The notes: generated by a model not told the origin, from the sequence alone. DNA of 22,534 nt from a virus (IMGVR_UViG_3300028388_003023:22105-44638), one strand, 5' to 3'. Positions 1 to 22,534 are shown, counted from the stretch's first letter. Made by a program: numbers and translations.

Positions 1-1
1 A

Positions 2-259
2 GTCTTCGGTACTTCCGCTCAGGAACACAAGACTCTTAGCCGAACTGCTGAACGTGCTTATGAGATCGTAGACACCCAACCTGGTGCAAACTTCGCCCAG
101 GGTTCATGGTGGAGCGCTTACAACGCAGTCACTTACATGACTGACCACGAGCTTGGACGTTCGGCTGATGCTCGAGCAACCTCTGCTTGGTTTGGTTCAA
201 ACGCTAAGCGTAAGATTGACGCACTCGACCTTGCGGTTGAGTTTGCCGAGGCAGCGTAA
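2..259 (+). CDS. DUF932-family phage/plasmid protein, C-terminal part only
   Basis: The reading frame is open from base 2 and ends at TAA 257-259, so only the last 85 residues are visible; the start lies left of the window. The segment reads SWWSAYNAVTYMTDHELGRS, followed by a W-F-G-S block and a lysine-rich 'AKRKIDALDLAVEFA' tail. This is the usual end of DUF932 proteins (TIGR03299-like), which are common in T4-like phages, plasmids and mobile islands and whose biochemical role is not established. The gene's last codons and its stop form the terminator hairpin at 248-273, so it closes its own transcript. Family assignment rests on motif recognition of the C-terminus only. Confidence 0.8.
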   Translation, partial: VFGTSAQEHKTLSRTAERAYEIVDTQPGANFAQGSWWSAYNAVTYMTDHELGRSADARATSAWFGSNAKRKIDALDLAVEFAEAA

Positions 260-273
260 GCTGCCTCTTTTTT
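248..273 (+). terminator. Intrinsic terminator overlapping the end of the DUF932 gene
   Basis: A perfect 8-bp stem (GAGGCAGC at 248-255 with GCTGCCTC at 260-267) encloses the loop GTAA, followed by six T. The gene's TAA stop (257-259) lies in the loop, so the stem's left arm is coding sequence. Confidence 0.9.
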
Positions 274-294
274 CAACTTTTTTCAAAAAAACAG

Positions 295-338
295 TTGACA
301 TTTGCTTTGAATTGGTATACAATGGTTCAGTAAATTGG
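295..338 (+). promoter_or_regulatory. Sigma-70 promoter-leader cassette 1
   Basis: TTGACA (295-300), a 17-base spacer, TACAAT (318-323), six bases, then GTAAATTGG (330-338), which begins about where transcription should start. It is one of five gap-free 44-base copies in the window (others at 6857, 7484, 7861 and 8491). AAAGGA follows, nine bases before the ATG at 354. Confidence 0.85.
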
Positions 339-353
339 TAAAGGATATAGATT

Positions 354-662
354 ATGCAACAAGTAAATATGAACAAGCGTACCTCTGATGCCTATGTCGG
401 CAGCATCGATACTCGATCCGCATCTGACATGGAGCAACTCGAAGAAGTTCGTACCTACGTTAAAGTGATGAACAAGTACCTTCGAGATGATGACGCTCGA
501 GACCGCCGGGGCAATCCTCTTCGTTATCGAGTTACTGTGAAAGGCCGTGATCCTATCGAAAAGGTAAATGGCAAGAGTTATAACTGGGCCGGTGACATTG
601 TCGGAGGGATGGCGAACGCCGGCCGAATCGACGTGTACATTCACCGTCGTATGGACTATTAG
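354..662 (+). CDS. Hypothetical protein, 102 aa
   Basis: I do not recognise this protein. It is the first gene after promoter cassette 1, with AAAGG ending nine bases before ATG 354, the same spacing as in cassettes 3 and 4. The product is charged and soluble, without signal peptide or membrane segment. Its N-terminal half is rich in D, E and R; the C-terminal part (SYNWAGDIVGGMANAGRIDV) looks like a small folded domain. It uses the CGA arginine codon several times, as its early neighbours do. The next gene starts two bases after its stop, so the two are probably co-transcribed. A small early host-takeover protein is plausible but unproven. Confidence 0.75.
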   Translation: MQQVNMNKRTSDAYVGSIDTRSASDMEQLEEVRTYVKVMNKYLRDDDARDRRGNPLRYRVTVKGRDPIEKVNGKSYNWAGDIVGGMANAGRIDVYIHRRMDY

Positions 663-664
663 GA

Positions 665-784
665 ATGAAAATTAAAATTGAAATTGAACTCGACACCGTT
701 CGAGATCAAGAAGAGCTCGAAGAGTTGATGCTGCTAATTGACTCTGTTCGAAACAAAGAGTATAACGAGGAAGACGATGATTGA
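665..784 (+). CDS. Very small acidic protein, 39 aa
   Basis: ATG 665 follows the previous stop by two bases and the frame ends at TGA 782-784. The N-terminus alternates charged and hydrophobic residues (MKIKIEIELDTV), like an edge beta strand, and is followed by an acidic helix-like stretch ending in EEDDD. No function can be assigned. It is supported by its tight position in an ordered row of small genes: the next start (777) lies inside its end, and GAGGAAG within this gene serves as ribosome-binding site for that start. Such micro-ORFs are common in the early regions of T4-like phages. It could still be untranslated sequence that merely holds that site. Confidence 0.55.
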   Translation: MKIKIEIELDTVRDQEELEELMLLIDSVRNKEYNEEDDD

Positions 785-1085
785 GATTCTTCAGGAAGTA
801 ACCGATTGGAGCCAAGCCGGTCACAACGTTCAAAATGGTATCTACCATGTGAACAGCCGAGGCTGGCTCGTACAACACAACGACACGGTGTTTAAGAATC
901 CACTTAAGGGATTCAGCAAGACTCGGCGTAAGTTCGTGAAGATCGGTGAACGAACTGAAACTTATCATCCCGACGTAAAGCGCGTCACTGGATCAAACGG
1001 TAAGATATATACTATTCTAGATGGAAAGTGTTCTTGCCCAGGATTCATCTATCGAGGTAGTTGTAAGCATGTACGAAATTCTTGA
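777..1085 (+). CDS. Small SWIM-type zinc-finger protein, 102 aa
   Basis: ATG 777 is preceded by GAGGAAG at good spacing; a longer reading from TTG 738 lacks such a site. Near the C-terminus the sequence GKCSCPGFIYRGSCKHV gives C85-x-C87 ... C96-x-H98, the CxC-x(n)-CxH signature of SWIM zinc fingers, which bind DNA or protein. The upstream part has repeated strand-like segments (GIYHVNSRGWLVQ, KIYTILDG) that present the finger. SWIM domains usually form part of larger proteins such as transposases and helicase-associated factors; here the protein is almost only the finger plus about 80 residues. I infer a nucleic-acid- or host-protein-binding early protein. The finger ends only four residues before the stop. 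Confidence 0.75.
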   Translation: MIEILQEVTDWSQAGHNVQNGIYHVNSRGWLVQHNDTVFKNPLKGFSKTRRKFVKIGERTETYHPDVKRVTGSNGKIYTILDGKCSCPGFIYRGSCKHVRNS

Positions 1086-1260
1086 ATTTTTATTAGTGGC
1101 TATCATAACGATAGTGGGTGTGTTTTTCTGCTACATGTCAGCACACATGGTAGAAGAAAAAAACCGAAGAAAGACTATTCCATTGCCTTGGGAACGAAAC
1201 CATAGATTCAAATGTTTCGATAAGAGTCACGTGCAGTATCGAGATGGGGACAATACTTGA
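1069..1260 (+). CDS. Small single-span membrane protein, 63 aa
   Basis: I place the start at ATG 1069 (MYEILEF) rather than 1021, because the 16 extra residues overlap the SWIM gene and add no recognisable feature. Residues about 5-25 are strongly hydrophobic (EFLLVAIITIVGVFFCYMS), giving one membrane helix near the N-terminus, followed by a basic cytoplasmic-type tail (EEKNRRK). The family is unknown. The stop TGA (1258-1260) overlaps the next ATG (1260) as TGATG, so translation of the two tiny membrane proteins is probably coupled. Small early inner-membrane proteins of T4-like phages sometimes block superinfection or alter host transport; nothing here identifies the target. Confidence 0.6.
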   Translation: MYEILEFLLVAIITIVGVFFCYMSAHMVEEKNRRKTIPLPWERNHRFKCFDKSHVQYRDGDNT

Positions 1261-1442
1261 TGGACAAGTTAAAAGATTTCGTAGAAAATATAAACTGGAA
1301 ACGCGTTGGGAAGATTGCCTTAGTGATCATCCCAGTTCTTGTATGGGAAGTGTGGTATAACACTATTAAAGTTCTAGCTGAAGTGAACGAGAAAATCAAC
1401 AAAGCCGGCGACGGCATCTTATCTGACTTTATGAACAAGTGA
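1260..1442 (+). CDS. Small membrane-associated protein, 60 aa
   Basis: The start is ATG 1260, overlapping the previous stop as TGATG. The N-terminal 15 residues are amphipathic and basic (DKLKDFVENINWKR), followed by a hydrophobic span (residues about 16-34, GKIALVIIPVLVWEVWY) and a charged helix (KVLAEVNEKINKAGD). The layout suggests one inner-membrane helix with a short helix on each side. I do not recognise a family. Its coupling with the preceding tiny membrane protein suggests they act together or in the same place. Confidence 0.6.
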   Translation: MDKLKDFVENINWKRVGKIALVIIPVLVWEVWYNTIKVLAEVNEKINKAGDGILSDFMNK

Positions 1443-1449
1443 GGTTATT

Positions 1450-1674
1450 ATGGAAAAGCTGCATCCTATTGAATTTCCGATTGTAGAGAAGCGACTACTT
1501 CGTGGTGTTGTAAAGGCTATCGAAGAAACTGAGCGAATGTATCCTGGTGTTACACCGTCAGCTATCATGACGAAGTACATGGAAATTAAAAAATTTTATG
1601 AAAGTCAACTGGCTGATGAAGAGTACTTAATGACTACCTTTAGTCCATCAGCACCTGAAGAAATCACTTACTAG
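1450..1674 (+). CDS. Small helical hypothetical protein, 74 aa
   Basis: ATG 1450 has GAGG just upstream (1441-1444). The protein is mostly helical and charged, without signal peptide or membrane segment. VKAIEETERMYPG and PSAIMTKYMEIKKFYESQLADEEYL look like two helices joined by a PG turn. No family is recognised. It is the last gene of this early run, and its TAG (1672-1674) shares the palindrome CTAG (1671-1674) with the TAG of the phosphoesterase gene on the other strand. No terminator lies between them, so transcripts from each side must run into the opposing gene as antisense RNA. Confidence 0.7.
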   Translation: MEKLHPIEFPIVEKRLLRGVVKAIEETERMYPGVTPSAIMTKYMEIKKFYESQLADEEYLMTTFSPSAPEEITY

Positions 1675-2420
1675 TCTGTCTTGCTCCAATAGACAACTTC
1701 AAAAGTTCCGTCTTGGTGCTCAATCAGGGCGGAACAATTTTCACACCAATCTCCATCATTCATATATGTAACGCCATCCATTTCTCTTATTGATGGAGTA
1801 TGTATGTGACCACATATGATTCCGTCGAACTTTCGCTTCTTGCAATACTTGATCATTTCAACTTCAAACTCGCCGATGAAGTTCGAAGCGGCTTTCGCTT
1901 TGTACTTCAAGTACTTCGCTAATGACCAATAAGGTCTTCCCAACAAGTGTCGTATTCTATTCACGAAAGAGTTCATCCATATCAAACTATCGTATGCAAG
2001 GTCGCCGATGTGCATAACAGTACGACCAAACTTTGTTTTCATTAGATAGTCGAACATGTCACCGTGGACCACTAGGTATCGTTTTCCATTCGTCCCTACA
2101 TGAATTAGATTGTTGCATACCTTAATGTTACCAATATTGATAGGATCAATGTTCCTGAGGAACTCGTCGTGGTTACCGCTGATCCAATAGACTTCGGTGT
2201 CCTTCGAGATTTTGATAATCTCTTTAATGATTCGATTGTGGTTGTTCGGCCAGTACCACTTTTTCTGAAGTCTCCATCCGTCGACTATATCACCGACTAA
2301 ATAAAGTTTTTCAGTATTAAGTTGCTTTAGAAAGCTGAGCAACTCTTTGTCTCTACAGTGTTTACTACCTAAATGTGTGTCTGATATGAATACGCTACGA
2401 TGGCCAGTACTTGCTTTCAT
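1671..2420 (-). CDS. PlcP/LpxH-type metallophosphoesterase (COG2908-like)
   Basis: This is a calcineurin-like phosphoesterase with all metal-binding motifs intact: DTH (D14, H16), GDIVD (D44), GNHD (N83, H84), VHGD (H119, D121) and GHIH (H205, H207). At 249 aa it is full length. It resembles LpxH-like enzymes, which cleave UDP-2,3-diacylglucosamine in lipid A synthesis. The blocks YLVGDIVDGWRL, WYWPNNHN, LGRPYWSLAKYLK and the ending NDGDWCENCSALIEHQDG look closer, from memory, to the PlcP branch, which splits phospholipids to diacylglycerol in phosphate-starved marine bacteria. It starts inside the end of the upstream glycosyltransferase gene (26-base overlap), so the two are translationally coupled. 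PlcP genes are typically paired with a lipid glycosyltransferase. I infer envelope-lipid or LPS remodelling. Substrate choice cannot be settled by eye. Confidence 0.8.
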   Translation of the reverse strand: MKASTGHRSVFISDTHLGSKHCRDKELLSFLKQLNTEKLYLVGDIVDGWRLQKKWYWPNNHNRIIKEIIKISKDTEVYWISGNHDEFLRNIDPINIGNIKVCNNLIHVGTNGKRYLVVHGDMFDYLMKTKFGRTVMHIGDLAYDSLIWMNSFVNRIRHLLGRPYWSLAKYLKYKAKAASNFIGEFEVEMIKYCKKRKFDGIICGHIHTPSIREMDGVTYMNDGDWCENCSALIEHQDGTFEVVYWSKTD

Positions 2421-3105
2421 CTATTTTTTCCCAGTGAGCATCATTGTTACGATGCCAGAAGTTTTGAATTAAATACCAAGACATGCCGAAGTAACCCATC
2501 TTCTTGAATCTTCGACTGTCTTGTCCGAAATAGTGATTTGCAATACGAAACTTTTGCGGGTCATACTTGCGAGAAAGGTGGAAATCTTCTGAGGTTGGAT
2601 ACTTACAAGGGAAGCCGCCATACTCTATAAACTTCGATCTCTTAGTGAGCATATATGCGCCAACAGCGAACGGCATCCATCTCGACAAAATTTTATTAAC
2701 AACGTTAAACGCGCTAAATGCAAGCTTCGCTCTTAACTCGTTATCGTAACACTTTATGTTCAGTCCTATTAAATCGAGATCTTCTTCTAGCATTTGCTTC
2801 ATTGTGTCGTGTATTACTGTATCGGAGAAGAAACGCACGTCAGCATCAATAAAAAGAATGTAAGGAGTCTCTGCTTCGGAAGCGCCGTTATTCTTCGCTA
2901 TTGAAACCGGACCACCCTCGACAACTGTTACGTCTAGATAATCTTTTTTCTGTTCGATAACTTCTCGTGTGTTGTCGTCTGAAGCGTCAGCAATATAGAT
3001 CTTAACGTCTTCTATGTTCTTTTGCTTTTTAAGATGATCGAGCAAATGTCCTATGTAATCTTCTTCATTCTTACACGGGACTACGATAGTGAGGAGGTGT
3101 TTCAT
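2395..3105 (-). CDS. GT2-family glycosyltransferase, 236 aa
   Basis: The GT-A fold signature of glycosyltransferase family 2 is clear: VVPCKNEE (residues 8-15), the nucleotide-binding ADASDDNT (39-46), the metal-binding DAD of FIDADVRF (87-89) and the acceptor-side TSEDFH (171-176), which supplies the likely catalytic base. No true transmembrane span follows; the aromatic tail (GMSWYLIQNFWH) may touch the membrane. I chose ATG 3105 over GTG 3129 because the late box at 3135-3142 would place the transcript start at about the GTG. The sugar donor and acceptor are unknown. It could glycosylate LPS, diacylglycerol released by its partner phosphoesterase, or phage DNA or protein. The partner makes a lipid acceptor the leading idea, but known PlcP partners (Agt) are usually GT4, not GT2. 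Confidence 0.85.
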   Translation of the reverse strand: MKHLLTIVVPCKNEEDYIGHLLDHLKKQKNIEDVKIYIADASDDNTREVIEQKKDYLDVTVVEGGPVSIAKNNGASEAETPYILFIDADVRFFSDTVIHDTMKQMLEEDLDLIGLNIKCYDNELRAKLAFSAFNVVNKILSRWMPFAVGAYMLTKRSKFIEYGGFPCKYPTSEDFHLSRKYDPQKFRIANHYFGQDSRRFKKMGYFGMSWYLIQNFWHRNNDAHWEKIDESKYWPS

Positions 3106-3134
3106 ATCATTGGTCTCAATTATGTACACGAAGT

Positions 3135-3142
3135 TATTTATT
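3135..3142 (-). promoter_or_regulatory. Variant late promoter box for the glycosyltransferase operon
   Basis: On the minus strand the box reads AATAAATA, one base from the T4 late consensus TATAAATA, and ends 29 bases before ATG 3105. The same variant precedes gp19 and gp21 here. Confidence 0.5.
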
Positions 3143-3151
3143 CACGAACTA

Positions 3152-3165
3152 GTTTACCGGTAAAC
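3152..3165. repeat. 14-base perfect palindrome, possible operator
   Basis: GTTTACCGGTAAAC is its own reverse complement. It lies just upstream of the minus-strand late box and abuts the repeat arms, as an operator for a dimeric regulator would. Confidence 0.5.
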
Positions 3166-3251
3166 CGTCAAAAAATAATACAACACTGTCAAAAAATAAT
3201 ACAAAAATAGCTGTAAACGAAACCTCAGACCGTTTAATATTTGACGGTTTA
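3161..3251. repeat. 12-base inverted repeat (arms 3161-3172 and 3240-3251)
   Basis: TAAACCGTCAAA and TTTGACGGTTTA are exact reverse complements 67 bases apart. They bracket the tandem repeat, and the right arm contains the TTGACG of the rightward promoter. Confidence 0.6.
3167..3204. repeat. Tandem direct repeat, two 17-base copies
   Basis: GTCAAAAAATAATACAA occurs at 3167-3183 and again at 3188-3204, a period of 21 bases (two helical turns). Both copies would face the same side of the DNA, as paired protein-binding sites do. Confidence 0.7.
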
Positions 3252-3272
3252 AAGCTTTACTTCTAATAAATA
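3241..3272 (+). promoter_or_regulatory. Overlapping sigma-70-like and late-type promoters for the exported-protein cluster
   Basis: TTGACG (3241-3246) is 17 bases from TAATAA (3264-3269). The latter overlaps AATAAATA (3265-3272), the late-box variant, 63 bases before ATG 3336. Similar distances hold before gp18 and gp22. Confidence 0.5.
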
Positions 3273-3335
3273 AAGAATACGATTTATACCATAATGAAAA
3301 AAATGATCGTTATATAACATTAGAAGGTAATATTT

Positions 3336-3911
3336 ATGACTTTGAAAAACCTAGCAATTGTGTTTGCTGGTTTGATTATGACTACATCTTATGCGATGGC
3401 GCAAGAGGCAGAGCAACCTGTCAATCCTCCCATCATCACTGAAGCGACTACCAACAGCACGATAACAACAAATTCGAATACTCGAACAAAATTAGAGTCG
3501 CCGCCTCCAAGCGCGATCTCTCCTACGATTAACACGTCGAACTCAGACCTTTGTACGTTCGGTGTCGCAGGAGCGATTCAGACTCAAATCTTAGGTATCT
3601 CAACAGGTACACAAGTAACCGATGAGAATTGCGAAAGATTAAAGCTATCTAAAACTCTTTATGATATGGGTATGAAGGTAGCGGCGGTGTCGACAATGTG
3701 TCAAGACAAGCGAGTCTTTGATGCTATGTTGATGGCAGGCACACCTTGTCCTTATGATGGGCAAATAGGCGAAGCCGCAAAAGTTGCTTGGGAAGCCGAT
3801 GTCGAAAAACGTCCTAAAGATAAAAAAGATAAGGAAGGAATGAATGAGAGTACTCAAACATTACTTGGTGGCGCTGGCGTTGCTGGCCTGCTCCTCTTAC
3901 TCTTACTCTGA
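3336..3911 (+). CDS. Exported protein with Sec signal peptide and C-terminal membrane anchor, 191 aa
   Basis: ATG 3336 is preceded by GAAGG. Residues 1-22 form a Sec signal peptide with a good cleavage site (AMA|QE). A T/S/N/P-rich linker follows (about 25-70), then a cysteine-containing core (C73, C99, C122, C138; MCQDKRVFDAMLMAGTPCPY), a lysine-rich stretch (158-167) and a C-terminal hydrophobic run (LLGGAGVAGLLLLLLL). The product would cross the inner membrane and stay anchored by its tail, with possible disulfides in the core. I know no function; I recall similar proteins as hypotheticals of marine phages but cannot verify it. It heads a six-gene run behind a late-type box, and its last 68 bases also encode the signal peptide of the next gene in another frame. 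Confidence 0.8.
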   Translation: MTLKNLAIVFAGLIMTTSYAMAQEAEQPVNPPIITEATTNSTITTNSNTRTKLESPPPSAISPTINTSNSDLCTFGVAGAIQTQILGISTGTQVTDENCERLKLSKTLYDMGMKVAAVSTMCQDKRVFDAMLMAGTPCPYDGQIGEAAKVAWEADVEKRPKDKKDKEGMNESTQTLLGGAGVAGLLLLLLL

Positions 3912-4713
3912 GGAAGTTTTTGGAACTACGCCAAACGCTGCTAATGCCGGTTTAAACTGGGTAATGCAAAATGTTTTGCCCCAGCAAGCAGGATTAACTG
4001 TAAACAGTGTAATTTATAGATATACGGCTGTTAAAGATCCAGAGACAGGCATGATTGTTTACGTCCAAAACGAAAATGCTGAGGGTAGTGGATATATTTT
4101 TAGAGAAAAAGATGACTGGAGTGGCATTCCAGGTAACACCATCAATAAGATTGTTCCTGTAGCAAATATTCCAGGCGAGCTTTGGGGTGACGGAAGTATC
4201 GAGGTCGAAGGTGAGGGGAGCGTCGAGAATGCTCAAGTAGCTTACGGCTTTCAGTTCGATCCATGCTTTGATCCTCAGACAGATCCTAGCTGCCCGGGAT
4301 ACAAAGATCCATTTGATCTACCGGGTTTAAACATTGAGGTGGTAGATCCTTTAGACGATGATCTCGTTCAAAACGAACTAGATCGAAAAGCAGTTTTAGA
4401 TGATGAAGATCAAGAAGATCGCGATAGAAAAAGAATGAAAGATGATGATAAAGAGGAAGATGAGAATCTTGAAGATATCCTCGGGATAGTCAATCAAACT
4501 CTTTTAGCTGCTGAAGCACAAGCAAAGCACGATGCTTTAGCAGGACTAACAATGATACCGCAAACTTATTATGTAGAATTGCCAGGCGGTGAAATAGAAG
4601 ATACGGTAGTTCTTAAGGATGGGAACTTACCGAAGAATAATAGAGCACGGAGATTGGGATTCGCACAACAAAAGCTCCACCAAGAATTGGTGGATTCTCA
4701 ATTTAAAAAATAA
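3844..4713 (+). CDS. Exported acidic protein, possible lipoprotein, 289 aa
   Basis: ATG 3844 follows AAGGAAGGA. The N-terminus MRVLKHYLVALALLAC has a basic start, a hydrophobic core and a cysteine at 16. LLAC is an imperfect lipobox (L at -2), so lipidation is possible; ordinary cleavage after SYS (residue 22) is the alternative. Then comes a beta-rich domain (about 28-160) with two cysteines (141, 150) in a DPCFDPQTDPSCPGY block. A highly charged D/E/K/R stretch (176-210) and a helical tail follow. The family is unknown. The frame overlaps the previous gene by 68 bases, and 15 bases separate it from the next. A pilus-like or envelope-surface role with its neighbours is inference. The overlap recalls Rz/Rz1 spanins, but size and domain order do not fit. 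Confidence 0.8.
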   Translation: MRVLKHYLVALALLACSSYSYSEEVFGTTPNAANAGLNWVMQNVLPQQAGLTVNSVIYRYTAVKDPETGMIVYVQNENAEGSGYIFREKDDWSGIPGNTINKIVPVANIPGELWGDGSIEVEGEGSVENAQVAYGFQFDPCFDPQTDPSCPGYKDPFDLPGLNIEVVDPLDDDLVQNELDRKAVLDDEDQEDRDRKRMKDDDKEEDENLEDILGIVNQTLLAAEAQAKHDALAGLTMIPQTYYVELPGGEIEDTVVLKDGNLPKNNRARRLGFAQQKLHQELVDSQFKK

Positions 4714-4728
4714 AAAAAGGAGAACAAG

Positions 4729-5226
4729 ATGTTCAAGAAAGCGATTATTGCGTTAGCAACAACTTTTGCAATGTCTGCTTATGCAGTTGACGTTCCACTA
4801 ACAGGTACAGTAGATTCTAAATGTGTAGTGACTACTGATACACAAGGTGTTTTTGGAAACCCGTTTCCGTATAGACTTAGCACTACACCTGCCGATGGTG
4901 GTGTTGAACCAATTGTTCGTTATGATGTAGTACAGGCCGATTATTACAAAGCCTTGATTACATATCCAACCTCGTTTTCTGAGAGCCCAGCTCTTGATGA
5001 CGTAGTGAATTGGACAGGTACTGTTACAGTAGCAGAAGTTACAGACGCTCTTATGTCTGACTACGACAACACTAAGCGTTTATACGATAATGTGACTGAA
5101 GTTGATTTATCTGTAACAGGAAGCACTTGGTTTAAAGTTGCTTCTCAGGCAGACTACGGTTTTAATAAAGCACTACCAGCTGGAACATATCGCGCTATTG
5201 TGACTGCTGAGTGTATTGCTCAGTAA
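4729..5226 (+). CDS. Exported pilin-like or coat-U-like protein, 165 aa
   Basis: ATG 4729 has AAAAAAGGAGAAC upstream, the best ribosome-binding site of the cluster. A clean signal peptide (MFKKAIIALATTFAMSAYA) is cleaved after residue 19. The mature protein is almost all beta strand, with only two cysteines, C32 in TVDSKCVV near its start and C162 in the last strand (GTYRAIVTAECIAQ), which could staple first and last strands. This layout resembles secreted fimbrial subunits and spore-coat-U-like domains, in which a GTV...C block begins the fold. Homology cannot be proven by eye. The next gene encodes a small beta-rich exported protein that could be its chaperone. I infer a secreted structural subunit. 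Confidence 0.75.
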   Translation: MFKKAIIALATTFAMSAYAVDVPLTGTVDSKCVVTTDTQGVFGNPFPYRLSTTPADGGVEPIVRYDVVQADYYKALITYPTSFSESPALDDVVNWTGTVTVAEVTDALMSDYDNTKRLYDNVTEVDLSVTGSTWFKVASQADYGFNKALPAGTYRAIVTAECIAQ

Positions 5227-5236
5227 GGTAATCTCA

Positions 5237-5611
5237 ATGCGCTATATTATGTTATCATTGTTGTTGATCATAGGTGGGCACGCAAGTGCCCACGAATGGA
5301 TGCCCACGTATCCGGAACTGAGGCAGTCTTTCATTCCAGGCGCATATGTTACAACATTACAACTATTCAATAAACGAAGCGACGCAGAATATTACGAAAT
5401 CAAAGTTTATGACAAAGACTTTAATCCGGTCAAATTTGCTACTCCAAAAAGAATACTAAAAGTAGAATATTTAAAAAAAGAGAAGGTAGACGTATACATA
5501 AAACACGAAGATAGAAATAAGGCCGTATACATTTGTTCAAGCTCTAAATTAGTTTCGGAGGAAGCCAGCGCAACGATTATAGCATCGCGTATTTGTTCTA
5601 AGATAAAATGA
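5237..5611 (+). CDS. Small exported beta-rich protein, fimbrial-chaperone-like, 124 aa
   Basis: I place the start at ATG 5237 (MRYIMLSL), because this gives a proper signal peptide (cleaved after ASA, before HEW). The longer reading from 5216 overlaps the previous gene. The mature part has regular strands: VTTLQLFNKRSDAEYYEIKV, then RILKVEYLKKEKVDVYI, ending in KAVYICSSSKL and ASRICSKIK with cysteines that can pair. 'Neutral-residue strands plus NKR-D-YYEI' resembles the N-terminal domain of PapD-type periplasmic chaperones, but the second domain is missing; these are usually about 230 aa. I recall close relatives in marine phages annotated only as hypothetical. It may be a one-domain chaperone or a structural protein. 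Confidence 0.7.
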   Translation: MRYIMLSLLLIIGGHASAHEWMPTYPELRQSFIPGAYVTTLQLFNKRSDAEYYEIKVYDKDFNPVKFATPKRILKVEYLKKEKVDVYIKHEDRNKAVYICSSSKLVSEEASATIIASRICSKIK

Positions 5612-5612
5612 T

Positions 5613-6062
5613 ATGAAACTACTATATACAATAATGTTGATTTTCACTATACTTGTGATTATACTAAGCAATCGAGCATACGCGCAGAGTAGCTTGAACC
5701 TCGCTATACCCCAGTCTCCGCAAAGCTTTCAGTCTGATCGAATAAGAGCTGGAGATGTTGAATGCTCTATGGCAATAGGATCCTCTACAAATGTCGAGTT
5801 TGGTGTTGTAGGAATTCTAAATCAAAATGATCCATTTGCTAATCAAATGATGTTGGCAGATCCTGCATTTAGAGATCAGTTTTCAAATGATTTTATTAGG
5901 GATGTTGGTGTATACGGTAGAATCACAATACCAATTGGAGCACCAAAGGAAAGATTGAATTGTAATACACTTTATAAATTAGAGCTTGAGAAAAAACGTC
6001 TAGAAGTTTATAAGCTAAGACAAGAAATACAACAACTTAGAGCTATGCAATTTGAGAACTAG
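5613..6062 (+). CDS. Exported protein with C-terminal coiled coil, 149 aa
   Basis: It starts one base after the preceding stop. Residues 1-24 form a long hydrophobic signal (MLIFTILVIILSNRAYA|QSS). The mature part has a conserved-looking block (RAGDVECSMAIGSSTNVEFG), a strand-rich middle and IPIGAPKERLNCNTLYKLE, then a charged coiled coil (about 117-149, KLELEKKRLEVYKLRQEI) ending in LRAMQFEN. Two cysteines (about 51 and 114) could pair. ATA is the commonest isoleucine codon here (8 of 14 by my count), which fits the tRNA-Ile(UAU) encoded 600 bases downstream. I recall such proteins as conserved hypotheticals of marine T4-like phages. The coiled coil suggests oligomerisation or contact with the next, coiled-coil membrane protein. 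Confidence 0.8.
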   Translation: MKLLYTIMLIFTILVIILSNRAYAQSSLNLAIPQSPQSFQSDRIRAGDVECSMAIGSSTNVEFGVVGILNQNDPFANQMMLADPAFRDQFSNDFIRDVGVYGRITIPIGAPKERLNCNTLYKLELEKKRLEVYKLRQEIQQLRAMQFEN

Positions 6063-6071
6063 GAATAACAC

Positions 6072-6617
6072 ATGGCAGACAAAGATTTAGGCGAGATTAC
6101 AGAAAACTTCGAAGAAGAAGTCGAGAATCTTAAAAACACGAAGATGAAACTCTTCGGCATTACAATGACACCTACAACCATAGGTGCTGCGTTTGCTTTA
6201 ATTACTTCTATACTTGGGGCTTTATATGGCGGATTTGAAACATATAAGGCTTTTCAGGAAATAGCAGAAAAGTTAGAAGTATTAGATCTTGAAGCAATAG
6301 AAGCTCGTAATGTAGCAATTGAACGCAAGTTAGACGATGCTATAGATTATACACGCGATATTAAAAATTCATTGAAAGATGATATTATCAGAATAGAACA
6401 AGTAACTGAACGTACTAGTACTCGAATGAAAATAGTTCAAGACGAAATAGATGTAAGAATGAGAACTTTATCTGATTTAAGTCGTGAATCTGAGAAAGAT
6501 GTAAGAGATACTATGCGTGAAGTAGAAGACCGTATTGATGATAAAATGGAAAAGTTAGATGAAGATCTAAGAGATACTCTCCAAAAAGCTTTAGACAATC
6601 CGCTTTCAGACGGTTGA
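6072..6617 (+). CDS. Inner-membrane protein with a long coiled coil, 181 aa
   Basis: ATG 6072 follows AGGAATAACAC. There is no cleavable signal peptide: an acidic N-terminus (about 1-30) precedes a hydrophobic span (TIGAAFALITSILGALYGGF, about 36-55). About 120 residues of heptad-like charged helix follow (LEAIEARNVAIERKLDDAID to the end). Topology is thus one membrane helix with a long coiled coil. If the coil is periplasmic it could span much of the periplasm, as an i-spanin does; if cytoplasmic it may scaffold the other proteins. The family is not recognised. Its TGA stop (6615-6617) lies inside the TTGACA of the tRNA promoter, showing how tightly the region is packed. Confidence 0.8.
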   Translation: MADKDLGEITENFEEEVENLKNTKMKLFGITMTPTTIGAAFALITSILGALYGGFETYKAFQEIAEKLEVLDLEAIEARNVAIERKLDDAIDYTRDIKNSLKDDIIRIEQVTERTSTRMKIVQDEIDVRMRTLSDLSRESEKDVRDTMREVEDRIDDKMEKLDEDLRDTLQKALDNPLSDG

Positions 6618-6642
6618 CAATTCAGGCTCATTGTATTATAAT
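6614..6642 (+). promoter_or_regulatory. Consensus sigma-70 promoter for the tRNA gene
   Basis: TTGACA (6614-6619) and TATAAT (6637-6642) are both perfect, with 17-base spacing. The tRNA 5' end is 15 bases past the -10 box. It lacks the GTAAATTGG leader of the protein-gene cassettes. Confidence 0.9.
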
Positions 6643-6657
6643 CCACTTCTTAATTAA

Positions 6658-6733
6658 GGGCCTGTAGCTCAGTGGTAAGAGCACTCGTCTTATAAGCGAG
6701 GAGTCGGTGGTTCAATCCCACCCAGGCCTACCA
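6658..6733 (+). tRNA. tRNA-Ile, anticodon UAU, CCA encoded
   Basis: All arms fold. Acceptor GGGCCTG pairs with CAGGCCT (first pair G-U), the D arm is GCTC/GAGC, and the anticodon stem CTCGT/GCGAG has loop CTTATAA. The variable loop is GAGTC, the T arm GGTGG-TTCAATC-CCACC, discriminator A, then CCA. The anticodon at positions 34-36 is TAT, which reads AUA. Bacteria normally decode AUA with a lysidine-modified CAU tRNA, so a UAU tRNA gives the phage an independent decoder. It has its own consensus promoter and sits directly after the ATA-rich exported-protein genes. Confidence 0.93.
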
Positions 6734-6741
6734 TATTCACT

Positions 6742-6769
6742 CCGGTTCTAAGGCAACCGGTTCCTTATT
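6742..6769 (+). terminator. Probable terminator after the tRNA
   Basis: CCGGTT (6742-6747) pairs with AACCGG (6755-6760) around a 7-base loop; TTCCTTATT follows. The T tract is interrupted, so efficiency is uncertain. The 3' flank merges into the 23-base repeat at 6765-6787. Confidence 0.55.
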
Positions 6770-6787
6770 CCAAAATGATATAAAAAA
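6765..6787 (+). repeat. Intergenic 23-base element, copy 1
   Basis: TTATTCCAAAATGATATAAAAAA with one mismatch to copy 2 (given here in two parts: TTATTCCAAAATGAT then ATAAAAAA). It lies between the tRNA terminator and promoter cassette 2. Confidence 0.75.
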
Positions 6788-6798
6788 CAATCCCTTTC

Positions 6799-6839
6799 AA
6801 ATCAATAACTTAGAGAGAATATGCATAAGTTATTGATTT
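6799..6839. repeat. 14-base perfect inverted repeat upstream of cassette 2
   Basis: AAATCAATAACTTA (6799-6812) is exactly complementary to TAAGTTATTGATTT (6826-6839), with a 13-base loop. One more T follows the right arm. It may be an AT-rich terminator, an operator or an RNA-stability hairpin for the promoter region of the acetyltransferase gene. Confidence 0.75.
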
Positions 6840-6856
6840 TTAAGGCATTAAAGTTG

Positions 6857-6900
6857 TGTACAAGCTGTTCAACCTGTGGTAGAATGGGCTTGTAAATTGG
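6857..6900 (+). promoter_or_regulatory. Promoter-leader cassette 2
   Basis: TGTACA (6857-6862), 17 bases, TAGAAT (6880-6885), six bases, GTAAATTGG (6892-6900). GGAG follows, seven bases before ATG 6916. The -35 departs from TTGACA in the same way as cassette 3. Confidence 0.75.
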
Positions 6901-6915
6901 TAATGGAGATGTGGT

Positions 6916-7434
6916 ATGGAACGTATTGACATGTCCAAGCGTATCGCCCTCAAGGCCACCCGGCCTGAAGGCAAGTACCTCGGCAAGCTCAAGGGCATGC
7001 GGGTCTACCTCGAGGGTGAGGTGGGTGACGAGGTGATATTCGTACAGGTCTACGAGAACCTTGAGCGTGGTGGTGGTAAATACCAGCTGATCGCTGACCT
7101 GAACCTCTATAACCTGGCCAAGGGTGCCTACCACGTAGATATGATGCGAGTTGACTATCGCTATCAGGGCCACGGGATAGCCCCTCTGATCTACCGTTTC
7201 GTACTGCGGAAGCTCGGTATCGTCCTTCAGGCTGGTACCTGCCAGTCGGCTGGTGGTCGGAAGCTATGGGCTCAGCTAGCTAAGACCAACGGGGTTATGG
7301 TCTACGCCCTCCACCGGCGTGGCACTGAGGCTCACGTATTCGACCTCGACGAGGACGACGATGAGCTCCACCACGAGTCTCTCAAAGTCTACGACGGTAC
7401 CCGATCCGTCTACACCTTCGCGGTGGCGGTATAA
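6916..7434 (+). CDS. GNAT-like acetyltransferase, 172 aa
   Basis: ATG 6916 has GGAG seven bases upstream. The middle carries a GNAT-like core: the strand YHVDMMRVDYRYQGHGIAP, whose YQGHGIA resembles the R/Q-x-x-G-x-G/A acetyl-CoA loop, then a helix (LIYRFVLRKLG) and QSAGGRKLWAQLAKTNGV, which matches the later GNAT strand-helix region. An acidic DLDEDDDELHHE stretch lies near the C-terminus. Small phage GNAT proteins can modify host proteins or disarm defence; the substrate is unknown. The gene is conspicuously GC-rich and favours CTC, GGC and TAC codons, unlike the AT-rich cluster just left of it, which suggests separate acquisition. It has its own promoter cassette and terminator and so forms a one-gene unit. 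Confidence 0.7.
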   Translation: MERIDMSKRIALKATRPEGKYLGKLKGMRVYLEGEVGDEVIFVQVYENLERGGGKYQLIADLNLYNLAKGAYHVDMMRVDYRYQGHGIAPLIYRFVLRKLGIVLQAGTCQSAGGRKLWAQLAKTNGVMVYALHRRGTEAHVFDLDEDDDELHHESLKVYDGTRSVYTFAVAV

Positions 7435-7450
7435 AAACCGCCATCTTTAT
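7424..7450 (+). terminator. Terminator overlapping the end of the acetyltransferase gene
   Basis: TGGCGGT (7424-7430) pairs with ACCGCCA (7437-7443), followed by TCTTTATT. The TAA stop (7432-7434) lies in the 6-base loop, as at 248-273. Confidence 0.8.
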
Positions 7451-7469
7451 TCCAAAATGATCTAAAAAA
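7447..7469 (+). repeat. Intergenic 23-base element, copy 2
   Basis: TTATTCCAAAATGAT then CTAAAAAA. It follows the acetyltransferase terminator directly and ends 14 bases before cassette 3. Confidence 0.75.
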
Positions 7470-7483
7470 TTGCAAAAAAACGG

Positions 7484-7527
7484 TGTACAAATTCACTTTC
7501 ATTTGATAGAATGGCACAGTAAATCGG
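7484..7527 (+). promoter_or_regulatory. Promoter-leader cassette 3
   Basis: TGTACA (7484-7489), 17 bases, TAGAAT (7507-7512), six bases, GTAAATCGG (7519-7527). The following GGAAAAACTGAAAGGAAA is shared exactly with cassette 4. Confidence 0.8.
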
Positions 7528-7549
7528 AAAAACTGAAAGGAAAATGAAT

Positions 7550-7813
7550 ATGCTGAACAAAACCACCCGCCACGCTATCCGTACTGCTAACACGGCTATC
7601 CTCAACGAGATCATCGCAGAGGTGAAGCTTCGTCAGCGCAGTCTTCAGTATGAAATTGGTCGCTCCTTTCGAGTTGGAGATGCCGTATACTTCGACAGCA
7701 AACGTGGCATGCGAGTCACTGGTACCATCGAGAAGATCAATCGCAAGACTATTAAGGTAGCTACGCCCACTGGCCTCTGGAGTGTCTCTCCGAGCCTCCT
7801 GAAGGCAGCTTAA
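7550..7813 (+). CDS. Small SH3/KOW-like protein, 87 aa
   Basis: Two ATGs compete, 7544 and 7550. Aligning this leader with cassettes 1 and 4 puts AAAGG nine bases before ATG 7550 in all three, and the base triplet at 7544 aligns with a TTG in cassette 4, so 7550 is preferred. The N-terminal half is a basic helix (TRHAIRTANTAILNEIIAEVKLRQRSL). The C-terminal half has the rhythm of a small beta barrel: FRVGDAVYFDSKRGMRVTGTIEKINRKTIKVATPTG, like SH3/KOW-type 'VGD-V-F... G-I-KINRKTI-V' domains that bind RNA or protein. I infer a nucleic-acid- or ribosome/polymerase-associated early protein; the family name is uncertain. Confidence 0.75.
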   Translation: MLNKTTRHAIRTANTAILNEIIAEVKLRQRSLQYEIGRSFRVGDAVYFDSKRGMRVTGTIEKINRKTIKVATPTGLWSVSPSLLKAA

Positions 7814-7817
7814 ACGG

Positions 7818-7839
7818 AATAAAGGATTCAATCTTTATT
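7818..7839 (+). terminator. Weak hairpin after the SH3-like gene
   Basis: AATAAAG (7818-7824) pairs with CTTTATT (7833-7839) around an 8-base loop. It is all A/T-rich and overlaps the 23-base element, so it is a poor terminator at best. Confidence 0.35.
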
Positions 7840-7857
7840 TCAAAATGATCTAAAAAA
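7835..7857 (+). repeat. Intergenic 23-base element, copy 3
   Basis: TTATTTCAAAATGAT then CTAAAAAA, one mismatch from copy 2. It ends three bases before the TTGACA of cassette 4. Confidence 0.75.
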
Positions 7858-7860
7858 CTG

Positions 7861-7904
7861 TTGACATTTGATTTGATGTGGTATAGAATGGCTACAACAA
7901 ATGG
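7861..7904 (+). promoter_or_regulatory. Promoter-leader cassette 4
   Basis: TTGACA (7861-7866), 17 bases, TAGAAT (7884-7889), six bases, AACAAATGG (7896-7904). This copy has the most diverged leader block, but the GGAAAAACTGAAAGGAAA that follows is identical to cassette 3. Confidence 0.85.
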
Positions 7905-7926
7905 AAAAACTGAAAGGAAATTGATT

Positions 7927-8145
7927 ATGAACTTCACCTCTAAGCAAAAGAACCTGATGGTCACCCTCGGATTCGTCTCTGACCGAGAGATGTCCATCTG
8001 CTACTCAGGCTTCTGCGAAGCGGACTGCGAGATGCGGGCCAACGGAATTCCTGGCTACGGCAGCTTCACTCAGTATCTCGAGGGTATGGTTCGCCGAGCA
8101 ACCCTCTTCGCTAAGTACAAGAACCAACAAGCTCTGGAGGCTTAA
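7927..8145 (+). CDS. Hypothetical protein, 72 aa
   Basis: ATG 7927 is chosen because AAAGG lies nine bases upstream as in cassettes 1 and 3, and because the longer frame from 7861 would translate through the promoter. The protein begins MNFTSKQKNLMVTLGFVSD and contains two cysteines within SICYSGFCEADCEM (three in all), then GIPGYGSFTQYLEGMV and a basic C-terminal helix. The cysteine cluster may bind metal but lacks a clear zinc-finger pattern. No family is recognised. The next gene starts two bases after its stop, so the two share the transcript. Confidence 0.75.
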   Translation: MNFTSKQKNLMVTLGFVSDREMSICYSGFCEADCEMRANGIPGYGSFTQYLEGMVRRATLFAKYKNQQALEA

Positions 8146-8147
8146 TT

Positions 8148-8480
8148 ATGACTATCAAACTCGACATGCTCACCGCTACTCTCGTCGCTGCTCGTAACGA
8201 GGCGGGCAAAGTAACCTACCAACACATCCGCGAGTACGGTGAGAATCCTATGGGTTGTGGATTCGCTTGGGTTAAAGTGAAAGGTGTTCGTGGTAAAGTT
8301 TTAAACATTTTAAAAGAGTTCGGTTTCAAGAAAGGCTATGATGGTCCTGGATTTAGTCTTTGGAATCCTTCTCAAAGCTTCACTCAAGATATGGATGCTA
8401 AGTACGCTGGTGCTGAGGTCTACGCTAAAATGCTCCGCGAAATCGGTCTTGATGCTGAAGCTCAATGTCGACTGGATTAA
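8148..8480 (+). CDS. Conserved-looking phage protein, 110 aa
   Basis: ATG 8148 lies two bases after the previous stop, with GGAGG about 11 bases upstream inside that gene. The protein has an N-terminal helix (LDMLTATLVAARNEAG), then GCGFAWVKVKGVRGKVLNILKEFGFKKGYDGPGFSLWNP, a compact alpha/beta unit with conserved-looking glycines and aromatic residues, and a helical C-terminus. I recall similar 'CGFAWV' proteins in diverse phages as hypotheticals of unknown role. The first half uses C-rich codons and the second half is plainly more AT-rich, a composition change inside one short gene. Confidence 0.75.
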   Translation: MTIKLDMLTATLVAARNEAGKVTYQHIREYGENPMGCGFAWVKVKGVRGKVLNILKEFGFKKGYDGPGFSLWNPSQSFTQDMDAKYAGAEVYAKMLREIGLDAEAQCRLD

Positions 8481-8490
8481 AAAAAAACAG

Positions 8491-8534
8491 TTGACATTTA
8501 CTTTGAACTAGTATATAATTGCCGTGTAAATTGG
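8491..8534 (+). promoter_or_regulatory. Promoter-leader cassette 5
   Basis: TTGACA (8491-8496), 17 bases, TATAAT (8514-8519), six bases, GTAAATTGG (8526-8534). Both boxes are perfect consensus. No purine-rich ribosome-binding site follows before ATG 8546, unlike cassettes 1, 3 and 4. Confidence 0.9.
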
Positions 8535-8545
8535 AAAAATTGCTT

Positions 8546-8968
8546 ATGAAACTCGTCATCAATACTCAATACCGCGAAAACTATGGCGCTCACGACTGGG
8601 ATGGCGTGGGTGAATGTCCGCAATACTGGAAGTTCAAAGGTGGCGATACCTATGTCCTTGACATTAGCCTTGAGCAGGCAATGTCTGAGGCGTTCTACGA
8701 CACGGTTTTCGAGTGCATTGAGCACCGCTCGGACTACTGCGAGGAGTACGTCCTCGGTAGTGACCTCATCGACGAGATCGACTACGACGAGTCGAAGGTA
8801 GTGGAAGAATGGGACACGGTTATCCGCGCTCGGTTTGTTGATGGTGCTCTTGAATGCGAGCGAGACGTCAAGCGGTTCGAAGGAGAGGTAATTGGTCGCC
8901 GTAGCTGGATCCAAGATTCTAACGGTATGCGAGAATCAAATCTTATTGAGTTTGGCAAGGCAGCATAA
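8546..8968 (+). CDS. Conserved-looking acidic phage protein, 140 aa
   Basis: ATG 8546 (MKLVINTQYRENYG) is preferred to the longer frame from 8519, which would begin inside the -10 box of cassette 5. The leader is short and shows no Shine-Dalgarno; GGAAAAATTGCTTATG is all that precedes it. The N-terminus MKLVINTQYRENYGAHDWDG followed by a YWKFKGGDTYVL block is, as I recall, recurrent in phage hypotheticals. The middle is acidic (SDLIDEIDYDESKVVEEWD). There is no signal peptide or membrane segment. The function is unknown; the pI and position suggest an early protein, possibly a nucleic-acid mimic, but that is speculation. Confidence 0.75.
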   Translation: MKLVINTQYRENYGAHDWDGVGECPQYWKFKGGDTYVLDISLEQAMSEAFYDTVFECIEHRSDYCEEYVLGSDLIDEIDYDESKVVEEWDTVIRARFVDGALECERDVKRFEGEVIGRRSWIQDSNGMRESNLIEFGKAA

Positions 8969-8970
8969 TT

Positions 8971-9165
8971 ATGACTGTACTAGCGCATGAACTGGTTGAC
9001 ATCGACACTATTGACAAGGCTCTTGAAAAGCGATTTTCGGAGCCTAGTGGTTGTTATAGTAAAAAACATTGTTATTGTGATGTGACCATTCTGAATCATC
9101 GTCGTGAAACATACCGAATGAAAGATAAAGACTATATGGCCCTACCATTCGAATTAAATTGGTAA
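8971..9165 (+). CDS. Hypothetical protein, 64 aa
   Basis: It starts two bases after the previous stop. The sequence has a helical N-terminus (IDTIDKALEKRF) and a cysteine-rich centre, CYSKKHCYCDV (C-x5-C-x-C with an adjacent histidine), which could bind a metal. A short strand pair ends in ALPFELNW. No family is recognised. The gene is flanked closely on both sides (2 and 4 bases), consistent with one operon from cassette 5. Confidence 0.65.
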   Translation: MTVLAHELVDIDTIDKALEKRFSEPSGCYSKKHCYCDVTILNHRRETYRMKDKDYMALPFELNW

Positions 9166-9169
9166 CAAC

Positions 9170-9769
9170 ATGAATATTTTTATACTTGACAATAATCCTA
9201 AAGTAGCGGCAACTATGCTGTGTGACAAACACGTCCCAAAAATGATTGTCGAGTCTGCTCAAATGCTATCCACTGTACATCGAATGCTTGACGGGATTCC
9301 TGAAAAACGACCTAGTAAGTCTGGTAAGACGATGCAAACATACTACTCGTTCGGGGACGAGCGTGACGAACTATACTACCTTGCTGTGCATAAGTTTCAT
9401 CCCTGCACGACATGGACAAAAGAAAGTAAAACAAATTATGAGTGGCATTATGACCACTTTAAAGCGATGGCTGAAGAATACGAATATCGCCGCGGCAAAG
9501 TACACGCGACATATCAAAAGCTTGGTGAACTACTCGCTAAGCCTCCTAAGAATATACCGGATATTGGACTTACTGAGTTTGCTCAAGCGATGAGTCACTA
9601 TCCGGAATGCAAAGTTCCAGGTGATGCTGTAACAGCTTACCGGAAATACTACCACGCAGCAAAGCCGTTTGCTAAGTGGGAGTGGAAACGTCCCGCGCCC
9701 GCGTGGTGGCGTGGGTACGAGGGATACAACGGTACTCATCCGGACTGGTTTGTACCGAAATACGCTTAG
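9170..9769 (+). CDS. Conserved phage protein of the 'MNIF-LD...CDKH' type, 199 aa
   Basis: ATG 9170 begins MNIFILDNNPKVAATMLCDKHVPKMIVESAQMLSTVHR. I recognise this N-terminal pattern (M-N-I-F-x-L-D, C-D-K-H, K-M-I-x-E-x-A-Q-x-L-S) from many T4-like and other phages, where it is left as hypothetical or loosely tied to DNA-repair glycosylases. The invariant-looking D, C-D-K-H and H37 resemble an active site. Later blocks are HPCTTWTKESKTNYEWHYDHF and a proline/tryptophan-rich end (KWEWKRPAPAWWRGYEGY). It is soluble. No ribosome-binding site is obvious. I leave the function open: a nucleotide- or DNA-acting enzyme is an inference from the residue pattern only. Confidence 0.8.
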   Translation: MNIFILDNNPKVAATMLCDKHVPKMIVESAQMLSTVHRMLDGIPEKRPSKSGKTMQTYYSFGDERDELYYLAVHKFHPCTTWTKESKTNYEWHYDHFKAMAEEYEYRRGKVHATYQKLGELLAKPPKNIPDIGLTEFAQAMSHYPECKVPGDAVTAYRKYYHAAKPFAKWEWKRPAPAWWRGYEGYNGTHPDWFVPKYA

Positions 9770-9801
9770 CAATATATAGTATATACACTTAGGAGATTAA
9801 T

Positions 9802-10053
9802 ATGTCTACCATCGCTAAACAACTGCTGTCTGATGCGAGACGAGGAATCATTGACAAGGATGCTTTGCTTGAAGCATGTGTTATGAAACTCGAGAGTATT
9901 TCCCAAGAAGATCTTTACAGGCTCGCCCTAGATGAAGGCTTCGTCGGAATGCAACAAGACACTACCGATGAAGTTCTTGAAGAACCAGAAATAAAAAACC
10001 TCGACGCTACTCAACGCATCATTGAAAAAGTATTAAGTCGACACGGAGAATAA
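9802..10053 (+). CDS. Small acidic hypothetical protein, 83 aa
   Basis: ATG 9802 has TAGGAG eight bases upstream. The protein is helical, with an N-terminal half (IAKQLLSDARRGIIDKDALLEACVMKL) and EDLYRLALDEGFVG that look like a pair of helix-turn-helix-sized segments. An acidic linker and a final helix (ATQRIIEKVLSRH) follow. I do not recognise it. It has no cassette promoter; the 32-base gap to its left holds ATATATAGTATATAC but no convincing -35. Confidence 0.7.
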   Translation: MSTIAKQLLSDARRGIIDKDALLEACVMKLESISQEDLYRLALDEGFVGMQQDTTDEVLEEPEIKNLDATQRIIEKVLSRHGE

Positions 10054-10055
10054 TA

Positions 10056-10235
10056 ATGGCTGATTGGATGTATTGGATCACTGCTATCGTGTTTACCGGA
10101 CTGGGCTTTTCGTGGGGTATCAACTTTAGAAAAGAAGTGATCATAGCATTAACTATTGATACTCTAATAAAAGACGGTTACATTAAGACTCGAGGCAAAG
10201 GTAACCATCAAGAACTTTTGAAGTTCGACGAATGA
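10056..10235 (+). CDS. Small single-span membrane protein, 59 aa
   Basis: ATG 10056 lies two bases after the preceding stop, and the TGA overlaps the next ATG as ATGA (10232-10235). Residues about 3-23 are hydrophobic and tryptophan-rich (DWMYWITAIVFTGLGFSWGI), giving one membrane helix. A basic, helical cytoplasmic-type tail (RKEVIIALTIDTLIKDGYIK) ends in KFDE. The family is unknown. Gene overlap on the right and tight packing on the left support it as real despite its size. Confidence 0.65.
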   Translation: MADWMYWITAIVFTGLGFSWGINFRKEVIIALTIDTLIKDGYIKTRGKGNHQELLKFDE

Positions 10236-10438
10236 TTACTGACTTTACTTTATTTCACGTAACGTATGTGCACCCTCAAACGTGTGACTTAATTTACATG
10301 GGTTTGATGCGTAGACGAGAAGCAGATAAATTTGTAATGGATGCAGAGCTACAGGGCGTAGCTACTTGCGTAGAACTGGCAAAAGAATATGGAAACTCTG
10401 ATCATAGTGGGCGAGGCGCCCGGCAACACCACTCCTGA
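10232..10438 (+). CDS. Hypothetical protein, 68 aa
   Basis: The start overlaps the previous stop (ATGA). The first 50 residues look folded: FTLFHVTYVHPQTCDLIYMGLMRRREADKFVMDAELQG. The last 18 (after KEYG) are read through the start of the next gene and are low-complexity (SDHSGRGARQHHS), so its C-terminus is constrained by the overlap. No family is recognised. The overlap with the next gene is 50 bases in a different frame. Confidence 0.6.
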   Translation: MITDFTLFHVTYVHPQTCDLIYMGLMRRREADKFVMDAELQGVATCVELAKEYGNSDHSGRGARQHHS

Positions 10439-10694
10439 GAAATCACCTACCAAGAACCGAGTTATTAAGTGGGTAGGTAGACCCTTTGACTGGACGAATC
10501 GATCCTACGATGATATCGATCTTGTGCGCAAATACGATAAGGTGATCGCACTAGGAAACGTAGCGTCTATATGGTTAACTCGGAATCAGGTCTCTCATCT
10601 CAAGATTCCTCATCCAAGCCCTCGAAATCGTATGTGGAATAACCCACAGACTGAAATAGATACCTTACGACGCATTCAAGAGTACCTCCTGTGA
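10389..10694 (+). CDS. Very short uracil-DNA-glycosylase-superfamily-like protein, 101 aa
   Basis: Three motifs of family 4/5-type uracil-DNA glycosylases appear in the right order: LIIVGEAPG (4-12), VIALGNVAS (52-60) and IPHPSPRNR (73-81), the last holding the H-P-S of the active-site loop. Active family members have about 190-230 residues; here the segments between motifs are deleted, leaving about half that. Whether it still excises uracil, only binds uracil-DNA or acts otherwise is open. It overlaps its left neighbour by 50 bases, and its TGA overlaps the GTG start of the next gene (GTGA). A role in repair or in handling modified bases is inferred. Confidence 0.65.
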   Translation: METLIIVGEAPGNTTPEKSPTKNRVIKWVGRPFDWTNRSYDDIDLVRKYDKVIALGNVASIWLTRNQVSHLKIPHPSPRNRMWNNPQTEIDTLRRIQEYLL

Positions 10695-10867
10695 TTGTCT
10701 GTGTCTGCAAAGCCCTTACCGAACGTACAATTCGTGAGATGTTAGAATATACAGATCTCGACTCGATCAAGAAAACCACCGGCGCTGGTACTCAGTGTGA
10801 AAGTTGTGTAGAAATGTTAGACGAAATTGATGCAGATAAAAAAAGGGAGGACCGAAGTCCTCCCTAA
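10691..10867 (+). CDS. Bfd-like [2Fe-2S] protein, 58 aa
   Basis: GTG 10691 overlaps the preceding TGA (GTGA), and CTCCT stands upstream without a clear Shine-Dalgarno, suggesting coupled translation. The sequence begins MIVCVCKALTERTIREML and later reads GAGTQCESCVEML: C4-x-C6 ... C36-x-x-C39. That cysteine spacing with 'VCVCxAxTxxxI' and 'GxGTxCxxC' is the signature of the bacterioferritin-associated ferredoxin (BFD-like [2Fe-2S]) domain. Bacterial Bfd helps release iron from bacterioferritin; the domain also occurs in other iron and redox proteins. At 58 aa it is about the minimum size. The last residues (REDRSPP) are coded by the stem of the late terminator. A phage role in iron or redox control is inferred. 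Confidence 0.8.
   Translation: MIVCVCKALTERTIREMLEYTDLDSIKKTTGAGTQCESCVEMLDEIDADKKREDRSPP
10838..10865 (-). terminator. Strong intrinsic terminator for the late (minus) transcript
   Basis: Reading the minus strand, AGGGAGGAC and GTCCTCCCT form a perfect 9-bp stem closed by the ultra-stable UUCG tetraloop and followed by seven U (10844-10838). It ends the gp23 transcript 38 bases after its stop and overlaps the 3' coding end of the Bfd-like gene on the plus strand. Confidence 0.92.
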
Positions 10868-10873
10868 AAAGTT

Positions 10874-10896
10874 GGCGATTATGATCGCTCTTTTTA
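10874..10896 (+). terminator. Probable terminator for the early (plus) transcript
   Basis: GCGAT (10875-10879) pairs with ATCGC (10884-10888) around TATG, then TCTTTTTATT. It lies between the Bfd-like gene and the gp23 stop, so the two strands end back to back. Confidence 0.6.
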
Positions 10897-10902
10897 TTAA
10901 CC

Positions 10903-12225
10903 TTAGAAAAGGTTTGTAACGCGAACTTTGCGGTAGTACTTGTTAACACCAGCGTCAAGACGACCAAGACCTTGGTTAGTACCCTCAGCAAATGGGTTAG
11001 CAACCATGCCGTAACGAGTCTTGAACCCGATTTTTGGCTGGAAGCTGTTCTCACCAACTGCACGAACCATTTGTAGAGGAACGTATGGGCAGTAGAAGAG
11101 ACCTGCGTCGAATGCAGAAGAACCCTTGTAGCCAACAATCAAGTAGTTAGCACCTGCGAATGGATCAATGTAGACGCGGAAGCGGCCATTGAGTACACCA
11201 GCGAATGTGTTACCTGTGTCATCAACTTCAAGAGCGTTGCCGTTAAGAGCTGGAGCGTAATCAAGAACGCCAGCCATTTGAAGTGCAGAAGCAACGTCAG
11301 AGGAGCAGATAACAATGTTACCCTTGCCGCGACGAGTTGCTTTAGCAATTGCGTTTGCTTCTTGCTCGATCTGGAACATGAGACCTTTGAACTTCTCTAC
11401 AGACCAACGACCGTTTGCATCGACATCAAGGTCGAATACACCGGCAGAAGCTGTACCAGCAGCACCAACTTCAGCAGTGGTGTAGATAGTACGAACAACT
11501 TCACGGTTGATCTCAGTCAAGATTTCAGTCTGAAGAATGTTTGCAAGCTCAGACTCAGCATCAAGACCGTGAACAGCGCGTAGGTCTTGAGCAAGTTCAG
11601 TGGTGTACTCAGCCTTGAGAGCGCGTGTCTTAGCAGATACAGTCACTTTCTCGATCGAGAACGCCATTTCTGCATAGGCAGCACCGACGCCATCACCAAG
11701 TGCTTCAGCAGCACCAGTATCCATGCCTGTACCAGTATCGAACAATGAAGTATTAGCAGCATCAGTTGCAGGAATTGTTCCTGTCTGAGTACCAGTACCA
11801 GAGTGAGTGGTATCAGCTTCGTTGTAGAATGCTTCTGCACCATCCTGAGCACTATACTTCGAACGCATTGCGAAGATAAGACCTGTTGGGCCAGTCATTG
11901 GCTGAACACCACAGATGTCGTATGCGATCATGTTTGGAACTGCACGGCGAACTAGTGAAATAAGGACTGGATCGTAACCAGCGGTAGGACCGCCAGCAGT
12001 AGAACCAGCACCGAAACCACCTGTGCCAGCATCGTTAGTTGGAGCAGCTTCCGAAAGGAGGCTGGTCATGTTTGCAGAAAGATCACCTTCTTGCTGAAGT
12101 GCTTTTTCTGTGTTCTCAAGAATAGTAGCAGTTACTGCTTTTTTATGAGAATCAGTGATTGGTGAAAAAGATTCGTGCTCAAGGATTGGCCCCCACTTTT
12201 CCACAAGTCTTTGATAGTTATCCAT
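10903..12225 (-). CDS. 23: Major capsid protein gp23
   Basis: This 440-residue protein has the T4 gp23 pattern: an N-terminal delta region, then GYDPVLISLVRRAVPNMIAYDICGVQPMTGPTGLIFAMRSKY, and a C-terminal NPFAEGTNQGLGRLDAGVNKYYRKVRVTNLF. T4 gp23 is cut by the prohead protease after an I/L-x-E site; LLSE|AAP gives a fitting site after E59. It assembles into hexamers of the prohead shell. T4 gp23 is 521 aa and lacks about 80 residues here, as in many marine T4-likes. AGGAGATAGAAAACG precedes ATG 12225, a late box stands at 12262-12269, and a strong terminator follows. No gp24 vertex gene is visible in this window. Confidence 0.98.
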   Translation of the reverse strand: MDNYQRLVEKWGPILEHESFSPITDSHKKAVTATILENTEKALQQEGDLSANMTSLLSEAAPTNDAGTGGFGAGSTAGGPTAGYDPVLISLVRRAVPNMIAYDICGVQPMTGPTGLIFAMRSKYSAQDGAEAFYNEADTTHSGTGTQTGTIPATDAANTSLFDTGTGMDTGAAEALGDGVGAAYAEMAFSIEKVTVSAKTRALKAEYTTELAQDLRAVHGLDAESELANILQTEILTEINREVVRTIYTTAEVGAAGTASAGVFDLDVDANGRWSVEKFKGLMFQIEQEANAIAKATRRGKGNIVICSSDVASALQMAGVLDYAPALNGNALEVDDTGNTFAGVLNGRFRVYIDPFAGANYLIVGYKGSSAFDAGLFYCPYVPLQMVRAVGENSFQPKIGFKTRYGMVANPFAEGTNQGLGRLDAGVNKYYRKVRVTNLF

Positions 12226-12261
12226 CGTTTTCTATCTCCTCGTTGTAATTAACGTAAAAAC

Positions 12262-12269
12262 TATTTATA
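12262..12269 (-). promoter_or_regulatory. Late promoter box for gp23
   Basis: TATAAATA on the minus strand (complement TATTTATA), 36 bases before ATG 12225. Exact T4 late consensus. Confidence 0.85.
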
Positions 12270-12294
12270 AAAACCAATTTTTAATTAATTATTC

Positions 12295-13248
12295 TTATTT
12301 TCTTGTGTTGAAGGCTTCAACAAGAGCATTAATAGAAGAGTAATCAGAAGTTGGTTTTTGCACTTCCTGTTCTTCTAGAATAATTTCGTCTTCTTCGATT
12401 TCCTCAGTCTTAGGTGTTGCAATTGGTGCATCACCAAAGAAAGATTCTTTGATAACCTGAAGATTGTTTGAGTAATCTTCTAGATCTTCAACATCGAGCT
12501 TTTCAGAAAGAACCTTGAATCTTTCCTTTTGGTTCTCAGAAAGACCTTCAGTCATTTCCTCGAATACTCTTGCTGCTTTCATAGCTGCAATTTCTCTTTG
12601 GAGGTCGATGTTCTCATTTACAAGCTGATTGCTTTTCTCTTCGAGATCAGATACTTGCTCTTCCAAGCCAGCAACTGCATCGAAAGTTTGCTCATCAACT
12701 TCAACGTTGTGCTCAGCGAACAGGTCTTTAAGACCATTCATAAGAGACTCGGCCATTTCAACCTTGATACCGGCTTCAATAGCAATCTTGTTCTCTTCCA
12801 TCCACTCACCAACAACGTAGTCTAGATACTTGTCTAGGTTCTCAACGATATCGCCCATTCTAGTTTCAACAGCTTCTTGAAGCTCAGTCTCTAGTTTTTG
12901 CTCGAGCTCTTCGCTAAGTGATTGCGTCTTGTTAGCAACTTCTTCATTAACCGCTGCTTCGAAAACAACAGACATTTTTTCTTTAAAATCTTCAGAAAGA
13001 TCAAGACCCTCGAAGATTGAAGCAATAGAAGACTCGACAACAACTTCTTCTTCTGTTTCTACTTCTTCAGCTGTTGGCACCGGTGCAGGCTTTCCGCCTT
13101 GGCCTGGTGTCTTTTCATCTGCTTTAGTGTCAATCTTATCTTCTGGCTTTCCTTTTTTCTTGCTATCTTCGCCGCCCTCAGGGGTTACTGGGCGAGGAAC
13201 ACTTGAAACACCATCGTCAGCAACGAATGCTTTTTTATCGTCTGCCAT
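12295..13248 (-). CDS. 22: Prohead core scaffold gp22
   Basis: The 317-residue protein is very acidic and mostly coiled coil, as T4 gp22 is. The first 75 residues are disordered and rich in K, D, E, P and G. A long helical region follows (about 90-270; EELEQKLETELQEAVETR, LEEQVSDLEEKSNQLVNENIDLQREIAAMKAARV). The C-terminal EEMTEGLSENQKERFKVLSEKLD and the ending SSINALVEAFNTRK are the T4-family signature. It forms the inner core around which gp23 assembles and is then degraded by gp21; L-x-E sites such as GLSE fit. AGGAGAATAATT precedes ATG 13248, with a late box at 13301-13308. It lies between gp21 and gp23 as in T4. Confidence 0.95.
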   Translation of the reverse strand: MADDKKAFVADDGVSSVPRPVTPEGGEDSKKKGKPEDKIDTKADEKTPGQGGKPAPVPTAEEVETEEEVVVESSIASIFEGLDLSEDFKEKMSVVFEAAVNEEVANKTQSLSEELEQKLETELQEAVETRMGDIVENLDKYLDYVVGEWMEENKIAIEAGIKVEMAESLMNGLKDLFAEHNVEVDEQTFDAVAGLEEQVSDLEEKSNQLVNENIDLQREIAAMKAARVFEEMTEGLSENQKERFKVLSEKLDVEDLEDYSNNLQVIKESFFGDAPIATPKTEEIEEDEIILEEQEVQKPTSDYSSINALVEAFNTRK

Positions 13249-13300
13249 AATTATTCTCCTTTAAATGTATTTAAATACAAATCTGTTTCGATTGTAAAAC

Positions 13301-13308
13301 TATTTATA
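13301..13308 (-). promoter_or_regulatory. Late promoter box for gp22
   Basis: TATAAATA on the minus strand, 52 bases before ATG 13248 and just past the gp21 stop. Exact T4 late consensus. Confidence 0.85.
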
Positions 13309-13313
13309 AAAAG

Positions 13314-13994
13314 TTAACTTCTCAAAGAACGAACGAATGCATCAAACATTCTTGTTGCCGTTTCTTCATCAATTTTGCGTACTACTTTATTAACCTTTTT
13401 CTCAACTTCCTCTACAATTTCCTCGATTACTTCAGCGACTTGCTGAGGTCTCCAAGTAGCAGAAGCGATATCGTAGTAATATTCTCTATTTTCCATGATG
13501 CCGTTAACAAAGGCGTTGGGAGCTGATGGATCTGTGACAATATCAACTGTCGCTAGATGGAAATCATTTTGAACTTCCATGACACCATTCTTCTCTCTAA
13601 CTGATCCTAAACCTCTAGTAGAAACACCAATTTTAACACCTTCGTCTAGAAGTGACTTTACAATCTCCCCCATTGGTGTACCAAGGATCTTAGCCTTTCC
13701 GTAAAAATCACTACCATCACGTCTCATGTCAGTGATCAGATGTGAAACGCGATCACCATTAATAGTTGGGCCATCTGGATGACCAAGCTCGCCCAGTGCT
13801 CTTTTAGGTTCAATGAATTCTGTTTGGTAACGCTTCATTTCCTTTTCAAGAGTACCAGCAGGGTAAATTCTGCCATTACGATTTTTAACATCGCCCTGCA
13901 TGAAAATACCTTCTATGAAATAATTCTTCTTGCCACCTTCTTGGGCTTCGGTAATTACTTCACAACTCTCATTGATTTCGGTAATTAGTTTCAT
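13314..13994 (-). CDS. 21: Prohead core protease gp21
   Basis: At 226 aa this matches T4 gp21 (212 aa), a serine protease of the prohead core. Catalytic-site motifs are visible: GELGHPDGPTI (His72) and KIGVSTRGLGS (Ser125), with FHLATVDIVTDPSAP following, as in the U9/S78 family. The N-terminus has YFIEGIFMQGDVKNRNGRIYP, another family block. After head assembly it cuts gp22, gp23 and other core proteins at I/L-x-E sites, then itself. The C-terminal tail (EVIEEIVEEVEKKVNKVVRKID) is a charged helix. AAGGTA precedes ATG 13994 and a variant late box lies at 14024-14031. Confidence 0.96.
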   Translation of the reverse strand: MKLITEINESCEVITEAQEGGKKNYFIEGIFMQGDVKNRNGRIYPAGTLEKEMKRYQTEFIEPKRALGELGHPDGPTINGDRVSHLITDMRRDGSDFYGKAKILGTPMGEIVKSLLDEGVKIGVSTRGLGSVREKNGVMEVQNDFHLATVDIVTDPSAPNAFVNGIMENREYYYDIASATWRPQQVAEVIEEIVEEVEKKVNKVVRKIDEETATRMFDAFVRSLRS

Positions 13995-14023
13995 TTTTAT
14001 ACCTTATAATAATGATTTTTAAA

Positions 14024-14031
14024 TATTTATT
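14024..14031 (-). promoter_or_regulatory. Variant late box for gp21
   Basis: AATAAATA on the minus strand, 29 bases before ATG 13994; one base from the T4 consensus. AT-rich surroundings make chance occurrence possible. Confidence 0.45.
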
Positions 14032-14037
14032 TAAAAT

Positions 14038-14262
14038 CTAAATTCTTGCATCGTAATAGTTTTTTGATAACTCGCCACGCTCTATAGTTTCTCCAGCCTT
14101 TCTTACTTTTACGTAAGTTTCTTGGGTATTACCTCCAGGAGGAGTGAATGATCTTACACCACCTGCTATTGTTCCGTTAGCATCTGAATAAGTATCGCTC
14201 GCAGTAGCAGCGTTATCATATTCCCAAATACTATTTGACCCAGGAACAACAACCCAGGCCAT
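14038..14262 (-). CDS. Small head-region protein, 74 aa
   Basis: The start overlaps the previous stop as TAATG, so it is coupled to the core-like gene upstream. The sequence MAWVVVPGSNSIWEYDNAA, then a turn-rich middle (SDANGTIAGGVRSFTPPGGNTQETYVKVRKAGETIERGELS) and a C-terminal KNYYDARI, suggests a small beta-rich protein. There is no signal or membrane segment. I recall similar short proteins in the same place in marine T4-like phages as hypotheticals; T4 itself has gp67/gp68 in this interval, but this one lacks their acidic composition. A virion or assembly role is inferred from position only. Confidence 0.75.
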   Translation of the reverse strand: MAWVVVPGSNSIWEYDNAATASDTYSDANGTIAGGVRSFTPPGGNTQETYVKVRKAGETIERGELSKNYYDARI

Positions 14263-15056
14263 TACATTGCTTCCTTAGCGAATCCTAAAACTTCTTCAAA
14301 TCCCTTTTTATTTTTCATCATCGTCGCTTCCATCTCTTTGCGATTTTTAGGATTTAAAGTTTTCATTACAGTATCAATAGCTTTAACGTCATCTCTTGAA
14401 ATCTTAACTTGAGATCCATCGTCGAGCTTAAGATTTCCTGGCTTGAAATTAGCTTCTTCTAGTTCGGTCTCTTCGCCGTAGTAGCCTGACATCATATATC
14501 CGGCTATAAGGTCGTCTTCATCATCCATACGCTTATCACCTTCGACATAAGCGTGGAGAGTTTTCATCATAGAAAAAGCATTTGCTAACTTGTTTTGGTA
14601 CCACTCTTCAGGATCTACATCGCCCATTGCAAGATATTCCATGATCTCGTCAGCGGCATAGCTAATGAAATGCAACTGTCTCATCATCATTGGAACTTCT
14701 TCTTGAGGATCTTCTGTTACGTATTCAGGAGCTTCTGTGATTTCTTCTAAATCTTCTAATGCAACTTTTTCTAATAGACCTCTGAATGAAAGACTTGATT
14801 TGACTTGTTCTTCATCGATGTTGCGCGGCATCTTGAATGGCTTGTCTTTTACTTCATAAGCTTGATCGTAAGCAGCATCACCTTCCTGATCTGCAGGTCT
14901 AGCTTTTCTAGTAACACCTTCAATTTCTCCAGTATGAACATATTCTGGAGCAACCGGGTGCTTAATTAGCTCTACCTTGTGTAGATCTTTGAAACGTTTC
15001 TCTTCAGCGGACTTTGGTTGCGCCACTTCTGAAAGAAGGTTTTTAAAGTTTTTCAT
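14262..15056 (-). CDS. Putative prohead core protein between gp20 and gp21, 264 aa
   Basis: Its position between portal and protease is where T4 has gp67 and gp68 core proteins. The N-terminus MKNFKNLLSEVAQPK contains L-S-E|V, a fitting gp21 cleavage site after E10. The middle has the helical block MMMRQLHFISYAADEIMEYLAMGDVDPEEWYQNKLANAFSMMKTL; I recall related 'QL-I-YA-EI-...-EEW-Q-K-A' blocks in structural and scaffold proteins of marine T4-likes. The C-terminus (KAIDTVMKTLNPKNRKEMEATM) is helical. It is longer than T4 gp67 or gp68 (about 80-140 aa). AGGGATCTAATA precedes ATG 15056, and an exact late box lies at 15095-15102. I infer a cleaved core component. Confidence 0.7.
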   Translation of the reverse strand: MKNFKNLLSEVAQPKSAEEKRFKDLHKVELIKHPVAPEYVHTGEIEGVTRKARPADQEGDAAYDQAYEVKDKPFKMPRNIDEEQVKSSLSFRGLLEKVALEDLEEITEAPEYVTEDPQEEVPMMMRQLHFISYAADEIMEYLAMGDVDPEEWYQNKLANAFSMMKTLHAYVEGDKRMDDEDDLIAGYMMSGYYGEETELEEANFKPGNLKLDDGSQVKISRDDVKAIDTVMKTLNPKNRKEMEATMMKNKKGFEEVLGFAKEAM

Positions 15057-15094
15057 TATTAGATCCCTGTTTATTTAAAAAGTACTATATCCAA

Positions 15095-15102
15095 TATTTA
15101 TA
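15095..15102 (-). promoter_or_regulatory. Late promoter box for the core-protein pair
   Basis: TATAAATA on the minus strand, 38 bases before ATG 15056. Exact T4 late consensus, in the 82-base gap after gp20. Confidence 0.85.
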
Positions 15103-15138
15103 TTAACGTAATTTTACTTGATAAAGACTCGTGTCTAT

Positions 15139-16665
15139 CTAAAGATCAAGGTCGTCGTCTTGTTCTGGTTCTTCTTCTTTTTCGACTTCAATTTGATCTT
15201 TCATTTCTTTATAATCGTCTTCAGACATTTGAAGAACATTACGAACAACCCATTCCTTCGAGTAAAATCTACCAATCTGATCTTCAATTTCTCTTAGCGT
15301 GTTCATTCTTTCTCTAAGAATCTCAGATTCTTTTAGCTCAGTAAAATAGTTATCTTGAATAAAATCATAACGAATATTATTTCGAATATTTTCAAACTCT
15401 TCAGGCGTTAATATACCTTTCAACACAAGCTGCTTTTCTAAAACAATATTGAATAACCAAGAAAATCTTGATCTTAAGCGACGAATGAATTTGCCAAACT
15501 TCAACTCGTCTCGTGTAATTTCAGAAGCGCGGCCAAATGAAGCCATTGTTTCTGGCTCTAAACGGCTAATAGGTACTTTCAGCGCTTTATATAGTTTACG
15601 CTGAAAGTACTGCATATTTTCGTCTGTACTCAAGCCTTGTGCACTACCACCGGCAAGAGTATCGACTTCGGTTGAACGTTCACCACCACGGCGAGGGAAC
15701 CAGAAGTCTTCAGTCATTGTCATCATCTTACGCGAGTCAGAGATCTCACCGGTTGACGCGTTGTACTGCAACTTGTTCTTATGGCGAGTCATCATATCAC
15801 GTAGATATTGCTCTGCCTTGCTCTTTGGTAAGTTACCGACATCAATGTAGAAAATACGTCGCTCTGGTGCTCTTGTCAAAGTGTAAATAACTGTCGCGTC
15901 TTCCAACATACGTAATTGGTTAAGAGGCTTGATTGCAGGATGTAAATGTGAAAGAACGAGACTGTTGTTCTCGTTCATCATACCAGAAGTTACTCTTGCA
16001 ATCGAGTCCTTCGAAATCTTAAATCCTGTAGTACTACCTGTCGCACCTGTAGATGTTGATCCAGAAAATCCGCCATCAGAATACATGTAATATTCGTTTT
16101 TGACTCTCTTTATAGGTATCCCTGAATGCTTATCTTTATCTTTCTTGTCCATCTCTCGAATTAGCTTAAGCTTTCGAGGATCAACATATCTTAATTCTCT
16201 TATACCTTTCTTCAGATTATCATTATCAATAATAATATGATAGTTAATGCGACCATCTACATAAAACTTGTAGAACATGTCGTAACCGTTGTTTGACATG
16301 TCAAAAAGAGCGAGAACATTGTCAAACTCTTCATTGATTTTTTCTTTTACTTTATCGGGAAGGTCAGTATCGTCTAGAATAATATCGACAATCTTGTCTT
16401 CCGTGTCAATGCTAATTGCTTCGTTTACAATATCATCAATTGCCTGAGAAATTTCAGGCTGCATAGACATTGCACGATACTTAGTAATGAGTTCTGATTC
16501 TGACTTAGCAGAACCTTCCATATCAAGTATCGTGCTATAGAAACCGCCGAGCGAATTACCATCAACGGTAATCGCACCATCATCATTCTGAGGCGCGGCA
16601 AACGAGACCGGTTGTTGGTCTTTTTCGTCTTCCGGCCTACGTATTTCGAAGCCAAATAAACGCAT
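15139..16665 (-). CDS. 20: Portal vertex protein gp20
   Basis: At 508 aa this matches T4 gp20 (524 aa), the dodecameric portal through which DNA enters and leaves the head. Typical blocks are MRLFGFEIRRPEDE at the start, ITKYRAMSMQPEISQAIDDIVNEAI, FYVDGRINYHIIID, LRYVDPRKLKLIREM, APERRIFYIDVGNLPK, EDFWFPRRGGERSTEVDTL and PISRLEPETMASFGRASEITRDELKFGKFIRRLR. The tail is acidic (EKEEEPEQDDDLDL). AGGAGATTGAATTA before ATG 16665 lies inside the homing endonuclease gene, whose TAA overlaps the gp20 ATG (TAATG). I find no late box directly before it, so it depends on upstream transcription through gp19 and the endonuclease gene. Confidence 0.97.
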   Translation of the reverse strand: MRLFGFEIRRPEDEKDQQPVSFAAPQNDDGAITVDGNSLGGFYSTILDMEGSAKSESELITKYRAMSMQPEISQAIDDIVNEAISIDTEDKIVDIILDDTDLPDKVKEKINEEFDNVLALFDMSNNGYDMFYKFYVDGRINYHIIIDNDNLKKGIRELRYVDPRKLKLIREMDKKDKDKHSGIPIKRVKNEYYMYSDGGFSGSTSTGATGSTTGFKISKDSIARVTSGMMNENNSLVLSHLHPAIKPLNQLRMLEDATVIYTLTRAPERRIFYIDVGNLPKSKAEQYLRDMMTRHKNKLQYNASTGEISDSRKMMTMTEDFWFPRRGGERSTEVDTLAGGSAQGLSTDENMQYFQRKLYKALKVPISRLEPETMASFGRASEITRDELKFGKFIRRLRSRFSWLFNIVLEKQLVLKGILTPEEFENIRNNIRYDFIQDNYFTELKESEILRERMNTLREIEDQIGRFYSKEWVVRNVLQMSEDDYKEMKDQIEVEKEEEPEQDDDLDL

Positions 16666-17258
16666 TAATTCAATCTCCTAGCTTTGCCTTCTTGTATCAT
16701 TTTTCTAAGATAGTGCATAGATACGTTAAGTTCAGCACAAGCGTCTTTCATAGTTAAAAAGGTTATATTATCTATAACAATGGCACGTGCGTTATTATTA
16801 CCAGCGCCTTGTGATCTCTTTTTAGCCTTCTCAGACATTATTTTTTTGGTTTCTTCATCATGTTTTTTACCAAAAAAATGATTACCCGATTTAGCAAAAT
16901 GAGGTCTAGGTCCTCTTGCTTTTAGCTTTGGCTTACCTTTATTCGACTTGCTAATCTTTTCAGCTGTTTGAGGTAAACATTTTCTATTAAAAAATTTACC
17001 ATTGTTAGGATGTCTATTATAAAAGTTTTTATTTCTAGAAACATCAGCAGCTTTTAAAATAGCTGTTTCAAATATACACATTTCTTCATAAGTACCATTA
17101 GCTATAATTTGTCTAGTAAAATCTTGTGGTCGTTTTTTATATTCTTCAAGCATAGTTTTGCTGGAACATATGTAACCATCGTCGTGAGAACCCTTATGAA
17201 TTCCCACATATAACATATTTGTCGCGTGATCTGTCCAGCAATACGTAAAACTGTTCAA
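16665..17258 (-). CDS. GIY-YIG homing endonuclease (Seg-like) with NUMOD3 motifs, 197 aa
   Basis: The N-terminus FTYCWTDHATNMLYVGIHKGSHDDGYICSSK is a GIY-YIG-type nuclease core (here Y-C-W ... Y-V-G), with an R in FTRQII and E in ETAIL that fit the family's catalytic positions. Then come basic DNA-binding repeats (SKSNKGKPKLKARG, NHFFGKKHDEETKKIMSEKAKKR), the NUMOD3 pattern, and a C-terminal helix-turn-helix (TMKDACAELNVSMHYLRKMI). It sits between gp19 and gp20, an interval uninterrupted in T4. No ATG fits; TTG 17258 with AAAGG upstream is the likely start. It cuts the cognate site in phages lacking it and spreads by repair. The AAA/AAG-rich, AT-rich codon use differs from gp18-gp20. Confidence 0.9.
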   Translation of the reverse strand: MNSFTYCWTDHATNMLYVGIHKGSHDDGYICSSKTMLEEYKKRPQDFTRQIIANGTYEEMCIFETAILKAADVSRNKNFYNRHPNNGKFFNRKCLPQTAEKISKSNKGKPKLKARGPRPHFAKSGNHFFGKKHDEETKKIMSEKAKKRSQGAGNNNARAIVIDNITFLTMKDACAELNVSMHYLRKMIQEGKARRLN

Positions 17259-17279
17259 AATATAAAGCCTTTAAAAAAA

Positions 17280-17813
17280 TTACGTAGTAGGAATTCCAGT
17301 GGTTCCCTCAACTCTCCAGAAATCATATTGGAACGTTACTGTGAATTCTTCAATTGCATCACCTGTACTCCAGTCCATTGTGATGTCACTAATGGTAAGT
17401 GGGTAAAGGCCTTCAAACACATATGTGCGGATAGGATCACCGTCTTTACTGTATTGTGTAATAAGTCCATTAGACTTGTAATCTTGTGGAAGAGCTCGTA
17501 AGTTTCCATCATGCGTATTAATAGCGTTTGACCATGCTTCCATAGCGTTTCTTACGGCAAAATCTTCATCGTTGATTACTGTTACTGTCCAGTCTTCAAA
17601 AGTTCTATCCCCTGCGTACTTAATTTGGCGACCGAAGTATGATGCTGTGTAAGATCCAAGGTTCGATGCAGGAATACCTCCCGCTCGAACCATGAAAGGA
17701 ACTTTAAAATCTGCGCTAGGGTCAACAGGGTTTAGGATTTGAACTTGGAATAAAGTTGGACGAGCGCCGCCACCCACAAGCTGGGATTTGAACTCGTTAA
17801 TATTAAATGCCAT
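17280..17813 (-). CDS. 19: Tail tube protein gp19
   Basis: At 177 aa this is the T4 gp19 size (163 aa) with a slightly longer N-terminus and loops. Family blocks are present: MAFNINEFKSQLVGGGARPTLFQVQI, FMVRAGGIPASNLG, YFGRQIKYAGDRTFEDWTVTVINDEDF and the C-terminal ISDITMDWSTGDAIEEFTVTFQYDFW. It polymerises into the inner tube of the contractile tail. AAAAGGAGAACGAGAAC precedes ATG 17813, 29 bases after the gp18 stop. A variant late box (17837-17844) overlaps the gp18 stop. Confidence 0.97.
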   Translation of the reverse strand: MAFNINEFKSQLVGGGARPTLFQVQILNPVDPSADFKVPFMVRAGGIPASNLGSYTASYFGRQIKYAGDRTFEDWTVTVINDEDFAVRNAMEAWSNAINTHDGNLRALPQDYKSNGLITQYSKDGDPIRTYVFEGLYPLTISDITMDWSTGDAIEEFTVTFQYDFWRVEGTTGIPTT

Positions 17814-17836
17814 GTTCTCGTTCTCCTTTTAATTTT

Positions 17837-17844
17837 TATTTATT
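17837..17844 (-). promoter_or_regulatory. Variant late box for gp19
   Basis: AATAAATA on the minus strand, 23 bases before ATG 17813, overlapping the gp18 TAA. One base from consensus. Confidence 0.45.
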
Positions 17845-19819
17845 ATGTAAGCGAGCCAACAATTTCTTCAAACTCAATGCCTGTTCTTGTAGCCACAAAT
17901 GTAAGTTCAATAACATTAATTGAGCGTGAAGGTTTAATGAAAATATTTGCTCTAAATTTACCCTGATCAATAATCGCAGGAGTGTTAACTGTTGTATCAG
18001 AAATTACTCTAAAGTCAATGATACCGCGACGACCTTGAATTTCTCTTAAGAACGGTTCAACAATATTTCTAAACTGCGTTTGAGTAAACTCATCATTAAG
18101 TTCAAACAAGAACGATTGAGCAGCATTGGCGATTGCTTTTTCAACGGCAATAAACAATCTACGAACGTTGATTCGATCAAATGCACTTGTTTGACCGAGA
18201 CCAGTCTTGTCACCAAAGAGAACAACACCTTGACCGACTTGCGACATAACTGGGTTAATGTCGGAGCTATATAATTGGTCGCGTTGCGCTTTATTCGGAT
18301 TGAAGGCCAGTTTAATAACGTTCTTAATAACACCTTTACGGAAACCAGCTGGTGATTCGAAAGGTTCAACGCGAGAAGCGAGACCAGCCATGTCACCATT
18401 CAAAGGAACATAACGGTACTTATCGTTGTACTTGTCATAGCGGTACTTGTAACCAGAATCCATGAACCAGTAAGAACTATTTTGAAGTCTGTTACGATAA
18501 GCTAGAACATTTGACAGAACTGCGTTTGTTTTGTTTTCGTCGACCACATCAGCCTTAGAAGGTGATAGGAAAGCAATTGCATCCTTACGATTATTAGCAA
18601 CATTGCTGATAATGTAGTTCGCTAGGGTTGCTGCTTGATCTCCTTTACCCTGAAGAACAAAAGAAACATCAATCTCGTTAGCATTAGAGAAAAGATCGTA
18701 ACCTGCTGCAAGAGATGCCAAAGTTGCTGTTGTTTCTGTAAGACCGTCAGTCCCTAGAACCATTTGCTCTTTACCAACTGAGGTTGCTTCAAAGTGAGTA
18801 GTGTTTGCAACTGCGACCCAAGTAGAACGCTGTTCAATCATATCTGCGTAATAATTTGTTCTACCATCTGGAAGTTTAGCAGTTTCTACGGTTGAAACGT
18901 CGATATAGCTTTCAACAATAGTTCCTGTTTCCCCAGTAATATCACCTGTTCTATCAATTACTGCAATGTGATAGTTGCCTGTAGAAGGTTTAGTTGCAAA
19001 TGTGTTTGAATATTCCCATCTCTTTTCAATTTCTAAGTTGCTTAATGAATTTTCGAACAATGCGTAGTTTGACCCAAAGGTAACATCGTAACGGTACCAG
19101 GAAATAAGCTGAGCATCTGTTTCGTCTAGTCCATATTGGTCTAAAGGATTCTCAGCCCAAGATGTAACTACTAGATCTTGGTAACCAACTGAGTCATTAC
19201 CAATTCTTAATACGTCACCGACGTTTACACCAGTAAGGCGATCAGTGTCTGCTACAAGGATAGAGACACCACTGTCACCATACTCGAAAGTGTCTGCGAA
19301 TGTATTTGTAATGCTAGTGTTTGGAACTTGTGTGAAGGTTAGTGTATCTCTTGCTGAGCCCTGAGGCATGACATCGAGTACAAAGTTTTCTGAATCGACA
19401 TATACAACATCGATAGAATTAGCAAATGCACCTGGGTATAGACCTTCGAAAGCACCAAATGTTGTGTTAGCTTCATCGATTTCGCCAATATCAGTGTTGC
19501 TCGGTGCTGTGTTTGAATCATATACAACAATATCTTCTGCACCACGAGCTTTCACTGCCCCGTTATCGACACGGACGAGCCAAAGAGCGTTTGCGTATGA
19601 AAGATAATCTGCAGCTACGAAGAAAGTCTCGTAGTTATTATCGTCTGGCTTACCAAAACGATCGACTAATTCATTTTCGGAAGAAACTAGAACAGTCTCA
19701 CCCACCGGACCCCATCTGAAAACACCGGCCATAGCAGCAGGTGGCGTTGCGATGGCTGGTACCGCTGCTGATGCGTCCACTTCTCGAACGATTACAGAAG
19801 GACTTACGGAAAAAGCCAT
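17843..19819 (-). CDS. 18: Tail sheath protein gp18
   Basis: The 658-residue length equals T4 gp18 (659 aa). The N-terminus MAFSVSPSVIVREVDASAAVPAIATPPAAMAGVFRWGPVGE is the T4-family start. The C-terminal region carries the conserved core: INPVMSQVGQGVVLFGDKTGL, FDRINVRRLFIAVEKAIANAAQSFLFELND, and FIKPSRSINVIELTFVATRTGIEFEE. It forms the contractile sheath around gp19. AAAGGAGAATAAT precedes ATG 19819, and an exact late box lies 64 bases upstream. The gene is the usual neighbour of gp19 and gp17. Confidence 0.98.
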   Translation of the reverse strand: MAFSVSPSVIVREVDASAAVPAIATPPAAMAGVFRWGPVGETVLVSSENELVDRFGKPDDNNYETFFVAADYLSYANALWLVRVDNGAVKARGAEDIVVYDSNTAPSNTDIGEIDEANTTFGAFEGLYPGAFANSIDVVYVDSENFVLDVMPQGSARDTLTFTQVPNTSITNTFADTFEYGDSGVSILVADTDRLTGVNVGDVLRIGNDSVGYQDLVVTSWAENPLDQYGLDETDAQLISWYRYDVTFGSNYALFENSLSNLEIEKRWEYSNTFATKPSTGNYHIAVIDRTGDITGETGTIVESYIDVSTVETAKLPDGRTNYYADMIEQRSTWVAVANTTHFEATSVGKEQMVLGTDGLTETTATLASLAAGYDLFSNANEIDVSFVLQGKGDQAATLANYIISNVANNRKDAIAFLSPSKADVVDENKTNAVLSNVLAYRNRLQNSSYWFMDSGYKYRYDKYNDKYRYVPLNGDMAGLASRVEPFESPAGFRKGVIKNVIKLAFNPNKAQRDQLYSSDINPVMSQVGQGVVLFGDKTGLGQTSAFDRINVRRLFIAVEKAIANAAQSFLFELNDEFTQTQFRNIVEPFLREIQGRRGIIDFRVISDTTVNTPAIIDQGKFRANIFIKPSRSINVIELTFVATRTGIEFEEIVGSLT

Positions 19820-19883
19820 ATTATTCTCCTTTAATATTATCTATTTAAACCTAGTAGTTTTTAATTTAGCTATCACTATTTTC

Positions 19884-19891
19884 TATTTATA
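19884..19891 (-). promoter_or_regulatory. Late promoter box for gp18
   Basis: TATAAATA on the minus strand, in the 84-base gap after gp17, 64 bases before ATG 19819. Exact T4 late consensus. Confidence 0.8.
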
Positions 19892-19903
19892 AAATCAAAG
19901 GGT

Positions 19904-21511
19904 TTATATTTCCCAAGCCCTTCTTATTACTCCGAAGCCGTCTTCATCTGGCAAATCTTCTCCAGTGTCGATAAATCCGAATGGAAGTAAATCCTGTTCG
20001 ATTTCTTCTTCGGTCTTCTCTCGCAATTTCATCATAGTGTGTATGTCAGTGAGGTCTTTAAAAAACGTTTGGTCGGTTAGCCAAGCAAAAATTACTAGAT
20101 TCATTACTAAATCATCATGAGAACCAGATTCCGCTTCGTATGAAGATCCCTTTTTCGAAAAACGTGATAACTCTTGTATCGTGTTATAGTCTTGTACTAT
20201 AAGTTGATTTTGTTCGATCAACATCTTTAATATTGAACAACCAACAGACTTAACACTCTTGGTTGTGCGTATCCCATTGTCTACCTTTTTCCCAAATCCG
20301 CTTGATATTCTTTTTCCGTTTCTACCCGCGTTTTCAGTGTAAAGAAGATTCTCATAACCATAGTCCATCAAAAGCACGTCTGAAACTTGTTCGCCGATGT
20401 CATTGATTTCGACAAGCACCGCGCCTTCGTTATACATTAGTCCTACTCTATATATAACAGAAGCAAAATCGACTGGACCGATGTAGTTATCCCTGAACAC
20501 GCATACTTGTTTATAAGGCATATCAGTGACATCAATCACGTTGAATGTAGAATAGTCTAAACCTTTACCTCGTGAAACGTCTACTGTGATAGCGTAGGTG
20601 TGTCCTTCTATTGCAGCTTCATACTGTATTAGGCCTTCACGCTCAGCGATCGGTCTTGAATAAGCAAGCTCTTTCAGTTTTGACCCGTCGATAAGTGTAC
20701 CTGAACTGCCCAAGAAAGAACAGCAATATTCTTGTTTGAATTTTTCTTCATCAAAGTCAAGTGCTTCGAGTGTTTCCTGTTTCCACTTCTCATCTCGACC
20801 TGGGACATCATGCCACATTACTTTTGTAAATTCGTAACCGTTAGTACCTTCTTCAGCACCCTTGCATGTTTTCCAAAAATGATTCAAACCATTAGGAGTA
20901 GAAGTCATCATGAGCTTAGTAGACTCGCCGGACGAGATCGTAGGATATACCGAAGCGAAGAACTCGTCATAACCTTCGATGAATGCGACCTCATCGAGAT
21001 ATAGGAAGCTGATAGACTTACCACGAATAGCAGAAGAGGATGTTGTACCCGCATAGATCTTACAACCATTCTCAAGTACGATATTAAACTTATTCCATTC
21101 TTCAACACCTTGTTGCATCCACTTAGGAAGCGCTTCATATGCGATCTTGACTCGATCGAGTACTTCTTTTGCTGCATCTCCCTTGTTAGCGAGTATAGCA
21201 ACAGTTTTAAATTCGTTGAAAAGAATATAGTGAAGAATAACTGCAACAGCAGTCGTAGTCTTACCAGACTGACGGGCAGTTAATACAGCAAGACGACGGT
21301 TGTTTGTAATTTTTGTTGTGATTTCTTTTTGATAGTCATACATGGCAAAAGGGATGAACCCTTTATCAACGTGTACGATCTTAATGTAATTTTCGGCAAA
21401 ATAGATCGGATCTTTCAAGCATTTCATATACTCCTTTAGATTCTCAGGAGTAAATTCAATCTGCTCGCCAATCCGTTTTAGATTAGTATTACCAAGATAA
21501 CCACTACTCAT
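19904..21511 (-). CDS. 17: Terminase large subunit gp17
   Basis: From ATG 21511 the protein is 535 aa (T4: 610). AAGGG lies five bases before that ATG; a GTG at 21517 has no room for a ribosome-binding site. ATPase motifs: Walker A ARQSGKTT (79-86), Walker B SFLYLDEVAF (D173, E174), motif C MMTSTPNG (201-208). The nuclease domain has TVDVS (D311), VLVEIND (E368) and SHDDL (D466/D467), the three acidic residues of the gp17 RNase-H-like headful nuclease. It packages DNA through gp20. Its start overlaps the end of gp16 by 8 bases (ATGAGTAG). The T4 N-terminal region is shorter here. Confidence 0.98.
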   Translation of the reverse strand: MSSGYLGNTNLKRIGEQIEFTPENLKEYMKCLKDPIYFAENYIKIVHVDKGFIPFAMYDYQKEITTKITNNRRLAVLTARQSGKTTTAVAVILHYILFNEFKTVAILANKGDAAKEVLDRVKIAYEALPKWMQQGVEEWNKFNIVLENGCKIYAGTTSSSAIRGKSISFLYLDEVAFIEGYDEFFASVYPTISSGESTKLMMTSTPNGLNHFWKTCKGAEEGTNGYEFTKVMWHDVPGRDEKWKQETLEALDFDEEKFKQEYCCSFLGSSGTLIDGSKLKELAYSRPIAEREGLIQYEAAIEGHTYAITVDVSRGKGLDYSTFNVIDVTDMPYKQVCVFRDNYIGPVDFASVIYRVGLMYNEGAVLVEINDIGEQVSDVLLMDYGYENLLYTENAGRNGKRISSGFGKKVDNGIRTTKSVKSVGCSILKMLIEQNQLIVQDYNTIQELSRFSKKGSSYEAESGSHDDLVMNLVIFAWLTDQTFFKDLTDIHTMMKLREKTEEEIEQDLLPFGFIDTGEDLPDEDGFGVIRRAWEI

Positions 21512-21941
21512 TTTCACCCTTTATCATTTTCAAAAGATCAGCAGTAGACACTATCAGGTTATTGTTAGTAATATTAGTTTCTGCTTTATTTTCTTCTTTA
21601 GCGTAACGCTTTTTAGTGGACATTTCAACATAATCTTTGTTGGCATCAAGAAGCGTTTTCATAAGAGTAGAGACAACTTCAAATGCTCGAGGTGATTCAG
21701 ATTGCTTAGCAATCTCTACCATTTCTTTAATCGAGTCATCACCGAGACTAATAATGTTCTCAATGTTTTTCTTAGCCAGCTCTATATCTTTAAGATTTTC
21801 TTCAGCACCACTATCAACAGTAGCGGGTAAATTTGTTTGATCAGCATCAAAAGAATTTGCTGGTAACTGAACATTCATTTCTTCTCTAGCTTCTTCTAGA
21901 GGTCTCATGTTTAATACTTCTGCAATCTTATCTTCACTCAT
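21504..21941 (-). CDS. 16: Terminase small subunit gp16
   Basis: Position directly before gp17 and composition identify this. At 145 aa it is close to T4 gp16 (164 aa). The core is helical, EENLKDIELAKKNIENIISLGDDSIKEMVEIAKQSESPRAFEVVSTLMKTLLDANKDYVEM, the gp16 central coiled-coil pair that forms the oligomer, followed by a KKRYAKEE stretch and the C-terminal STADLLKMIKGENE. It recognises DNA for packaging initiation and stimulates gp17 ATPase. No late box is seen in the 17 bases before it, so it is probably read through from the fibre gene. Confidence 0.93.
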   Translation of the reverse strand: MSEDKIAEVLNMRPLEEAREEMNVQLPANSFDADQTNLPATVDSGAEENLKDIELAKKNIENIISLGDDSIKEMVEIAKQSESPRAFEVVSTLMKTLLDANKDYVEMSTKKRYAKEENKAETNITNNNLIVSTADLLKMIKGENE

Positions 21942-21958
21942 TAAAATATTCCATCAAT

Positions 21959-22534
21959 TTAAGGTTGAATTAAGCTGTAGCTCAATGGAACCTCAGTTGC
22001 TGTAAAGTTGAATCCCCAGAACAATTCAAAATCAACCGCTGCTGCGTTGTAAGATACAAAGTTGCTGTTAGAAGTTCCGTTAGAGAGTTTGTACTCGACT
22101 GTATCTCCAGGAGCAACATCAAATTGAGTACCACCGGTGTTATAAAAATCGACAAACGTATGGCTAATGTGATCATCGGCGCCATTTACAGAAAAAGCGT
22201 TCCATGTAGACCATGATCCACCATTAACTCTGCGTGAAATGTATATTAGTCCCACGCCAGCACTACCACCAGTTGTAATTCCACTAATGTCTACTCTTGC
22301 TCCTTGAGCATTACTACTAGCAGTTAGCGAAATAATCATATCTACACCATTTACACTAAAGTCTCCATTAGCAAGACTTACTGCGTCATGCGAAGAGTAA
22401 CCATACTGATAAACAACACCGCCATTATTTCCCGGTTGAACTGCTGTATCTGCAAGAGCGCCTTGAGCACTCGTCGCAGCGTCAGTGATTCCGTAACCCG
22501 ACAGTGTAGTAGGTGTTCCTGTCAATGAACTAAA
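21959..22534 (-). CDS. Fibre-like virion protein, C-terminal part only
   Basis: The frame is open to the right edge, so the N-terminus is missing; 191 residues are visible. The first visible part, FSSLTGTPTTLSGYGITDA, is the repeated 'LTGTPTTLxGYGITDA' unit of tail and neck fibre proteins. After a glycine/asparagine turn comes a beta-sandwich-like domain with many serine, threonine, asparagine and aromatic residues (SRRVNGGSWSTWNAFSVNGADDHISHTFVDFYNTGG, PGDTVEYKLSNGTSN), ending in NFTATEVPLSYSLIQP. Such C-termini bind the receptor or trimerise the fibre. Its place directly before gp16 is unusual, because T4 has gp15 there. Confidence 0.75.
   Translation of the reverse strand, partial: FSSLTGTPTTLSGYGITDAATSAQGALADTAVQPGNNGGVVYQYGYSSHDAVSLANGDFSVNGVDMIISLTASSNAQGARVDISGITTGGSAGVGLIYISRRVNGGSWSTWNAFSVNGADDHISHTFVDFYNTGGTQFDVAPGDTVEYKLSNGTSNSNFVSYNAAAVDFELFWGFNFTATEVPLSYSLIQP

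Follow-up and report, generated by a model that had tools for sequence, protein, structure and literature searches.

A conserved late-type cassette of six exported and membrane proteins in marine T4-like phages and its possible role as a periplasmic stalk

What would a tailed phage build from six consecutive genes whose products are all predicted to be exported or to sit in a membrane? The question is raised by a stretch of 22,534 nucleotides (IMGVR_UViG_3300028388_003023:22105-44638), here called the window, which comes from a linear IMG/VR virus record of 44.6 kb. The major capsid protein of the record is a T4-like gp23, with 67% identity to those of Sinorhizobium phages phiN3/phiM12 and 64.5% identity to that of the OM43 phage Melnitz. 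An earlier note on the window had offered three roles for the cluster: an envelope structure, superinfection exclusion, or a lysis-related device.

A six-gene block in one order

The six open reading frames, g1 to g6, all lie on the plus strand within positions 3336 to 6617; five carry Sec export signals, and the sixth encodes a membrane/coiled-coil protein (Table 1). The overlap of g1 and g2 is 68 nt, and the remaining intergenic gaps are 15, 10, 1, and 9 nt, so that the cluster is laid out as the earlier note had described it, with a single overlap and gaps of at most 15 nt.

Table 1. Features of the cassette and its flanks, in window coordinates
Feature	Position	Strand	Basis or remark
Loose T4-type late promoter match AATAAATA	3265..3272	+	Sequence; 64-71 nt upstream of g1
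g1, 191 aa: signal peptide, four-Cys domain at residues 57-161 (phrog_20531), C-terminal hydrophobic tail	3336..3911	+	
g1 hydrophobic C-terminal tail TLLGGAGVAGLLLLLLL	3858..3908	+	Other frame than the overlapping g2 start
g2, 289 aa: signal peptide, beta-rich domain, one CPGY-type Cys unit, acidic linker, conserved C-terminal domain	3844..4713	+	
g2 single CPGY-type unit CFDPQTDPSCPGY	4264..4302	+	4-11 tandem copies in variant loci
g2 C-terminal motif H..[ML]V..Q[YWF]	4678..4704	+	119/124 relatives, 0/1317 controls
g3, 165 aa: signal peptide, chaperone-usher-pilin-like beta-sandwich, invariant Cys32 and Cys162	4729..5226	+	AlphaFold2, Foldseek; invariants in 85 relatives
g3 N-terminal extension and first strand VDVPLTGTVDSKCVV	4786..4836	+	Pilin-profile match (hhalign)
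g4, 124 aa, ATG at 5237 as best start: signal peptide, one PapD-like domain, invariant Cys100 and Cys120	5237..5611	+	AlphaFold2, Foldseek
g5, 149 aa: signal peptide, two invariant Cys, C-terminal coiled-coil-like segment	5613..6062	+	
g6, 181 aa: N-terminal membrane span, long coiled coil, no Cys, C-terminal NPL motif at 6597-6605	6072..6617	+	
tRNA-Ile(tat) after the cassette	6658-6733		

A search with g3 alone returned 12 relatives, and in each of them the neighboring genes follow the order seen here up to where the contig ends. Profile searches confirmed virus stretches with relatives of g3 (at least 593), g1 (at least 592), and g5 (421). The complete series from g1 to g6, in one order and on one strand, is present in 195 of 256 loci (142 distinct), which bears out the conserved gene order on which the earlier note had made its reading depend. 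The start of g2 lies inside g1 in all 195 complete loci, with an overlap of at least 62 nt (median, 71). The arrangement of the six genes is thus no accident. No constant gene family surrounds it, and the commonest neighboring family occurs in at most 46 of the 142 loci. Because the order is fixed while the neighboring families vary, the block moves as one cassette. The relatives in marine T4-like phages of which the earlier note spoke were found among uncultivated contigs; in the phages of GenBank, matches were limited to g1 and g6. A bacterial origin was rejected, as genome contigs gave only three matches, all of which carry the complete six-gene set and resemble phage sequences that were sorted into metagenome bins.

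Of 116 distinct stretches upstream of g1, 59 contain the T4-type late promoter motif TATAAATA no more than 150 nt from the gene, compared with 52/1284 control open reading frames (4%) and 2.2/116 in shuffled sequences. This enrichment agrees with the earlier description of the cluster as late type. The motif was never found upstream of g2, g3, or g6. In the window, the site upstream of g1 is the looser AATAAATA and not the exact TATAAATA.

Export signals, cysteines, and predicted folds

Export signals were called by a hydrophobic core and a match to a cleavage rule; this rule is home-made and also fires on the membrane span of g6. Among distinct proteins it was satisfied by 114/117 for g1, 122/124 for g2, 112/115 for g3, 84/116 for g4, and 113/114 for g5, against 163 of 1,317 neighboring open reading frames used as controls, so the five signal-peptide genes reported earlier keep this pattern across their relatives. 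Mature g1 has four cysteines in 108 of 117 distinct proteins. Two mature cysteines are present in g2 (123/124), g3 (115/115), g4 (115/116), and g5 (114/114), and none in any of the 112 distinct g6 proteins. A hydrophobic C-terminal tail is kept in all 117 distinct g1 relatives, and g1 is probably a periplasmic protein anchored in the inner membrane. The C-terminal NPL motif occurs in 108 of 112 g6 proteins and in 0/1317 controls. Read from sequence, these patterns support an inner-membrane-anchored, cysteine-paired periplasmic assembly made late in infection. The lipoprotein suspected earlier was not borne out: the g2 of the window has no lipobox, only 15 of 124 g2 proteins have one, its cysteine is replaced by tryptophan in two loci (L017 and L018), and no lipobox was seen in the other five cassette proteins. 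Homology of g1 and g5 was not supported, and g5 matched no known family.

The AlphaFold2 model of g3 (pLDDT 92.2, from an 85-sequence alignment) has the CFA/I pilin CfaB as its best PDB match in Foldseek (E 6e-4), followed by type 1, P, and Caf1 pilins interspersed with staphylococcal MSCRAMM adhesins; the TM-scores are moderate, mostly 0.38 to 0.52. In the model, residues 20 to 31, at the start of the mature protein, are without secondary structure. Together with the first strand, these residues matched a profile of 10 Escherichia coli K-12 pilins (hhalign E 1.8e-4, 48% probability). A fold search of the model against viral structures gave nothing at an E value of 0.001 or below. The pilin-like beta protein with a cysteine pair that had been proposed is thus recognizable in g3, whose model is nearest to chaperone-usher pilins and whose two cysteines are invariant.

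For g4, the model (pLDDT 91.8, 92 sequences) found its best Foldseek matches in the chaperones DraB, FaeE, SafB, PapD, Caf1M, and FimC and in related MSP/VAP domains, with TMq up to 0.66; FixG and other Ig-like domains were also matched. Its C terminus, ICSKIK, resembles IISRIK at the end of strand G1 in FimC, and the pattern C[STAN][KR][IVLMF]K ends 72 of 92 g4 relatives. We take the last lysine to correspond to PapD Lys112, and Cys100 and Cys120 presumably correspond to the F1-G1 disulfide of FGL chaperones. The position of PapD Arg8, judged by eye, is variable among the relatives. At the sequence level, the g4 profile reached 1.6% probability against six E. coli chaperones and matched no Pfam chaperone family, and sequence-profile searches of solved structures with g3 and g4 gave nothing convincing. 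The predicted fold and single-domain size of g4 fit the one-domain PapD-like candidate chaperone named earlier. That g3 and g4 are adjacent and each resembles one partner of a single system was counted in favor of a chaperone-pilin reading.

The cassette was compared with three known systems. Chaperone-usher pili (FimA/FimC, CfaB, Caf1/Caf1M, and CsuA/B-CsuC) share with it adjacent pilin-like and chaperone-like genes, a g3 model nearest their pilins, a g4 model nearest their chaperones, and an N-terminal extension of g3 ahead of the first cysteine strand. However, chaperones of the PapD family have two Ig domains and g4 has one; the cassette has no Pfam family match, and its other four products, all exported or membrane proteins, fall in no known family. 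The usher family PF00577 was found in 0/40 carrier records, some of which may be fragments, while the E. coli control was positive. Because of this absence, we consider a periplasmic structure rather than a secreted one. Two-component spanins (lambda Rz/Rz1 and T7 18.5/18.7) resemble the cassette in late expression, in overlapping genes, and in the position of its core beside holin and endolysin genes in several phages, and g6 has the layout of an i-spanin, with an N-terminal membrane span and a periplasmic coil. The match of g6 to a PHROG spanin is weak (E 0.0055) and involves a coil-rich protein. Unlike the cassette, two-component spanins need an outer-membrane lipoprotein, and the cassette overlap joins two signal-peptide genes, which is not the spanin arrangement. 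Curli (type VIII secretion) clusters, described in pelagimyophages and HTVC023P-type podophages (PMC7029224, PMC9599517, and PMC9004378), are likewise phage-borne sets of exported proteins without known function in marine T4-like phages and podophages. A curli identity was rejected, as CsgG (PF03783) was found in 0/41 records tested with a positive control, and curli families matched none of the six genes. For each of these systems, one or more of the defining features tested were lacking, so that the cassette fits none of the kinds considered, and no description of it was found in the open-licence literature. Its novelty is that no known kind passed the tests, which is not a demonstrated new function.

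The g1/g2/g6 core and its repeat-bearing variants

The g1 core also occurs in the cultured pelagi- and roseophages HTVC115P, HTVC023P, HTVC033P, HTVC202P, Baldr, Mosig, CRP-207, and CRP-810, at 34 to 64% identity; g3, g4, and g5 were not detected in these eight phages. In most such phages, two further genes come after the g1 core, one for a second exported protein and one for a membrane/coiled-coil protein ending in NPL, and the podophage membrane/coil proteins are homologous to g6 (hhalign 97.7%). The second exported proteins are mostly unlike g2. Homology of g2 to those of podophages as a group was not supported (14% probability), and gp53 of HTVC115P has a C-terminal domain in common with g2.

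Several of these cores adjoin lysis genes. In Mosig, a holin with three transmembrane segments (PF11351) lies directly upstream of the core; in ctXG6705, the core is followed by a holin-like gene (phrog_6637, related to the Mosig holin) and an endolysin. Near the core, HTVC033P encodes an Amidase_2 and HTVC023P a peptidase M15. The core of HTVC202P, Baldr, and S28C10 immediately precedes the gene for the terminase large subunit or is separated from it by a few small genes. The T7 spanin genes likewise sit just before the terminase. The genes labeled lysozyme beside g1 in CRP-207 and CRP-810 actually encode g6-like membrane/coil proteins and were for this reason not counted as endolysins. The phrog_812 o-spanin was found in 0/11 core-bearing phages, in a search without its own positive control; this family was, however, recovered from 20 of 40 carrier contigs. 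The core of some podophages is located near tail-fiber genes.

Some uncultivated loci have g1, g2, and g6 without g3 to g5. In these loci g2 is 559 to 821 aa long and contains 4 to 11 tandem units, each roughly 22 residues in length and following the pattern QQCSxNPLYxxxCPGYxxAYxN. One group of this repeat form has a C-terminal domain homologous to that of the window g2 (E 6.5e-19 to 5.6e-10), and another group (L273-L278) keeps the repeats with a different C terminus. The giant g2 had no match in GenBank phages. Where g3 to g5 are present, the unit occurs once or not at all in each of the 124 distinct g2 proteins. Because the repeats and g3 to g5 exclude each other, g3 to g5 look like a replacement of the repeat stalk. 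We infer from gene content that a long g2 repeat, or a pilin-like subunit with its chaperone, may be two ways to the same stalk.

Possible roles in the cell envelope

We tentatively favor a late, inner-membrane-anchored periplasmic stalk that would most likely act on the envelope in the final stage of infection. The six genes would form one late operon building this stalk in the host periplasm. Its base would consist of g1, held by its C-terminal membrane tail, and g6, held by its N-terminal membrane span and contributing its coil. Docked on the base by its conserved C-terminal domain, g2 would extend outward. Acting like domain one of a PapD-type chaperone, g4 may complete the open fold presumed for g3 with its last strand, and g3 would then be passed on by donor-strand exchange into a short fiber without an usher, with g5 as a disulfide-bonded linker. 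The g3 to g5 proteins would thereby provide an assembled alternative to the 4 to 11 cysteine repeats in g2 of sister phages. At the end of infection, the stalk could bridge the inner membrane to the wall or the outer membrane and help to open the envelope for progeny release. The more specific proposal of a virus-encoded, usher-less chaperone-pilin system, forming a short periplasmic stalk on an inner-membrane base, evolutionarily interchangeable with a covalent Cys-repeat stalk and serving late envelope opening or remodeling, is possible but doubtful.

Of the three roles named at the outset, an envelope structure is the best supported. A part in envelope breakdown is favored because the core adjoins holins and endolysins; this context, in podophages and Mosig, speaks for a lysis-related device. 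However, T4-like carriers encode their lysozyme elsewhere, close linkage of the cassette to lysis genes was mostly not found in them, and a phrog_812 o-spanin is present in 11 of 12 carrier contigs of at least 90 kb, mostly far from the cassette; two loci (L228 and L048) have a full i-/o-spanin pair within a few kilobases. Spanin replacement as the sole role in T4-like phages was therefore rejected. With a canonical spanin encoded elsewhere, the cassette is not the sole outer-membrane disruptor of the large T4-like carriers, and given the frequency of that o-spanin, a release role would be an additional one there. Against a release-stage stalk also stand the absence from the cassette of any anchor to the outer membrane, a lipoprotein included, the moderate TM-scores of g3, the MSP/VAP matches of g4, and sequence profiles that do not place g4 among chaperones. 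These last points are what would be expected if g3 and g4 were ordinary periplasmic beta-sandwich subunits sharing Ig-type folding, with neither donor-strand exchange nor a fiber; the FixG and other Ig-like matches of g4, its low profile probability, its variable Arg8 position, and the MSCRAMM matches of g3 fit this explanation as well. We regard it as unlikely, since the neighbors g3 and g4 each resemble, independently, a different partner of a single system, the g3 extension matches the pilin profile, and most g4 relatives keep the G1-like end.

Other explanations place the action of the proteins elsewhere. A periplasmic assembly might block DNA entry or mask receptors against other phages, and such superinfection exclusion, which we consider rather unlikely, would suit a set of parts that are all exported or membrane bound and the strong differences between phages in the N-terminal parts of g2-like proteins, as expected for a part meeting variable targets. 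However, exclusion genes are usually early and the promoter motif points to late expression of the cassette; six genes are also a large number where one or two proteins usually suffice. A search of the open-licence literature for such a role returned nothing. Display of g3 outside the cell as a surface fiber or adhesin could cause host aggregation ('sibling capture') or mask receptors, effects that have been proposed for pelagimyophage curli genes (PMC7029224). The likeness of g3 and g4 to a chaperone-usher pair and the repeat stalks of sister phages agree with display, but it is quite unlikely in view of the lack of both an usher and CsgG in the carrier records (40 and 41 searched, respectively) and of the predicted inner-membrane location of g1 and g6, which would form the base. 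Late expression, and the proximity of the core to tail-fiber genes in some podophages, would also suit proteins added to virions, for example as fibers, when periplasm and cytoplasm mix at lysis. Such a location is very improbable, as export signals and membrane spans are conserved, and tailed-phage virion proteins assemble in the cytoplasm.

The periplasmic stalk, if it is built as proposed, would have wider bearing. We know of no earlier phage-encoded chaperone-pilin-like pair, and g3/g4 would be the first if donor-strand exchange holds true; a search of the open-licence literature found no paper naming such a pair. A spanin survey found none in 91 of 677 genomes (PMC6139136), and the g1/g2/g6 core is a concrete candidate for phages without recognizable spanins. 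The cassette is common, with a g3 relative in at least 593 confirmed virus stretches, which indicates that a large unstudied group of marine phages makes the predicted structure. A chaperone-pilin-like pair without a pilus export pore suggests that these phages make a stalk in the cell wall space of a kind not described before.

Genes of the cassette and their relatives

The overlap of g1 and g2, the first two cassette genes, was present in all 195 loci complete for g1-g6. At window positions 3844-3911, the same DNA is read in two frames, one for the hydrophobic tail of g1 and the other for the likewise hydrophobic signal peptide of g2. Two g6-like proteins of cultured phages, CRP-207 gp73 and CRP-810 gp51, have a membrane span, a coiled coil and an NPL motif close to the end, and gp73 had no lysozyme match in Pfam. 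Their lysozyme label is probably a misannotation. In two repeat-type loci (g1-g2-g6, with tandem Cys repeats in g2), the additional beta-rich protein is 106-107 aa long and ends in an aromatic residue. It looks like a small outer-membrane barrel, and no match was found in Pfam or PHROG.

Features of the window and of related loci
Feature	Location	Strand	Remark
CRP-207 gp73	L006:3292-3873		g6-like; annotated lysozyme
CRP-810 gp51	L260:5219-5641		g6-like; annotated lysozyme
Small beta-rich protein	L274:6686-7006; L273:5841-6164		flanked by repeat-bearing g2 and g6
phrog_32327 member	L139:3496-3963
tmRNA	L074:12684-13087; L115:4365-4773		ARAGORN prediction; carrier contigs
Calcineurin-like phosphoesterase and family 2 glycosyltransferase	window 1671-2420 and 2395-3129	minus	overlapping
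58-aa protein	window 10691-10867	plus	BFD-like [2Fe-2S] domain (PF04324)
Homing-endonuclease-like	window 16665-17258	minus	NUMOD3

Neighboring genes

Proteins of phrog_32327 start with MDPV and carry a C-terminal membrane span. The gene lies immediately 3' of g6 in L131, L150 and L279-L281. Most repeat-type loci have it after g6, and among the neighbors of the six-gene type it ranks second in frequency (42/142). The predicted tmRNA tags of L074 and L115 are ANDNFAPTGYALAA and ANENFAPTGYALAA. In the window, the homing-endonuclease-like gene is an insertion amid T4-type structural genes. The phosphoesterase/glycosyltransferase pair sits just upstream of the cassette, and its products may modify envelope lipid or sugar.
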